DNA of 64,000 bases. It comes from Mycolicibacterium gilvum. Its GTDB lineage: Bacteria; Actinomycetota; Actinomycetes; Mycobacteriales; Mycobacteriaceae. The position numbers and the translations under genes were made by a program. The notes beneath the pieces were generated by a model. That model was not told the DNA's origin. It searched no databases and saw only the letters and a list, made by a program, of their open reading frames with translations. The stretch is from contig NZ_UGQM01000001.1 in the NCBI RefSeq assembly GCF_900454025.1, forward strand, positions 1,488,001 through 1,552,000, given 5' to 3'. Below are positions 1 through 64,000 of this stretch, piece by piece; within the stretch, counting starts at the first letter, position 1; each line of letters begins with the position of its first letter.

Positions 1-144
1 AACTACATGCTGATCGTCCACGTGGAGTCGGCCCGTGCCCTGGAGGGCCTGCTGCAGAAGATCCGGACCGCCGCCGACGTGAAGACGCGAAGCACGATCA
101 TCTTACATAAGTTTTACAGCGACAGGCGCTATGTACCGGAGTAA
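1..144 (+). CDS. lrpA: Lrp/AsnC-family transcriptional regulator, C-terminal end (partial)
   Basis: The first 47 codons of the window, ending in TAA at 142-144, are the C-terminus of a protein that starts upstream. The residues run NYMLIVHVESARALEGLL then IRTAADVKTRSTIILHKF and end DRRYVPE. This matches the end of the RAM (ligand-binding) domain of Lrp/AsnC regulators, where the last strand carries a TRSTIIL-like motif. In M. tuberculosis the Lrp-type regulator Rv3291c lies directly upstream of lat in the same orientation, as here, and it is the likely regulator of lat. The DNA-binding domain is outside the window, so the assignment rests on the C-terminus and on synteny. Confidence 0.8.
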   Translation, partial: NYMLIVHVESARALEGLLQKIRTAADVKTRSTIILHKFYSDRRYVPE

Positions 145-181
145 TCAGGCCTAGAAGCGGTCCAAGTAGTAAATATTCCGT

Positions 182-187
182 TATGAT
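182..187 (+). promoter_or_regulatory. -10 element of a probable leaderless lat promoter
   Basis: TATGAT lies six bases before the lat ATG at 194. With the usual 6-7 base spacing from -10 to the start site, transcription would begin on the start codon. No Shine-Dalgarno sequence precedes the ATG. This fits a leaderless mRNA, a common arrangement in mycobacteria. No convincing -35 is visible. The promoter would let lat be expressed separately from lrpA. Confidence 0.55.
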
Positions 188-193
188 GGCGGA

Positions 194-1546
194 ATGACCG
201 CAGTACTTTCGCGAGCTGACCGCACCGCCGTGATCGTCCCGGCCGACGTCCGCACGGTGCTGTCGCGCAGCATCCTCGCCGACGGCCTGGACCTGGTTCT
301 CGACCTCGAGCGATCGCACGGCTCGTACCTGGTCGACGCCCGCACCGGGCGCGGCTACCTCGACATGTTCACGTTCTTCGCGTCGTCCGCGCTGGGGATG
401 AACCATCCCGCGCTCGCCGACGACCCTGACTTCCGCGCGGAGCTCGCGGCCGCCGCGGTGAACAAGCCGAGCAACTCCGATGTGTACAGCGTCCCGATGG
501 CGCGTTTCGTCGACACGTTCTCCCGCGTCCTCGGCGATCCCGCGCTGCCGCACCTGTTCTTCGTCGACGGGGGAGCGCTGGCGGTCGAGAACGCCCTCAA
601 GGTCGCCTTCGATTGGAAGAGCCGCCTCAACGAGGCGCAGGGCCGCAGCCCCGACCTCGGCACGAAGGTGCTGCATCTGCGCGGTGCGTTCCATGGCCGC
701 AGCGGCTACACGATGTCGCTGACCAACACCGATCCCAACAAGGTCGCGCGCTTCCCGAAATTCGACTGGCCGCGCATCGACGCGCCCTCGGTGCGGTCCG
801 GCGCGAATATCGAAGCGCTGGAAGCGGAGTCGCTGCGGCAGGCCCGCGCGGCGTTCGAGGCGCACCCGCACGACATCGCCTGCTTCATCGCCGAACCCAT
901 CCAGGGTGAGGGCGGCGACCGACATCTCCGTCCGGAGTTCTTCGCCGCGATGCGTGAGCTGTGCGACGAATTCGATGCGTTGCTGATCTTCGACGAGGTG
1001 CAGACCGGTTGCGGCATCACCGGAACCGCGTGGGCCTACCAGCAATTGGGTGTACTGCCCGATGTGGTCGCGTTCGGCAAGAAGACCCAGGTGTGCGGCG
1101 TCATGGCCGGAACCCGCGTCGACGAGGTTCCCGACAACGTGTTCCGTACCAGTTCGCGGATCAACTCCACGTGGGGCGGCAACCTCGTCGACATGGTCCG
1201 CGCGCGCCGCATCCTGGAGGTCATCGAGCGCGACGGGCTGTTCGACAACGCCGCGCAGCGCGGACGGCATCTGCGCGACGGTCTCGCCGGATTGGCCGTC
1301 GAATTCCCGGGCTTGGTGCGCGACGTCCGCGGCCGCGGCCTGATGTGCGCGTTCAGCATGCCGTCGGCGCGTCAGCGCGACGAGTTGCTCGCGCGGCTGT
1401 GGGAGTGCGGCGTCATCATGCTCGGTTGCGGCACCGACAGCGTCAGATTCCGCCCGGCGCTGACGGTCAACGACGACGAGATCGACGCGGCGCTCACGGC
1501 GGTGGCCGCGGTGCTGAGGACGATGGCGGTTCCGCAGGCCGGGTAA
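194..1546 (+). CDS. lat: L-lysine 6-transaminase (lysine epsilon-aminotransferase)
   Basis: This 450-residue protein is a class III PLP-dependent aminotransferase, the usual length for mycobacterial LAT. It moves the epsilon-amino group of lysine to 2-oxoglutarate, giving aminoadipate semialdehyde (piperideine-6-carboxylate) and glutamate in the cytosol. Visible motifs are FFVDGGALAVENALK near residue 115, the LIFDEVQTG cofactor-binding segment near 265, and FGKKTQVCGVMAG near 294-306, which holds the PLP-binding lysine (296 or 297). The ATG at 194 follows a -10 box directly, so the message is probably leaderless. The gene lies just downstream of the Lrp-type regulator, as in M. tuberculosis Rv3291c-Rv3290c. 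Its last codons overlap the convergent nuclease gene by 53 bases. Confidence 0.95.
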   Translation: MTAVLSRADRTAVIVPADVRTVLSRSILADGLDLVLDLERSHGSYLVDARTGRGYLDMFTFFASSALGMNHPALADDPDFRAELAAAAVNKPSNSDVYSVPMARFVDTFSRVLGDPALPHLFFVDGGALAVENALKVAFDWKSRLNEAQGRSPDLGTKVLHLRGAFHGRSGYTMSLTNTDPNKVARFPKFDWPRIDAPSVRSGANIEALEAESLRQARAAFEAHPHDIACFIAEPIQGEGGDRHLRPEFFAAMRELCDEFDALLIFDEVQTGCGITGTAWAYQQLGVLPDVVAFGKKTQVCGVMAGTRVDEVPDNVFRTSSRINSTWGGNLVDMVRARRILEVIERDGLFDNAAQRGRHLRDGLAGLAVEFPGLVRDVRGRGLMCAFSMPSARQRDELLARLWECGVIMLGCGTDSVRFRPALTVNDDEIDAALTAVAAVLRTMAVPQAG

Positions 1547-2087
1547 GCCGGCGGATCGTCGACCGCAGCCGCGGGAGATCGGCTCCGCCGACCAGCGTGC
1601 ACCCGTGCAACTCGGCGAGTTTGCGTGCCGCGGGCGTGAACTCGTGGTTGGTGACGACCATCGTCTGGGTGCAGTCCTGCATCGGCGCGCCCGCGACCAC
1701 CTCCTGGACGGCGCCGGCCCCGACGGGACGCGACAGGCGTTTGCACTGCACGGCGAGCCGATGCGGGCGGTGGCCGACGATCAGGTCCACGCCCCAGTCG
1801 CCGGTCATCGACGTCATGATCACCGGCACCCCGCACGTGCGGGCGATCCTGGCGACGTAGTCCTCGAACTCGGTGCCCGACATGTCGGCGTCGACGGGAT
1901 TCTCGCGCGGGCCCGGGGTGGCCGCCCCCGCGACGACCGACCGCACGAAGGACGGGGCCGCGACCACGAGCACGGGGGCCAGCAACCCCGCGAGGACGGT
2001 CCACAGCCATCCGGCGCCGGAGAGGTGGGCGGTGGCGCCGGCTGCGATCGCGAGCGCCGCGTAGAGCCGCCACCTGAGCGTTGTCAC
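1494..2087 (-). CDS. Membrane-anchored Mrr-type restriction endonuclease-like protein
   Basis: The 197-residue product starts at a GTG. It begins with two hydrophobic stretches (about residues 8-25 and 28-52). A soluble domain follows with the pattern GTEFEDYVARIA, GDWGVDLIVG and AVQCKR, which is the E, D and QxK layout of the Mrr_cat branch of PD-(D/E)XK nucleases. The segment TMVVTNHEFTPAARKLAE is also typical of Mrr-like proteins. Such proteins may cut modified or foreign DNA, but no substrate can be inferred here. The gene is convergent with lat and overlaps its 3' end. I do not recall a counterpart at this point in M. tuberculosis, so it may be a lineage-specific insertion. Confidence 0.75.
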   Translation of the reverse strand: MTTLRWRLYAALAIAAGATAHLSGAGWLWTVLAGLLAPVLVVAAPSFVRSVVAGAATPGPRENPVDADMSGTEFEDYVARIARTCGVPVIMTSMTGDWGVDLIVGHRPHRLAVQCKRLSRPVGAGAVQEVVAGAPMQDCTQTMVVTNHEFTPAARKLAELHGCTLVGGADLPRLRSTIRRLTRPAEPPSSSAPRPPP

Positions 2088-2121
2088 CGCCGCATCGTAG
2101 AGCGCGCCACCGACATCACGG

Positions 2122-2147
2122 GTTTATCACGATCGGGTCGCGGGAAC
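2122..2147 (+). promoter_or_regulatory. SigF-type promoter upstream of the Rv3289c-like gene
   Basis: GTTT at 2122-2125 and GGGAAC at 2142-2147 are separated by 16 bases. The mycobacterial SigF consensus is roughly GTTT, 15-17 bases, GGGTAT. The same GTTT-N16-GGGAA arrangement recurs upstream of the CsbD-like gene. It lies about 50 bases before the ATG at 2198 and would drive the small gene and usfY next to sigF. Confidence 0.55.
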
Positions 2148-2197
2148 CCACCGCAAACCACATACCGGCTCTGGATCGTGAAAACGGAGACCCCGCG

Positions 2198-2569
2198 ATG
2201 GCCGATCTGTCCCGCAACACCGAGCTACGCCGCAGCACCGGCGTCGGCGATCCTGGTGTGCGTGACGCGATCCGCACAGGCGTCGGGATCTCGGTGGCGG
2301 CTCTGGTGTTCCTGTTCGTCGCGGACATGTGGAACGGGACGTGCACCGGATCGCTTGCTCAGGCGATCGGCTGCGCGCCGTCCCAGCAGGCGGCCCTGAC
2401 GTTGGGGGCACCGGCGATACTGTTGGCCGGCGGAATCTGGTCGATGGCGCGGGGCTTCCGGGTGCGCGCCGGCCATTCGGCGATGGCCTGGCAGGTCGCG
2501 GGCTGGACGTTGTTCACGCTCGCGGTGGCGTGCGCGGTTTTGAGTCTTCCGTCGCTGCCCGGGCGGTAG
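2198..2569 (+). CDS. Conserved membrane protein, Rv3289c-like
   Basis: The 123-residue protein starts at the ATG at 2198, chosen for the purine-rich site (CGGAGA) just upstream. It has a soluble N-terminus rich in charged residues, then hydrophobic segments at about residues 29-45, 65-80 and 100-115. Two cysteines in the loop around GTCTGS and IGCAPS could form a disulfide on the outer face. Position and size match Rv3289c, which lies between lat and usfY in M. tuberculosis. The function is unknown. A SigF-type promoter upstream and the sigF neighbourhood suggest a general-stress gene. It is followed after 32 bases by usfY, probably as an operon. Confidence 0.7.
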   Translation: MADLSRNTELRRSTGVGDPGVRDAIRTGVGISVAALVFLFVADMWNGTCTGSLAQAIGCAPSQQAALTLGAPAILLAGGIWSMARGFRVRAGHSAMAWQVAGWTLFTLAVACAVLSLPSLPGR

Positions 2570-2601
2570 CACACTGGAGGGGTAGTTCTAAGGAGTTACC
2601 C

Positions 2602-2910
2602 ATGAGGGGTCCATCAGATCCTGTCGACCACGTGCGCACCACACGACCGCATGCCGGAGAGTCGATGAAGGACAACAAGATCATGCCCGGGCTCGTGGTG
2701 ATCGGGCTGTCACTGGTCAGTTTCGTGGCGATGCTCTCGGCGTTCGCCACCTCCCATCACGATGTCGGCGTGATGCTCGGCGCGATCGCGGCCGCCGGCT
2801 TCGTGCTGGGTGGCGGTTGGCTGTTCATCGAGCATCAGCGGGTCCGGCGGCTCGAGGAACGCTGGTACGCCGAACACCCCGGCGCGTGGCGTCAGCGCCC
2901 GAACAGCTGA
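2602..2910 (+). CDS. usfY: UsfY-like membrane protein
   Basis: The 102-residue protein starts at the ATG at 2602, with a strong site (AAGGAG at 2590-2595) seven bases upstream. The N-terminal 25 residues are polar. Two predicted membrane helices follow (about residues 30-47 and 54-71), then a basic tail with VRRLEERWYAEHPGAW. Position upstream of usfX-sigF identifies it with UsfY (Rv3288c), a SigF-associated membrane protein of unknown biochemical role. It is somewhat shorter than my recollection of the M. tuberculosis protein. It probably shares a transcript with the Rv3289c-like gene. Confidence 0.75.
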   Translation: MRGPSDPVDHVRTTRPHAGESMKDNKIMPGLVVIGLSLVSFVAMLSAFATSHHDVGVMLGAIAAAGFVLGGGWLFIEHQRVRRLEERWYAEHPGAWRQRPNS

Positions 2911-2919
2911 GCTGTGCGC

Positions 2920-2976
2920 CGAGATTGTGCTCAGGGTCGTGATCGCGAGTTATCCACAGCCCTGAGCGCAATGTCG
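2920..2976. repeat. Left copy of an imperfect palindrome flanking the DUF559 gene
   Basis: Arms at 2920-2936 (CGAGATTGTGCTCAGGG) and 2960-2976 pair at 15 of 17 positions around a 23-base loop. A closely related hairpin lies at 3861-3918, so the DUF559 gene is bracketed by two copies in the same orientation. The loops differ in sequence. Confidence 0.75.
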
Positions 2977-3022
2977 ATGCTCCGCGGGCCGATGTGTCGG
3001 CGCCCGGGTCGAGCATCGCGGT

Positions 3023-3907
3023 ATGCGGAGACCGTTCGTGGGCAGCGAGGCGCTGGCGTCAGGCGCCCTGACCCGGTCGGCACTGCGGTGGAACTACAGA
3101 AGAATCTTCCCCGACGTCTACCTCCCCGTCGACGTCCGGCCGACGCTGTACGACCTCACCGTCGCGGCGTGGCTCTGGTCCGGACGCCGGGGTGTCATCG
3201 CCGGAGCAGCCGCGTCAGCACTGCATGGTTCGCGATGGGTCGTGCCGACGGTACCGATCGAAATGATCTGGCAGAACGGTCGCCCACCGCCGGGCATTGT
3301 CGTGCGCAACGAGCGGATCGACGGTGACGAAACCTGCGTGAGGGGCGGGACGCTGGTGACGACGCCGGAGCGGACGGCGTTCGACCTGGCCCGGCACCTG
3401 CGACGCGACCAGGCAGTGGCGCGGCTGGATGCACTCGCCAACGCGACCGAGGTCAAGGCGGTCGACGTCCTGGCCCTCGCGGAGCGTCATCCCGCGGCCC
3501 GCGGGATCCGTCGGGCGGTCGCGGCACTGAGCCTGATGGACGGCGGCGCGCAATCGCCGCGGGAGACGTGGCTGCGTCTGCTGTTGGTCGACGAATGGCT
3601 TGATCCGCTGAGGACTCAGGTGGAGGTCGGCGATGGCCGGACGACGGTGCATCTCGACCTTGGGTATGACGAGCCGAGGATCGGTCTGGAGTACGAGGGA
3701 TCGCATCACAGCGAGGACCGCCGAACCTATGTCCACGACATCGGACGGACGGAGTTCATCGAGCGGCATGGATGGCTTGCCATCAAGGTCGTCAAAGAGC
3801 ATTCGCCGGAGTTCATCAGATTCCGGGTGAGAGAGGCCTTTGCGCGCCGCGGTGTGACGCCGAGATTGCGCTCAGGGTCGCGGAACAGGCGACGGCCACG
3901 GCCGTGA
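3023..3907 (+). CDS. DUF559 endonuclease-like protein with AbiEi-type N-terminus
   Basis: This 294-residue protein has an N-terminal region resembling the winged-helix part of AbiEi-type antitoxins (VGSEALASGALTRSALRWNYRRIFPDVY is the characteristic opening, quoted here as its first part VGSEALASGALTRSAL). A C-terminal DUF559 domain follows, with VHLDLGYDEPRIGLEYEG near residue 210, the D and ExE layout of Vsr-like PD-(D/E)XK folds. Such genes are numerous in mycobacteria and their role is not established; no partner toxin is visible beside it. The last 15 codons run through the left arm and loop of the 3861-3918 hairpin and give an arginine-rich tail. The gene separates usfY from usfX, which are adjacent in M. 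tuberculosis, so it is probably acquired. Confidence 0.75.
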   Translation: MRRPFVGSEALASGALTRSALRWNYRRIFPDVYLPVDVRPTLYDLTVAAWLWSGRRGVIAGAAASALHGSRWVVPTVPIEMIWQNGRPPPGIVVRNERIDGDETCVRGGTLVTTPERTAFDLARHLRRDQAVARLDALANATEVKAVDVLALAERHPAARGIRRAVAALSLMDGGAQSPRETWLRLLLVDEWLDPLRTQVEVGDGRTTVHLDLGYDEPRIGLEYEGSHHSEDRRTYVHDIGRTEFIERHGWLAIKVVKEHSPEFIRFRVREAFARRGVTPRLRSGSRNRRRPRP

Positions 3908-3918
3908 GCGCAATTTCG
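3861..3918. repeat. Right copy of the palindrome flanking the DUF559 gene
   Basis: Arms at 3861-3877 (CGAGATTGCGCTCAGGG) and 3902-3918 pair at 15 of 17 positions. The first arm differs from that of the 2920-2976 copy at one base. The stop codon of the DUF559 gene (3905-3907) lies inside the second arm. Confidence 0.75.
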
Positions 3919-3937
3919 GCGCCATCCACACAAACGT

Positions 3938-3967
3938 CGAGCCCGACCGGAGAACCGGTCGGGCTCG
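3938..3967. terminator. Strong hairpin between convergent genes, probable bidirectional terminator
   Basis: CGAGCCCGACCGG at 3938-3950 and its exact reverse complement at 3955-3967 form a 13-bp GC-rich stem with loop AGAA. It sits between the DUF559 gene (+, ends 3907) and the CsbD-like gene (-, ends 3983). There is no clear U tract, as is usual for mycobacterial terminators. Confidence 0.75.
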
Positions 3968-3982
3968 ATCGCGGAAAGCGAA

Positions 3983-4219
3983 TTACTGGTTGGCTTCCTG
4001 GCGCTTCTCGGCAGCCTTGGCACCGGCGCGGGCCGACTCGGCCTCGGCTTCCTTCTCGGCGACCTCACGCTGTGCGTCGGCCTTGTCCTGCTGGGCCTTG
4101 CCCTCCTGGACCATGTCGTCGCGGCCGGCGACGGTGCCGATGGTCTCCTTGGCCTTGCCCTTGACGTCCTCGACGACGCCCTTGATGCCCTCTTGGGGAC
4201 CGCTGTTCTTCTCAGTCAT
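3983..4219 (-). CDS. CsbD-like stress protein
   Basis: The 78-residue protein begins MTEKNSGPQEGIKGVVEDVK and continues GKAKETIGTVAGRD, the CsbD core in which a GKxKExxGxxxxxD pattern is conserved. An Ala/Glu/Lys-rich helical tail follows. The start is the ATG at 4219, preceded by GAGAGG. An upstream in-frame extension has no ribosome site. CsbD-family proteins are small, hydrophilic and strongly induced by general stress; their function is unclear. A SigF-type motif lies 65 bases upstream, which fits sigF being next door. Confidence 0.85.
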   Translation of the reverse strand: MTEKNSGPQEGIKGVVEDVKGKAKETIGTVAGRDDMVQEGKAQQDKADAQREVAEKEAEAESARAGAKAAEKRQEANQ

Positions 4220-4283
4220 GGTGTACCTCTCGCTCTGGGGTGTTCGGGTCGTAGGGGCCCGCCTTGTTGAGCCATCCCAAGGC

Positions 4284-4309
4284 TTCCCGGGCCCTCCGAC
4301 TGCTAAACG
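4284..4309 (-). promoter_or_regulatory. SigF-type promoter of the CsbD-like gene
   Basis: On the minus strand GTTT (4309-4306) is followed after 16 bases by GGGAAG (4289-4284). Spacing and -10 core are the same as in the motif at 2122-2147. Confidence 0.55.
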
Positions 4310-4412
4310 GGTGACCCGTGTCTCATCGAACGTCATTCAGCGCCAACGATTTTGCCGGGTTAGGCGCATTTGCCTGGGGGTACGGGACTCTCATGCATTT
4401 GCTGACGACAGG

Positions 4413-4439
4413 GTTTGGCGGTCACCGGCCCGGGGGTAT
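4413..4439 (+). promoter_or_regulatory. SigF consensus promoter upstream of usfX-sigF
   Basis: GTTT at 4413-4416 and GGGTAT at 4434-4439 are separated by 17 bases, an exact match to the SigF consensus. It points toward usfX and sigF, whose first start codon is about 278 bases downstream, and would give an autoregulatory transcript with a long leader. The transcript would run antisense across the small membrane gene at 4467-4595. A second GGGTAA at 4683-4688 lacks a good -35. Confidence 0.65.
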
Positions 4440-4466
4440 GGGAGCGCCACCATGAACTCACCCGCA

Positions 4467-4595
4467 TCACTGCATCATCGGCGCCAGCAGCAGGAACGCT
4501 CCGGCATAGATCGCGACTCCGATGAGGATCATGATCGCCAGTACGGTCGCGGCGATCACCAGTATGCGGCGCAGGGGCTTGGCGTTCTGGTCCAT
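4467..4595 (-). CDS. Small single-span membrane protein (42 aa)
   Basis: The minus-strand frame from the ATG at 4595 to the TGA at 4467 encodes 42 residues: a basic start (MDQNAKPLRR), then an uninterrupted hydrophobic segment from about residue 11 to 40 (ILVIAATVLAIMILIGVAIY, then AGAFLLLAPMMQ). A basic N-terminus followed by one helix is characteristic of real small membrane proteins and unlikely in a random frame. The ribosome site (ACGAGA) is weak. It lies between the CsbD-like gene and usfX, downstream of no obvious promoter. The function is unknown; regulation by the SigF locus is possible. Confidence 0.6.
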   Translation of the reverse strand: MDQNAKPLRRILVIAATVLAIMILIGVAIYAGAFLLLAPMMQ

Positions 4596-4716
4596 TCTCG
4601 TCGGTTACCCGGCGCGGGGTGGGCATTAACAAATGCACTCGTCAACGCCCGGAGCGCCCATGGATAGTGGGGATAAAGCCTGGGGTAATCTCGCTTCGAA
4701 GTTTCCGGGAGGTCAG

Positions 4717-5151
4717 ATGGCCGATGTCGCGAGCCACAGCAATGGACAGCGTCTCAGCCCGCAGTCGGTAGAACTACGGGTCGCGGCGGCGCTGGAGAAT
4801 TTGGCGGTGCTGCGGACGCTGGTGGCCGCAATCGGCACGTTCGAGGACCTCGATTTCGACGCGGTGGCCGATCTGCGGCTGGCCGTCGACGAGGCCTGTA
4901 CGCGGCTGATCAGGTCCGCCGTGCCGGACTCGACGCTGCTGGTGGTGGTGGACCCGCAGCCGGACGCGCTGGTGGTCCACGCGTCCACAACCTGCGACAG
5001 CACGGACATCCTCGCGCCGGGCAGCTTCAGCTGGCACGTGTTGAGCTCGCTGACCGACGAGGTCACGACGTTCTCCGACGGACAGGCGGCCGACGACGGC
5101 GAGGTATTCGGTATCTCCATGACGACGAGGCGAGCGAGTTCGTTGCAGTGA
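4717..5151 (+). CDS. usfX: Anti-sigma-F factor UsfX (RsbW-like)
   Basis: The 144-residue protein starts at the ATG at 4717, with GGGAGG just upstream; the longer in-frame extension has no such site. It is an RsbW-type histidine-kinase-like ATPase. The N-box region appears as DLRLAVDEACTRL (about residues 50-62), after LAVLRTLVAAIGTFEDL. UsfX binds SigF and holds it inactive until antagonists of the STAS type compete for it. Length and position agree with Rv3287c. Its TGA overlaps the GTG of sigF (GTGA at 5148-5151), so the two are translationally coupled and made together. Confidence 0.9.
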   Translation: MADVASHSNGQRLSPQSVELRVAAALENLAVLRTLVAAIGTFEDLDFDAVADLRLAVDEACTRLIRSAVPDSTLLVVVDPQPDALVVHASTTCDSTDILAPGSFSWHVLSSLTDEVTTFSDGQAADDGEVFGISMTTRRASSLQ

Positions 5152-5936
5152 CCCGGTCGTCGTCGCAGGGTTCTTCGCGCTCGAACTCTGAATACTCCGA
5201 CGTTGCCGACATGTTCCGCGAGTTGGCCGAACTCGAGGAGGGGTCGGCGGCGTTCCAGCGGCAGCGTGATCGCATCGTCGAGCGGTGCCTGCCCCTGGCC
5301 GATCACATCGCGCGCCGCTTCGACGGCCGGGGCGAACCCCGCGACGACCTCGTGCAGGTCGCCCGCGTCGGCCTGGTCAACGCCGTCATCCGGTTCGATG
5401 TGACGGCGGGTTCGGACTTCGTGTCGTTCGCGGTGCCGACGATCATGGGTGAGGTCCGCCGGCATTTCCGGGACAACAGCTGGTCGGTGAAGGTTCCGAG
5501 GCGCCTGAAGGAGCTGCATCTGCGGCTCGGCGCCGCGACCGCCGAACTGAGCCAGAGGCTGGGCCGCGCCCCGACGGCGACCGAGTTGGCGGCCGAGCTG
5601 GAGATGGACCGCGACGAGGTGATCGAGGGCCTGGTCGCGGGGAGCTCGTACAACACGCTGTCGATCGACAGCGGGGGCGGCAGCGGCAACGAGGACGCCC
5701 CCGCGATCGCCGACACCCTCGGCGACGTCGACCTGACGCTGGATCAGATCGAGAACCGCGAAGCGTTGCGTCCGCTGCTGGCGGCGCTGCCGGAGCGGGA
5801 GCGCACGGTGCTGGTGCTGCGGTTCTTCGAGTCGATGACGCAGACACAGATCGCCGAGCGGGTCGGCATCTCGCAGATGCACGTCTCGCGGCTGCTCGCG
5901 AAGTCGCTAACGCGTCTTCGTGATCAGCTCGAATGA
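5148..5936 (+). CDS. sigF: RNA polymerase sigma factor SigF
   Basis: The 262-residue protein begins at a GTG that overlaps the usfX stop. It has the full SigB/SigF-type layout: region 2 (ERCLPLADHIARRFDGRGEP, then DDLVQVARVGLVNAVIRFD and FVSFAVPTIMGEVRRHFRD) and region 4 (LPERERTVLVLRFFESMTQT, then QIAERVGISQMHVSRLLAKS). SigF directs general-stress and stationary-phase transcription from GTTT-N-GGGTAT promoters. Three matching motifs lie within 3 kb upstream, implying autoregulation. The last 30 bases overlap the convergent STAS-domain gene. Confidence 0.95.
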   Translation: MTRSSSQGSSRSNSEYSDVADMFRELAELEEGSAAFQRQRDRIVERCLPLADHIARRFDGRGEPRDDLVQVARVGLVNAVIRFDVTAGSDFVSFAVPTIMGEVRRHFRDNSWSVKVPRRLKELHLRLGAATAELSQRLGRAPTATELAAELEMDRDEVIEGLVAGSSYNTLSIDSGGGSGNEDAPAIADTLGDVDLTLDQIENREALRPLLAALPERERTVLVLRFFESMTQTQIAERVGISQMHVSRLLAKSLTRLRDQLE

Positions 5937-6383
5937 CCGCGGCGGGTCTTCCTGCACCGCGACGAGCGCGGCGGGCACATCGGGGCAGATCGGCAGCGCC
6001 GAGTCGGGGTCGCATATGCGCAGCACCCGGTGGACCGCCGTACCCGGGACCAGTGCCCAGCGGATGTCTTCGCCGACGCACTGCACGTTGAGGGTGTGCA
6101 GCGCGGAGAAGCCGGCGGTCGAGAAGAACGACAGCCCCGACAGGTCGATGACCAGCCACTGGGTCTGCTCGGCATGGCGGAGCGCGTAGTCCACGAAGCG
6201 GATGCCGTTGGCGGCGTCGACTTCACCTTTGCCCGCGACGATGGCGGTTGCCGGGTCGGTCCAGGTGGTGTCGAAGCGTGCGGTGTGACAGATCAGGCTG
6301 TCGGGGACGGGGGCCGTGGGAGGGCCGGGGACGTGAGGCACGGTGACTCCGTTCGAGAGTGCGGTATTCGTGCTGTGGTTCAC
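5907..6383 (-). CDS. STAS-domain anti-sigma factor antagonist
   Basis: The 158-residue protein has a STAS domain over about residues 40-140: IVAGKGEVDAANGIRFVDYA, then WLVIDLSGLSFFSTAGFSAL. The LSFFSTAG loop contains the serine or threonine that partner-switch antagonists use for phosphorylation by the anti-sigma kinase. The N-terminal 35 residues and a proline-rich C-terminus lie outside the fold. It is convergent with sigF and overlaps it by 30 bases. By family and position it is a good candidate to release SigF from UsfX, but that pairing is inferred. M. tuberculosis has its antagonists RsfA and RsfB elsewhere. Confidence 0.8.
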   Translation of the reverse strand: MNHSTNTALSNGVTVPHVPGPPTAPVPDSLICHTARFDTTWTDPATAIVAGKGEVDAANGIRFVDYALRHAEQTQWLVIDLSGLSFFSTAGFSALHTLNVQCVGEDIRWALVPGTAVHRVLRICDPDSALPICPDVPAALVAVQEDPPRSFELITKTR

Positions 6384-6593
6384 GCCAAGGTGGCCCTAGG
6401 GTCTCAAAGCCTGCGCGGAGCCTTCTGCTCCCCGTGACGATGACGTTTCTTCGAAAGGCTGTTGAACTCAACCCTGTCTGGACCCTACCCCGCTGTTGTG
6501 ATATCAGACAACGATTGTGAGAGGTTGTTAACAAATCCTCAGCTGCCGCCGACCGCGGTGGCATCGTCACGGAACAGCGGAGCGAACAGCACT

Positions 6594-7139
6594 GTGGGAC
6601 AGCGACTTTCGACGACCGGGGTGGTTCTGGCCGCCGGCGCGGGAACCCGGTTCGGGATGCCGAAGGTGCTCGCCGACGGCGGGGAGTGGCTGCGGCGCAG
6701 CGTGGCCGCGCTGTCCGACGGCGGCTGCGACGACGTGGTGGTGGTGCTCGGGGCGGCGGTGGTCGACGTCCCGGTACCCGCCCGGGCGGTCGTCGCCGAC
6801 GACTGGGGTGACGGCTTGAGCGCCTCGGTCCGGGCCGGCGTCCGGGCGGCCTCCGGTGCGGATTTCGTCGTGCTGACGACCGTCGACACCCCGGACGTCG
6901 GCGCCGCGGCGGTGCGGCGGGTGCTGACCGCTGCGCGAGAGTCGACGTCGGGACTGGCCCGCGCCCGCTACGACGGCAGACCGGGCCACCCCGTCGTGAT
7001 CGCTCGCCGGCATCTGCCGCAGATGCTCGACAGCCTGTCGGGGGACGACGGCGCCGGGCCGTTCCTGAAGGCCCGCGCCGACGTCGTCGCCGTCGAGTGC
7101 GGCGACCTGAGCAGCGGCCGCGACATCGATACCCGCTGA
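6594..7139 (+). CDS. MobA-like nucleotidyltransferase (molybdenum cofactor cytidylyltransferase family)
   Basis: The 181-residue protein from the GTG at 6594 is an NTP_transf_3 domain. It has the glycine-rich nucleotide loop GVVLAAGAGTRFGMPKVL near the start, then VVVLGAAVVDVP, DDWGDGLSASVRAGV and the metal-site segment VVLTTVDTPDVG. GRPGHPVVIARRHL near residue 130 is typical of MocA/MobA proteins. These enzymes attach CMP or GMP to molybdopterin; the nicotine-type MocA branch looks closest, but no molybdoenzyme genes are nearby. A start at 6462 is possible in frame, but the extra 44 residues show no family similarity. Confidence 0.7.
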   Translation: MGQRLSTTGVVLAAGAGTRFGMPKVLADGGEWLRRSVAALSDGGCDDVVVVLGAAVVDVPVPARAVVADDWGDGLSASVRAGVRAASGADFVVLTTVDTPDVGAAAVRRVLTAARESTSGLARARYDGRPGHPVVIARRHLPQMLDSLSGDDGAGPFLKARADVVAVECGDLSSGRDIDTR

Positions 7140-7272
7140 CTGTCCACCGATCGGGGGACAGCAGATTCCACCGGTCGCGGTCCGATCGCCCGACAGACGG
7201 TCCGCCGTCGGTGCGCGAGAGTTATCTCATCGCCGGGATGACCGGCGCCGGACACGATCGAGAGGCTCCGAG

Positions 7273-7449
7273 ATGACCCGCTTCAGCCGCTTCCTCGCCA
7301 CACCCCTGCTGTCCGCGGCGATCTTCGGCGCGACCCTCGGCATGGCGGGCACCGCGACCGCGATGGGTGTCAACGAGAGCAACATGGCGCCCGACACGCA
7401 CTCGCGCACCTACTACCAGTTGCTCACGGAATCCCGCTACGGGTTCTGA
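7273..7449 (+). CDS. Small secreted protein (58 aa)
   Basis: The ATG at 7273 follows GAGAGGCTCCGAG and opens a 58-residue frame. The first 33 residues form a signal peptide: basic start (MTRFSR), hydrophobic core, then GTLGMAGTATAMG as a plausible cleavage region. The mature part would be about 25 residues (VNESNMAPDTHSRTYYQLLT, then ESRYGF). No cysteines. The function is unknown. A strong hairpin terminator follows at 7522-7565. Confidence 0.6.
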   Translation: MTRFSRFLATPLLSAAIFGATLGMAGTATAMGVNESNMAPDTHSRTYYQLLTESRYGF

Positions 7450-7521
7450 TGCCGCTGCGTGGCCCGGGGGAGTCGCTGAGCACCGTCGAGAAATGTGCGG
7501 TGCACCCCGGGTCGCAGCCAC

Positions 7522-7565
7522 GGCCCGTCCCGGTTCGAGTCCCGAATCTCGGACCGGGGCGGGCC
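7522..7565. terminator. 18-bp stem hairpin between convergent genes
   Basis: Arms at 7522-7539 (GGCCCGTCCCGGTTCGAG) and 7548-7565 pair at 16 of 18 positions, with the other two as G-U in RNA, around an 8-base loop. It lies between the small secreted gene (+) and the gene at 7573-7890 (-), so it could terminate both. Confidence 0.75.
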
Positions 7566-7572
7566 CTCTTCG

Positions 7573-7890
7573 TCAGCCCAGCATGGCCGCGGCGAACCGG
7601 CCCACGGCGTCGGCACCGGTCCCGGCGGCCTGCTCGTGTCCGGGCCTGCTGCGGGTGGCGATCGCACCCGTCGCGGGATCGAGTGTCACCTCGGCCAGCA
7701 GTTCCCCGGTGGTCGGCTCACAGATCGCCCACGAATACAGCGTCCCCGAATCCCAGTGCGCGGCACGCCGATTGACGAAACCGGCGTCGTGTTCACCGAG
7801 ATCGGCCAGCGCCGGTCGGTCATCGACCCGGTCGTCGGCGCGCAGCGCCCGCAGATACCAGGCGCCCGCGTTGATCTCGACGGGTTCCAC
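7573..7890 (-). CDS. GNAT-related hypothetical protein
   Basis: The 105-residue protein opens with VEINAGAWYLRALRADDRVD and continues GTLYSWAICEPTTGELLAEV. This resembles the first half of RimJ/RimL-like GNAT acetyltransferases (beta-1, alpha-1 and the beta-2/beta-3 hairpin). The acetyl-CoA binding half is missing, so it is either a truncated relic or a reduced family member without acetyltransferase activity. It starts seven bases after the accA3 stop in the same orientation, so it is probably cotranscribed with accA3. No gene of this kind is recalled at this position in M. tuberculosis. Confidence 0.5.
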   Translation of the reverse strand: MEPVEINAGAWYLRALRADDRVDDRPALADLGEHDAGFVNRRAAHWDSGTLYSWAICEPTTGELLAEVTLDPATGAIATRSRPGHEQAAGTGADAVGRFAAAMLG

Positions 7891-7897
7891 GCGAGGG

Positions 7898-10943
<3,046 letters not shown>

Positions 10944-11057
10944 CTGGGGATCGGGCGCAAGGGACAGCGACGCGCGGTGGCGGAACGGACCAGCGAAGTC
11001 TACGTGGCTGACATCGGCCGATGGCGATGATCGGCCAGGGCGCGCCGCGTCAGGTGG

Positions 11058-11326
11058 TTACCAGGTGCCCATACCGGGGCCGCCGGACCAGCTCGGCCGG
11101 AATCCGCGGGCGCGGGTGCCGTCGATGCGTCCCGGGACAGCGATCATGGAGTCGCGGACCTCGCCCTGGGCGTGCAGGTAGTCATCGGCGCCGCGGACGT
11201 CGCCGAAGGTCGCATCCTTGGACACGGTGCCCTGGCCGCTGTTCACGGTGCGGTCGGGGCTGCGATGACGGCGCTCCACGCGGCGACCTTGCGCACGCGA
11301 ACCCAACCCTCGGTGGTCTTGGACAT
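11058..11326 (-). pseudogene. Possible frameshifted small exported protein
   Basis: An ATG at 11326 with a good ribosome site (AAAGGG) opens MSKTTEGWVRVRKVAAWSAV then IAAPTAP and stops at 11243. It looks like the start of a signal peptide. The +1-shifted frame carries on from 11246 to 11058 with VNSGQGTVSKDATFGDVRGA and ends PSWSGGPGMGTW. The stop and a GTG overlap. The simplest reading is one 90-residue exported protein broken by a one-base change, or a sequencing error. The alternative is two overlapping tiny genes. No family is recognised. Confidence 0.35.
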
Positions 11327-11451
11327 TCCCTCACCCTTTCTGGGCATCCCCTGTCGGAATGCGTTGATCACCTTGCGACGACAGTAACAGCGAGCTCCGA
11401 ACGCGTCAGACGTCCGCAGTCACCCGTCTTATCGGCGTGGAGGGCCCGGTG

Positions 11452-11862
11452 TTACGTCAGACGCTTCTTGATGCGGGTGAGCATTGCGGACATGCCGCGC
11501 AGTCGCAGCGGGCTGATCAGCTTGGCCAGGCCCAGGTCGGTGTAGAAGTCGTCGGGCACGGCGAGGATGTCGGCGGCGGACTGGCCGTCGAGACCGGTGG
11601 CCAGGATCGCGGCGAAGCCCCGCGTGGTCGGCGCCTCGGCCGGTGCGCTGAAGAACAACCGCACATGGTCGCGGTCGTCGGCGTCGACGTGGAGGAACAA
11701 CGGGGACTGGCATTCGGGCACCGGCTCCATCGCCGCCTCTTCGAGTTCGGCGGGCAACGGCGGGAGCTCGTCGGCGAACTCGAGAAGTAGCGCCAGCTTG
11801 TCTTGTCCGTCAACGTCTTTGAAGTCGGACACCACCTCGGCCAGTGCGGCCGGCATGCTCAT
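11452..11862 (-). CDS. SufE-family protein
   Basis: The 136-residue protein matches the SufE fold: [20 protein letters not shown], then [15 protein letters not shown] with the conserved persulfide-accepting cysteine at 51, then [16 protein letters not shown]. SufE proteins accept sulfur from a cysteine desulfurase. It corresponds to Rv3284. Its ATG overlaps the sseA stop (11859-11862), so it is translationally coupled to the thiosulfate sulfurtransferase upstream, which suggests a shared role in sulfur transfer. Confidence 0.85.
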
Positions 11863-12776
11863 CGTGCGGTGGCCGGCGCCTCGCCCGGCGCATCACCTGG
11901 TTCGGACCCGACGGCCACCGGGACGCGCACCGCGTTGCCCCATTCGGTCCAGGAGCCGTCGTAGTTGCGGACTCCGGGCATGCCGAGCAGGTGGGTGAGC
12001 ACGAACCAGGTGTGGCTGGAGCGCTCACCGATGCGGCAGTAGACGACCGTCTCGGGGTTGTCGTGCTCGGACAGGAAGCCGTAGAGCTCGTCGAGTTCGG
12101 CGCGGCTGCGGAACTTGCCGTTGTCCAGCGCGGCCTTGGCCCACGGGATCGAGACGGCGGTCGGGATGTGGCCGCCGCGCAGGGCGCCTTCCTCGGGGTA
12201 GTCGGGCATGTGGGTGCGCTCGCCGGTGTACTCCTGCGGGGACCGCACGTCGATAAGCGGCTCGGTGCCGAGGACGGCGAGGACGTCCTCTTTGAAGGCG
12301 CGGATCGGGGCGTCGTTGCGCTCGACGACGGGATAGCCGGTGGTCTGCTTGGTCGGCACGTCGAGGGTGGTGTCGCGGCCGTCGGAGATCCACAGGCTGC
12401 GGCCGCCGTCGAGCAGTCGCACGTCGGGGTGGCCGAACAGCGTGAACACCCACAGCGCGTAGGCGGCCCACCAGTTGCTCTTGTCGCCGTAGATCACCAC
12501 GGTGTCGTCGCGGGAGATGCCTTTGCGGTTCATCAGGTCGGCGAACTGCTCGCCGGTGATGTAGTCGCGCACGTTCGGGTCGTTGAGGTCGGTGTGCCAG
12601 TCGATCTTGACCGCGCCCGGGATGTGGCCGGTGTCGTAGAGCAGGACGTCCTCGTCGGACTCGACGATCGCCAGGCCCGGCCGGCCGAGGTTGCCCGACA
12701 GCCAGTCGGCGGTGACGAGCCGCTCGGGGTGAGCGTAGGACTGCAGGGCGGGGCTGGGATCGGCAGGTAGCGGCAC
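11859..12776 (-). CDS. sseA: Thiosulfate sulfurtransferase SseA (rhodanese)
   Basis: The 305-residue protein, from a GTG start, is a tandem rhodanese. The N-terminal domain has [20 protein letters not shown] and lacks the catalytic cysteine. The C-terminal domain has [23 protein letters not shown] and the active-site loop [15 protein letters not shown] with the catalytic cysteine at residue 247. It moves sulfane sulfur from a donor such as thiosulfate to an acceptor. It corresponds to Rv3283 and precedes the SufE gene with an ATGA overlap. The acyltransferase gene upstream on the same strand ends 24 bases before it. Confidence 0.92.
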
Positions 12777-12800
12777 GTCACAGAGCCTACCGGGGTCCGG

Positions 12801-14087
12801 TTACGGGCTCGGGGCGGTCGGAGCGATCGGTGCCGGGCTGTCGATGGCCTCGGGGCTCATCGCGTAGCTGATGACGCTGACCGTGATCAGGATCAGCGCG
12901 CCGACGCCGGCGATTTTCGTGGACAGCGCGGTGTGATGGAGGCCGTGCCTGCGGTCGTCGCGGGCCTGCCGGAGGCCTTGCAGGCTTGCGTCGCGTGCGG
13001 GGTTCTCGACGAAGTGGTGCACCGCCAGCGCTAACCCGAACGCCAGCGTCACGACGCTCGCGTAGTAGAAGACGCTGTGCTGCATGACCGCGGCCAGCAG
13101 CACGATGACGGGCCAGTGCACGAGGTACAGCGCGAACGAGATGTCACCGAGGTAGGTGCTGGCGCGGTTGCGCAGGAAGCCCTGCAGTTCGGGTTCGCGG
13201 CCGACCCCCGCGGCGATCACCAGGGCGGCACCGGAAACGGGCAGCAGCGCCCACGGCACGGGGAAGCCGGCGCTGCCGTCGATGAGGACGAATGCGGCGC
13301 CGATCAGGGTCAGCCCGGTCCAGGACAGGATCGGTCTGATCGGGTCGGGGATGCGGGACAGCGTGCCGACGGCGAGGGCCAGGAGTGCGCCGACGCCGAG
13401 TTCCCAGACGCGAGCGAACGTGTCCAAGTAGGCCCACGACGGTGACGAGGCCGTCTGGACAGCGGCCCAGGCCAGGGACGCGACCACGACGACGCCGACG
13501 GCCACCGCGAGGCGCGCGCGCCAACGCTCGTCGGTCCACGCCTTGCGGACCGCGATCGCGGTGATGCCGAGGATCAGCACGGGCCACACGATGAAGAACT
13601 GCTCCTCGACCGCGAGCGGCCAGTAGTGCAGCAGCGGTGACGCGGAATCGGCCGCGCTCGCCGCATCGGCGCCGCTCGCGGCGAAATGCCAGTTGGCGAC
13701 AAAGAAGAACGCGAACAGGGCGTCCACTGCGGTGGCCGAGAGTCGTTCCGGTGTCGCGAGTGCCGCCGCGGCGAGGGTCAGGACGAGCACCACGGTCGCC
13801 GCGGGAACGATCCGGCGGAGCCGCCCGGCGTAAAAGGCGCGCAGGGACGGGGAGCCGGTGTCCGCGGCGGTTCGCAGCAAACTCTCAGTCACGAAGAAGC
13901 CGGCGATGACGAAGAAGATGTCGATGCCGACGAATCCGCCTCGCGGCCACCCGGTGAGAAAGTGGGCGAACACGCCGAGAACGGCGACCGCCCGCAGGCC
14001 CTGAACGTCGAGCCGATGATTTGCTCGTTCTGCACGTCGGCGTCGACGCGCCGATGCTTCCCGCCATTGATCTACACGTGTAACCAT
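12801..14087 (-). CDS. OafA/YrhL-type membrane acyltransferase (acyltransferase 3 family)
   Basis: The 428-residue protein starts at the ATG at 14087, eight bases after a G-rich site; an ATG at 14117 is the longer option. The typical opening is RLDVQGLRAVAVLGVFAHFL with the catalytic histidine, then GGFVGIDIFFVIAGFFVTES and FYAGRLRRIVPAA. SPLLHYWPLAVEEQFFIVWP follows, and about ten membrane helices in all. These enzymes transfer acetyl or other acyl groups to sugars across the membrane. There is no C-terminal SGNH domain, unlike the broken relative at 23714-25845. It is inserted between the sseA group and maf. Confidence 0.85.
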   Translation of the reverse strand: MVTRVDQWREASARRRRRAERANHRLDVQGLRAVAVLGVFAHFLTGWPRGGFVGIDIFFVIAGFFVTESLLRTAADTGSPSLRAFYAGRLRRIVPAATVVLVLTLAAAALATPERLSATAVDALFAFFFVANWHFAASGADAASAADSASPLLHYWPLAVEEQFFIVWPVLILGITAIAVRKAWTDERWRARLAVAVGVVVVASLAWAAVQTASSPSWAYLDTFARVWELGVGALLALAVGTLSRIPDPIRPILSWTGLTLIGAAFVLIDGSAGFPVPWALLPVSGAALVIAAGVGREPELQGFLRNRASTYLGDISFALYLVHWPVIVLLAAVMQHSVFYYASVVTLAFGLALAVHHFVENPARDASLQGLRQARDDRRHGLHHTALSTKIAGVGALILITVSVISYAMSPEAIDSPAPIAPTAPSP

Positions 14088-14413
14088 GAATGAGTCCCCC
14101 CGACCGTCAAATAGCATGACACGTTAGTTCTTCGCTGTTTACCCCGGTCGGCGCGGGATGGCAACACTTACGTGGTTCAGGTCACCCGTGGTCGCGGTGT
14201 TGAAGTCGGCGGACAGACGCGCGAGCGCTCCTGCCCGGGGGCTGCCGGTCTCCTGATAGTTCGCTGGGGAAGCATGTCGATCACCTGACCTGGGCTTACA
14301 GTTACCAGGACACCGACAGACTTCGAGCGACGCGGCTCGGTCCGGTACGGCCACTCTTCACAAGCCGAGCCGATCTCCGGTGGGCGGATTCTTACCTAGG
14401 CAAGGGGCTTACT
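14088..14413. other. Intergenic region between divergent genes
   Basis: These 326 bases separate the acyltransferase (-) from the secreted protein gene (+). They hold the ribosome site of the former and an AAGGGG site before the GTG at 14414. I see no further coding frame with support, no tRNA and no clear promoter pair. Confidence 0.5.
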
Positions 14414-14782
14414 GTGCAGACGAAGCTTGTTTCAGCAACGGCAGCGGCGTGCGCGCTGCTCGGCGGTGCGCTCGGAACCGCGGGACCGGCGTGGGCCCAC
14501 GCCGACGACGCCCTGATCCAGTACAAGGAGCCGGACGCGATGTGGGTGATGCCGGACCTCAAAGGCAAGGTGCTGTTCGCGGCCGAGCAGGAGGTCGAGG
14601 CCGACGTCGAGAATATGCCGCTGACGTTCAACGTGGTCGCACCGAACCACGCGCCCGTCTACAACCTGGAGAACTGGGTGGTGTGCGGAGAGTCGCCCAA
14701 GGCGGGTGCCGCGCTGTCGCAGAAGACCAAGAAGATCACGCTGCTGGTGGAGCGTCCCGGCGCGGAGCACTGCGGCGCGTAA
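14414..14782 (+). CDS. Secreted PASTA-like small protein, first of a tandem pair
   Basis: The 122-residue protein starts at a GTG. A signal peptide covers about residues 1-28 (ATAAACALLGGALGTAGPAW, cleavage near AHA). The mature part has WVMPDLKGKVLFAAEQEVEA, then NLENWVVCGESPKAG, LSQKTKKITLLVE and a final cysteine four residues from the end. The order (MPxLxG, helix, VxxQ/ESPxAG, then a beta strand) resembles a single PASTA domain with a likely disulfide between VVCG and the terminal cysteine. It is a clear paralogue of the next gene. The role is unknown, perhaps binding a cell-wall component. Confidence 0.7.
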   Translation: MQTKLVSATAAACALLGGALGTAGPAWAHADDALIQYKEPDAMWVMPDLKGKVLFAAEQEVEADVENMPLTFNVVAPNHAPVYNLENWVVCGESPKAGAALSQKTKKITLLVERPGAEHCGA

Positions 14783-14863
14783 CGGGCAGTCCGGGGCGCG
14801 CCCTTAGTAAATCGTGATCTTACGGCTGGCAGGAGACCCACAGCCGACGCTAGGGTACTTGCC

Positions 14864-15211
14864 ATGGAGCGCAAGGGGTTCAAGAAGATCGCGGCCGGTA
14901 CGGCATCGTTCGGCATGCTGCTGACGGGCGTCCTGGTGGCAGCGCCGGCGGCGGGGGCTCAGACGTCGACGTGGACGATGCCCGCGTTGCGCGGTGAAGT
15001 GCTGGAGAGGGCCGTCAACAGTGTCGAGGGCGCTGCCGGTTCGGCACCGATCCGCTTCAACATCTACGACATGGTGCACAACCAGGTCGTCTACAACTAC
15101 ACCAACTGGGTGGTGTGCGGTCAGTCGCCGCGCGCGGAGTCGACCGTCAAGGTCGGTGCCAAGCCGCAAACGGTCACTTTCGCCCTCAAGCGGCGGCAGT
15201 CGGGCTGCTAA
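14864..15211 (+). CDS. Secreted PASTA-like small protein, second of a tandem pair
   Basis: The 115-residue protein has a signal peptide (basic MERKGFKK, core FGMLLTGVLVAAPAAGA). The mature domain parallels its neighbour: WTMPALRGEVLERAVNSVEG, then NYTNWVVCGQSPRAEST, VTFALKRRQSGC with the terminal cysteine. A TAGGGT box lies seven bases before the ATG, so the mRNA may be leaderless and separately transcribed. The stop codon directly abuts that of the convergent maf gene. The function is unknown. Confidence 0.7.
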   Translation: MERKGFKKIAAGTASFGMLLTGVLVAAPAAGAQTSTWTMPALRGEVLERAVNSVEGAAGSAPIRFNIYDMVHNQVVYNYTNWVVCGQSPRAESTVKVGAKPQTVTFALKRRQSGC

Positions 15212-15841
15212 TCAGCGCGTCCAGAACTCCGAGATCGAGAGACCGGTTCGGCTGATCAGTCGCTGAACCAGCGGCAGGCTGACCCCGATGACGTTCGACG
15301 GGTCGCCGTCGATGCGGTCTATGAACCAACCGCCGAGCCCGTCCAGGGTGAACGCGCCCGCCACGTGGAGCGGCTCGCCGCTGTCGACATAGCGCGTCAG
15401 CTCGTCCTCCGAGGGCGTCCCGAAATGCACTGCGGTGCTGCCGGTGTCGCCCTCGGTATGGGTGATGACGCCGTTGCGCAGGCGTAACAGCGCATGGCCG
15501 GTGAGAAGGTGGCCGGTCGTGCCCGCCATCGACTCCCATTGCCGCCGGGCCGCTTCCGCGGAACCGGGTTTACCGCTGAGCTGACCGTCGAGATACAGCA
15601 TCGAATCGCAGCCCAGCACAACGCAATCGGCCAACAGCTCCTGAGGGAGTGCAGCGGCGACGCTGAGCGCCTTCGCGTTCGCGAGCTTGGCCACCACAGC
15701 TTCGGGCGGCAGGTCCGGGTCCAGCGACGCGAGCAGCGCGTCCTCGTCGACATCGGAGACGACGACCTCCGGGTCGATACCAGCCTGCCGGAGCACTCCG
15801 AGCCGACCCTGAGAGGCAGAACCCAGCACGAAGCGCGTCAT
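15212..15841 (-). CDS. maf: Maf-family nucleotide pyrophosphatase
   Basis: The 209-residue protein starts at the ATG at 15841, which overlaps the accE5 stop (ATGA). It has [20 protein letters not shown], a variant of the Maf opening SxSPRR, then [18 protein letters not shown] and [20 protein letters not shown]. Maf proteins hydrolyse non-canonical nucleoside triphosphates in the cytosol. It corresponds to Rv3282 and lies last in the accD5-accE5-maf operon. The QGR in place of PRR is a noticeable change, but it is in the expected mycobacterial gene. Confidence 0.87.
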
Positions 15842-16122
15842 CAGCGCCGCATGTGCATGCGTTCCCACAGGGTGGTGCGTTGCCAGCTGGTGGTGTCGTA
15901 GCGCAGTTTGTCGACCGGGTGGCCCCAGAGGTTGAGTTCCTGAGGTCCGGGGTCCGCCGCGGCTCCTCCGCCGGCGCTGGCGAGCACCGCGACCAGCGCG
16001 GCGATTTCCTCGGCGGAGGGATCTCCCGTGAGCACCTGGAAGTGGGGGTCGGGGGCGGGCGGGTCGTCGATCGTCATGTCCCGCGGATCGGAGACCTCGA
16101 CGATGTCGGCGTCATGGTTCAT
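15841..16122 (-). CDS. accE5: Acyl-CoA carboxylase epsilon subunit AccE5
   Basis: The 93-residue protein has an acidic N-terminus followed by [20 protein letters not shown], the characteristic AccE helix. It lies 28 bases after accD5. AccE5 stabilises the AccA3-AccD5 complex, which carboxylates propionyl-CoA. It is about half the length I recall for Rv3281, lacking a long low-complexity N-terminal extension. It overlaps maf by four bases. Confidence 0.87.
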
Positions 16123-16150
16123 GACCGAAAGTCCTTGTCCGTAGCGGGGA

Positions 16151-18164
<2,014 letters not shown>

Positions 18165-18193
18165 TTGACACCCCAGGTGGCGTCTGGGATGCT
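18165..18193 (+). promoter_or_regulatory. Candidate promoter of the exopolysaccharide locus
   Basis: TTGACA at 18165-18170 is a perfect -35, followed after 17 bases by GATGCT, a weak -10. The first gene starts 45 bases further on with a good ribosome site (GGGGGAG). Confidence 0.4.
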
Positions 18194-18237
18194 TCCAGCA
18201 ACAAACAAGGGCTTACGAACCTTCTGGGGGAGAAAAC

Positions 18238-18654
18238 ATGAATGCCATCGCGACCAAATTCAAGGTGACGGCCGCCGCTGCTGCCATCGCCGCCACGGCC
18301 GCCGTAGCACCGGTCGCTGCGAATGCTGCTCCGGCAGTTGAGCTTCCGGCCGCTCCGGCCATTGGCCAGCTGGCCGAGCAGCCTGCCGGCCTGTTCGGAG
18401 TCTTTGTTGTCCAGTTCACCGGTGCGGTGACCAGGACGTCCACCTACTGGACGCGCTACACCATCCTGAACTACCAGTCGCTGCTTGAGGCTCGCCCCCA
18501 GTCGATCTTCGCGCCCTTCTACCAGCGCCGCATCGACCAGCTCAATGCCCAGCTGGCTCGTTACGGTGAGGTAGAAATGTCGGCTTGCTTCGCCGGTCGT
18601 TCAACCTCGATCGTGGCCGGTGCGTATGGCGGCATCACGACAGGCACCTGCTAA
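18238..18654 (+). CDS. Exported protein of unknown function
   Basis: The 138-residue protein has a classical signal peptide: MNAIATKFK, an alanine-rich core, and ANAAPA as cleavage site near residue 30. The mature part has VVQFTGAVTRTSTYWTRYTI, a basic aromatic segment, and two cysteines (MSACFAG and the last residue) that could form a disulfide. No family is recognised. It is the first gene of the exopolysaccharide locus and is separated from the next by a strong hairpin, so it may be expressed at a higher level than the rest. Confidence 0.7.
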   Translation: MNAIATKFKVTAAAAAIAATAAVAPVAANAAPAVELPAAPAIGQLAEQPAGLFGVFVVQFTGAVTRTSTYWTRYTILNYQSLLEARPQSIFAPFYQRRIDQLNAQLARYGEVEMSACFAGRSTSIVAGAYGGITTGTC

Positions 18655-18690
18655 GTCCGAAGCTGAACATCCCCATTCAGTTCAAGCACT

Positions 18691-18727
18691 GAAGCCTGCA
18701 CGTCACCATTGGTGGCGTGCAGGCTTC
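18691..18727 (+). terminator. Perfect 12-bp hairpin, terminator or attenuator
   Basis: GAAGCCTGCACG at 18691-18702 and its exact complement at 18716-18727 enclose a loop that itself pairs (CACC with GGTG). The stem ends four bases before the ATG of the DUF4012 gene and covers the place of its ribosome site. No run of U follows. It may end the transcript of the exported protein gene, or control entry into the operon. Confidence 0.7.
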
Positions 18728-18731
18728 TGCT

Positions 18732-20615
18732 ATGTATAGGAAGCACCGATTGCGACTCTTCCCGCGACGCCGGTCCAACGACGATTCTTACGCCGATGAC
18801 GGCGAGGACACCGGAGCGCAATACGACGATGAGCATGGGCGATTGCCGACGTTCATGCGTGGTCGCGGCTTCGTACTCGGAGCCGCTGTGGTGCTGTTCG
18901 CCATCCTCGGACTGGGAATCTGGATAGCGGTCGGAGCCTTTCAGGCCAAGTCCAACCTCGAGGCGGCTCGAACTCACGCTCAAGAAGCCAAAGAAGCTCT
19001 GCTGGATGGGAATACCGAGGCAGCGTCACAGTCTGCGGACGAGGCGTTGGTCAGCGCGCGCGATGCCCGGGATGCGACACACTCCATCGCGTGGAACATG
19101 GTGTCGGCGCTGCCTTGGGTAGGTAGCCCGTTCAAGACCGGTCAGCAGGTCACCGAAGTTGTGCTTGGTTTGGCGTCGGACGTTTTGCGGCCGGCGGCCG
19201 ATGTCGGTCTGACCATCGCCCCTGATCGTCTCTATCGGGACGGTCGCGTGGATGTCGAGTTGCTCCGCAGCCAGGAAGCGGAACTCGGCGAACTGGCCAA
19301 GAACGCAACGCGTTTGAATGGCGAGGCCGCCGCCATCACGGATCCTCGCTATGTGTCGCTCCTGAATGACGCGCGTAGGCATTTGCAGAATCAGATATCC
19401 GACGTCACCTCGGTGATCGAGAACACTGCTTTGGCGGCGCGGCTGGCACCATCCATGATGGGTGCAGACGGACCTCGGACCTATTTCATGGCCTTTCAGA
19501 CCAATGCTGAAGCCCGCGGTACCGGTGGATTGTTGGGCGGATACGGCATATTGCGTTTCGACAACGGCGTGCCGACAGTCGACTCACTCGCTTCTAACAC
19601 CGATTTGAAGGGTGCAGTCGCTCCCGTTGACCTCGGCTTTGAATTTGACCAGCAGTATGGGTTTCAGCAGCCATTTTTCGATTTTCGAAATAGCAACATC
19701 AGTCCGCATTTCCCTTATGCCGCGGAGATATGGCAAGGAATGTGGCTCGAACAAACTGGTATGAAAGTCGACGGGGTCATCGCCATCGACCCCGTAGCGC
19801 TGAGTTACATTCTCGGTGCCGTAGGCCCCGTGACGATGCCCGATGGGGAGGTCATCTCCAGGGAGAACGTCGTTGAACTCACAGAATCAACTGCCTACAG
19901 TCGTTTTCCCCTTGAGACGGATCAAGCGGCACGCAAGCAATACCTGCAGGACATCGCAAATGCGGTAGTGACAAAGATGACAGGACAGGTCAAGTCTCCG
20001 CGACTGCTACTCGATGCGCTGGGAAGGGCTGTAAGCGAACGTCGCATCGCCGTTTGGAGCAGCCTCCCAGAAGATCAAGCTTTGTTGGAAGCAACACCGA
20101 TTGCCCATATTATCCCTGACGACTCAGCGCCCTACGCGCAGGTGGTGATAAACAACCTTGCGGGGAACAAGTTGGACTATTACTTGGATACGCAAATCGA
20201 GTATGTCGCCGACGGTTGCAACGGCGACACACGTGCGTCGACGGTTACCGTCAAGTTGACCAACGCAGTTCCGGCGGCAGGATTGCCTGACTACGTGGTA
20301 GGCGCCGAAGGCCTCTCTCCAGATTTGGGCTTTACCGTTCCGCCAGGCACGAATGTTACGTCGGTGCGCCTTTTCGGAACCAAAGGAGCGGAGCTTTCGG
20401 GTGTGATTCTCAACGGCGAGCGTGTGCCGGCCATTCACTACACCGAACGCGGGCGCCCCGTGTTCGAGGTCCAGGTAATTATCACGGCAGGGCAAACGGC
20501 CAACATTATGTTTCAACTCTCCGAGCCAACAGTGCCGGGTGTACCGCGTGCGCCGAGTCAACCCTTGGTTGAGACAGTCGTCCCGCAGGTGATGGTGCCG
20601 GCATGCCCGGGGTAA
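18732..20615 (+). CDS. DUF4012 membrane-anchored protein
   Basis: The 627-residue protein starts at the ATG at 18732; an in-frame start at 18717 lies inside the hairpin. A basic cytoplasmic N-terminus precedes one membrane helix (about residues 45-68: FVLGAAVVLFAILGLGIWIA). A coiled-coil-like stretch follows (SNLEAARTHAQEAKEALLDG), then the DUF4012 domain with RTYFMAFQTNAEARGTGGLL, VDGVIAIDPVALSYILGAVG and a segment with VVTKMTGQ. DUF4012 proteins are often encoded in actinobacterial surface-polysaccharide loci; their activity is not known to me. Position beside the Wzz-kinase suggests assembly or anchoring of the polymer outside the membrane. Confidence 0.8.
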   Translation: MYRKHRLRLFPRRRSNDDSYADDGEDTGAQYDDEHGRLPTFMRGRGFVLGAAVVLFAILGLGIWIAVGAFQAKSNLEAARTHAQEAKEALLDGNTEAASQSADEALVSARDARDATHSIAWNMVSALPWVGSPFKTGQQVTEVVLGLASDVLRPAADVGLTIAPDRLYRDGRVDVELLRSQEAELGELAKNATRLNGEAAAITDPRYVSLLNDARRHLQNQISDVTSVIENTALAARLAPSMMGADGPRTYFMAFQTNAEARGTGGLLGGYGILRFDNGVPTVDSLASNTDLKGAVAPVDLGFEFDQQYGFQQPFFDFRNSNISPHFPYAAEIWQGMWLEQTGMKVDGVIAIDPVALSYILGAVGPVTMPDGEVISRENVVELTESTAYSRFPLETDQAARKQYLQDIANAVVTKMTGQVKSPRLLLDALGRAVSERRIAVWSSLPEDQALLEATPIAHIIPDDSAPYAQVVINNLAGNKLDYYLDTQIEYVADGCNGDTRASTVTVKLTNAVPAAGLPDYVVGAEGLSPDLGFTVPPGTNVTSVRLFGTKGAELSGVILNGERVPAIHYTERGRPVFEVQVIITAGQTANIMFQLSEPTVPGVPRAPSQPLVETVVPQVMVPACPG

Positions 20616-20738
20616 TCGGTTACTCGCTGCTCGAATTGAGATGGGCAGACCGTGATCGACACCAAGAAATGCTTTGATAGTCCGGATTGCGTGCAGTGAT
20701 CGGCAGAGGCCGGGACCTTCACAAGTTAGGAAATCGCG

Positions 20739-22235
20739 ATGAACTTGCAGGATTTCGTGAAACTGTTGCGGTCTCGGTGGTTGACCGTGGCCGTAACGAC
20801 GGTAGCGGCGGTTCTTCTCGCAGTAGTCATCTCCCTGCTCACCACCCCGTTGTATCAGGCCTCGACGAGGCTGTTTGTTTCGACGACGGCTGGTTCTTCG
20901 CTGTCAGATGCCTACCAGGGCAACCGATTTTCGCAAGAGCGTGTCGTCTCGTACACGGAATTGCTCATGGGCCAAACTTTGGCTCAGCGCACGATAGACA
21001 AGCTGGGTTTGAATACGAGCGCAGAAGAGCTCAGGCAAAAAGTTGTTGCGAATGCTAAACCGGATACGGTCCTGATAAACGTCAATGTGCTAGACAAATC
21101 GCCGGTGACTGCTCGCGATATCGCAAATACTCTGTCTGATGAATTCGTCAACATGGTACGCGAATTGGAAACACCAGAAGATGGCGCAAGGCCCGATGCT
21201 CGCGTTGTGGTAGAACAGCGCGCGTCGATCCCAAGTTCACCTGTGGTACCGAAGACAGCACGCAACGTCGCAATCGGGCTTGCCTTAGGTCTTGCTCTAG
21301 GTATAGGGCTCGCAGTTTTGCGCGATATTCTCGACAACACTGTGAAGGACCGGGACACGCTAGAGCAAATCACAGGTGCTGGAATAGTGGGAACTATTCC
21401 GTTGGACAAGGATCGGCGGAAACAACCGGCGATCTCGTTCGAGACAGACAACTCGGGCATTGCGGAAGCTTTCCGGAAACTCAGAACGAACTTGCAGTTC
21501 CTAGCGGTCGATAGTCCCCCTCGGGTGATCATCGTCACGAGTTCAATGCCCAGTGAGGGTAAGTCGACTACATCGATAAACATTGCCCTTGCGTTAGCTG
21601 AAGCGGATCACAATGTTGTGCTCGTGGATGGTGACATGCGCCGACCTACCTTACATAAGTATCTTGACTTGATTGGACCGGTTGGCTTCAGCACAGTTCT
21701 CAGTGGCGCGGCCGACTTGGACGACGCGTTGCAGAGGACGCGTTTTCCCGGACTGACGGTTCTCACGTCGGGGGCCACACCCCCGAACCCGAGCGAATTG
21801 TTGGGCTCTCAGTCGGCGCGCAAACTGATTAACGAGTTGCGAACACGATTCGACTACGTCGTCATCGATTCGACACCGCTTCTTGCAGTCACCGATGCTG
21901 CGGTTCTTGGGGCAGCCTCCGACGGTGTGCTGGTCATTGCGAGGTTCGGACAGACTAAGCGCGAGCAACTATCACATGCGGTCGAGCACTTGGCCAGCGT
22001 CGGCGCTCCGATGCTTGGATCGGTGTTCACAATGATGCCGACGCGCGGAAGTGCGGCCTACAGTTACGATTACAGCTACTACGGCACCGAGGCTGACGAA
22101 CGCTCAAACCACCGGCCTGCGTCGTCGGGACCCCTGGCTCTGGGAGTGGCGGAAACCGCCTCTGGTGTAGGCGCGCCCGCCCAGGAGGTCGGTCAGGCGG
22201 TCGGGCGAAGGCGTCGGCGAGAATCCTCGGATTAA
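20739..22235 (+). CDS. Wzz-type chain-length regulator fused to a BY-kinase (tyrosine autokinase)
   Basis: The 498-residue protein joins a Wzz domain (membrane helices near residues 14-36 and 175-195, PLYQASTRLFVSTTAG between) to a cytoplasmic BY-kinase. Kinase motifs are Walker A SSMPSEGKSTTS at about 268-279, Walker A' VVLVDGDMRRP near 293-303 and Walker B YVVIDSTPLLAVTDA near 373. A C-terminal tyrosine cluster (AAYSYDYSYYG) is the autophosphorylation site. It sets polymer length and coordinates export with the polymerase. The partner phosphatase is probably the Wzb-like gene at 52001. A fused co-polymerase and kinase is the Gram-negative (Wzc) layout, also common in actinobacteria. Confidence 0.92.
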   Translation: MNLQDFVKLLRSRWLTVAVTTVAAVLLAVVISLLTTPLYQASTRLFVSTTAGSSLSDAYQGNRFSQERVVSYTELLMGQTLAQRTIDKLGLNTSAEELRQKVVANAKPDTVLINVNVLDKSPVTARDIANTLSDEFVNMVRELETPEDGARPDARVVVEQRASIPSSPVVPKTARNVAIGLALGLALGIGLAVLRDILDNTVKDRDTLEQITGAGIVGTIPLDKDRRKQPAISFETDNSGIAEAFRKLRTNLQFLAVDSPPRVIIVTSSMPSEGKSTTSINIALALAEADHNVVLVDGDMRRPTLHKYLDLIGPVGFSTVLSGAADLDDALQRTRFPGLTVLTSGATPPNPSELLGSQSARKLINELRTRFDYVVIDSTPLLAVTDAAVLGAASDGVLVIARFGQTKREQLSHAVEHLASVGAPMLGSVFTMMPTRGSAAYSYDYSYYGTEADERSNHRPASSGPLALGVAETASGVGAPAQEVGQAVGRRRRRESSD

Positions 22236-22245
22236 GACCTAAACT

Positions 22246-23544
22246 ATGTCGATTCGACAGCAGATAGATACGCAACCGAGTTACGCGTCGCGACAGCATG
22301 CGGTCCTCGGCTGGCCACTCATGACGACGGTATGGTCAGTCGTCGGGTTTGCAGTTCCGTTGAATAACGCTTTGCCGTCGGCGCTACGAACCATTTGGTT
22401 CTTAACCATATTCGGGTCGATCTGTTTATCCATCCTTCTGATGCGAGTAGGGAAGCCTCTTTATCCTGCAGTGTGGGTGTTCGCTGGGTATGCGACGCTG
22501 ATCTCAGCGCTGACAGCGACCGATCAGGTCACCGTCTCAGACAATGTGTTCGTCGCCGTACAGATTTTGGCGTTGATCGGTCTTGCTCCTTTCGCGCTGA
22601 CTCGGAACGCATCTGACGACGAATATTTCGCCAAGCGTGTGAGTGTCGCTTTTCTCGCCGGTCAGACTCTATCGGCTCTTGTTGCAGTACTGCAGTTATT
22701 GGGTCAGACCATTGAGGTTCCTGGAACGATCTACGGTGCGGTCTATGGTCGCGCCGCCGGGTTGGCCGAGCATCCGACCACCCTTGGGCTGATGTCATGT
22801 ATCGCCGTGCTAGTTTCCCTCCGAATTCTGTTCACATCTAGACGATTCAGAATCCTCGTACTGGTCGCCTTGGCTGCCAATCTTCTGAGTCTGGTCGCGT
22901 CGGGCAGCCTTACTTCGGCGGTGATGGGGCTTGCGATAGGTCTGTTGGTCTTGGTTTTCTGCGAAAGGGAACACTTGGGCAGGATGCTCGGATGGGGTGT
23001 TACTTTTGTAGTCCTGCTAGCGGTTGTTTTTGCAGCGACCGGCGTAGGGCAGCATCTTCCCTCCCTAGCGGAGCGCTACGACCAGGTGACGAGCCCGACC
23101 GAAGCGGGATCTTGGAACGCCCGGACGCTGACCTTCGATTTTGCTTGGAACCGAATTATGGAGGACCCGGTCTTTGGTGAGGGCTTAAGCGCGAAGGCGC
23201 GCGGCTCCTATAACGGGGTTACCACTGTCCACAATTCTGTCCTGCGAGCCTGGTATCAGGGCGGCGTTATTCTCGGAATCGCGTACGGAGCTCTCTTCTT
23301 CGTCGTCTTGGTAGTCGTGATTCGGTCGATGGCTCGAAGGAAATATGGCGGCGAGGCTAGCGTGATGGCCGCGATCTTTGCGTACGCGATGGTGTCTCCA
23401 CTCCTCGAGCAGCGTCACCTGTGGCTGCCAGTACTCATATGCTGGGCGTCTATTTCGCGTATGGAATCTGCGGCGAAAATCAAGGCAGCACCGTCTCTGA
23501 AGGGGCTCGATGCGTCGTTCGCTGGCACGCGAAAGCTGCGATGA
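22246..23544 (+). CDS. O-antigen ligase/polymerase-like membrane protein (Wzy)
   Basis: The 432-residue protein has about ten to twelve hydrophobic segments. The Wzy_C (O-antigen ligase) region is recognisable: AGSWNARTLTFDFAWNRIME, DPVFGEGLSA and VHNSVLRAWYQGGVILGIAY, where the HN and the following loop are typical. It should join repeat units at the outer face of the membrane. It follows the Wzz-kinase by 10 bases, so it is cotranscribed. No good ribosome site precedes the ATG, which fits coupling to the upstream gene. Confidence 0.85.
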   Translation: MSIRQQIDTQPSYASRQHAVLGWPLMTTVWSVVGFAVPLNNALPSALRTIWFLTIFGSICLSILLMRVGKPLYPAVWVFAGYATLISALTATDQVTVSDNVFVAVQILALIGLAPFALTRNASDDEYFAKRVSVAFLAGQTLSALVAVLQLLGQTIEVPGTIYGAVYGRAAGLAEHPTTLGLMSCIAVLVSLRILFTSRRFRILVLVALAANLLSLVASGSLTSAVMGLAIGLLVLVFCEREHLGRMLGWGVTFVVLLAVVFAATGVGQHLPSLAERYDQVTSPTEAGSWNARTLTFDFAWNRIMEDPVFGEGLSAKARGSYNGVTTVHNSVLRAWYQGGVILGIAYGALFFVVLVVVIRSMARRKYGGEASVMAAIFAYAMVSPLLEQRHLWLPVLICWASISRMESAAKIKAAPSLKGLDASFAGTRKLR

Positions 23545-23713
23545 CGGGTCGAGGTCCACGTCGCTCTCCGTTGACTGGAACGGCCGAAGCTCTGTCGTGC
23601 CGACCTGTGATCCGGTATGACTCGGCCATGATCGACCTCGAAGCATCGTTCGATCCCCCTTGTAGCCTTTGCAAAAGTATGGTGTGTCTTGCTATCGAGT
23701 CGCTGGGGGGTCA

Positions 23714-25845
23714 ATGACTACCGGATTGCGATCACACAGAACGCGACGCCGCCTTGTCTTCGAGATGGCGAAGCGTCCCGACCTGCAGGGTATGCGCGCG
23801 GTCGCCGTACTTGCGGTGTTTGCCGACCACTTATTCGGGTGGCCGACAGGGGGGTTTGTCGGTGTCGACGTGTTCTTCGTGTTGTCTGGATTCTTCATCA
23901 CAGGGCTACTGCTCAGAGAGCGCTCCACTGACGGCACCGTGTCGTTTACGAACTTCTACGTGCGTCGCGCGAGACGCATATTGCCGTCAGCGTTACTTGT
24001 CCTAGTTGTGACCGTAGTCAGTGCGTATTTCCTTCTGCCGGCTCGCGCGCGAAGGAAAGTCTGGTCGATGCATTGTGGGCGGCCGTGTTCGCTTCGAACA
24101 TCCGATTCGAGCAGGTGGGGGCTGACTACTTCCAGCAAGATCTGCCACCGTCGCCCCTTCAGCATTATTGGTCGTTATCTATTGAGGAGCAGTTCTACTT
24201 CGTATGGCCTTGGTTGCTGGCTGGTATTTTCCTCGTGACCCGCAAGGTCTACCGGCGCGGACACCTATGGGCTCGCCATTGGGGACTATTTGGTGCGATG
24301 TCACTCGTCGTGGCGGGCTCGTTCAGCTGGGCCATGTACTTGACGGAGAGTAACCCTAACGCTGCATACTTCTCGACTTTCACCCGTGTGTGGGAACTCG
24401 GAGTCGGAGCTTTGGTAGCCATCGCCGGCCCGTGGCTGGTGCGCATCCCCGATGCAGTGCGGCCTGCGCTCGCGTACTTCGGACTTATAGGGATTCTCGC
24501 CTCACTGCTTCTGATCGACTCCGAGTCCCTGTTTCCCGCTCCATGGGCGGCGCTTCCTGTCCTATCGACGGCAGTTGTCATTGTGTCCTTCTACGGGGCG
24601 AGAGTTCACGGCGTGCCGGTTCTGACGAACCCGGTAGCCCGGTGGTTTGGAGACACAAGCTACACCCTCTACCTGTGGCATTGGCCCGTCATCATCCTCT
24701 TGCCCGCTCTGGTGTCCGAGGGGTTGCTGTTTTACCTTTTGGTGCTGGGCCTCGCTCTCGGCTTGACGGCCCTGACGTACCACTATTACGAAGATCCCAT
24801 TCGCAAATCGCAGTGGCTCGCTGACAAGTCCGGTCTCGGGCAGCGACGGAAGCGACAGTTCGGCTTGGCAGGATGGTCTTTTATCGGCGTCCTCACTGTT
24901 GCCACAATTGTGACCTCGATTCTCTATATAGAGCAGACCGATAAATTGTCTGCGCAGAAGCAAGAGATCGACTCAGCAGTAGTCGTCGACTTGGCGCCGC
25001 CGCTCGACACCGGACCCGCAAGCGCTGGTAGCGGCGATACTCCGGCGCTATCGGTCGTACCCGGCAATGAGCCCTGCTACGGGGCGCCAGCCCTCATCAA
25101 CGACACCTGTGTCCTGCGAAATCCCGAGAAGCCTTTGCAACCGAGTATTGAGAATTTCGCCACCGAAACGGGCGGCCCGTACTGTTTCACCCGTTTGAAA
25201 GATCCTCTGATGTCGTGCAAGTACGGCTACGAAGGTCCGGATGCCGTCCGCATCGCACTGGTGGGTGATTCGCATGCAGGAAGAGTTCTTCACGGCATTG
25301 CGCCCTACCTAGAGAGTCAGAAGTGGCATCTGACCACGTTCTTCGGACAGGGATGCGTGTGGAAAAGCCCACCCATCGATCAATGCGCAGCGATGCCCGC
25401 CATCGAAGAGCAACTCGCGCAGGCGAGATTCGACCTGGTGCTTACAACGTCGACTCGCACGGGAAACGCCGCCGACTACCTCCCGGCTTGGAAACCTGTA
25501 CTTGATGCAGGTAGCCGCATAGTCGTTATCGCGGACAACCCAAAAGCGAGCGAGCAGTCGATCGCATGCCTGACGCGGATCAACTTCGGCGAGGACAGAT
25601 CTGGCGAGTGCGGAACCCCTAGAGCGCGGGCGACACCCGAGGATCCGCAAGTGATTGCCGCGAACCGGCTTGACCCGCCGATCCCGGTAATTGACCTAAC
25701 ACCGTACTACTGCACTGTTGACAACTGCCCGTCAGTTGTCGGTGACGTCATCGTCTACGCTGACATCAGCTCTCACATCACCCCGACATACATGCGGACA
25801 GTCGCGCCTGCACTGGTAAACGGAATACGTCGGTCAGTGCCGTAG
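23714..25845 (+). pseudogene. Acyltransferase-3/SGNH fusion, disrupted by a frameshift
   Basis: Two frames give one protein of about 710 residues. From the ATG at 23714 (ribosome site TGGGGGGTCA): KRPDLQGMRAVAVLAVFADH, GGFVGVDVFFVLSGFFITGL and FYVRRARRILPSALL. Around 24055 this frame runs into nonsense, and the -1-shifted frame picks up with LVDALWAAVFASNIRFEQVG, HYWSLSIEEQFYFVWPWLLA and the rest of the membrane domain. A C-terminal SGNH esterase-like domain follows with RIALVGDSHAGRVLHG and DISSHITPTYM. Adding one base in the GGAAAGTC stretch at about 24053-24060 restores it. It would have acetylated the exported polysaccharide. Either a true mutation or a sequencing error. Confidence 0.85.
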
Positions 25846-25949
25846 CTGCGCACTTTGATGTGGACAACGAGGCCGGGATCAGTAACGCGGCCGCCTCGCC
25901 CAGGGCGTGGCCGGGTTCTGTGGGGGCTCAGTGTACCCGGTTGATTCGG

Positions 25950-26371
25950 GGCCCGGCCCTATGACCCCGAAACCAAAGGGCTGGTGGAACGCGCCAACCA
26001 GTACCTGGAGACCTCGTTTCTGCCCGGCCGGGTCTTTGTTTCGGCAGCGGACTTCAACACCCAGGTCTGAATGGCTGAGCACCCGGGCCAACCAGCGGCG
26101 CCATGCCGGGACTCGGGAGGTCCCCGCGCAGGCGTTGGTGGTGGATCGGGCCGCGATGGCGGTGTTGCCGCCGGTGGCCCCGGCGGTCGGCACGACAGTG
26201 ACGACCCGGTTGGGCCGGGACTACTACCTCACCTGCGGCAGAGCCTACTCGGTGCATCCGGAGATGATCGGACGGATGGTCACCGTGCACTCCGGGTTGG
26301 ATCCGATCACCGTGCACTGCGGGGACCGGTTGGCGGCCGAGCATCAAACGATGTTGAGGTGGCCGACCTGA
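25950..26371 (+). pseudogene. IS21-family istA transposase, degenerate 3' remnant
   Basis: The frame opening at 25960 reads YDPETKGLVERANQYLETSF then LPGRVFVSAADFNTQV and stops near 26068. The shifted frame goes on with EWLSTRANQRRHAGTREVPA and ends GDRLAAEHQTMLRWPT. Together these are the C-terminal part of IstA. The catalytic core is absent, so this is an inactive relic. Its istB partner follows at 26412. Confidence 0.75.
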
Positions 26372-26411
26372 GCGCTTAAGACGCGGTCTTCGGTACCGGG
26401 TAGCGGGCCTG

Positions 26412-26880
26412 ATGCCCACCACCAAACGCACGGCGCCGGCTCCTGGTGAGGCCGACAAGCTGATCGCCCACCAGGCCCGGCTGTTGAAGCCGCCCCGGAT
26501 CGCGGCGCACTACCAGCGGCTGGCCGAGCAGGGCCGGGCCGGGCCGGTCGTTGGAGGACTACCTCGGGGCGGTGTTGGCTGTGGAGTCCAGTGCCCGCGC
26601 TGAATCTGGTGCCCGCCAACGTATCCGATATGCCGGATTCCCGGCGATCAAGACGGTCACCGTTTCGATTTCACCGCTCAACCAGCAGTCGACCGCGCTC
26701 AGATCTCCCGCTTCGAGGCCGGGGGCTGGCTGGCTGAAGCCCGCAACATCGTGCTGGTCGGGCCACCAGGCACGATAAGACCCATCTGGCGACCGCGCGG
26801 GCGATCGCTGCCGCTCACGTCGGGCACCGGGTCGCGTTCGCAACGGCCGCCGGCTGGGTCACCCGGCTAGCAGAAGCGCA
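26412..26880 (+). pseudogene. IS21-family istB ATPase, 5' part (split and degenerate)
   Basis: From the ATG at 26412: MPTTKRTAPAPGEADKLIAH then LLKPPRIAAHYQRLAEQGRA, the IstB N-terminus. Later frames give DYLGAVLAVE, ARQRIRYAGFPAIKT, a damaged Walker A (VLVGPPGT followed by loss of the GK frame) and AFATAAGWVTRLAEA. Several frameshifts separate them. The IS3-family element at 26881 interrupts it; the other half is at 32879. Confidence 0.8.
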
Positions 26881-26910
26881 TTGAGGGGGACCCGTTTGGT
26901 GGTCCAGTCG

Positions 26911-27296
26911 TTATGCGACTTTCGGTTGGTGGGTCGCCGACCACTGTAGGGCAAACTCGGTGGGGGTGAGTTCGCCGTGGGCGGTGTGGGGCCGGTTGGC
27001 GTTGTAGTCGCGGCGCCAGTCCTCGATGATCACGCGGGCCTCCAGCAGGGAGTCGAATCGCCACGAGTTGAGCAGTTCGTCGCGCAGTCGGCCGTTGAAC
27101 GATTCGATGAAGGCGTTCTGCCACGGCGATCCGGGATCAATGAAAAGTGAACCGGCACCGTTGAATCGACACCAATCACTTACCGCATGTGCGACGAACT
27201 CCGGCCCGTTGTCGAAGCGCACGTACTGGGGTGCCCCATGGACGAACGCCAGCCGATCGAGCACGGCGACCACACCGTCGGCGTCGATGGATCGGT
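26911..27296 (-). pseudogene. IS3 no. 1 transposase OrfB, 3' part
   Basis: Reads [35 protein letters not shown] (second catalytic aspartate), [20 protein letters not shown] (catalytic glutamate) to the stop at 26911. It continues the frame that ends at 32043 on the other side of the nested insertion. Confidence 0.85.
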
Positions 27297-27368
27297 GGGA
27301 CTTGACCCCGTGTGTTGGACACGCTCAATCCCAGGAATGTGCTGGGGGAAGCGAGATGATCCAACCCG

Positions 27369-27701
27369 ATGGCAAGGAAAAATTACCCCGATGAGTTCAA
27401 GCGTGACGCGGTCGCGCTCTACCGGGACACCGAGGGCGCGACGATCGCCCAGATCGCTGCCGAGCTCGGTGTCAGCGAGGCCACGCTCTCGGCGTGGTGC
27501 AAGTCGGCCGGGGTGCCGATTCGGCACCGCCGCGGTGTCGTAGTGGCCGAGCCTGTGCCAGGGGCCGAGAGCCCTGAGCAGGAGCTGGCCCGCCTCCGCA
27601 GTGAGGTCAAGGCGTTACGCGCCACCGAGGCGCGGTTGTCCACCGAGCGTGACATCTTGCGGTCGGCGGCCAAATATTTCGCCGGGGAGACGAACTGGTG
27701 A
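27369..27701 (+). CDS. IS3 no. 2 copy A, OrfA (DNA-binding transposase subunit)
   Basis: The 110-residue protein begins MARKNYPDEFKRDAVALYRD and has the HTH segment IAQIAAELGVSEATLSAWCK, then a leucine-rich coiled coil (ELARLRSEVKALRATEARLS). It binds the element ends. The stop overlaps the OrfB start by four bases (GTGA at 27698). It is identical to the protein at 38946-39278. With OrfB broken here, this copy depends on copy B to move. Confidence 0.92.
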   Translation: MARKNYPDEFKRDAVALYRDTEGATIAQIAAELGVSEATLSAWCKSAGVPIRHRRGVVVAEPVPGAESPEQELARLRSEVKALRATEARLSTERDILRSAAKYFAGETNW

Positions 27702-28378
27702 GCCGCTTTCAGTTTGTCGCCGACCACCTGCACGCCTTCGAGGTGAAGTGGCTCTGCGCAGTCGTCGAGGTTGCGCGTTCGTCGTTCTACGCGTGGTTGG
27801 CCGGTGCTGACGGACGAGCGGCCCGTCGGGCTGCTGACGAGGCGCTGGCCGAGCGTATCCGCGCCGTCCACGACGAGGACAACACCTACGGGGCGCCGCG
27901 GATCACCGCCGAGCTCAACGACGGTGCGCCCGAGGGGCAGCGGGTCAACCACAAGCGGGTGGCTCGGGTGATGCGCGGCGCCGGGATCGCCGGTTATCGA
28001 CGCCGACGTCGGGTCAAGACGACCGTGGCGGACCCGGCGAACCAGAAGGTCCCCGACCTGCTCAAACGGGATTTCACCGCCGCGCAGGTCAACACCCGTT
28101 ACGTCGGCGACATCACCTACTTGCCATTGGCGACCGGCGCCAACCTGTACCTGGCCACCGTGATCGACTGCTGTTCACGGCGGGTCGCCGGGTGGGCGAT
28201 CGCCGATCACATGCGCACCGAACTGGTCATCGATGCGCTCAAAGCCGCTGCTGCACTGCGGGGTTCACTGGCTGGTGCAATATTCCATGCAGATCATGGA
28301 AGTCAGTACACCTCACGGGATTTCGCGAATCTCTGCCGCGATCTGGGGGTCGTCCAGTCGATGGGTGCGGTGGGGTCA
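27698..28378 (+). pseudogene. IS3 no. 2 copy A, OrfB transposase, 5' part
   Basis: Encodes the HTH_21 region and the first catalytic aspartate (RYVGDITYLPLATGANLYLA), then HADHGSQYTSRDFANLCRDL with the second. It is cut after GVVQSMGAVGS by the Tn554-like insertion. The frame runs a few codons into the insert. The missing end is at 31787-32005. Confidence 0.92.
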
Positions 28379-28384
28379 TGCCTG

Positions 28385-28398
28385 TTGACCGGCTAATC
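28385..28398 (+). repeat. Left terminal inverted repeat of the Tn554-like element
   Basis: TTGACCGGCTAATC, an exact inverse of 31773-31786. It lies directly after the six-base coupling sequence TGCCTG. Confidence 0.9.
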
Positions 28399-28479
28399 GG
28401 GGACGGTACTGGCATGTAAACGACACGCCAGCAAGGAAAATGCTTGACCGGTGGGGGCCGGCGGGGTTGCACTTGTCTC

Positions 28480-29562
28480 ATGACGATTCAGCATCAGCTG
28501 CGTCTGCAAGCAGGCACCGATGTCGCCTGGGTGTTGTCCGGTCCGGGTTGCGGGAAGTATGCGTTGGTCAACGAATACCTCAGGTATCTGGCCGACCGGA
28601 ATTACTCTCCTCGCACGCTGCGGGCCTACGGCTATGACCTGTTGGCATTCTGCCGGTGGCTCGGCAGCGTCGACGTCGAGTTGAGTTCAGTGACCACCGA
28701 GACCGTGCTCGACTTCATGCGGCACTGCAGGCAGACTCCGATCGCGGGACGCCCCACCAACGTGGTGTCGATGACCGGCACGCGTCTCGACCGTTACTCG
28801 TCGACCACCATCAATCACCGGCTTGCCGCGTTGACGGGGCTGTTCACCTTCCGGGAGCTGCGTGACCCCGGACTGCGTACCCCAATCCCCAGCGGCCGCG
28901 AAGCGCGGCGGGTCAGCGCCGAGGAACGCAACGGCCTGCTCGGACATCTGGTGAGGCCGAAACGCCGATCGGCGCTGCGCCTGCGTGAACCGCGGCGGCT
29001 TCCGCGGGCTTTGAATCGCCGCGAGACCGCCGAGCTGTTATCGAGCCTGCGAACCTGGCGTGACCGAGCGCTGGCCGGGCTGATGTTGTTGTCCGGGTTG
29101 AGATCCGGGGAACTGCTCACCCTCGACGTGACTGACGTCGATATCGGAGCCCGCTGGGTGAAGGTGATGGGCAAAGGCGCCAAGGAACGCCGCGTGCCCC
29201 TCGATGTGGAGGTCGCAGGGCTGATCCAAACGTATCTTCTCGTCGAGCGACCCGAATCGGACAGCAACCGCCTTTTCCTGGTCGCCAAAGGCCCCCACCG
29301 GGGTCAGCCGTTGACCGCGGCCGGACTGCGCACCATCTTCCGGTATCACCGGATCAAGTCCGGAGTGCTCGCCGGTCACCCGCATGCGTTACGTCATACC
29401 TTCGGCACCGCGATGGCCGAGGCCGGTGTGGATCTAGCGGTGATGCAGGCACTGCTCGGACACGCCCACATCGACACCACAGCCCGCTACATCCATCTGG
29501 CACCCACCCATGTCAAGGCGGAATACGATGCTGCCCGAACACGATTACGCTCCCACACCTGA
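28480..29562 (+). CDS. Tyrosine recombinase TnpA-like
   Basis: The 360-residue protein from the ATG at 28480 has an N-terminal SAM-like core-binding domain (YLADRNYSPRTLRAYGYDLL) and a C-terminal catalytic domain. Catalytic residues are visible in SGLRSGELLTLDVTDVD (Arg I), HPHALRHTFGTAMAEAG (HxxR) and LLGHAHIDTTARYIHLAPTH (His/Tyr nucleophile in ARYIH). A start at 28444 is possible but adds an unlikely sequence. The end overlaps tnpB by 35 bases. It cuts and rejoins the element ends together with TnpB. Confidence 0.9.
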   Translation: MTIQHQLRLQAGTDVAWVLSGPGCGKYALVNEYLRYLADRNYSPRTLRAYGYDLLAFCRWLGSVDVELSSVTTETVLDFMRHCRQTPIAGRPTNVVSMTGTRLDRYSSTTINHRLAALTGLFTFRELRDPGLRTPIPSGREARRVSAEERNGLLGHLVRPKRRSALRLREPRRLPRALNRRETAELLSSLRTWRDRALAGLMLLSGLRSGELLTLDVTDVDIGARWVKVMGKGAKERRVPLDVEVAGLIQTYLLVERPESDSNRLFLVAKGPHRGQPLTAAGLRTIFRYHRIKSGVLAGHPHALRHTFGTAMAEAGVDLAVMQALLGHAHIDTTARYIHLAPTHVKAEYDAARTRLRSHT

Positions 29563-31441
29563 AACACCGGCGCAGATCTACGCCGCCTACCTGGTGCACC
29601 TACAACGCCGGGACCGCGGCAACACCGCCTACGCCCAGGCCGCCCGATCGTTCCTGCGGCGCTGGCCCCGAGTCCAGTCATGGGCCGACATCCCACTCGA
29701 TGAGCAGCTGGCGGCGAACTGCTCGACACGCCCATTCGTCACCTTCTTGATGGTCAGCCGACGGTTGCAACCGGGCTACGACTACCTCGTTCACCGCAAG
29801 CTGTCGAGTCTGTGGCATGAGCTGACCGACAGTTGCCTGCAACCCGACCTCGATCAGTTCATCAGCGCAGCACTGGAACTGGGTTTCACCGAACGGGTCG
29901 CCTCGGCCATCGGCTCGCAGATCATCGCCCGGCTGCTGATCCAGACCGGCCGCCCCTTGACCGGCCTGCGGGAAAGCGACCTGCAGGAGTTGCTGCACGC
30001 CTGCCATGTTCGCCAAGAACGTACCGGACGCGGCGCCAAGCACTATCGCAGCACCACCCACAGTGCCCGCCAGATTCTGTTCCACCTCGGCATTCTTGAT
30101 ACACAGGCACGGCCGGCGGTCACTGCGTTGACCCTCGAGCAGCGGATGGTCGACGTTCCTGTCGCGCTGCGACCGGCGTTCGTGGCCTACCTGAACCGCA
30201 AATACGCCACCTGCGTGCCCAAAACGGTCAGTTCCCTGGCCACCCGATTGGCCCATTTCGGCCGGTACCTCGCCGCCGCCGACCCCAGCTTGACCTCCCT
30301 GAACCAACTGGACCGCCGCAGGCACATCGAACCGTTCATCACCTCGCTGACCACAGCCACCAACAGCGTCACCGGTGAGCCGATCACCGTCGCAGACCGG
30401 ATCAGACGCATCCACGCGGTGGGAAACTTCCTAGCCGAGATCACCGAATGGGGATGGGACGACGCGCCACCGCGGCGCCTGATCTTCCGCACCGACCTGC
30501 CACGGCCACCCCGCTGCCTGCCCCGATACCTGCCCGTCGACTCCGACCGCAAACTCACTGCCGCACTGGCAAAATCACCCTACCGACTGGCCGCTGACGC
30601 ACTGCTGGTGCAGCGAGCATGCGGACTGCGCATCGGTGAACTGCTCGACCTCGAACTCGACTGCATCCACGAGATCCCCGGCCAAGGATCCTGGCTCAAA
30701 GTTCCCCTCGGCAAGCTCAACTCCGAACGCATGATCCCCGTCGACGACGAGGTCCTCACCCTCGTGGACCGGATCACCACAACCCGCTCATCGGGCCGAC
30801 CGATGATCCACCCCCGCACCGGAGCCCCAGCCGACTTCCTGTTCACCCACCACGGAAAACGACTCTCCCAGAACGCAGTACGTGAAGAATTGAACCGGGC
30901 AGCACAGGCCGCCAGCCTGGGACACATCACACCGCACCAACTGCGACACACCTACGCCACCGCGCTGATCAACGCCGGAGTCTCCCTGCAAGCACTCATG
31001 GCATTACTCGGCCACGTCTCCACCCAGATGAGCCTGCGCTACGCCCACCTCTTCGACCACACCGTACGCACCGAATACGAACGCGCCCTGGATCTGGCGA
31101 AGAGCCATATCGGAGCGCTGCCGAAAACCGCAGTCGGGCTGCCCATCACCGACATCACCGGCACCGGATGGAAGGACACACCGGCCATCAAATCCCGCCT
31201 CGCCGGCGGATACTGCCTACGCGCACCCGCGCAAGGATCCTGCCCCTACGCCAACATCTGCGAACACTGCCCAAGCTTTCACACCGACTCCACCCACCTG
31301 GCCGTCCTCGCCGCCCAACGCATCGACGCCCAAGATCTGGCAGCAGACGCAGAAAAACGAGGATGGATCGACGAAGCAGAGCGCCACCACAACCTCGTCT
31401 CCCGACTCGACGCACTCATCACCGGATCGGCATCCGCATGA
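29528..31441 (+). CDS. Tyrosine recombinase TnpB-like with C-terminal cysteine cluster
   Basis: The 637-residue protein starts at the ATG at 29528, behind AAGGCGGA, inside the end of tnpA. The long N-terminal half contains a core-binding region. The catalytic half shows RACGLRIGELLDLELD (Arg I), TPHQLRHTYATALINAG (HxxR) and LLGHVSTQMSLRYAHLFDHT (tyrosine). After the catalytic domain, GGYCLRAPAQGSCPYANICE then HCPSF forms a probable zinc-binding cluster. This is the larger recombinase of Tn554-type trios. It overlaps tnpC by four bases. Confidence 0.9.
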   Translation: MLPEHDYAPTPETPAQIYAAYLVHLQRRDRGNTAYAQAARSFLRRWPRVQSWADIPLDEQLAANCSTRPFVTFLMVSRRLQPGYDYLVHRKLSSLWHELTDSCLQPDLDQFISAALELGFTERVASAIGSQIIARLLIQTGRPLTGLRESDLQELLHACHVRQERTGRGAKHYRSTTHSARQILFHLGILDTQARPAVTALTLEQRMVDVPVALRPAFVAYLNRKYATCVPKTVSSLATRLAHFGRYLAAADPSLTSLNQLDRRRHIEPFITSLTTATNSVTGEPITVADRIRRIHAVGNFLAEITEWGWDDAPPRRLIFRTDLPRPPRCLPRYLPVDSDRKLTAALAKSPYRLAADALLVQRACGLRIGELLDLELDCIHEIPGQGSWLKVPLGKLNSERMIPVDDEVLTLVDRITTTRSSGRPMIHPRTGAPADFLFTHHGKRLSQNAVREELNRAAQAASLGHITPHQLRHTYATALINAGVSLQALMALLGHVSTQMSLRYAHLFDHTVRTEYERALDLAKSHIGALPKTAVGLPITDITGTGWKDTPAIKSRLAGGYCLRAPAQGSCPYANICEHCPSFHTDSTHLAVLAAQRIDAQDLAADAEKRGWIDEAERHHNLVSRLDALITGSASA

Positions 31442-31737
31442 ATGAACCCGCCCTGCTCCGAGTCGAGCGCGTCTGCGCCGAACTCGCCACCTCAGGCCAA
31501 CCCATCACCTTCACCACCGTGGCCGAACACGCCCAGATCAGCCGCGCGACGCTCTACCGCGACCACCAGCTCCGCGCCATCGTCGACGAACACCGCACCC
31601 GACAAACCGACGCCCGCACCCTGACCGGCCTGGCCACCGAAGTCGCACACCTGCGCACCGCCGTCGAAGCACTCGCCGCAGGAGTCAAACGCCACGAAGA
31701 ACAAATCCGCAAGCTCACCAAACCACCCCGACGATGA
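31438..31737 (+). CDS. TnpC-like accessory protein (DUF6262-type)
   Basis: The 99-residue protein overlaps tnpB by ATGA. It has an HTH-like part (ITFTTVAEHAQISRATLYRD) and a C-terminal coiled coil with basic end (LRTAVEALAAGVKRHEEQIR). Small DNA-binding proteins of this kind follow the two recombinases in Tn554-type elements and affect the frequency and orientation of transposition. Confidence 0.75.
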   Translation: MNEPALLRVERVCAELATSGQPITFTTVAEHAQISRATLYRDHQLRAIVDEHRTRQTDARTLTGLATEVAHLRTAVEALAAGVKRHEEQIRKLTKPPRR

Positions 31738-31772
31738 ACCATTCCGCCCAACACCGCGAGTCCATGAGCCCG

Positions 31773-31786
31773 GATTAGCCGGTCAA
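31773..31786 (-). repeat. Right terminal inverted repeat of the Tn554-like element
   Basis: GATTAGCCGGTCAA, the exact inverse of 28385-28398. The host sequence AGTGCC resumes at 31787. Confidence 0.9.
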
Positions 31787-32005
31787 AGTGCCGATAACGC
31801 GTTGGCCGAATCGTTCAACGCCGCCCTCAAGCGCGAGATTCTGCAAGACCGTAACTGCTGGCCGGACGCGGCGATCTGCCGCCGTGAGGTCTTTCGGTGG
31901 CTGGCCCGCTACAACACCACACGACGGCACTCCTACTGCCGTCATTCCAGCCCCGCGACCTACGAAAGGAACCTGACACCGGCTACGCTGCCCGAAGCCG
32001 CATAA
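31787..32005 (+). pseudogene. IS3 no. 2 copy A, OrfB transposase, 3' part
   Basis: Codes for ADNALAESFNAALKREILQD with the catalytic glutamate, through to TYERNLTPATLPEAA. It is identical to the end of the intact OrfB at 39275-40174. Confidence 0.92.
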
Positions 32006-32042
32006 CCACAAATCCCGTGTCCACTACATGGGGGCAAGGCCC

Positions 32043-32529
32043 GGTTGACCTCGATGGCGAGTGCTTCGCGGGTGAATTCGTCGATGACGTTGAGCATCTT
32101 GAGGGTGCGGCCGTCGGCGGTGGTGTCGAACTGAAAGTCCATCGCCCAGATCACGTTCGGACGGATCGGCGACATCGCGCCCACGGCTACACCGATACCG
32201 GTCAGCCGCTTCTTGCGGCGGCGCTGCGGGACCCGCAGGCCCTCCTCGCGCCAGAGCCGGCGGATGCGCTTGTTGTTGGCCTTCCAGCCCGCCCGCCGCG
32301 CCATCTTGGCAGCGCGGCGCCATCCCCAGCGAGGCCGGTCGGTGGAGAACCGGCGCAGCCAGGCCCGCAACTCGGCCTCCTCGGTAGTCATCGGCGGCGG
32401 CGCCAGCCGCATTGTGGAGCGGTGCAGGCCGACTACGGTGCAGGCGCGGCGCTCGGACACCCCGAACCGCTCACGCAGCATGGTCGCTGCGCGGCGTTTG
32501 CGGTTCGGGGTCAGAAGTTTCCCGACCCG
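32043..32529 (-). pseudogene. IS3 no. 1 transposase OrfB, 5' part
   Basis: On the minus strand: VGKLLTPNRKRRAATMLRER, GVSERRACTVVGLHRSTMRL, then NVIWAMDFQFDTTADGRTLK with the first catalytic aspartate, and FTREALAIEVN at the break. It lies in the -1 frame relative to OrfA, as expected for a programmed-frameshift OrfAB, so no separate start is certain. Confidence 0.85.
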
Positions 32530-32798
32530 ATCTCCTTGAGCATGTCGATGTCGAGGGCCTGATTGGCGACCAGCTTCTTGAGCCGGGCGTTCTCGGCCTC
32601 GAGCTCTTTGAGGCGCTTGGCGTCGTTGGCCTTCATGCCGCCGTACTGCGCCAGCCAGCGATGCCACGTCGACTCGGTGATCTCCAGATGCCGGCACACC
32701 TCGGCCAGCTCCTGACCGGTCGCGAGCAGCTTGTTGCCCTCGGCGAGCTTGCGGATGATCTGATCCGGCGTATGCCGCCGGCGCTTGTTCGATGCCAT
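32511..32798 (-). CDS. IS3 no. 1, OrfA
   Basis: The 95-residue protein from the ATG at 32798 reads MASNKRRRHTPDQIIRKLAE, then LAEVCRHLEITESTWHRWLA (HTH) and KRLKELEAENARLKKLVANQ (coiled coil). It is intact, but the partner OrfB is split, so the element cannot move by itself. Confidence 0.88.
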   Translation of the reverse strand: MASNKRRRHTPDQIIRKLAEGNKLLATGQELAEVCRHLEITESTWHRWLAQYGGMKANDAKRLKELEAENARLKKLVANQALDIDMLKEIGSGNF

Positions 32799-32878
32799 GT
32801 CGTTGGTGATTCTTCCTGCCCGAACACTCGGGCAACAGAGTCCCACAACGACTGGACCACTACAGGGGGCTCACCTCA

Positions 32879-33257
32879 GCATCGCACCGACCGCCTCGAC
32901 GCCGAACTGCGCAAGATCTCTCGCTACGGGCTGATCGTGATCGACGAAGTCGGATACGTCCCGTTCGACACCGAAGAGGCCAACCTGTTCTCTTCCACCT
33001 GGTCTCCACCCGCGACGAGGAATCCCTAATCGTCCTCCAACCTGCCGTTCTCCAGGTGGGGGTAGGTTGTCGGAGAAGGCACGATCGCCTCAGCGATGAT
33101 CGACCGGATCGTGCACCGCGCCGACGTCATCGTCCTCAAAGGCGCCAGCTACCGCATCAAACACACCGCGATCGACACACTGCTCTCCGTAGAAGCCGAC
33201 CGTGAGGCAGACTCCTCCACAGCGATCGGCGTCTACGACAGCGCCCTCGGAACCTGA
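32879..33257 (+). pseudogene. IS21-family istB ATPase, 3' part
   Basis: Resumes the istB sequence after the nested insertions: HRTDRLDAELRKISRYGLIV, IDEVGYVPFDTEEANLF (Walker B), then after frameshifts GTIASAMIDRIVHRADVIVL, KGASYRIKH and an end at 33257. It joins the part at 26412-26880. Confidence 0.8.
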
Positions 33258-33402
33258 GTTTCCCGGTGTCAGCGAACTCGCTCTAATATGGGACTTGAAG
33301 AACAGGATGGCGCCCGCAAATTCGCCGAGAGCCGCGTCTCAGTTACTGTACGACAGTTCAAGCAAAGTGAACACGAGATTGAGCCGAAGAGAGGCAATCG
33401 CT

Positions 33403-34671
33403 ATGCCCGGTCGGCTGCGGTCGTCCCTTGTGCGTGGTCGATCAGGGATATGGCGACTAGTTGGGTTTAGTTTGTCGGTAGTTGTATTGGCCGTGACCTC
33501 TCTCGCCGCTATCCCGGCCATGATCGCTGCCAGCGGCCAAGCGGCGTGGGGGTCTGTCGCGCTCGGACAGGCGATCGGCACCATTGGTGGAGTAGCTGTT
33601 GGCTACGGTTGGGGCTGGTTCGGTCCCGCGAGAATCGCGCAGAACTCCGCTACCGAGAGGCGGATCGAGTACATCGAGTCGATAAAGGCCCGAGCGTCGT
33701 TGTTTGTCCCAGTCACGGCTGTTGCGGCGACCGTCGCGTATCTGCTCGCGTCTACGGATCCGACATTCGCAGCAGTGGGTGCGTTGTACACGACCAGCAT
33801 TGGGCTTACCGCCAATTGGTACTTCGTCGGATCCGTGCGGCCATACACGATGTTGTCGCTAGAAACACTCCCGAGAGCGGCCGGCACACTTTTAGGAGTG
33901 CTTCTGATGTATCAGGGGCACAGCGCGATCGCCGGACCGCTGGGAATGTTCGCAGGAATGGCGGCTGGATTTGTTTTTTCAAGCATGTGGGTGATGTGGG
34001 AGACGAAGCGGGACGGTGCTGCTGCAGTTCCGACTCGTTCGCTCAAAATCCTGCTTCACTCGAACCGTCACGGTATCTTCTCCGCTTTGGGATCAGTAAC
34101 GTACGTCGCCGCACCGATCGCCATAGTTTCGGTCGTCGCACCCGCTGTTCAACCTGCGTTTGCTTTGGCGGACAAGGTAAAACAACAGATTTACCTTACG
34201 TCGGGGCCAGCGGTCACGGTGCTACAGGGCTGGGTACCAAGGGGGCCGGAGGAGGGTCGAATTCGGCGGGCAAACGCGGCGCTCCTCAGCGCTGGCGCTT
34301 GTTCGATTGCACTTGGATTCGCCACCTGGGCGCTGGCCCCAACACTCGTAAGTTGGCTGGGAAGTAACCAGATTGCGTTGACCGGAGGAGTGGTGGTCCT
34401 TATGTCAGCGCTCGTGGCGCTGATCTTCTTTCAGGCAGTCCTGGAACGTGCAGTGCTGGCTAGCTTCGAGCAACTCGGAATCGTCGCGACCGCGATCCTG
34501 ATTGGGTCAATTGTTGGTATGCCGGTGGTGGGATTCGGAGCGCACTCATTCGGCACGGTTGGCGCATTAAGTGGTGTATTGCTGGGAATGTCTCTCAGCG
34601 TAGTCATCGAACTATTTGCGTTCGCGAGAGGTCGGAAGCGCGTATTACAGCGGAAAGTGTTGGACACGTAA
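33403..34671 (+). CDS. Wzx-like polysaccharide flippase
   Basis: The 422-residue protein starts at the ATG at 33403, eight bases after GAGAGG; longer in-frame starts (33307, 33202) run into the istB relic. It has about twelve hydrophobic segments, for example WRLVGFSLSVVVLAVTSLAA, and a MATE/PST-type layout with IWRLVGFSL at the N-terminus and a charged loop near residue 75 (ERRIEYIESIKARA). It should flip the lipid-linked repeat unit to the outer face for Wzy. The direct neighbours are now transposon relics, but the frame is intact. No single motif proves Wzx, so the call rests on topology and on the locus. Confidence 0.75.
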   Translation: MPGRLRSSLVRGRSGIWRLVGFSLSVVVLAVTSLAAIPAMIAASGQAAWGSVALGQAIGTIGGVAVGYGWGWFGPARIAQNSATERRIEYIESIKARASLFVPVTAVAATVAYLLASTDPTFAAVGALYTTSIGLTANWYFVGSVRPYTMLSLETLPRAAGTLLGVLLMYQGHSAIAGPLGMFAGMAAGFVFSSMWVMWETKRDGAAAVPTRSLKILLHSNRHGIFSALGSVTYVAAPIAIVSVVAPAVQPAFALADKVKQQIYLTSGPAVTVLQGWVPRGPEEGRIRRANAALLSAGACSIALGFATWALAPTLVSWLGSNQIALTGGVVVLMSALVALIFFQAVLERAVLASFEQLGIVATAILIGSIVGMPVVGFGAHSFGTVGALSGVLLGMSLSVVIELFAFARGRKRVLQRKVLDT

Positions 34672-34808
34672 GGCACCCGGCCCCTTAGCCCGGATTTTTC
34701 GTGGAATGTTGACTGTGGGGGTGTGTAGATAAGCGAAAGTGCCTGTCCTGCAAGGAATAATTGGACTTCTCTACGGTTCAAAAACCCTGACGGGAAGGCA
34801 CTTCGCAG

Positions 34809-35469
34809 GTGAAGAATATCGCGGCGGCATCGCCGGTGAAAGTTTCCGCCGACGGCCATGGCGTTGTGTCGCATGCCGGGATGGGCATGCTGCGTGAGCT
34901 TGCCGACCGGACCGGCTTATCGGCGCAGGTCACGGCCGCGTTGGCCGACACCTACCGCGGCCCGTGGGTGTATGCGCCTGGGGAGGTGTTCGCTGATCTG
35001 GCGGCCGCGGTCGCCGACGGCGCGGACTGCATCGACGCGGTCGGTCAGCTGTGCGGTGACCGGGAGCACGTCCTGGGGGCCAAGGCCTCAACGACCACCA
35101 TGTGGCGGCTGATCGATGAGCGGATCGATGCCGCGCATCTACCCGGGGTGCGCGCAGCCCGAGCCGCGGCGCGGGCAGCGGCCTGGGCTGTCGGAGCCGC
35201 CCCCACCACCGGCGGCTGGCTGCATATCGACATCGATGCCACGCTGGTGATCGATCACTCCGACAACAAGGCCGGGGCTGCGCCGACCTGGAAGAAAACG
35301 TTCGGGCTGCACCCGCTGCTGGCGTTTCTGGACCGCCCCGACATCGCCGGCGGCGAAGCCCTGGCCGGGTTGCTGCGCAACGGTAACGCCGGCTCCAACA
35401 CCGCCTCCGACCACATCATCGTCCTGCACCAGGCTTTGGCATCGCTGCCAGCGGCGTGGCGGCCCAACC
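34809..35469 (+). pseudogene. IS1380-family transposase, copy 1, 5' part
   Basis: From the GTG at 34809: residues 1-220 of the 468-residue transposase, including HIDIDATLVIDHSDNKAGAA with the first catalytic aspartates. It is cut by the DUF6431 transposon after LPAAWRPN. Residues match the intact copy at 48768. Confidence 0.92.
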
Positions 35470-35667
35470 TGTTGACCGTCTCTCAGCATGACGACCACGG
35501 GGTAGTTATTCGTCATTGAGGTTGCTGATGTGAGGCGCCGGATTCTCGTGAGGTTGCTGGTGTTGGTGTGCACCGTCAGGGTGAGGACGTACTGATGGGT
35601 CGCGCGGCACCCCGCTGAAGTCTTGGCGGGCTCGCAGGGTGCCGCGCTGTAGTGCACGGAGGCACTC

Positions 35668-36255
35668 ATGGTGACGGTAGAGGCTGATCTGGTTTCCGTC
35701 GAGTCCCGGCTGGCTGCCGGCGAGATCGGGTGCCCGTCCTGCGACGACGGTGTGCTGGGCGGCTGGGGATTTGCCCGGCCCCGCCGCATCCGCGGCGTAG
35801 CTGGCGCGGTGCGTCCGCGACGGGGGCGTTGCCGGTCGTGTCTGGTGACGCATGTGCTGCTGCCGGTGATGATGTTTGCGCGTAGAGGGTATGGCGCACA
35901 GACGATTTGGAATGCGTTGGTGCAGCGAGCCGACGGCTTTGGGCATCGCCGAATCGCGGAGAATCTGAGGGTGCCAGCGACCACGGTGCGCGGATGGCTG
36001 CGCCGGGTGGCCGGGCGTGTGGAGTCAGTGCGGGCGTGGTTCATCCAGGTCGCGATGCGCACCGGAATAGACGTGCCGGTCCCGCAGGGGTTCGGCTGCG
36101 GCTGGCGTGATCTGGTGGCCGCGATAATCACCGCCGCTGCGGCGATCGGTCAGCGGTTCGGCCCGGCGGGGGTGCTGGGCGTGGTGACGCCGCACTTGGT
36201 GATGGTGGCGGTCAGCGGCGGGCGGCTGTTGGCGCCGGACTGGTTACCGGCATGA
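35668..36255 (+). CDS. DUF6431-like zinc-ribbon/HTH protein of the transposon
   Basis: The 195-residue protein starts behind GGAGG. Near the N-terminus CPSCDDG and RCRSC make a four-cysteine zinc ribbon. ARRGYGAQTIWNALVQRADG follows, then an HTH-like segment RIAENLRVPATTVRGWLRRV. The C-terminal half is hydrophobic and small-residue-rich (IITAAAAIGQRFGPAG). It comes first in the operon, upstream of the transposase. By position it could be a regulator or a target-site recognition subunit, analogous to TniQ, but this is inference; there is no TniQ motif that I recognise. Confidence 0.7.
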   Translation: MVTVEADLVSVESRLAAGEIGCPSCDDGVLGGWGFARPRRIRGVAGAVRPRRGRCRSCLVTHVLLPVMMFARRGYGAQTIWNALVQRADGFGHRRIAENLRVPATTVRGWLRRVAGRVESVRAWFIQVAMRTGIDVPVPQGFGCGWRDLVAAIITAAAAIGQRFGPAGVLGVVTPHLVMVAVSGGRLLAPDWLPA

Positions 36256-36378
36256 CGTGGGGTGCACGCAACACCAGTTGCCCCTGACGCGACGCGCCGT
36301 GATCGGTGATCCTCGCCAAGGAACCTGCCCGGCAACGGTTTCGGGCAGGGCCGCCGAGCATGCGAGGAGGACACTGCG

Positions 36379-37872
36379 GTGTCATTGGAAGAGCACAAGC
36401 GTCGGGAGCGGGCCCACGCGATCGGGTTGTTCCGCTATCAGTTGATCTGCCCTGCACTGGAGGCGGGGTTGTCGACCAAGCAGCGGGGCAGGCTGGTCCG
36501 CGAGATCGCCGAGCGGCGCCATATCGACCCGTTCGGCAGTCAGGTGCAGGTGGCGCGGGCGACCTTGGATCGCTGGATCCGCCGTTACCGGGCTGGCGGC
36601 TTCGAGGCACTGGTCCCTGAGCCGCGGCGGTTGGCCACCCGCACCGATGAGCAGGTGTTGGAGCTGGCTTCCTCGCTGAAACGGGAGAACCCGGCCCGCA
36701 CCGCCGCCCAGGTGGCCCGGATCCTGCGCACCGCGACCGGGTGGGCACCCTCAGAGTCGACCCTGCTGCGCCACTTCCACCGCAGCGAACTGATGGGCCC
36801 GGCCACCGGCGCGGCAGGTGAGGTGTTCGGGCGGTTCGAAGCCCCCGACCCGAATGAACTGTGGGTCGGCGATGCCCTGCACGGCCCGCGGGTCGGGGAC
36901 CGCAAAACCTACCTCTTCGCGTTCCTCGACGACCATTCTCGGTTGGTGGTCGGGCACCGCTTCGGGTTCGCCGAAGACACCGTGCGCCTGGCGGCGGCGT
37001 TGAAGCCGGCGTTGGCTGCTCGCGGAGTTCCCGCCTCGATCTATGTCGACAACGGGTCCGCGTTCGTCGATGCGTGGTTGCTGCGGGCGTGCGCGAAACT
37101 CGGGATCCGGCTGGTGCATTCCGCGCCCGGTCGCCCGCAGGGCCGCGGCAAGATCGAACGGTTCTTCCGCACCGTGCGTGAACAGTTCCTCGTCGAGGTC
37201 ACCGACACCAGCAGCGAGGACCTCGCCGCGGCCGGGGTGGATCACCGCGGGGCGTTGTTGGAGCTCAACCGGCTGTTCATGGCCTGGGTCGAGACCGAAT
37301 ACCATCGCCGCACCCACTCCGAGACCGAAGCGCCGCCGCTGGCTCGGTGGGAGGACGGCTGGGATCGGCTCGGCGGGCTGCCGGCGTTGCCGACTGCTGC
37401 GGATTTGACTGAGGCGTTCTTGTGGTCGGAGTTCCGCACGGTGACCAAAACCGCCACGGTCTCGCTGCATGCCAACACCTACCGGGTCGACCCGGCCCTG
37501 GCCGGGCGCCGGGTGGAGTTGGTGTTCTCCCCGTTCGATCTGGAAACGATCGAGGTCCGCTACCGGGATCAGAGTTTCGGCGCCGCGATCGCTCACACCA
37601 TCACCCGCCATGCCCATCCGAAAGCCCGGCCCGAGACCGTTGACTCAGGACCTGCGCCGGCGGTGACGGGGATCGACTATCTGGCGTTGACTGCCGCTGC
37701 CCATCATGAGCAGCTGCGCCAGGATGAACGTATCGGCTATCACGCCCTCTACGGCCCTCGCACTGACCGCACTATCGACGCCCCTGGCGACCATGCTCAG
37801 ATTCCTGGCCAGCTCTCCATCACCGACCTCGACCCCAGCAACGCTGCTCATGAAGATGGGGTGTCGGCATGA
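36379..37872 (+). CDS. DDE (rve-fold) transposase of the DUF6431 transposon
   Basis: The 497-residue protein starts at a GTG behind GAGGAGG. An N-terminal pair of HTH domains (about residues 15-130: ATLDRWIRRYRAGGFEALVP, ARTAAQVARILRTATG) precedes an integrase core with the DDE residues in LWVGDALHG (Asp about 160), ASIYVDNGSAFVDAW (Asp) and QGRGKIERFFRTVREQF (Glu). A Mu-type beta-barrel C-terminus follows (TKTATVSLHANTYRVDPALA). It joins the element ends to the target. It overlaps the ATPase gene by four bases. Confidence 0.88.
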   Translation: MSLEEHKRRERAHAIGLFRYQLICPALEAGLSTKQRGRLVREIAERRHIDPFGSQVQVARATLDRWIRRYRAGGFEALVPEPRRLATRTDEQVLELASSLKRENPARTAAQVARILRTATGWAPSESTLLRHFHRSELMGPATGAAGEVFGRFEAPDPNELWVGDALHGPRVGDRKTYLFAFLDDHSRLVVGHRFGFAEDTVRLAAALKPALAARGVPASIYVDNGSAFVDAWLLRACAKLGIRLVHSAPGRPQGRGKIERFFRTVREQFLVEVTDTSSEDLAAAGVDHRGALLELNRLFMAWVETEYHRRTHSETEAPPLARWEDGWDRLGGLPALPTAADLTEAFLWSEFRTVTKTATVSLHANTYRVDPALAGRRVELVFSPFDLETIEVRYRDQSFGAAIAHTITRHAHPKARPETVDSGPAPAVTGIDYLALTAAAHHEQLRQDERIGYHALYGPRTDRTIDAPGDHAQIPGQLSITDLDPSNAAHEDGVSA

Positions 37873-38684
37873 GTATTGAACGGCTGCAATCGCATTGGGG
37901 TTTCTCCCGGATGCCGTTCGGGCGGAATCTAGCTCCGTCGATGCTGCACCGCCACCCCGGCCACAGTGAAGCGATCGCCCGCATCGGCTGGTGTGTCAAT
38001 CAGTGCGCGATCGGGGTCATCACCGGTGAAGTCGGCGCCGGCAAAACCGTGGCCATCCGCGCCGCGGCGACCGCCCTGGACCCCGCCCGGCACGTCATCA
38101 TCTACCTGGCCAACCCCACCATCGGAGTCCGCGGGATGCTCACCCACATCGTGGCCGCACTCGGACACACCCCGGTCTTTCACACCGCCCGCCTCGCACC
38201 CCAGGCCGCGGACGCCCTGGCCGCTGAACACGCCGAACGCGGCCGCAACCCCGTGCTCGTCGTCGATGAAGCCCATCTGCTCGACAACCATCAGCTCGAA
38301 GCGATCCGGCTGCTCACGAACCATGACATGGACTCCGGGTCACCGTTCGCGGTGGTGCTGGTCGGCCAACCCACCCTGCGGCACCGGCTACGCCTCGGTG
38401 TCCTTGCCGCGTTGGATCAGCGCATCGCCGTGCGCTACACCCTGCCCGGCATGAGTCCAGCTGACACCGCCGACTACATCAGCCATCACACCAAGATCGC
38501 CGGCCGCTCCGACACCCTGTTCGCCGAGGATGCCGTCACCCTGATTCACAACGCCTCACGCGGACACCCACGAGCGGTCAACAACCTCGCCTTGCACGCG
38601 CTGACGGCTGCGTTCGCGGCCGGTCATTCCATCGTCGGTGAGAAAGCTGCCCGCATCGCCATCAGCGAAACAGCCTCAGACTGA
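37869..38684 (+). CDS. ExeA/TniB-like AAA ATPase of the DUF6431 transposon
   Basis: The 271-residue protein begins HWGFSRMPFGRNLAPSMLH, typical of ExeA-like ATPases. Walker A is GVITGEVGAGKTVAIRAA (about residues 50-67), Walker B is NPVLVVDEAHLLDN (about 130) and sensor 1 VVLVGQPTLRHRL. It is expected to bind DNA with ATP and to direct the transposase to targets, like MuB, TnsC and TniB. The ATGA overlap with the transposase shows they are made together. A rho-independent-type hairpin follows at 38752. Confidence 0.88.
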   Translation: MSIERLQSHWGFSRMPFGRNLAPSMLHRHPGHSEAIARIGWCVNQCAIGVITGEVGAGKTVAIRAAATALDPARHVIIYLANPTIGVRGMLTHIVAALGHTPVFHTARLAPQAADALAAEHAERGRNPVLVVDEAHLLDNHQLEAIRLLTNHDMDSGSPFAVVLVGQPTLRHRLRLGVLAALDQRIAVRYTLPGMSPADTADYISHHTKIAGRSDTLFAEDAVTLIHNASRGHPRAVNNLALHALTAAFAAGHSIVGEKAARIAISETASD

Positions 38685-38751
38685 ACCAGACTCCCATCAC
38701 CGAGACCACCACGGCATCACCGCGGCGACGATCCCGTCACCGAGACCACCA

Positions 38752-38785
38752 CAGCCCCGCTCAAAACACCGAGCGGGGCTGTTCT
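38752..38785 (+). terminator. Terminator of the DUF6431 transposon operon
   Basis: CAGCCCCGCTC at 38752-38762 pairs perfectly with 38771-38781 around AAAACACC, followed by TTCTC. A 16-base direct repeat (TCACCGAGACCACCAC) lies just before it at about 38698 and 38738. Confidence 0.8.
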
Positions 38786-38945
38786 CATCGATCCGTCATC
38801 ATCACCACCGATGACGACAACATCGTCACGCTCAATGACGGGCAACACCCAACCCCGACGATCCCGACAACCCGGGACTTGACCCCGTGTGTTGGACACG
38901 CTCAATCCCAGGAATGTGCTGGGGGAAGCGAGATGATCCAACCCG

Positions 38946-39278
38946 ATGGCAAGGAAAAATTACCCCGATGAGTTCAAGCGTGACGCGGTCGCGCTCTACC
39001 GGGACACCGAGGGCGCGACGATCGCCCAGATCGCTGCCGAGCTCGGTGTCAGCGAGGCCACGCTCTCGGCGTGGTGCAAGTCGGCCGGGGTGCCGATTCG
39101 GCACCGCCGCGGTGTCGTAGTGGCCGAGCCTGTGCCAGGGGCCGAGAGCCCTGAGCAGGAGCTGGCCCGCCTCCGCAGTGAGGTCAAGGCGTTACGCGCC
39201 ACCGAGGCGCGGTTGTCCACCGAGCGTGACATCTTGCGGTCGGCGGCCAAATATTTCGCCGGGGAGACGAACTGGTGA
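38946..39278 (+). CDS. IS3 no. 2 copy B, OrfA
   Basis: Identical to the 110-residue OrfA at 27369-27701, with HTH IAQIAAELGVSEATLSAWCK and a C-terminal coiled coil. Overlaps OrfB by GTGA. Confidence 0.93.
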   Translation: MARKNYPDEFKRDAVALYRDTEGATIAQIAAELGVSEATLSAWCKSAGVPIRHRRGVVVAEPVPGAESPEQELARLRSEVKALRATEARLSTERDILRSAAKYFAGETNW

Positions 39279-40174
39279 GCCGCTTTCAGTTTGTCGCCGA
39301 CCACCTGCACGCCTTCGAGGTGAAGTGGCTCTGCGCAGTCGTCGAGGTTGCGCGTTCGTCGTTCTACGCGTGGTTGGCCGGTGCTGACGGACGAGCGGCC
39401 CGTCGGGCTGCTGACGAGGCGCTGGCCGAGCGTATCCGCGCCGTCCACGACGAGGACAACACCTACGGGGCGCCGCGGATCACCGCCGAGCTCAACGACG
39501 GTGCGCCCGAGGGGCAGCGGGTCAACCACAAGCGGGTGGCTCGGGTGATGCGCGGCGCCGGGATCGCCGGTTATCGACGCCGACGTCGGGTCAAGACGAC
39601 CGTGGCGGACCCGGCGAACCAGAAGGTCCCCGACCTGCTCAAACGGGATTTCACCGCCGCGCAGGTCAACACCCGTTACGTCGGCGACATCACCTACTTG
39701 CCATTGGCGACCGGCGCCAACCTGTACCTGGCCACCGTGATCGACTGCTGTTCACGGCGGGTCGCCGGGTGGGCGATCGCCGATCACATGCGCACCGAAC
39801 TGGTCATCGATGCGCTCAAAGCCGCTGCTGCACTGCGGGGTTCACTGGCTGGTGCAATATTCCATGCAGATCATGGAAGTCAGTACACCTCACGGGATTT
39901 CGCGAATCTCTGCCGCGATCTGGGGGTCGTCCAGTCGATGGGTGCGGTGGGGTCAAGTGCCGATAACGCGTTGGCCGAATCGTTCAACGCCGCCCTCAAG
40001 CGCGAGATTCTGCAAGACCGTAACTGCTGGCCGGACGCGGCGATCTGCCGCCGTGAGGTCTTTCGGTGGCTGGCCCGCTACAACACCACACGACGGCACT
40101 CCTACTGCCGTCATTCCAGCCCCGCGACCTACGAAAGGAACCTGACACCGGCTACGCTGCCCGAAGCCGCATAA
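39275..40174 (+). CDS. IS3 no. 2 copy B, OrfB transposase
   Basis: The 299-residue transposase is complete: HTH_21 segment DEDNTYGAPRITAELNDG, then the DDE core with RYVGDITYLP, HADHGSQYTSRDF and NALAESFNAALKREIL. It starts at a GTG overlapping the OrfA stop and ends at 40174, 37 bases before the right end of the element. Confidence 0.94.
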   Translation: MSRFQFVADHLHAFEVKWLCAVVEVARSSFYAWLAGADGRAARRAADEALAERIRAVHDEDNTYGAPRITAELNDGAPEGQRVNHKRVARVMRGAGIAGYRRRRRVKTTVADPANQKVPDLLKRDFTAAQVNTRYVGDITYLPLATGANLYLATVIDCCSRRVAGWAIADHMRTELVIDALKAAAALRGSLAGAIFHADHGSQYTSRDFANLCRDLGVVQSMGAVGSSADNALAESFNAALKREILQDRNCWPDAAICRREVFRWLARYNTTRRHSYCRHSSPATYERNLTPATLPEAA

Positions 40175-40211
40175 CCACAAATCCCGTGTCCACTACATGG
40201 GGGCAAGGCCC

Positions 40212-40941
40212 CCCCGAGGCCCCGAAGGTGTTGGTGCGCTGCGATACCGCCGGATCCACCCACAAATTCGCCGCAGCGTGCCGGGCCGCCGGGGCCGGGT
40301 TCTCCTTCGGGTACCCCGTCGATACCCGCGTCCAGGACGCCGTGGACACCCTCAACCTCGGCGATTGCTGGTATCCAGCGATCGACACCGACGGCGGGAT
40401 CCGCGACGGCGCGTGGGTCGCTGAAGCCACCGACCTGGTCAACCTGGCCTCCTGGCCCGAAGGGACCCGGCTGATCCTGCGTAAAGAACGCCCCCACCCC
40501 GGCGCGCAGTTGCGGTTCACCGACGCCGACGGCATGCGGGTCACCGCGTTCATCACCGACACACCACCGGGTGTCGTACCCGGTCAGGTCGCCGGTCTGG
40601 AACTACGGCACCGCCAGCACGCCCGCGTCGAGGACCGTATCCGCGAACTCAAAGCCACCGGGCTGCGTAACCTGCCCTGCCACTCCTTCTGGGCCAATGC
40701 TGCCTGGCTCGAAATCGTCCTGGCCGCCGCTGACCTGGTCACCTGGACCCGCCTCATCGGGTTCGCCAGCGATCGCGCTCTGGCCCGCGTCGAGATCACC
40801 ACGTTCCGCTACCGGGTCCTGCACGTGGCCGCCCGTATCACCCGCGGCGCCCGCCAACTGCGGCTACGCATCGATGCCACCTGGCGCTGGGCGGCGGCGA
40901 TCGCCGCCGCCTGGCACCGCGTCCGCACCGCCTTCGGATAA
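40212..40941 (+). pseudogene. IS1380-family transposase, copy 1, 3' part
   Basis: Continues the transposase from PEAPKVLVRCDTAGSTHKFA to the C-terminus WHRVRTAFG. Together with 34809-35469 and the 26-base piece at 38848-38873 it rebuilds the intact 468-residue protein. Confidence 0.92.
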
Positions 40942-41139
40942 CACCCCACCCCATCGGACCCATCAACGATGAAGGACCCACAGGCCCCAGGAAAGCCCGC
41001 CCCACCCGGCGACACGGGACAGCACCTCTACGCCACCACACGAAAACCACTACCCAACAACACAACTCGGCATCACACCGAACCCACACCAATTACCACG
41101 CAAAATCCGGGTTAGTGCCTTCACGATTGGTGCCGCCGG

Positions 41140-41877
41140 TCAGCTAGGCGCTTTCGTGAAGAGGAAGTTGTTCGCGTACGCAGGAGTCTGGGGCTGCTGG
41201 GCTAGTTGGTCGCGCTCTAAATCGAACGACGCGAATGGGTGCATGGCCCCATGTTGTCGATACTGCGCATGGACATAGCCGAGGTCCGCGAGCCAGGCCG
41301 TGATTCGATCGAGTCCACCGGGATTGTGGCGCTCCTCGATCTCAATGTAGATAGTCGCTTCGCTGCGGCGCAGAGTCTCCTCGGCGCCGCGTAGAAGGGC
41401 CTCCTCGTGGCCCTCGACATCGATCTTGAAAAAGCCTACATCAATGAGGCCAAATGAGTCGATCGTCGACAGCGGAACTTCGAAGGTTTCCGTCGGTACG
41501 TCTAATGTCCTCAAGCTCGCCTCGCCATTGGAGGATCTAGGCACGTGCAAGTATGCGATGCCCTCCTCATCGGAGAGGGCACAGTTGTGCATGGTGAGGC
41601 CGCGAATCCCACTCGCCGCAACGCGCTTCGCTAATTTCGGTTGGGGCTCAAACGCAATTACTTGACTGGCCGATCGAGAGATCCAATAGGTGTAGAGCCC
41701 GACGTTGGCTCCGGCGTCGATGGCGGGCTTTCCGACTGGGACAAGCGCCGCTAGATCACGACCCGGGGCGTAGAACCCTGGAAGCCGACGTCGGTTTCTC
41801 GCCACCCGAACTGAAAGTTCGAGCGGGGGAGGAAGGTATCGAAGCCCGTCACGTACAACGTCGCGGATCACACTCAT
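41140..41877 (-). CDS. FkbM-family methyltransferase (first)
   Basis: The 245-residue protein has the SAM-binding motif PAIDAGANVGLYTYWISRSA, VIAFEPQPKLAKRV and the FkbM signature VGFFKIDVEGHEEALLRGAE (about residues 160-180). FkbM enzymes O-methylate sugars or other hydroxyls. The start has a good ribosome site (GAGAAAGGGG). It is the only minus-strand gene in this part besides the GT at 43774, and it begins the segment between the two IS1380 copies. Substrate unknown; a methyl sugar of the exopolysaccharide is likely. Confidence 0.87.
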   Translation of the reverse strand: MSVIRDVVRDGLRYLPPPLELSVRVARNRRRLPGFYAPGRDLAALVPVGKPAIDAGANVGLYTYWISRSASQVIAFEPQPKLAKRVAASGIRGLTMHNCALSDEEGIAYLHVPRSSNGEASLRTLDVPTETFEVPLSTIDSFGLIDVGFFKIDVEGHEEALLRGAEETLRRSEATIYIEIEERHNPGGLDRITAWLADLGYVHAQYRQHGAMHPFASFDLERDQLAQQPQTPAYANNFLFTKAPS

Positions 41878-42196
41878 GGTCCGCCCCTTTCTCCTTTGTG
41901 TCGTTCGCTTACGACCGGCGTAGACCGGCTAGCCGGCAAGCAGGCCCGATCGTAGCTGCAACCGGAGCGTCCTAGTCGAGTTCAAACGGCGAAAGCAGGG
42001 CGCCCACCCAAGCCGGTGTCCCCCACAGAATCTCCCACCGCATGGAGTGTAGCGGCGAGCGAGTGGAAAGATTTCGGCTGCAGGCAAAGGATCACATGCA
42101 AATCTGCTGAAGGGTCTACAGACTTACCCCAACGGCCTCGGTCAGGAGTAGTGGGGGGTAAAGCGCGCCGCGCTGCCACCACATATAGTTCGGGTC
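41878..42196. other. Intergenic region between two divergent FkbM genes
   Basis: These 319 bases carry promoters in both directions by position only. A small inverted repeat (CCGGCTAGCCGG at about 41923-41934) is visible. I see no supported coding frame or RNA gene. Confidence 0.5.
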
Positions 42197-42883
42197 ATGA
42201 GCCTGAAGCACACATTGAAGAGGTGGGTCCGTGATAACTACGGCGACCACCGTGTACGGCGGATTAAGTCTATCCGGACACAAATTGCCTGCAAGCTCAA
42301 TGTCGGACCCTGGCGCCGGCCCGGATTGAATGGGATCGATGTCGATCTCGCAGATGCCTTCGGTTGGAGACGCGATGGAACATTTATAGAGTTAGGCGGG
42401 AACGACGGCTTCCAATACTCGAATACGTTGTTGCTGGAAAGAGAGCTAGGTTGGCGAGGAGTCCTGATCGAGGGGATCCCAGAGCTCGCGGCGGAATCGG
42501 TGCGCAATCGGCCAAAAGCAACGGTCGTGTGCGCGGCGGTGACGCAAGAATCGAATCAGGGCGTTGTTCCGATGAATGATGAGGACCTTATCAGCACGAT
42601 TTCGGGTTCTCCCGGTCGAGTTTATGTCGCCACCACTACCCTATCGAGCGTGATTGACCAGGTTATGAATGGGAAGGCTCCTGATTTCCTCATCGTCGAT
42701 GTAGAAGGGTTCGAGTTTGACGTGTTGGCGGGTTTGGATCTCACCCGACACCGTCCGACATGGATGCTTATCGAGACACTGGAAGAGGATCGTGTCAGCG
42801 ATATTCTTGGTGGTTATACGCGGATCGCAAAGCTCTCGTACCACGACTACCTCTATAAACTGAATGAAGGCGGCGAAGCCTGA
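42197..42883 (+). CDS. FkbM-family methyltransferase (second)
   Basis: The 228-residue protein has FIELGGNDGFQYSNTLLLER as SAM-binding loop, GWRGVLIEGIPELAAES, and DFLIVDVEGFEFDVLAGLDL as FkbM signature. The IELGGNDG and LIEGIP versions place it in the branch seen in surface-sugar loci. The N-terminus is basic (KHTLKRWVRDNYGDHRVRR), perhaps membrane-associated. It stands alone, about 100 bases before the next methyltransferase. Confidence 0.85.
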   Translation: MSLKHTLKRWVRDNYGDHRVRRIKSIRTQIACKLNVGPWRRPGLNGIDVDLADAFGWRRDGTFIELGGNDGFQYSNTLLLERELGWRGVLIEGIPELAAESVRNRPKATVVCAAVTQESNQGVVPMNDEDLISTISGSPGRVYVATTTLSSVIDQVMNGKAPDFLIVDVEGFEFDVLAGLDLTRHRPTWMLIETLEEDRVSDILGGYTRIAKLSYHDYLYKLNEGGEA

Positions 42884-42982
42884 CGAACAAGTGCCAGCTG
42901 TAATCGCAGTTTTGCAGTGCCTGTGATTAGGGCGGAGGGCAAGACCTGAACGAAGGTGCGAAATACATGAGTTGGGGGTGTG

Positions 42983-43753
42983 ATGGACGCTTTGACGTTG
43001 CGGCGGCGGTTTTTTCCTGAGTCGAATGTGAGTGGTGTCAGCCACGTCGACGCAGGTGTGGCTATGTTCACTCAAATCGACGCGATTTTGAGGCCGACCG
43101 ATCGAGTGCTGGATTTCGGTGCGGGCAGAGGTGAGCATATTCTCGACGATGCGATCGAATACCGCAAGCGGCTATTCAACCTTCGGGGTCGATGCGCTCA
43201 TGTCGAGGGGTGCGATGTAGACGAAGCGGTCCTTACCAACCCGTTCTTGGATCATGCTGTGGTAATACACCCCAACACCCGCCTACCGTACCCGGATGAC
43301 AGTTTCGACATAATCTTCTCCCGCTTCGTCTTTGAGCACATCCAGGACTCCAGCTCTGCCGCTGGTGAGATGCTGAGAGTGCTTAAACCTGGCGGGTTGA
43401 TCGCAGCTCTGACTCCTAACCGATTCGGGTACATAGCGTTGGCTGCCACAGTAATTCCAAACAAGTTTCATGTGAGGGCTCTGCGATACATACAGCCTAA
43501 GCGTAAGTCAATAGATGTTTTTCCAACCAAGTATCGAATGAACTCTTCGGGCGCGATCAAAGCAGCTTTTGGCGACGGGTCAGAGGTTTACACCCAATTC
43601 GTTTCCGGAGAACCCGGGTACCACTTTGGGAAGCCATTCTTGTACGGAATATTCAAGTATTTGCACAAGATATTGCCGGATAGGTTGCAGCCTTTGATTA
43701 TTGCCTATATTCGGAAGCCAAAGCGATATGCACAAGCGGGCTTAGAGGTATAG
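42983..43753 (+). CDS. Class I SAM-dependent methyltransferase
   Basis: The 256-residue protein from the ATG at 42983 (a GTG one codon earlier is equally possible) has motif I VLDFGAGRGEHI, VEGCDVDEAVL, and post-motif sequence LPYPDDSFDIIFSRFVFEHI then EMLRVLKPGGLIAALTPN. This is the Methyltransf_11 pattern. C-terminal basic and hydrophobic segments (YLHKILPDRLQPLIIAYI) may touch the membrane. It probably modifies a sugar intermediate; substrate not determinable. Confidence 0.85.
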   Translation: MDALTLRRRFFPESNVSGVSHVDAGVAMFTQIDAILRPTDRVLDFGAGRGEHILDDAIEYRKRLFNLRGRCAHVEGCDVDEAVLTNPFLDHAVVIHPNTRLPYPDDSFDIIFSRFVFEHIQDSSSAAGEMLRVLKPGGLIAALTPNRFGYIALAATVIPNKFHVRALRYIQPKRKSIDVFPTKYRMNSSGAIKAAFGDGSEVYTQFVSGEPGYHFGKPFLYGIFKYLHKILPDRLQPLIIAYIRKPKRYAQAGLEV

Positions 43754-43773
43754 GGTCTCATTCAAGGTGGGCG

Positions 43774-45033
43774 CTATCGAGTCTTGTCGTCCCCTCCATC
43801 ATTCGCAGTTAGGAGTTCGGTAAGGAGTTCCGACCATCGCTGGATCGCGGCGTCCCGCCCCAAGATCGCTTGGCGATACAGTCGTCCATTCGAGCCGAAC
43901 TCCGCCATGATCTCCGGATTTTCGCGCATAGCCAGTATTTTTTCGAGCAGCAGACGAGGTTGGCCGGCCGGTACGACGACGCCGGCGCCGGACGCGAAGA
44001 CTTCCGACGCGCTTATGCCCTCCGAATCGGTCGCAGCAACTACGGGACGTCCAGCGTGGAAGTACGACGTGAGTTTGCTCGGGACAGCCATTGCAGCAAC
44101 GCCTGGCTTCTCGTTTACGAGAAGAATGTCGGCCGCACTTAAGGCGAGGCTGTAGGACTCATCGTTGAGCGACCCGACGAAGGTCAGGCGCGAGATCCCG
44201 CGCGCAAGTTCACATAATTTCTGCCGTTCGCTTCCGTCGCCAACGAGAATGAAATGGACTGGGGCGTTCTCGGCGTCTGCGAGTCGAGCTGCCTCGATGA
44301 TGTTTTCCAATCCTTGTTTGGCGCCCATGTTGCCGGTGTGCACCGCCAATGTCGTGTCGACGGGCCAGCCTAAAGCGCTTTTTGCCTCGCTCGAATCTAC
44401 GACGTCGCGATCTGGCAGGTGTGCCCAGTTTCGTATGACCGCTATCTTTCTCGACTCGACGGCGAGTTCATTTCGCAAGTAATCGGCGAACCGGTCGTGA
44501 ATGACGACGACCTTATCGGCGGACCGAAGTGTGGCCCCCTCGACCCTACGGGTGACCCAAGCAGCCAGCCCCCCTCCTTCGCCGGTTTCTTCTAAACCGA
44601 GAGTGTAGATGTCCTGTACCCAGATGATTAGGCGTGGCTTGCGCGGTTTCACCGAAATCCTCAGCGCTGCAAAAGCTGTCGAGAACAGAGAAGGGGACAC
44701 CGCAACGACTGCCGACGGACGCCCCCATCTCGCGATCACTAGTCGCGCACCGAAACTCAACTCCGAGAGCAGCCTTCGAACTCCGCGTGGCGACCGGGGC
44801 ACATAGTGGAGTCTGCGCTGTATTTTTACGCCCGCGGAGTGGTCTGTACGCAGCCATTGCCCGTACCCCGCGCTGATCGCCCATTGTGGATAGTGGGGAT
44901 GGGCGACGTGGGCTGTTACTCGGTGTCCGCGTTCAGTCAGCCCCGTAGCGAGACCGGTGGTGTAAGGCGCGATACCTGTGGGTTCCGGTAGGTAATTGAG
45001 ACCCAGGATTGCTATATCGAAGCAAGAACGCAT
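43774..45033 (-). CDS. Glycosyltransferase family 4 (WcaI-like)
   Basis: The 419-residue protein begins FDIAILGLNYLPEPTGIAPY, the WcaI-type opening, and has the acceptor domain with PRLIIWVQDIYTLGLEETG. The C-terminal GT-B donor domain has LAVHTGNMGAKQGLENIIEA, FILVGDGSERQKL and the GT4 signature VPSKLTSYFHAGRPVVAATD then EGISASEV. In colanic acid loci WcaI is a fucosyltransferase, which fits the gmd-fcl genes, though donor specificity cannot be read from sequence. It is transcribed against the neighbouring genes. Confidence 0.87.
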   Translation of the reverse strand: MRSCFDIAILGLNYLPEPTGIAPYTTGLATGLTERGHRVTAHVAHPHYPQWAISAGYGQWLRTDHSAGVKIQRRLHYVPRSPRGVRRLLSELSFGARLVIARWGRPSAVVAVSPSLFSTAFAALRISVKPRKPRLIIWVQDIYTLGLEETGEGGGLAAWVTRRVEGATLRSADKVVVIHDRFADYLRNELAVESRKIAVIRNWAHLPDRDVVDSSEAKSALGWPVDTTLAVHTGNMGAKQGLENIIEAARLADAENAPVHFILVGDGSERQKLCELARGISRLTFVGSLNDESYSLALSAADILLVNEKPGVAAMAVPSKLTSYFHAGRPVVAATDSEGISASEVFASGAGVVVPAGQPRLLLEKILAMRENPEIMAEFGSNGRLYRQAILGRDAAIQRWSELLTELLTANDGGDDKTR

Positions 45034-45245
45034 GGACCGAGGGTATCCAAGTGGCTGAGTTGCGGGAGTTTTGCAGTTGCCAAGCGGCTAGGACGGGAAC
45101 CGCACGTATCAGAAAGAACCTCGATTTGGAACGGTATCGGCTCTGTGGAGGCTACCGCTCGTGGCTCCGGCTAAGCTTCGTGAGGCGCATGTTCGACTTC
45201 GTGTGCACGAGTTCGGATTCAAAGCCCGAAAGGCGGGGGGTAGCC

Positions 45246-46505
45246 GTGAAGATCGCGATCTTGGGCTTGGGGTATGTAGGTATCACGGCCGCAGCGTGCC
45301 TGGCGAGCCAGGGGCATGAGGTAATCGGGGTCGACCCCAACCAGACCAAAGTGAACGCGATCTTAGACGGGCGCTCGCCGATTAGCGAGCCGGGCGTCGA
45401 GGACCTGATAGCCCAGGCGCAAGCCAGTGGATCGCTAACAGCGACGACGGCGATGACGCGTGATGTGGCTTCCTGTGAATTGGTGATCGTCTGTGTCGGC
45501 ACTCCGAGTGCAGTTGATGGCTCGCACAGCATGACGCACATCGCTGAGGTCTCTCGGCAGCTGGCCGAGCTTGTTAGAGCCAATCCAGCAACGCGGCTGA
45601 CTGTCGCCTATCGATCAACGATACGACCTGGATCGATGGAGGAGTTGATACAACCCATTTTGGAATCAGTGCTGAGCGACGTTAAGTCTCAAATAGAACT
45701 CGTCTATTATCCCGAGTTCCTGCGTGAGTCTTCTGCCGTCAAAGATTTCTTCGCTCCGCCGAAAATCGTTGTCGGGACGGCAGACGGCCAAGCCAGCGCA
45801 GTCATCGACGAGCTAAATAAGGGCCTTGATGCCCCGGTATTTTATGTCAAATACCGTGAAAGTGAGATTACTAAGTTTGTTGATAACACATTCCATGCAG
45901 TAAAAACGGTGTTTGCGAACGAAGTTGGTCGCCTTTGCGTCCAGCTCGGAATCGATGCGTCCGAGGTCCACAAGATCTTTGTGTCAGACACCAAGCTGAA
46001 CATTTCAGCGAATTACTTGCGCCCAGGTGGCGCTTTTGGTGGCTCCTGTCTTCCGAAAGACGTTCGTGCGTTTCAGCACATCTCTCGGACGTCTGGGGGA
46101 AATACTTTCATGATTGATTCTCTAATCGCATCGAACGAGGCGCACAAATCTTTTCTGTTTGAGTACGCAACGCGTAATTTGGAGCATGGATCGCGAGTTC
46201 TCCTGCTCGGTATCGCTTTCAAGGATCAAAGCGATGACCTGCGGGAAAGTCCAAATGTTGACCTGGCTCGAATGTTGATCACTGCTGGCTACCAGTTGTC
46301 GATTTTCGACCCGCATGTCGAGCCACAAAATCTCATGGGACAGAACCTAGGGGTACTTTCAAATTCTCCGTTCATACGCCAGCTGCTGGTCGACCGAAAG
46401 TCTGCCGAAGATACTGAGTGGAGCCTGGTGATCGATACGCGGGGAACTATTGGAAACTATTCGATTACAGCGGCAAGAATCGTTGATATCAATCGCCTGG
46501 CTTAG
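45246..46505 (+). CDS. GDP-mannose 6-dehydrogenase-like (AlgD/UDP-glucose dehydrogenase family)
   Basis: The 419-residue protein starts at a GTG at 45246 behind GGGGGG; the frame is open further upstream but without similarity. It has the Rossmann start KIAILGLGYVGITAAACLAS, VGTPSAVDG, YYPEFLRESSAVKDFFAPPK, FVDNTFHAVKTVFANEVGRL and the catalytic loop GGAFGGSCLPKDVRAF (nucleophilic Cys), then GIAFKDQSDDLRESPNVDLA. KLNISANYLRPGGAFGGSC is close to AlgD of Pseudomonas, which oxidises GDP-mannose to GDP-mannuronate. UDP-sugar substrates remain possible. It would supply a uronic acid to the repeat unit from the same GDP-mannose pool as Gmd. Confidence 0.85.
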   Translation: MKIAILGLGYVGITAAACLASQGHEVIGVDPNQTKVNAILDGRSPISEPGVEDLIAQAQASGSLTATTAMTRDVASCELVIVCVGTPSAVDGSHSMTHIAEVSRQLAELVRANPATRLTVAYRSTIRPGSMEELIQPILESVLSDVKSQIELVYYPEFLRESSAVKDFFAPPKIVVGTADGQASAVIDELNKGLDAPVFYVKYRESEITKFVDNTFHAVKTVFANEVGRLCVQLGIDASEVHKIFVSDTKLNISANYLRPGGAFGGSCLPKDVRAFQHISRTSGGNTFMIDSLIASNEAHKSFLFEYATRNLEHGSRVLLLGIAFKDQSDDLRESPNVDLARMLITAGYQLSIFDPHVEPQNLMGQNLGVLSNSPFIRQLLVDRKSAEDTEWSLVIDTRGTIGNYSITAARIVDINRLA

Positions 46506-46680
46506 CGCCCGACGCCGCTTGCGGGGGCTAGTCCCGGCGCGTGGCTATGCTGGCATAGACGGAGCAGCACGAGCAAAGGCGTCGTGCTAGCCTGACCGTC
46601 GATCATCCGCTTCAATATATGACGGGGGGGGGACTGGTGATCCAAGTTCGCAGCCGCGTGCTTGATGATCAGCGTACGAA

Positions 46681-47409
46681 ATGGCTTTAAAGCACAGATT
46701 AAGACATCTGGCACAGCGGTTCGGAGTGGACGTGGTCCGGTATCCTCTGCATGATCCTGTAGCCCGAACGGTACGCTTGATGGAGCACCACGGCATCAGT
46801 CACGTGATCGATGTGGGGGCTAATGACGGCGGATTCGCTTCCGAGATTCGTCAACTTGGCTACGACGGCACTATCGTGTCGTTCGAGCCGCTGCAAGAGC
46901 CCTACGAAAAGCTTCGGCGGAAGTCGACTTTGGACGGCAAATGGCAGGTGCACCGACGCGCCATCGGCGATTTCGATGGAGAGGTGACAATAAACGTTTC
47001 GGGAAACTCCGGTTTGTCGAGTTCCGTGCTGCCAATGCTCGATGCGCACGTAGAGGTTGCGCCCAATTCCGGATACGTGGCGCAGGAGACCGTTCCGCAG
47101 GCGCGCCTTGATACTCTGCTGCCGCAACTCGGAGTTGACACGACTTGTCGTACATTCCTGAAGGTTGACGTGCAAGGCTACGAAGCCGCGGTGTTGGACG
47201 GCGCGGTGGCCCTATTCGAAGAGGGCGGTATTCTCGGGCTTCAGTTGGAATTGTCTCTGACGCAACTCTATGCCGGCGGAATGACCTACCGCGAAGGGCT
47301 GGACCGCGCCGAGGCGCTGGGATTTTCCCTCATGGGTCTGGACCCCGTTTTTTCAGACCCGCGCACCGGCAGACTACTGCAGGTTGACGCCATTTTCTTT
47401 GCCGCATAG
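46681..47409 (+). CDS. FkbM-family methyltransferase (third)
   Basis: The 242-residue protein has HVIDVGANDGGFASEIRQLG, TIVSFEPLQEPYEKL, SGNSGLSSSVLPM and the signature CRTFLKVDVQGYEAAVLDGA. This is the most typical FkbM protein of the three. A run of nine G at 46624-46632 precedes it by about 50 bases, and the ribosome site is weak. It probably O-methylates a sugar of the repeat unit. Confidence 0.87.
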   Translation: MALKHRLRHLAQRFGVDVVRYPLHDPVARTVRLMEHHGISHVIDVGANDGGFASEIRQLGYDGTIVSFEPLQEPYEKLRRKSTLDGKWQVHRRAIGDFDGEVTINVSGNSGLSSSVLPMLDAHVEVAPNSGYVAQETVPQARLDTLLPQLGVDTTCRTFLKVDVQGYEAAVLDGAVALFEEGGILGLQLELSLTQLYAGGMTYREGLDRAEALGFSLMGLDPVFSDPRTGRLLQVDAIFFAA

Positions 47410-47495
47410 ATCAGCCGTGGGTTTGGTGTACTGATTAGCAGCACGCCCGCGATCCAGATTGAAAGCGCCTAGCTATAACTCGGGAGACGAGACGA

Positions 47496-48647
47496 ATGCA
47501 ACCGCGCGTTCTTATACTGTCACCGCAGGTGTACGCGGAGCCTCACAGTGGTGTCGGGATGCGTGGGCATTTCCAGGCTGTGCATCTCTCGCGGCTGTGG
47601 CCAGTCACGGTGGTGACTGAAACCGGGACCTACGATGTGAAGGACGGAGTCTTCACGCACCGGGTTGTTACTGAAGTGGCCGAGGCTTCAAACGCGCTAG
47701 CATACCTACGGTCTGCGGCACGAAGGACGCACTATCTTTTCGAGAAGTACAACTGTCGATACTGGGAAGTGCCAAGCCTTGATGAGTTCACCCACGTCAT
47801 TATTCATTATCCGGCTCTTCTGGAACTTTTGGCCAGCAGTCCTCGACCGCAGGCCTCAATTATTTTTGACACCCACAACAATGAGCGTGAGTACTTCGAA
47901 ACAGTTGCTGCTCGGACGCCGAATCGCTTCAAAAGGGCGGTTATCAGTAAGCAAGCTGATGTCGCAGAACGCGTAATCCAGAAGGCTAGAGGTCTTATAG
48001 CGGCGACTATTTCGGTGTCGGAGAGCGACCGTGATTGGATTGAGTCTCTTTGCGGTAGTGGTGTTCGGCATTTCGTTATACCTAATAACCTGTTCAGTTA
48101 CAGCCCGACAAAATGGACGGGACGCAAGTCAATTTTGTATGTCGGCTCGCTGAACGTCACGATGAACCTACAGGCACTCGAGTGGTTTACGGTGAACGTC
48201 TGGCCACTGCTTCGGAAGATCGTACCGGATGTCGAGTTTGTGGTCGCCGGGCGAGATCCCTCAGCAGCATTGATGGCCGATCTTAAGCGGAAAGGTGTGA
48301 CGGTCATCGCGAATGCCCCGTCCCTGGATCCGCTTTATGAAGATGCGTTGTGCTCCCTCATTCCGGCATCCTCGGGGTCTGGAGGCAAAATCAAAGTCTG
48401 CGAGGCGCTTTCGCGTGGCGTTCCAGTGATCACTACCCCGCACGGCCTGGTCGGACAACCGGCGGCCATCGCTGACTGCTGCATCGTCCGGGAGGATCCA
48501 GCCGGCTGGGTTGACGCGATTCGGGCTCAGGTAGAACGGGGACACCGCTCAACCGGCGAGTGGGACGATCAGGTCGAGGCAGCACTTAGTGCGAGCTACT
48601 TCGGAAACTCCATCAAACAGATCTCACAATACATCGAATCCCGCTAG
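47496..48647 (+). CDS. Glycosyltransferase family 4
   Basis: The 383-residue protein has an N-terminal domain beginning RVLILSPQVYAEPHSGVGMR and a donor domain with KSILYVGSLNVTMNLQALEW, PDVEFVVAGRDPSAA, and a C-terminal signature SGGKIKVCEALSRGVPVITT then GLVG. This is the GT4 (or GT4-like) family often written as glycosyltransferase with a MNLQAL motif. Its stop codon TAG is part of the CTAG target duplication of the IS1380 copy that follows, so the protein is complete. Donor and acceptor unknown. Confidence 0.85.
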   Translation: MQPRVLILSPQVYAEPHSGVGMRGHFQAVHLSRLWPVTVVTETGTYDVKDGVFTHRVVTEVAEASNALAYLRSAARRTHYLFEKYNCRYWEVPSLDEFTHVIIHYPALLELLASSPRPQASIIFDTHNNEREYFETVAARTPNRFKRAVISKQADVAERVIQKARGLIAATISVSESDRDWIESLCGSGVRHFVIPNNLFSYSPTKWTGRKSILYVGSLNVTMNLQALEWFTVNVWPLLRKIVPDVEFVVAGRDPSAALMADLKRKGVTVIANAPSLDPLYEDALCSLIPASSGSGGKIKVCEALSRGVPVITTPHGLVGQPAAIADCCIVREDPAGWVDAIRAQVERGHRSTGEWDDQVEAALSASYFGNSIKQISQYIESR

Positions 48648-50344
48648 CCCGGATTTTTCGTGGAATGTTGACTGTGGGGGTGTGTAGATAAGCGAAAGTG
48701 CCTGTCCTGCAAGGAATAATTGGACTTCTCTACGGTTCAAAAACCCTGACGGGAAGGCACTTCGCAGGTGAAGAATATCGCGGCGGCATCGCCGGTGAAA
48801 GTTTCCGCCGACGGCCATGGCGTTGTGTCGCATGCCGGGATGGGCATGCTGCGTGAGCTTGCCGACCGGACCGGCTTATCGGCGCAGGTCACGGCCGCGT
48901 TGGCCGACACCTACCGCGGCCCGTGGGTGTATGCGCCTGGGGAGGTGTTCGCTGATCTGGCGGCCGCGGTCGCCGACGGCGCGGACTGCATCGACGCGGT
49001 CGGTCAGCTGTGCGGTGACCGGGAGCACGTCCTGGGGGCCAAGGCCTCAACGACCACCATGTGGCGGCTGATCGATGAGCGGATCGATGCCGCGCATCTA
49101 CCCGGGGTGCGCGCAGCCCGAGCCGCGGCGCGGGCAGCGGCCTGGGCTGTCGGAGCCGCCCCCACCACCGGCGGCTGGCTGCATATCGACATCGATGCCA
49201 CGCTGGTGATCGATCACTCCGACAACAAGGCCGGGGCTGCGCCGACCTGGAAGAAAACGTTCGGGCTGCACCCGCTGCTGGCGTTTCTGGACCGCCCCGA
49301 CATCGCCGGCGGCGAAGCCCTGGCCGGGTTGCTGCGCAACGGTAACGCCGGCTCCAACACCGCCTCCGACCACATCATCGTCCTGCACCAGGCTTTGGCA
49401 TCGCTGCCAGCGGCGTGGCGGCCCAACCCCGACGATCCCGACAACCCCGAGGCCCCGAAGGTGTTGGTGCGCTGCGATACCGCCGGATCCACCCACAAAT
49501 TCGCCGCAGCGTGCCGGGCCGCCGGGGCCGGGTTCTCCTTCGGGTACCCCGTCGATACCCGCGTCCAGGACGCCGTGGACACCCTCAACCTCGGCGATTG
49601 CTGGTATCCAGCGATCGACACCGACGGCGGGATCCGCGACGGCGCGTGGGTCGCTGAAGCCACCGACCTGGTCAACCTGGCCTCCTGGCCCGAAGGGACC
49701 CGGCTGATCCTGCGTAAAGAACGCCCCCACCCCGGCGCGCAGTTGCGGTTCACCGACGCCGACGGCATGCGGGTCACCGCGTTCATCACCGACACACCAC
49801 CGGGTGTCGTACCCGGTCAGGTCGCCGGTCTGGAACTACGGCACCGCCAGCACGCCCGCGTCGAGGACCGTATCCGCGAACTCAAAGCCACCGGGCTGCG
49901 TAACCTGCCCTGCCACTCCTTCTGGGCCAATGCTGCCTGGCTCGAAATCGTCCTGGCCGCCGCTGACCTGGTCACCTGGACCCGCCTCATCGGGTTCGCC
50001 AGCGATCGCGCTCTGGCCCGCGTCGAGATCACCACGTTCCGCTACCGGGTCCTGCACGTGGCCGCCCGTATCACCCGCGGCGCCCGCCAACTGCGGCTAC
50101 GCATCGATGCCACCTGGCGCTGGGCGGCGGCGATCGCCGCCGCCTGGCACCGCGTCCGCACCGCCTTCGGATAACACCCCACCCCATCGGACCCATCAAC
50201 GATGAAGGACCCACAGGCCCCAGGAAAGCCCGCCCCACCCGGCGACACGGGACAGCACCTCTACGCCACCACACGAAAACCACTACCCAACAACACAACT
50301 CGGCATCACACCGAACCCACACCAATTACCACGCAAAATCCGGG
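48648..50344 (+). mobile_element. IS1380-family element, copy 2 (intact, 1697 bp)
   Basis: Terminal repeats CCCGGATTTTTCGTGG and, inverted, CCCGGATTTTGCGTGG. Target duplication CTAG at 48644-48647 and 50345-50348. It inserted exactly at the stop codon of the upstream glycosyltransferase. Same orientation as copy 1. Confidence 0.95.
48768..50174 (+). CDS. IS1380-family transposase
   Basis: The 468-residue protein, from a GTG start, is a group 1 DDE transposase. It has HIDIDATLVIDHSDNKAGAA (first catalytic Asp), KVLVRCDTAGSTHKFAAACR (second), and RVEDRIRELKATGLRNLPCH near residue 365, the YREL/E region of IS1380. An alanine-rich N-terminal third precedes the core. Complete and probably active; the other copy is split by nested elements. 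Confidence 0.94.
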   Translation: MKNIAAASPVKVSADGHGVVSHAGMGMLRELADRTGLSAQVTAALADTYRGPWVYAPGEVFADLAAAVADGADCIDAVGQLCGDREHVLGAKASTTTMWRLIDERIDAAHLPGVRAARAAARAAAWAVGAAPTTGGWLHIDIDATLVIDHSDNKAGAAPTWKKTFGLHPLLAFLDRPDIAGGEALAGLLRNGNAGSNTASDHIIVLHQALASLPAAWRPNPDDPDNPEAPKVLVRCDTAGSTHKFAAACRAAGAGFSFGYPVDTRVQDAVDTLNLGDCWYPAIDTDGGIRDGAWVAEATDLVNLASWPEGTRLILRKERPHPGAQLRFTDADGMRVTAFITDTPPGVVPGQVAGLELRHRQHARVEDRIRELKATGLRNLPCHSFWANAAWLEIVLAAADLVTWTRLIGFASDRALARVEITTFRYRVLHVAARITRGARQLRLRIDATWRWAAAIAAAWHRVRTAFG

Positions 50345-50402
50345 CTAGGGGATTCAATTCGGCAGGCGATGTGGGGTCAAGTCCAGGGACGTGGTGTACG
50401 AC

Positions 50403-51724
50403 GTCGTCGTGTGATTCTTCGAGGTGATGGTTCAGGCGGTCAGTGTCGCCGGGGTGGCCTCCTGTTCGGTCGGGGTGTCGTTGACTGTGCGTGATTTGCT
50501 CAGGACGTCGAGGCCGAGGTAGCGCCGGGATTCGGCCCATTCGTCGTGTTGTTCGGCCAGGACGGCTCCGACGAGGCGGATGAGGGCGTTGCGGTCGGGG
50601 AAGATACCGACGACGTCGGTGCGCCGGCGGATTTCCTTGTTGAGCCGTTCCTGGGGATTGTTGGACCAGATCTGGCGCCAGATCTGTTTGGGAAACGCCG
50701 TGAACGCCAGCAGATCCGGCCGTGCCGCTTCGAGGTGATCGGCGACCGTAGGTAGCTTGTCGTCCAGGGCGTCGATGATCCGGTCATATTGTGCAGCAAC
50801 GGATTCAGCATCAGGCTGGTCGAACACAGAGTGCAGCAGGGTGCGCACCCAGGGCCACGACGACTTCGGGGTCACCGCCATCAGGTTGGTCGTGTAGTGG
50901 GTTCTGCAGCGCTGCCACGTCGCACCGGGCAGCGTGGCGCCGATCGCGGCGACAAGCCCGGCATGGGCGTCGCTGGTGACCAGTTTGACCCCCGACAGGC
51001 CGCGGGCGGTCAGAGCCCGCCAGAACGTTAGCCAGCCGGCGCCGTCCTCGGCGGTGGTGACATCGATGCCGAGGATTTCGCGGTAGCCCTCGGCGTTGAC
51101 CCCGACCGCGATCAGCGCGTGCACGTTGACGACCCGGCCGCCCTCGCGGACCTTGAGCACCAGGGCGTCGGCAGCGACGAACGTATACGGGCCGGCATCG
51201 AGCGGTCGGGTGCGGAAGGCCTCGACGGCGGCGTCGAGCTCTTTGGCCATCACCGACACCTGCGACTTCGACAGGCTGGTGATGCCGAGGGTTTCGACGA
51301 GCTTGTCCATCCGCCGCGTCGAGACACCGAGTAGGTAGCAGGTGGCGACCACGGTGGTCAGGGCCCGCTCGGCGCGTTTGCGGCGTTCCAGCAGCCAGTC
51401 CGGGAAGTAGGAGCCCTGGCGCAGCTTCGGGATCGCGAGATCTAATGTGCCTGCGCGGGTGTCGAATTGGCGGTGCCGGTAGCCGTTGCGGGAGTTGGTC
51501 CGCTCGGTGCTGCGTTCGCCGTAGCTGGCGCCGCACAGGGCGTCGGCTTCGGCACCCATCAGGGTGTGGATGAACGTGGCGAGCAGCTCGCGCAGCACGT
51601 CGGGATGTGTGGTGGTGAGTCGTTCGGCCAGCACGGTGGGCAGGTCGATATTCTGGGCAACGGTCATCGCGTGGTTCCTTTGCTCGAGTGACTTTGACGG
51701 GTCCCTCGAAGAATCACGCGATGA
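50403..51724 (-). mobile_element. IS256-family element
   Basis: Imperfect inverted repeats with the common core GTGATTCTTCGAGG lie at 50403-50424 and (inverted) 51703-51724, just outside the transposase gene. I could not find an 8-9 bp target duplication, so the exact ends are uncertain by a few bases. It lies 54 bases from the IS1380 copy. Confidence 0.75.
50432..51667 (-). CDS. IS256-family transposase
   Basis: The 411-residue protein is a complete Transposase_mut (MULE-type) enzyme: GASYGERSTERTNSRNGYRH, YTFVAADALVLKVREGGRVV (first Asp), LVTSDAHAGLVAAIGATLPG (second Asp), TWQRCRTHYTTNLM and FPKQIWRQIWSNNPQERLNK with the catalytic Glu, then RRTDVVGIFPDRNALIRLVG. Similar in size to the mycobacterial element IS1081. 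Confidence 0.94.
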   Translation of the reverse strand: MTVAQNIDLPTVLAERLTTTHPDVLRELLATFIHTLMGAEADALCGASYGERSTERTNSRNGYRHRQFDTRAGTLDLAIPKLRQGSYFPDWLLERRKRAERALTTVVATCYLLGVSTRRMDKLVETLGITSLSKSQVSVMAKELDAAVEAFRTRPLDAGPYTFVAADALVLKVREGGRVVNVHALIAVGVNAEGYREILGIDVTTAEDGAGWLTFWRALTARGLSGVKLVTSDAHAGLVAAIGATLPGATWQRCRTHYTTNLMAVTPKSSWPWVRTLLHSVFDQPDAESVAAQYDRIIDALDDKLPTVADHLEAARPDLLAFTAFPKQIWRQIWSNNPQERLNKEIRRRTDVVGIFPDRNALIRLVGAVLAEQHDEWAESRRYLGLDVLSKSRTVNDTPTEQEATPATLTA

Positions 51725-52000
51725 CCCTCAATCAGTCGGCTACGACACGCCGGTACCGCTAATCAGGTCCGACTCATACACCACTCTGCTGGACGCAACC
51801 CGATGTGGAGGCCGAGGCCTAGTCGGAGTGCCGTGGAGCCTCCAGGGGCTTGTGGCTTTCGCGTCGTTGTTCTAACTGGGATCCGGCGTGGGCGTTGGCG
51901 CTAGCGGTTGTTCAAGCGCTTACGATTCCCTCTGAATGAAAGCGTCTGTATTGGACATGAGCAGTGCTGTGCACCGGCAGTCGGATGAAAGGGGTCTGGC
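51725..52000. other. Intergenic region before the Wzb-like gene
   Basis: About 276 bases between the IS256 element and the phosphatase gene. Near the end an AAAGGGG site serves the start at 52001. No supported gene. Confidence 0.5.
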
Positions 52001-52537
52001 ATGCATCTTCTATTTGTTTGCACCGGCAATATCTGCCGGTCGCCCATAGCAGAGCGGCTGGCGGCGGTCCACGGCACTCGCTTACAGATTCCGGAGTTCG
52101 AGACATCGAGCGCAGGAACGCGCGCCGTGGTGGGAAGTCCCATTCATCGCGATGCGGCGATCGTCCTGACCCGACTGGGAGGCGAACCGACCGGATTCGC
52201 AGCGCGACAGTTCACTACCAAGGTCGCTTCCGAGGCCGATCTGATTCTGACTATGACGACGGCGCACCGCGACAAAGTGCTGGAGCGAGCGCCTCGCCTG
52301 TTACGCAGAACTTTCACGATTTCCGAATTGTTCTGGCTCAGCTCCCACTTCGAAGCAAGGAGCATCGCAGACCTCTGGGCCTTGCGCCCTGAGCTGGTTG
52401 CTAATCAACTGGTCGACGTGGTCGATCCTATCGATCAGAGCCCCGAGATATTCGCGACCGTCGGATCACAGATCGCTGACCTGCTGATACCCACAATCGA
52501 GTTCTGTCAACGAGCTGCAAAGCCTACTGCCGAATAG
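52001..52537 (+). CDS. Low-molecular-weight protein tyrosine phosphatase (Wzb-like)
   Basis: The 178-residue protein opens MHLLFVCTGNICRSPIAERL; the active-site loop CTGNICRS covers residues 7-14. The general-acid aspartate is probably in VDVVDPIDQSP near residue 145, the usual DP motif. It removes phosphate from tyrosine residues of the BY-kinase at 20739, allowing cycles of polymerisation and export. Kinase and phosphatase genes are now 30 kb apart, probably by transposon growth. It is slightly longer than typical LMW-PTPs (about 150 residues). Confidence 0.9.
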   Translation: MHLLFVCTGNICRSPIAERLAAVHGTRLQIPEFETSSAGTRAVVGSPIHRDAAIVLTRLGGEPTGFAARQFTTKVASEADLILTMTTAHRDKVLERAPRLLRRTFTISELFWLSSHFEARSIADLWALRPELVANQLVDVVDPIDQSPEIFATVGSQIADLLIPTIEFCQRAAKPTAE

Positions 52538-52768
52538 GGGGCAAATGGCCGGTAAGAAGGGCGTCAGCAGCCGCGAGTAGTTGGTGCGGAGAGCAACAAA
52601 GATAAGATTTCTATTAGAAAATTAAGACTTGTCCTAGCGGAATGGAACTGTCATCCACGTCAGCGCGACTGTGTAAGCTCGTTCGCGAGCGAACATCCCG
52701 TTTCGGTTGAGAACCACGAGCGTAGTGCGTAAAGTTCCTGCGCAAGGGTGGAACAATTGGGGGAGCAC

Positions 52769-54259
52769 GTGACGGCGGTAAGTGATCGTCTAGAGGTTGC
52801 AGCAAACATCGCTAGGATCCCGACGAAGGTTCCGACGTGGCAGCGGGGGTACGCGCGCCGCCTTCTCGGGATCGACTTTGTTGGGGTGCTGCTGTCAGTC
52901 GGACTCGCCCAATGGTTACGCTTCGGCGGGCTTGGCGTAGAAGTGTCCACGTTCCAGGCCGTGGATTATGCGGTCGTTTCGCTCATCATTGCGGCTGTTT
53001 GGATGGCGGCACTCTCAATCAACAACTCCCGCTCGACTCGGGTCATAGGATCCGGAGCCGAGGAGTACCGCAGAGTGTGGATGGCCACGCTTACTGTGTT
53101 CGGCGGCGTCGCGATTGTGTCCATGTTGTTCAAGCTGGAGATAGCGCGCGGTTATCTGATGATCGCGCTGCCGGCCGGTTTGTTGGTACTCGGTCTTTTT
53201 CGCTGGCTTGCGCGCCAGGCTGTTGTGCGGGCTCGCTCCAAGCACGGCCGGTGCATTACACGGGTACTGGTAGTGGGAAGTCCCTCAGCGGTCCGCGACC
53301 TAGCGACATCCCTTGGTCGGGATGCGGGATCGGAATACGAAGTTGTGGGGGCTTGCACTCCGGGCCCTATCCGACGGTCCAGCATCGAGATTCCTGGTTT
53401 TGGTGAGATTCCCACGTTCGGTGACGAGTCCAACGTTGTCGGAGCGGTTACAGCGACCAACAGCCACGCCGTGGCAGTAACCGCGACTGAGCGACTCAAC
53501 GGACGTGGGATCCGCGACCTATCTTGGGAGCTCGAAAAGCTAGAGATTGACCTGCTGGTAGCTCCGGGCGTCGTCGACGTCGCCGGTCCTCGCTTGCAGA
53601 TGCGTCCCGTCGCCGGCTTGCCGCTGATCCATGTTGAAAAGCCGCAGTATCACGGCGCGAAGCGATTCCAGAAGCGCCTCTTCGACCTAGTTTTCTCGAG
53701 CGCCGTCTTGTTATTAGGACTGCCGCTGCTCGTTCCCGTCGCCATCGCGATCAAGCTCACCAGTCGCGGGCCTGTGTTCTACCGCTCGGAGCGCGTGGGT
53801 TTGGACGGCCGTCCGTTTCAGATGATCAAGTTCCGGACCATGGTGGACGGTGCAGACAAGATGGTCGATAAACTCGCGGCGAAGAACGAGAGCGAAGGCG
53901 GAGTTTTGTTTAAGATCCGCGAAGATCCACGCGTCACGCCAGTCGGCAGGATCCTACGCAAGTACAGCATCGACGAGCTGCCTCAGTTCATTAATGTCCT
54001 GAAGCGTGACATGAGTGTAGTCGGACCCCGTCCTCCGCTGGCCAGGGAGGTTAAATCCTACGATGACTATGCCAAGCGGCGCTTGCTCGTCCGCCCGGGC
54101 ATCACGGGCTTGTGGCAGGTCAGCGGTCGCTCCGACTTGACATGGGAGGATTCGGTTCGCTTGGACCTGTTCTATGTCGAGAACTGGTCGATGATTGCGG
54201 ATCTTCTGATCGCCATAAAGACTGTAAAAGCTGTCTTTGGCCACGCCGGTGCCTACTGA
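52769..54259 (+). CDS. Polyprenyl glycosylphosphotransferase (WbaP/WcaJ type)
   Basis: The 496-residue protein starts at the GTG at 52769, close behind GGGGGAG; a GTG seven codons earlier is possible. Four membrane helices in the first 170 residues, then a Rossmann-like CoA_binding_3 region, then the catalytic bacterial sugar transferase domain: KRLFDLVFSSAVLLLGLPLL, RGPVFYRSERVGLDGRPFQM, IKFRTMVDGAD and VTPVGRILRKYSIDELPQFI, VVGPRPPLAREV, GITGLWQVSGRSDL. It moves sugar-1-phosphate to undecaprenyl (or decaprenyl) phosphate, starting each repeat unit. The first sugar cannot be read from sequence. Confidence 0.92.
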   Translation: MTAVSDRLEVAANIARIPTKVPTWQRGYARRLLGIDFVGVLLSVGLAQWLRFGGLGVEVSTFQAVDYAVVSLIIAAVWMAALSINNSRSTRVIGSGAEEYRRVWMATLTVFGGVAIVSMLFKLEIARGYLMIALPAGLLVLGLFRWLARQAVVRARSKHGRCITRVLVVGSPSAVRDLATSLGRDAGSEYEVVGACTPGPIRRSSIEIPGFGEIPTFGDESNVVGAVTATNSHAVAVTATERLNGRGIRDLSWELEKLEIDLLVAPGVVDVAGPRLQMRPVAGLPLIHVEKPQYHGAKRFQKRLFDLVFSSAVLLLGLPLLVPVAIAIKLTSRGPVFYRSERVGLDGRPFQMIKFRTMVDGADKMVDKLAAKNESEGGVLFKIREDPRVTPVGRILRKYSIDELPQFINVLKRDMSVVGPRPPLAREVKSYDDYAKRRLLVRPGITGLWQVSGRSDLTWEDSVRLDLFYVENWSMIADLLIAIKTVKAVFGHAGAY

Positions 54260-54390
54260 CTGTATGAGCTTGGACTTCATCACCGAGTCTGACGTAGAGG
54301 GCCGATGAAGCCTCTGTAGTCACCCGGTAGGCTACGAATTCGATTGGCCTCGGCGGCCTGCAGAGGCTCGATTACAGGGGAAAATCATCT

Positions 54391-55446
54391 ATGGCGAAGC
54401 GTGCGTTAATCACCGGCATAACCGGGCAGGACGGCTCCTATCTAGCCGAGTTGTTGCTCAGCAAGGGCTACGAGGTTCACGGTTTGATTCGGCGAGCATC
54501 GACCTTCAACACCTCCCGCATCGATCATCTTTATGTGGATCCACATTCACCCGATGCCCGTTTGTTTCTTCACTACGGAGATCTCAGCGACGGCGCCCGG
54601 TTGGTCACGCTGCTTTCAAGCATCGATCCCGACGAGGTGTACAACCTTGCAGCTCAGTCCCATGTGCGCGTCTCGTTCGACGAGCCAGAACACACCGCTG
54701 ACACCACCGGTACTGGCACGATCAGGATGTTGGAGGCGGTAAGGCTCTCCGGCGTCAAGACGCGGTTCTACCAAGCTTCTTCGTCGGAGCTGTACGGTGC
54801 AACGCTCCCGCCGCAGAACGAGAGCACGCCCTTCTATCCGCGTTCCCCGTATGCCGTCGCAAAGCTGTATGGCTTCTGGATTACGAGAAATTATCGCGAG
54901 GCGTACGGCATGTTCGCGGTTAACGGAATCTTGTTCAATCACGAGTCGCCGCGGCGGGGGGAAACGTTCGTCACCAGGAAGATCACGCGTGCGGTTGCTG
55001 CAATTAAAGCCGGCAAGCAGGACTACGTGTATCTGGGAAATTTAGATGCAGTCCGGGACTGGGGATACGCGCCTGAGTATGTCGAAGGAATGTGGCGAAT
55101 GATGCAGGCGGAGGAGCCAGACGATTACGTACTCGCGACAGGCGTGGGAATAACGGTTCGCGAATTTGTAGAGATCGCTTTTGAACGGGCGGGCCTCGAC
55201 TGGGAGAAGTATGTTCGCTTCGACGAGCGTTACCTGCGCCCGACCGAGGTCGACGCTCTTATCGGCGACAATTCCCGCGCACGTCAAAAGCTCGGCTGGT
55301 CGCCGACGATCGATGGGCGAGGCTTGGCACGGCTCATGGTAGACGCGGACATCGAGGCACTTCCGCATGCGGGCCATCCATGGATAGACAAAGTACGGCT
55401 GGAGTCATGGATCACGCCGACGTTCAGCAACGCGGGGATGGCATGA
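54391..55446 (+). CDS. gmd: GDP-mannose 4,6-dehydratase
   Basis: The 351-residue SDR enzyme begins [20 protein letters not shown] and has the Gmd-specific [47 protein letters not shown] and YxxxK in [12 protein letters not shown], then [20 protein letters not shown] and [20 protein letters not shown]. It turns GDP-mannose into GDP-4-keto-6-deoxymannose in the cytosol. The ribosome site is GGGGAAAA. It overlaps fcl by ATGA, so the two enzymes of GDP-L-fucose synthesis are coupled. Confidence 0.96.
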
Positions 55447-56420
55447 CCGACGAACGCCCGTTTTTCTCGCCCGGCGAATTGGACCGCACTGCGTCATTTT
55501 ACGTTGCGGGCCACCGCGGTTTAGTTGGTTCTGCGATTGTCCGGAAGCTAGGGGCCGCCGGTTTTGAGACGATCGTCGGCAGATCCTCCGCCGAACTCGA
55601 TCTGAAGGACAGATCGGCCGTCTTTGAGTTTTTCGAGGCCATTAAGCCGCGGTATTGCGTGCTGGCAGCGGCCAAGGTCGGTGGGATCATGGCGAATAGT
55701 ACTTACCCGGTTGACTTCCTCAGCGACAACATCCGGATCCAGGTCAACGTGCTCGACGCCGCCCGTGAATGCGGTGTCGAGAGGCTCCTGTTCCTCGGCT
55801 CTTCGTGCATTTACCCCAAGTTTGCCGAGCAGCCAATACGGGAGGACGCGCTGCTTACCGGCCATCTCGAACCGACTAACGACGCCTACGCGATCGCAAA
55901 GATAGCAGGTATTCTGCATGTCCAGGCGGTGCGTCGGCAGTACGGCCTGCCGTGGATCTCAGCGATGCCGACAAACCTCTACGGACCGAACGACAACTAC
56001 TCGCCTACCGCCTCGCACGTCCTTCCCGCTCTGATACGCCGTTACGACGAGGCCGTCGCATCCGGAGCCGAGTCGGTGACAAACTGGGGTACCGGCTCGC
56101 CGCGCCGCGAGTTCCTGCATTCCGACGACATGGCTGACGCTTGCCTGCACCTACTCGAAAATTATGACGGTGCCGAACAGGTCAATGTTGGTAGTGGCAC
56201 CGACACAACGATCCGAGAGATTGCTGAGACCATTGCCTCCGCTCTGGGGTTCACTGGCGAAACACATTGGGATATAACTAAACCCGACGGAACCCCGCAG
56301 AAGCTGCTCGACGTCTCCAAGTTGACCCGAGCTGGGTGGACATCGAAGATCGGTCTGCAGGAAGGCATCGAACGGACCGTGGCGTGGTACCGAGAGCACG
56401 TGGGTGCGCTGCGCGCATAG
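55443..56420 (+). CDS. fcl: GDP-L-fucose synthase
   Basis: The 325-residue protein starts at the ATG overlapping the gmd stop. It has [60 protein letters not shown], the catalytic [11 protein letters not shown] and [20 protein letters not shown]. It is the epimerase/reductase that makes GDP-L-fucose from the Gmd product. Together with gmd it shows that the polymer contains L-fucose or a derivative. Confidence 0.95.
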
Positions 56421-56600
56421 TTGCTGTCTAACTCTGACGAGAAGTAGCGGGCAGGGCTGGACGACGCCATCTCCAGTGCGTGAGCAGGCCCGCAGGGGAT
56501 TGGAGTTGCGCCGCTGAACGCTTAGTGGATCCGGCGGTCGTGCATGCGACTTTGCGCTATGTTTGCCCGGGGCGAAACTAAGCGGGGGATGTTGGGTCTG

Positions 56601-57245
56601 ATGAAGCCAACTCACGTCGGCGTGATACCTGACGGCATGCGCCGCTGGGCCGACGCACACGGCGTTACCTTCGCCGAATCCTATCGCCGCGGCTCCGAGA
56701 AGGTCGTCGAGATTCTCTTGGCTTTGCAGCGCAACGGCGTGGGCATGGTGTCGGTGTACAACCTGAGCCGCGCCAACCTGGCGAGGCCCGCGGACGAACT
56801 CGCCGCGGTCTACGACGCCTCCATCTACTTCTTCTCCGAACTCATCCCGGCTCACTTCAGTACCGACGAATACGCCGTCCGGTTGCACGGTGACCGCAGC
56901 CTATTGCCGCGCGAATATGTCGCCGCTGCCGAAGCTCTGGAGACCTCGACGCGCGGCGAGTTTCGCATCAACATCCTGGCTGCCTACGACGCCGTCGACG
57001 AACTGCGCGTTGCCCATTGCCGCGCGCAGCGCGAAGGTTGTGACATCGCTGCAGCCTTCGACATCCCCTCGGTCGACCTTGTCATCCGCACCACCGCCGA
57101 ACCTCTGCTCAGCGGCTTCCTCCCGCTCCAGTGTCAGTACGCCGAGCTCATGTTCCTCTCGACACCCCTCAACGAGCTCACAGCCACGGACATCGACGCA
57201 GCGATCGACGAGCATCGACGCTTTCCCCAGCGGCGCGGACGGTAG
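56601..57245 (+). CDS. Divergent cis-prenyltransferase (UppS family)
   Basis: The 214-residue protein (an ATG at 56589 would add four residues) has the family opening THVGVIPDGMRRWADAHGVT, where UppS has HVAIIMDGNGRWA; the catalytic Asp is kept but GNGRW has become GMRRW. SVYNLSRANLARPADEL replaces the FSTENWxRP motif. The C-terminal motif DLVIRTTAEPLLSGFLPLQC then YAELMF corresponds to DLLIRTSGEQRLSNF, with the Arg-Leu-Ser changed to Leu-Leu-Ser. Some substrate-binding residues have therefore changed. It may make an unusual short prenyl carrier, or do something else. It is followed after six bases by the FAD gene and probably works with it. Confidence 0.75.
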   Translation: MKPTHVGVIPDGMRRWADAHGVTFAESYRRGSEKVVEILLALQRNGVGMVSVYNLSRANLARPADELAAVYDASIYFFSELIPAHFSTDEYAVRLHGDRSLLPREYVAAAEALETSTRGEFRINILAAYDAVDELRVAHCRAQREGCDIAAAFDIPSVDLVIRTTAEPLLSGFLPLQCQYAELMFLSTPLNELTATDIDAAIDEHRRFPQRRGR

Positions 57246-57251
57246 CGGTTG

Positions 57252-58646
57252 ATGGCTATTCCCCAGAACCCACTGATCATCGGCGCGGGGCCGGCTGGAC
57301 TCACCGCCGGCATTGAGCTGGTGAAGAGGGGAGTGGCGCCGCGCATCTACGAATCGTCGATGGAAGTCGGGGGTCTTGCTCGGACGCTCACCGATGGGGA
57401 GTGGCGTGCCGACCCCGGCGGGCATCGATTCTTCACACAGCACGAGGAGATCATGGATCTGTGGAAGTCACTGCTTCCACATGATCAATGGATCGCTCTT
57501 CCGCGGCGGTCGGCGATGCTCGTCGATCGCCACCTGGTGCCGTACCCGTTGGTCGGTCGTGACCTCCTGACGCAGTTGGGTTTCCGAAGCGGCGTGCGCG
57601 GTGCCGGCGGGCTCGTGTGGTCGCGCATGCGTCGCGGTATGCGCGCCGTCGAGAAGCAGCAGACATTCCGCGAATGGGGCGTCGAGGAATTCGGCCGCTA
57701 TTGGTACCGGCTGTTCTTCGATGGCTACGTCCGCAAGACGTGGCTGGCCGATCCTGACCACCTGGCCAGCGATTGGGCGAACCAACGAATCAAACCCATC
57801 GATTGGCGCCGCCCCGGCACGCGGAACGGCAACCACGATGTGTTCCGCTACCCGCGACTCGGTCCCGGGCAACTCTGGGATGCCGCCGCAGCCAGACTGG
57901 TTGAGGCCGGCTGCCCACCGTCCCTCGGCTCCCGCGTCATCGGTCTCCATCGGGACAGCCGTGGTTGGACGATCGAACTGGAGAACGGCGAAACAGCTAC
58001 GGGGGACGCCGTGTTCTCCAGCATGCCGTTACAGACGTTGGTCCATGTGTTGAAACCTGCCCCGCCCAAACACGTCCATGCCATCGCGGACACGCTCCGC
58101 CATCGCTCTCTCATCACTGTGGCGGTGGCACTGCCCAAGGCGTATGACGTCCCGTTCAACTGGGTGTACACCCCGGGGCCGGAGTTCCGGGTCGGGCGCG
58201 TGCAGAACTACGGCCGCTGGTCGGCAGCGCTCGCCCCTGCGGGGTTCAGCGGCACGCATCTCGGCTTGGAATACTTCACGCTGCCCCACGACGATCTCTG
58301 GTTGGCCGACGACGACAACCTGCGCGCCATCGTCCAGCAGGACCTGCGGATGCTCGGCGTGGGGGAGTTGGATCCCGAACACCTGATGATCGTGCGCTCG
58401 CAATACGCGTACCCCATCTACGAGACAGGTCGGGAGAGGAACGTCGTCCGCATCCGCGATTATCTGCGGGAGAACCACCCGGCGATCCATCCGATCGGCC
58501 GAAACGGTATGCACCGCTACGACAATCAGGACCACGCGATGCTCAGCGCGCTACGCAGCGTGGCCCGGTACTTCGGCGAGCAGGTCGATCCGTGGCAGGT
58601 CAACACCGATCTCGGCTACCACGAAACCGGCTTGCTCAAGAACTGA
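57252..58646 (+). CDS. FAD-dependent oxidoreductase (UDP-galactopyranose mutase/amine oxidase-like)
   Basis: The 464-residue protein starts at the ATG at 57252 (a TTG just before is less likely). It has the FAD-binding GxGxxG in PLIIGAGPAGLTAGIELVKR, GGLARTLTDGEWRADPGGHR, FREWGVEEFGRYWYRLFFDG and C-terminal GRNGMHRYDNQDHAMLSALR. This is the NAD(P)-binding_8/amino-oxidase fold of UDP-galactopyranose mutase and related enzymes. It could isomerise a nucleotide sugar or act on a prenyl substrate from the upstream gene. I cannot decide. It is the last gene of the exopolysaccharide locus. Confidence 0.75.
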   Translation: MAIPQNPLIIGAGPAGLTAGIELVKRGVAPRIYESSMEVGGLARTLTDGEWRADPGGHRFFTQHEEIMDLWKSLLPHDQWIALPRRSAMLVDRHLVPYPLVGRDLLTQLGFRSGVRGAGGLVWSRMRRGMRAVEKQQTFREWGVEEFGRYWYRLFFDGYVRKTWLADPDHLASDWANQRIKPIDWRRPGTRNGNHDVFRYPRLGPGQLWDAAAARLVEAGCPPSLGSRVIGLHRDSRGWTIELENGETATGDAVFSSMPLQTLVHVLKPAPPKHVHAIADTLRHRSLITVAVALPKAYDVPFNWVYTPGPEFRVGRVQNYGRWSAALAPAGFSGTHLGLEYFTLPHDDLWLADDDNLRAIVQQDLRMLGVGELDPEHLMIVRSQYAYPIYETGRERNVVRIRDYLRENHPAIHPIGRNGMHRYDNQDHAMLSALRSVARYFGEQVDPWQVNTDLGYHETGLLKN

Positions 58647-58651
58647 ATGTC

Positions 58652-58801
58652 TCAGCGGCCGAGCAGTCGCTGCAGCCGCGACCGGAACGAGCCCTCGGCC
58701 GGCACGAAACGCGCGCATTCACACGAGGAACAGTCACTGCCGGCCCGGTAGTGCTCATGAGCAAGTCGGCCGTGACCGCACCGGCACTCCGTCGTCTGCA
58801 C
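58652..58801 (-). CDS. Small cysteine-rich (zinc-binding) protein, 49 aa
   Basis: On the minus strand from the GTG at 58801 to the TGA at 58652: V(M)QTTECRCGHGRLAHEHYR, then AGSDCSSCECARFVPAEGSF and RSRLQRLLGR. The pattern CxCGHxxxxHxHYRxGxDCxxCxC is very regular and suggests one or two zinc sites. It fits short actinobacterial proteins with a CGH...H.H...G.DC..C.C pattern that I recall. AGGTGC just before the GTG could serve as ribosome site. It is convergent with the FAD gene, whose stop is five bases away. Function unknown. Confidence 0.55.
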   Translation of the reverse strand: MQTTECRCGHGRLAHEHYRAGSDCSSCECARFVPAEGSFRSRLQRLLGR

Positions 58802-58918
58802 GCACCTGAATTTACGCTGTGAAACACCTGTTTCGGCAACGAATCCACACGCAGAGGCGGCCGGCGAGCGAATTCGCCGTCCACCGCACGAAAGTGCGCC
58901 AACGCGTCAATTTCTCAG

Positions 58919-58924
58919 TACAGT
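58919..58924 (+). promoter_or_regulatory. -10 element of a probable leaderless promoter for the PH-domain gene
   Basis: TACAGT lies six bases before the GTG at 58931, placing the predicted transcription start on the start codon. No ribosome site is visible. Confidence 0.5.
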
Positions 58925-58930
58925 GCTGCC

Positions 58931-59449
58931 GTGGGCTATCCGGAGAATGTGCTGGCCAAGGACGAACATGTCGTTCTGCACCGCCATCCGCACTGGGGGC
59001 GGCTCGTCCTGCCCGCCGTGATCTTGATTATTGCCAGCGCTGCCGCCGCGTTCGTCGCCGGCTACGTCAATACCCTGAACTGGGAGCAGACCGCCAAGAC
59101 GATCGTCTTCGGGGTGATCGCGGCGATCTGGCTCGTCCTGGTCGGGTGGCTGGCGGTGTGGCCGTTCCTGAACTGGTGGACGACGCACTTTGTGATCACC
59201 GACCGCCGCGTCATGTACCGGCACGGACTGATCACCCGGTCGGGCATCGACATCCCGCTCGCGCGGATCAACAGCGTCGAATTCCGGCACGGCCTCGTCG
59301 ACCGTATCTTCCGTACCGGCACCCTGATCATCGAGTCGGCTGCCCAGGATCCCCTGGAATTCCAGGACATCCCGCGGGTCGAGTACGTGCATTCCCTGCT
59401 ATATCACGAAGTTTTCGACACCCTCGGCTCGGAGGAGTCGCCGAGCTGA
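58931..59449 (+). CDS. PH-domain (DUF304) membrane protein, Rv3278c-like
   Basis: The 172-residue protein, from a GTG, has two membrane helices (about residues 24-46 and 56-76), then a bacterial PH domain: WWTTHFVITDRRVMYRHGLI, SGIDIPLARINSVEFRHGLV, RIFRTGTLIIESAAQDPLEF. It corresponds to Rv3278c and marks the return to core synteny. Function unknown. Its last twelve codons (EVFDTLGSEESPS) lie in a 35-bp repeat that occurs again at 60863-60897. Confidence 0.87.
   Translation: MGYPENVLAKDEHVVLHRHPHWGRLVLPAVILIIASAAAAFVAGYVNTLNWEQTAKTIVFGVIAAIWLVLVGWLAVWPFLNWWTTHFVITDRRVMYRHGLITRSGIDIPLARINSVEFRHGLVDRIFRTGTLIIESAAQDPLEFQDIPRVEYVHSLLYHEVFDTLGSEESPS
59406..59440 (+). repeat. 35-bp direct repeat, left copy
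   Basis: Matches 60863-60897 at 30 of 35 positions, with a perfect core GACACCCTCGGCTCG. On the plus strand it encodes the end of the PH-domain protein. On the minus strand the same bases encode SSEPRVSKTS and a stop, the C-terminus of the GtrA protein. Confidence 0.85.
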
Positions 59450-59487
59450 GTCTGCGCGAGGTAACGCGCTGACCTAGCGTGGACGGC

Positions 59488-60075
59488 ATGGTTGTCGGGC
59501 AGAGGGTGACTGCGCGGCGCCGCTACCTCGTTCCCACTGTGATGGCCACGCTCGTGGTGTTGCTGTTCGTCAATGGTGCGAGCGGAACGGTGCTCTTCGC
59601 GCGCGCGCCAGTGGATCCGCTGGCCGCTGCGGACGCCATCATGGTTCTGGGCGGTGAACACGACGGCCGCGAGGCGTACGGACTCAAACTCGCCGAACAG
59701 GGCTACGCGGACACCGTCGTGCTGTCGAATCCCTATGCGGCCTCGGATAAGACGATGAAGAAAGCGTGTGCGCCACGGTCGGATATCCGGGTGATCTGTC
59801 GACCGCCTGCGCCGTCAACCACTCGCGGCGAGGCCCTGATGGCCCGCCAGCTCGCCGATGAGCACGGGTGGACGTCGATCATCGTTGTCAGCTGGCGCTA
59901 CCACCTGCCTCGCGCACGCAAAATCTTCGAGCAGTGCTTTGTGACGCCAGAACGCTCCGTCATCATGCGCGACGTTCCGCGGCGCTACCCCTTCTCGGTC
60001 GCCCAATGGCAATACACCTACCTCTACCAGTACGGGGGATGGGTGAAAGCTGAGATCCAGGGGCGGTGCGATTAG
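59488..60075 (+). CDS. YdcF-family (DUF218) protein
   Basis: The 195-residue protein has one N-terminal membrane helix (PTVMATLVVLLFVNGASG), then the DUF218 domain: DAIMVLGGEHDGREAYGLKL, VLSNPYAASDKTMKKAC, STTRGEALMARQLADEHGWT, SIIVVSWRYHLPRARKIFEQ. The TTRGEA and W/SxxYHxPRA motifs are the family signature. Relatives (SanA, ElyC, YdcF) act in the cell envelope, possibly on lipid carriers or peptidoglycan. It lies in the cassette bounded by the 35-bp repeats and overlaps the convergent CrcB-like gene by four bases. Confidence 0.85.
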   Translation: MVVGQRVTARRRYLVPTVMATLVVLLFVNGASGTVLFARAPVDPLAAADAIMVLGGEHDGREAYGLKLAEQGYADTVVLSNPYAASDKTMKKACAPRSDIRVICRPPAPSTTRGEALMARQLADEHGWTSIIVVSWRYHLPRARKIFEQCFVTPERSVIMRDVPRRYPFSVAQWQYTYLYQYGGWVKAEIQGRCD

Positions 60076-60446
60076 CGCAGCACCTTGACGTAGAACGTCG
60101 TTCCCGCCCGCACCGCCAGATAGCCGGCCAGGGCGAATGTCGCTCCGACCGCGCAGTACACCGCGAGCCGGCGTGCCACGACGAGCCCGCTGCGCAGGAT
60201 TGAGTCGGTCCCAAGCCATACCGGCGGTGCGGCCGCGACCAGGATCATGCTCGACGCTGAACCTAGGAACCCGACCGTGATCGGTGCCGTGACGGCGGGG
60301 AGATAGGGGTACGCGCTGAACACTCCGAGGGCGCCACAGATCCCCGCGGTGCTGAGAAGTAGTCGTCGTCGGGAGGGTCGCCGCAGGACGAGGAGTGCGA
60401 CGCCGCTTCCCAGTGCTCCACCGATGGCCACCATCACCCAGTTCAT
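60072..60446 (-). CDS. CrcB-like (degenerate FluC) membrane protein, second of pair
   Basis: The 124-residue protein has four hydrophobic segments and the CrcB-type opening VMVAIGGALGSGVALLVLRR. A later GFLGSASSMILVAA segment sits where fluoride channels have GFCGxxTTFS. The pore residues (Asn in TLxVN and the Phe box) are absent. It begins four bases after its partner, as with the paired crcB genes of other actinobacteria that form heterodimers. Fluoride export is doubtful; a diverged membrane pair is the safer description. Confidence 0.6.
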   Translation of the reverse strand: MNWVMVAIGGALGSGVALLVLRRPSRRRLLLSTAGICGALGVFSAYPYLPAVTAPITVGFLGSASSMILVAAAPPVWLGTDSILRSGLVVARRLAVYCAVGATFALAGYLAVRAGTTFYVKVLR

Positions 60447-60450
60447 GCGG

Positions 60451-60819
60451 TCACCGCGCCGCCACCCGCGCGCACAATAGCCCGCACACCAGCCCCGCCA
60501 CCGCCGCCGTAGGCGTCAGAGTCAGCACGGCGAGTGAGATCTTCATGGTCGTGCTGATCGTGAGCACCGCCCACGCGCTCAGGCTCGCCACGCTGCCGCA
60601 CAATCCCAGCACCGCAAACTGCAGCGGCGACTTCGGGCCGTGGGCGAGGACATACGCGGCCACCACGAACGCGACAAAGACGGTCACCACCGTGGACACG
60701 AGCATCTCGCGGGGCGTCGGCCAGGTCGCCGTGACCGCGTAACGCACCAGTGCACCCGCGGTGCCGCCCACGATCAAAGCCAACGGTTGCGTCGACGAAC
60801 GACGATGGCGACCCGGCAC
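60451..60819 (-). CDS. CrcB-like (degenerate FluC) membrane protein, first of pair
   Basis: The 122-residue protein has LALIVGGTAGALVRYAVTAT, which keeps the GGxxGAxxRY motif of CrcB, then MLVSTVVTVFVAFVVAAYVL and LGLCGSVASLSAWAVLTIST. Compared with canonical CrcB the GTLxVN motif (here VSTVVTV) and the TTFST motif (here VASLSAW) are changed. Four helices. Its stop and the start of the next gene are separated by four bases. It is in the cassette between the two 35-bp repeats. Confidence 0.65.
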   Translation of the reverse strand: MPGRHRRSSTQPLALIVGGTAGALVRYAVTATWPTPREMLVSTVVTVFVAFVVAAYVLAHGPKSPLQFAVLGLCGSVASLSAWAVLTISTTMKISLAVLTLTPTAAVAGLVCGLLCARVAAR

Positions 60820-60860
60820 CCAACAACGCTATGCAAAGACCGTCTCGCCGGCACGCCGGC

Positions 60861-61544
60861 TTACGAGGTCTTTGACACCCTCGGCTCGTCGGAGTCGTTG
60901 CGTTGACGGTGGCTACGGCGACGTCGCGACGTCCGCATCGGCGTCACGTTGTCCTTCGGCTCCGGGCCGTGGGGATGCCGCAACTCGTACTCGTCTTCCA
61001 GCGCCTCGGCGAGACCGCCACCGGTGAGCGTCGACTCCAGCGCCTTCTCCGGGTTGCGCGCGAACTCGTCGGGGAAGACGAAGCGCCGGAACGCCCAGAA
61101 CCGGAACGCCATCTGCAGCAGGTTGCCGATGATGTAAGCGGAGATGAAGTCCGCGATGTTCTCCGTCATCAGCGACACCATCGGCACGCGCAGCATCAGC
61201 ACATAGCTCGACACCCACAGCGGCGCCATGCTGAGCAGCACGCCGACTCCACTGACCCCGAAGAACAGCAGCGCCTCGTGGTGACGCTCGCGGCCGCCGC
61301 GATCGCGGAAGCTCCATTCCCGGTTGAGGATGTAGGACGCGATCACCGCGACGATGCCGGCGATGATCTTCGCCGTGACGGGCTTCGGCTCGAGGATCGT
61401 CAGCTTCAGCGTGAAGAAGATGGCCGAGTCGATGACGAATGTCGTCGCACCGACGATTGCGAACTTGATGAGCTCATGGTGCCGTTCGGCGTAGGGACGG
61501 ATCGGGCCGGGGAGGCGGCGGATCGTCGCATCGGCAAAGGACAC
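60861..61544 (-). CDS. GtrA-family membrane protein, Rv3277-like
   Basis: The 227-residue protein, from a GTG at 61544, has four membrane helices and the GtrA pattern LIKFAIVGATTFVIDSAIFF, IASYILNREWSFRDRGG, IGNLLQMAFRFWAFRRFVFP. GtrA proteins assist sugar transfer at membranes, often polyprenyl-linked sugars. It corresponds to Rv3277. A TAAACT box eight bases upstream suggests a leaderless start. The last codons lie in the right copy of the 35-bp repeat. The RRRRSHRQR stretch before them is very basic. Confidence 0.87.
   Translation of the reverse strand: MSFADATIRRLPGPIRPYAERHHELIKFAIVGATTFVIDSAIFFTLKLTILEPKPVTAKIIAGIVAVIASYILNREWSFRDRGGRERHHEALLFFGVSGVGVLLSMAPLWVSSYVLMLRVPMVSLMTENIADFISAYIIGNLLQMAFRFWAFRRFVFPDEFARNPEKALESTLTGGGLAEALEDEYELRHPHGPEPKDNVTPMRTSRRRRSHRQRNDSDEPRVSKTS
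60863..60897 (+). repeat. 35-bp direct repeat, right copy
   Basis: On the minus strand it encodes the C-terminus of GtrA (SDEPRVSKTS). On the plus strand the same bases read YEVFDTLGSSES followed by LR and a stop, a second version of the PH-domain protein C-terminus. Confidence 0.85.
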
Positions 61545-61629
61545 AAGGAGTCAGTTTACGGAAACGGTTGCCCGGATGCCGCATCCCGCGGTTACCGCAG
61601 GTCAACGCTGCGTCATCGGCCATGACACC

Positions 61630-62838
61630 ATGTACGCCGTGTCAAGAAGTCCCGCCTCTCCACCCGTCGTAGCAATGATCGGCGGCGGCCAACTCGCCCG
61701 CATGACCGCTCAGGCCGCTATCGCGCTCGGCCAGACCCTGCGCGTGCTGGCGGTCCGCAGCGATGAATCCGCCGCTCAGGTGACCCCGGACGTCGTCCTC
61801 GGCTCCCACACCGACCTTGATGCGCTGCGGCGCGTCGCCGACGGCGCGACCGCCTTCACCTTCGATCACGAGCACGTCCCGACCGAACACCTCGACGTGC
61901 TGGTCGCCGAAGGCGTGAACGTGTCGCCTCCGCCCGGCGCGCTCGTGCACGCCCAGGACAAGCTCCTGATGCGACGGCGTCTCTCCGACCTCGGAGCGCC
62001 CGTGCCCCGCTTCTCCGACGTGTCGTCGGTCGAGGACGCCGTCGCGTTCAGCGAGCAGGTCGGTGGCCCTGCGGTCATCAAGACGGTGCGCGGGGGCTAC
62101 GACGGCCGCGGCGTCGTCATCGCCGCTGACACCGACGAGGTGCGCGCCGTCGTCGCGCAGTATCTGAACGACGGCGTGTCGGTGATGATCGAGGAGCGCG
62201 TCGCGATGCGCCGCGAACTGGCTGCGCTGGTGGCACGTTCGCCGTTCGGGCAGGGTGCTGCGTGGCCGGTGGTGGAGACAGTGCAGCGTGACGGCATCTG
62301 CGTCACCGTGCTGGCACCGGCTCCCGATCTGTCGGAGGGTTTGGGTTCGGCCGCATCGGAATTGGCGCTGCGCATCGCGTCCTCGCTCGGTGTGGTCGGG
62401 GTGCTCGCGGTCGAGCTGTTCGAGACCGTCGACGGCAGACTGCTGGTGAACGAATTGGCGATGCGCCCGCACAACTCGGGGCACTGGACGATGGACGGCG
62501 CGCGCACCAGCCAGTTCGAGCAGCACCTGCGTGCGGTGCTCGACTATCCGCTGGGCGACACGTCGGCGCTGGCGCCCACGGTGATGGGAAATGTTCTCGG
62601 CGCGCCCGAGACGCCAGCGATGTCGATGGATGAGCGTGTGCATCACCTGTTCGCGCGTATGCCCGACGCCAAGGTGCACCTGTACGGCAAAGAAGAGCGG
62701 CCCGGTCGCAAGATCGGCCATGTCAACATCGTCGGCGGACCGTCGGAACCGGTGGAGTCCCTGAGGGAGCGCGCCGAACGGGCGGCACACTGGTTGTCGC
62801 ACGCACAGTGGACCGACGGATGGGATCCCCACGCATGA
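61630..62838 (+). CDS. purK: N5-carboxyaminoimidazole ribonucleotide synthase PurK
   Basis: The 402-residue ATP-grasp enzyme begins (after a short variable stretch) with [20 protein letters not shown] and has [54 protein letters not shown] and [20 protein letters not shown]. It carboxylates AIR with ATP and bicarbonate in purine synthesis. The start is uncertain: ATG 61630 is chosen, with GTG 61639 and an ATG at 61576 as options. The stop overlaps purE by ATGA. Divergent from gtrA. Confidence 0.95.
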
Positions 62839-63338
62839 GCTCACCCCGCGTAGGCCTGATCATGGGCAGCGACAGTGATTGGCCGGTCATGTCCGACGCC
62901 GCCGAGGCATTGGCGGAGTTCGAGGTGCCCTTCGAGGTCGGTGTGGTGTCCGCGCACCGCACCCCCGCGCGGATGCTGACCTACGCCCAGGAGGCTGCCG
63001 GCCGCGGCATCGAGGTGATCATCGCCGGTGCCGGGGGCGCGGCGCACCTGCCGGGGATGGTCGCGTCTGCCACTCCTCTTCCGGTGATCGGTGTCCCGGT
63101 GCCGCTGGCCCGGCTCGACGGGATGGACTCGCTGCTGTCGATCGTGCAGATGCCGGCCGGGGTGCCGGTGGCGACGGTGTCGATCGGCGGCGCGCGCAAC
63201 GCCGGCCTGCTCGCGGTCCGGATCCTCGGCGCGTCGGACAAAGCCCTGCAGGAGCGCATGGCGGCTTTCCAGGCATCGCTGGAGCAGATGGTCCTGCAGA
63301 AGGACGAGGCGCTGCGCCAGAAACTCCTGGGGGAGTAG
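62835..63338 (+). CDS. purE: N5-carboxyaminoimidazole ribonucleotide mutase PurE
   Basis: The 167-residue protein has all class I PurE motifs: [60 protein letters not shown], and [20 protein letters not shown]. It rearranges N5-CAIR to CAIR. The ATG at 62835 overlaps the purK stop, so the two consecutive enzymes are coupled. Confidence 0.96.
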
Positions 63339-63460
63339 CGGCCGTCTGGAGCCCTGGACGGTCGTTTCTGGCGCAATCAGATGTCCGTCAATGACCACCC
63401 TTCACCTGGGATTCGTCACACCGAGGTGTAGCTCTGGCGAATGACGGCTACCGGATAGTC

Positions 63461-64000
63461 ATGTCCATTTCGCTGCCCGGATTCGACACCTGGCTCATCG
63501 AGCGTCTCGAGGAGTGCGCAGGAGATTCGGGCGAACCTGTCGACACCTACGTCGCTCGCGCCGTCGCCACGCAGATGGTCACCGACTGCGAGCGCGTCGA
63601 CCGTGCCTCTGCAGGCCGGCTGAAGGCGCACCTGTCTCTGACGGGACTGTCCGGAGAAGCCGCCGCCGACGGCCTGTCGCCCGTCCTTGCCGACCCGGAA
63701 CGGCTTCGGGCGCTCCATGCCACGGGTGTGACGGGCACTCCGCCCGATCCCGCGTACACCCGCCTGGCCCGCATGACCGCGGATGCCCTGTCGGTGCCCG
63801 CCGCAGCACTTGTCGTCGTGTCGGCAGATCGCCAGTTCGTCCTCGGTGTCGCAGGCTCCGCCCCGCAGACAAGTCTGGCCGAGTCCTTCGACAAATACGT
63901 TGTTGCGAACGGTGCTCCCGTCAGCGTCGACGACGCACGCCGACATCCGCTGTTCAAGAAGTACGCCGCGGTGGCTGAAGGGCACGTCGTCGCGTACCTC
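63461..64000 (+). CDS. GAF-domain protein (partial, runs off the window)
   Basis: The ATG at 63461 opens 180 codons to the end of the window. The first 90 residues (ISLPGFDTWLIERLEECAGD and a helical segment) are unrecognised. From about residue 95, DPAYTRLARMTADALSVPAA then LVVVSADRQFVLGVAG, SFDKYVVANGAPVSVDDARR and HPLFKKYAAVAEGHVVAYL match a GAF sensor domain. GAF proteins in mycobacteria may carry PP2C, GGDEF or kinase outputs; the output domain here is beyond the window. It replaces fadE25, which I recall next to purE in M. tuberculosis. Confidence 0.7.
   Translation, partial: MSISLPGFDTWLIERLEECAGDSGEPVDTYVARAVATQMVTDCERVDRASAGRLKAHLSLTGLSGEAAADGLSPVLADPERLRALHATGVTGTPPDPAYTRLARMTADALSVPAAALVVVSADRQFVLGVAGSAPQTSLAESFDKYVVANGAPVSVDDARRHPLFKKYAAVAEGHVVAYL

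Follow-up and report, generated by a model that had tools for sequence, protein, structure and literature searches.

Transposons combining a DDE transposase with an AAA+ ATPase represent the stock from which programmable insertion tools have been derived, and their third components decide where or whether they act. The window, i.e., the 64-kb stretch of DNA analyzed in this study, harbors a locus in which a gene for a DUF6431 protein precedes the genes of such a pair (Table 1). It raises the question of what kind of element is present and which role the DUF6431 protein has within it. A preliminary description had recognized a transposon with a DDE-ATPase core and a 7-bp target duplication, possibly of an undescribed family, in which DUF6431 was regarded as a third component and perhaps as a target selector.

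Table 1. Positions of the transposon, its genes, its end sites and its flanking duplications in the window.
Feature	Position	Strand	Details
Target duplication, left copy	35463..35469	.	CCCAACC
Whole transposon	35470..38847	+	3378 bp, TGTTGACC...GGGCAACA; two further 0-mismatch copies in the same genome
Left outer end site L1 (+7)	35476..35496	+	Repeat profile, leave-one-out; putative transposase-binding repeat
Left inner end site L2 (+41)	35510..35530	+	Contains GTCATTGAG; repeat profile, leave-one-out
DUF6431/HTH protein, 195 aa	35668..36255	+	Pfam, structure model, cysteines
Internal sequence	36267..36288	+	CGCAACACCAGTTGCCCCTGAC, once per element; profile; the start codon of DDE follows after about 110 bp
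DDE transposase, 497 aa	36379..37872	+	rve and Mu transposase C-terminal domain; putative catalytic D165, D224, E260
AAA+ ATPase, 271 aa	37869..38684	+	Walker motifs at 53 (A) and 130 (B)
Right inner end site R2 (+31 from right end)	38797..38817	-	Repeat profile, leave-one-out
Right outer end site R1 (+7 from right end)	38821..38841	-	Repeat profile, leave-one-out
Target duplication, right copy	38848..38854	.	CCCAACC

The 3378-bp element possesses the terminal bases TGTTG...CAACA, and 21 positions of the outer 30 bp agree between its left and right ends. The source genome contains three copies of the element, including that of the window, which show 0 mismatches and are located at three unrelated sites, where they are flanked by the duplications GCCGG, CCCAACC and ATCAGAC (5, 7 and 7 bp). 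Three identical copies at three sites with duplications indicate that the element is complete and has moved recently, and the locus is a real transposon, as had been proposed. In the window, its insertion split an IS1380 transposase gene, whose left part (from 34809) and right part (40066-40941) match NF033539 with 155.2 and 191.8 bits, respectively (cut-off 180). Between the element and the right part of this gene, an IS3-type gene pair is located (38946-40174), the second gene of which reaches 302.5 bits at a cut-off of 160.

Concerning the core enzymes, the DDE protein matches rve (70 bits) and the Mu C-terminal domain (32.5 bits), both over cut-off, and residue D165 is D in 27/27 aligned transposases. 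The start of the ATPase gene overlaps the DDE stop by 4 bp, and the encoded protein matches AAA_22 with 84.3 bits. Its structure model (mean pLDDT 78.9) resembles ORC/Cdc6-type AAA+ proteins (best E 1.6e-08) and matches MuB (7.3e-07) and TnsC (1.7e-06). The putative catalytic D, D, E residues and the Walker motifs, by which a DDE + AAA+ transposon is recognized, are present, and the core previously suggested for the element was confirmed, with an ATPase of the MuB/TnsC type.

The inner repeated motif mentioned in the preliminary description belongs to four ~21-bp repeats, two per end. These end sites were evaluated by means of a profile that was built on the right outer site and scored leave-one-out over 28 related elements. 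On the left, 26 of these elements possess a site at +7 and 24 one at +41; on the right, all 28 possess a site at +7 and 25 one at +31. The background amounts to 0.00014 of interior positions exceeding 10 bits. Duplications of at least 5 bp were observed at 28/35 distinct sites of related elements versus 8/1190 mispaired flanks, featuring lengths of 5 bp (10 sites), 6 bp (12), 7 bp (4), 8 bp (1) and 9 bp (1); a Thermobacillus element likewise has a 6-bp duplication. The duplication CCCAACC reported previously is present, but 7 bp is not a fixed length, since 5-9 bp occur across related elements. Of the variation in ends and duplications that would have spoken against the earlier interpretation, half was observed: duplication lengths vary, whereas the ends are constant.

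Linkage of the three genes was determined for distinct loci featuring a DDE match of at least 420 residues and at least 900 bases of upstream sequence; near-duplicates and loci retrieved by means of a DUF6431 query were left out. Among the 49 complete DDE loci obtained, DUF6431 is located upstream in 47 and the ATPase downstream in all 49. One of the two exceptions (L085) possesses DUF6431 with an IS256 gene in between, and in the other (L029) the DUF6431 gene is degraded, only a partial 31.6-bit match being left. The gene order DUF6431-DDE-ATPase is stable across Actinomycetota, Bacillota and Pseudomonadota, members outside Actinomycetota originating from Thermobacillus, Planococcus, Cupriavidus and Acidithiobacillus. 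DUF6431, whose frequent absence from homologous loci would argue against a third component, is constant in this respect (47/49), and the earlier assignment of this role holds. The family is not common. With the source genome counted, it occurs in 12/119 near relatives and 6/397 genomes of the order at E<=1e-60, and in 8/296 genomes of the phylum at E<=1e-40.

The DUF6431 protein consists of a zinc ribbon (cysteines 22/25/55/58), a helix-turn-helix (about 81-119) and a helical C-terminus, and its AlphaFold2 model has a mean pLDDT of 86.9; fold searches with the protein gave no clear whole-protein match. With 20.5 bits, the protein encoded in the window is under the Pfam gathering score of PF20020 (26.6). 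PF20020 matches (E<=0.01) were obtained for 83 and HTH_23 matches (E<=0.01) for 77 of the 86 aligned DUF6431 relatives, and four members from other phyla exceed the PF20020 cut-off (39.4, 28.5, 28.9 and 104.7 bits). TniQ (PF06527) was matched by none of the three proteins of the element and was not among 15 families in the 86 relatives. When the window's element was compared with eight others, dN/dS was 0.02-0.35 for the ATPase, 0.12-0.39 for DDE and 0.28-0.55 for DUF6431, the latter in seven pairs, the eighth being without synonymous change. Each of the three genes is maintained at the protein level, and DUF6431, which is under purifying selection, is the fastest-changing of them. In the literature searched, mostly without subscription journals, this transposon family is not described, which is weak evidence for novelty and agrees with the assumption of an undescribed family. 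DUF6431 appears in the gene table of one paper (PMC12323340, in the part available).

In a 23-row tree of DDE proteins, the DUF6431-associated rows together with L111 form one side of a branch supported with 100/100, the other side including three recombinase-associated rows and two TnsB rows. Locus L111 was first labeled as being without DUF6431; profile search gave matches of 41.1 and 45.6 bits, and constraining the DUF6431 group without L111 to a single clade cost 7.3 log units (p-AU 0.085). In an earlier 27-row tree, the DUF6431 group was supported with only 91/97 and enclosed an Enterobacter row with a recombinase and a very long branch, which was dropped before the 23-row tree. The relatives L140-L142 feature the order recombinase, DDE, ATPase, and the likewise recombinase-associated L139 has its DDE in two annotated pieces. 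A DUF6431 profile search beside the five recombinase-type loci L105 and L139-L142 found nothing. These recombinase-bearing relatives are presumably Tn552-like, a label given by gene order for a comparison comprising relatives other than Tn552 itself. Given the recombinase-first order in relatives without DUF6431, the best reading of the gene arrangement is a Tn552-type core in which DUF6431 would occupy the slot of the resolvase/recombinase.

Tn552-like elements encode a DDE protein of ~480 aa and an ATPase of ~270 aa. The element shares with them a DDE protein with Mu-type C-terminal domain beside a ~270-aa ATPase (here 497 and 271 aa). It differs in having no recombinase/resolvase, its three genes representing the HTH/DUF6431, DDE and AAA families, in the position of DUF6431 upstream of DDE, in the separate branch of its DDE protein (100/100 versus three recombinase-bearing rows) and in its duplications of 5-9 bp. 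For the B3/Tn552 group, a footprint of 6 bp is given in the accessible part of PMC8705779, and the available text of PMC8649781 describes arrays of ~20-bp repeats for Tn552 ends as well as end-site arrays for Tn5053/Tn402 and Tn7-like elements. The latter two resemble the element regarding DDE, AAA+ ATPase and end-site arrays, Tn7-like elements also regarding ~20-bp inverted repeats arrayed in both ends (here two sites per end), whereas the element has no TniQ, TnsA or resolvase and the TnsB rows are on a separate branch. Moreover, the duplication of Tn5053/Tn402 is fixed at 5 bp, in contrast to 5-9 bp over 28 sites here. Tn5053/Tn402 inserts into res sites according to the portion of PMC11406308 at hand, whereas the three own-genome copies lie in ORFs. 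In relation to phage Mu (MuA/MuB), the DDE protein matches phrog_310 (transposase, E 2.2e-44) and the ATPase phrog_296 (DNA transposition protein, E 4.3e-26), along with the match of the ATPase model to MuB; unlike Mu, the element has no phage genes, a size of 3.4 kb and two sites per end. The DDE core is related to IS481 (177.5 bits) and IS21 (48.1 bits) without reaching the cut-offs of NF033577 (224) and NF033546 (160), and a DUF6431 gene is not known to be part of either family.

Furthermore, small elements of ~1.05 kb were found that possess ends of the full-element type and DUF6431 as their only gene. Solitary DUF6431 genes on plasmids (L100-L103) are flanked by such ends in 4/4 cases. 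The small elements comprise 1040-1112 bp, apart from one of 1239 bp (L173) that is without duplication. Duplications of 5-9 bp occur at 12/14 distinct two-ended sites, with lengths of 5 bp (1), 6 bp (6), 7 bp (4) and 9 bp (1), and end sites are placed at +7 (L1), +41 or +31 (L2), +7 (R1) and +31 (R2). A complete pair of ends was missing from nine further DUF6431 loci without DDE (L147, L148, L157, L164-L168 and L172), some of which are broken or located at the end of a contig. A full element was established only in some hosts of small elements.

On the M. chimaera plasmid NZ_CP012886.2, four small-element copies being 99.9-100% identical are flanked by four different duplications; full and small elements have both moved recently. 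The same plasmid harbors the full element L206, which comprises 3218 bp and is flanked by a 6-bp duplication; its right end, TGTTGACCGGCACTCAGGATGAGCAT, belongs to the GGCACTC type that also characterizes the small-element ends. The other delimited full element of the plasmid (L091) possesses a different end type. As judged from the sequence, the end match of L206 would fit a supply of DDE and ATPase in trans to the small elements. Four small-element DUF6431 proteins match PF20020 with 37.5, 28.0, 24.2 and 34.3 bits (cut-off 26.6). The small-element proteins form a clade of their own versus full-element proteins (100/100) and show dN/dS values of 0.29-0.56 in eight pairs, which indicates that they are old and under selection. 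The small elements resemble mobile insertion cassettes and MITEs in moving without a transposase gene of their own; they differ in that the gene they retain belongs to the core of the full element and evolves under selection.

Association of DUF6431 with the ends was also evident from an end search in genome G000 and seven plasmid records, all eight of which were known beforehand as holders of the family (five plasmids via DDE, two via DUF6431). In total, 40/51 end hits form 20 pairs, 11 being unpaired; 20/20 pairs enclose DUF6431, and 9/20 are without DDE and too short for the ATPase. A strict end pattern applied to the 119 relatives gave seven pairs only, all with DUF6431 and four of them counted already.

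A conserved internal sequence with the 20-bp consensus (G/T)CAACAC(C/G)AG(T/C)(T/C)G(C/A)CCCTG was recovered in 57 loci at >=12/18 matches. Each of the 36 actinobacterial elements that were delimited and scanned, counting near-copies, contains it with at least 13/18 matches, mostly at 774-823 from the left end and in two cases near 720. In the window, a profile built with this site among its members gives it 33.3 bits, the next best place reaching 14.2. The sequence is located in varying frames of the DUF6431 3' end or past the DUF6431 stop. Since frames differ or the sequence lies beyond the stop, it appears to be conserved as DNA or RNA and not as protein. It was not recognizable in the Bacillota/Pseudomonadota members and in the remote Actinomycetota loci L109-L111, so it is not universal. 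A related sequence occurs in small elements (12 to 14 of 18 matches), where it lies upstream of DUF6431 (about -74 nt in 4/5, -58 in one), whereas in full elements it lies downstream of this gene. The internal sequence and the DUF6431-only small elements are both absent from the preliminary description.

The best explanation for these features is that the window's element represents an active, autonomous DDE + AAA+ ATPase transposon, and that DUF6431 may serve as an element-specific DNA-binding factor, satellites carrying it and borrowing DDE and ATPase; taken as a whole, this explanation is given about an even chance. The DDE protein would bind the two sites per end, the ATPase would mark target DNA with little sequence choice and activate the DDE protein, and strand transfer would be staggered by 5-9 bp. 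Zinc ribbon and helix-turn-helix of DUF6431 would bind the protein's own element, the internal 20-bp sequence being the most likely site and the end sites possible further ones, and DUF6431 would recruit or license the DDE-ATPase pair, which could be shared between elements. For small elements, which retain DUF6431, the ends and the internal sequence, a full element would provide mobility in trans. DUF6431 looks like the part that an element cannot borrow, because small elements keep only this gene. As a more tentative proposal, for which the chances are considered rather low, DUF6431 would represent a third licensing mode for DDE-AAA+ transposition besides those of the TniQ and TnsE types, namely a cis-committed recruiter at a fixed internal site, and DUF6431-only elements would be true satellites competing with their own recruiter for the DDE-ATPase pair of full elements. 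DUF6431 is a third component in three phyla, and the natural small elements show which part each element carries itself. Furthermore, the question can be tested in a small system, as it involves three proteins and substrates of ~1 kb, the ends are known and there is a candidate for the internal site.

Alternatively, DUF6431 may be a transcriptional regulator, the internal sequence being the operator for the DDE-ATPase transcript in full elements and for its own gene in small elements; it would keep transposition in check, and its presence in small elements would serve to repress or de-repress full elements. The DNA-binding layout of zinc ribbon and helix-turn-helix is in line with this role, as is the location of the internal sequence upstream of DDE in full and of DUF6431 in small elements, the place expected for an operator or promoter. 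Regulation alone leaves unexplained why 20/20 end pairs enclose DUF6431 and why a transposase-less element needs it, and this role is regarded as possible but not probable. Passenger genes occur in other transposon families, and DUF6431 is without known function; that it is a passenger useless in transposition, with small elements as ordinary non-autonomous relics, is nevertheless very unlikely in view of its linkage (47/49) across three phyla and of the purifying selection acting on it in full as well as in small elements. In addition, the small-element proteins form a single old clade, whose gene order around the internal sequence differs from that of full elements, and do not represent fresh deletions.

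The role suggested previously, a target selector that replaces TniQ, reads features of target DNA and passes them to the ATPase, agrees with size and DNA-binding make-up of DUF6431, with the missing TniQ match, with its fastest evolution among the three proteins (dN/dS values as given above) and with several insertions inside other transposase genes. It is improbable given the target sites. The three identical own-genome copies reside in the IS1380 transposase gene, a TIGR00730 (LOG-like) gene and an ORF without NCBIfam match, with unrelated duplications, and the 12 six-bp duplications revealed no consensus by eye. The comparison of homologous loci recommended earlier uncovered shared ends, but no type of target common to the insertion sites inspected. 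A DNA-binding factor specific for its own element is preferred for DUF6431 over a selector of targets.

For identification of targets, six ORFs from 20 sites were classed. Besides the own-genome insertions, matches above cut-off identified IS30 and IS1634 transposase genes as targets, and other ORFs hit by insertions matched IS110 and IS481/IS3 more weakly. In this small sample, the target is often other mobile DNA, for which survival bias is as good an explanation as choice. Target immunity is a property of Mu and Tn7. For DDE + AAA+ transposons, it is addressed in the accessible part of PMC11208146. In genome G064, one element was found inside another one, to which it is identical over 3094 bp, and is accompanied by a duplication of 8 bp; this indicates that target immunity, if any, is not absolute.

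Within many relatives of the transposon, G+C-rich stretches comparable to the hairpin located slightly inward of its right end were found. This hairpin looks like an intrinsic terminator. Furthermore, other hairpins were observed by eye in some relatives at the place equivalent to that of the hairpin preceding the DDE gene. Those located 5' of the DDE ribosome site are possibly involved in translation control.

Features of the transposon and of a recombinase-bearing relative
Feature	Location	Remark
G+C-rich hairpin (GCCCCGCTC...GAGCGGGGC)	window 38754-38779	slightly inward of the transposon's right end
Hairpin (CCTGCCC...GGGCAGG)	window 36324-36349	5' of the DDE gene's ribosome site
Recombinase, IS481-type DDE and ExeA-type ATPase genes, consecutive	L105 1731-4894	Enterobacter plasmid

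A disrupted family member of 8172 bp, flanked by a 6-bp duplication, was identified on a plasmid of Rhodococcus sp. USK10 (locus L239), featuring further insertions within the DUF6431 and DDE genes. Moreover, a table in PMC12323340 lists DUF6431 adjoining a DDE gene in the gut bacterium R. gnavus, and this entry hints that the DUF6431-DDE pair extends beyond the members studied here. For the recombinase-type relative, the ATPase of locus L105 matched many enterobacterial plasmids.

TniQ matches (see loci L132-L135) were obtained for 9 of the 61 genomes searched. Three of the matches are surrounded by Tn7-like gene sets, as judged by size and motif. The window's own genome contains one TniQ match (C1:3350454).

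At the insertion site, the transposon interrupts an IS1380 transposase gene, and an IS3-type gene pair (38946-40174) is located between the transposon and the remainder of this gene. The region (window 34809-40941) represents mobile DNA nested in mobile DNA.
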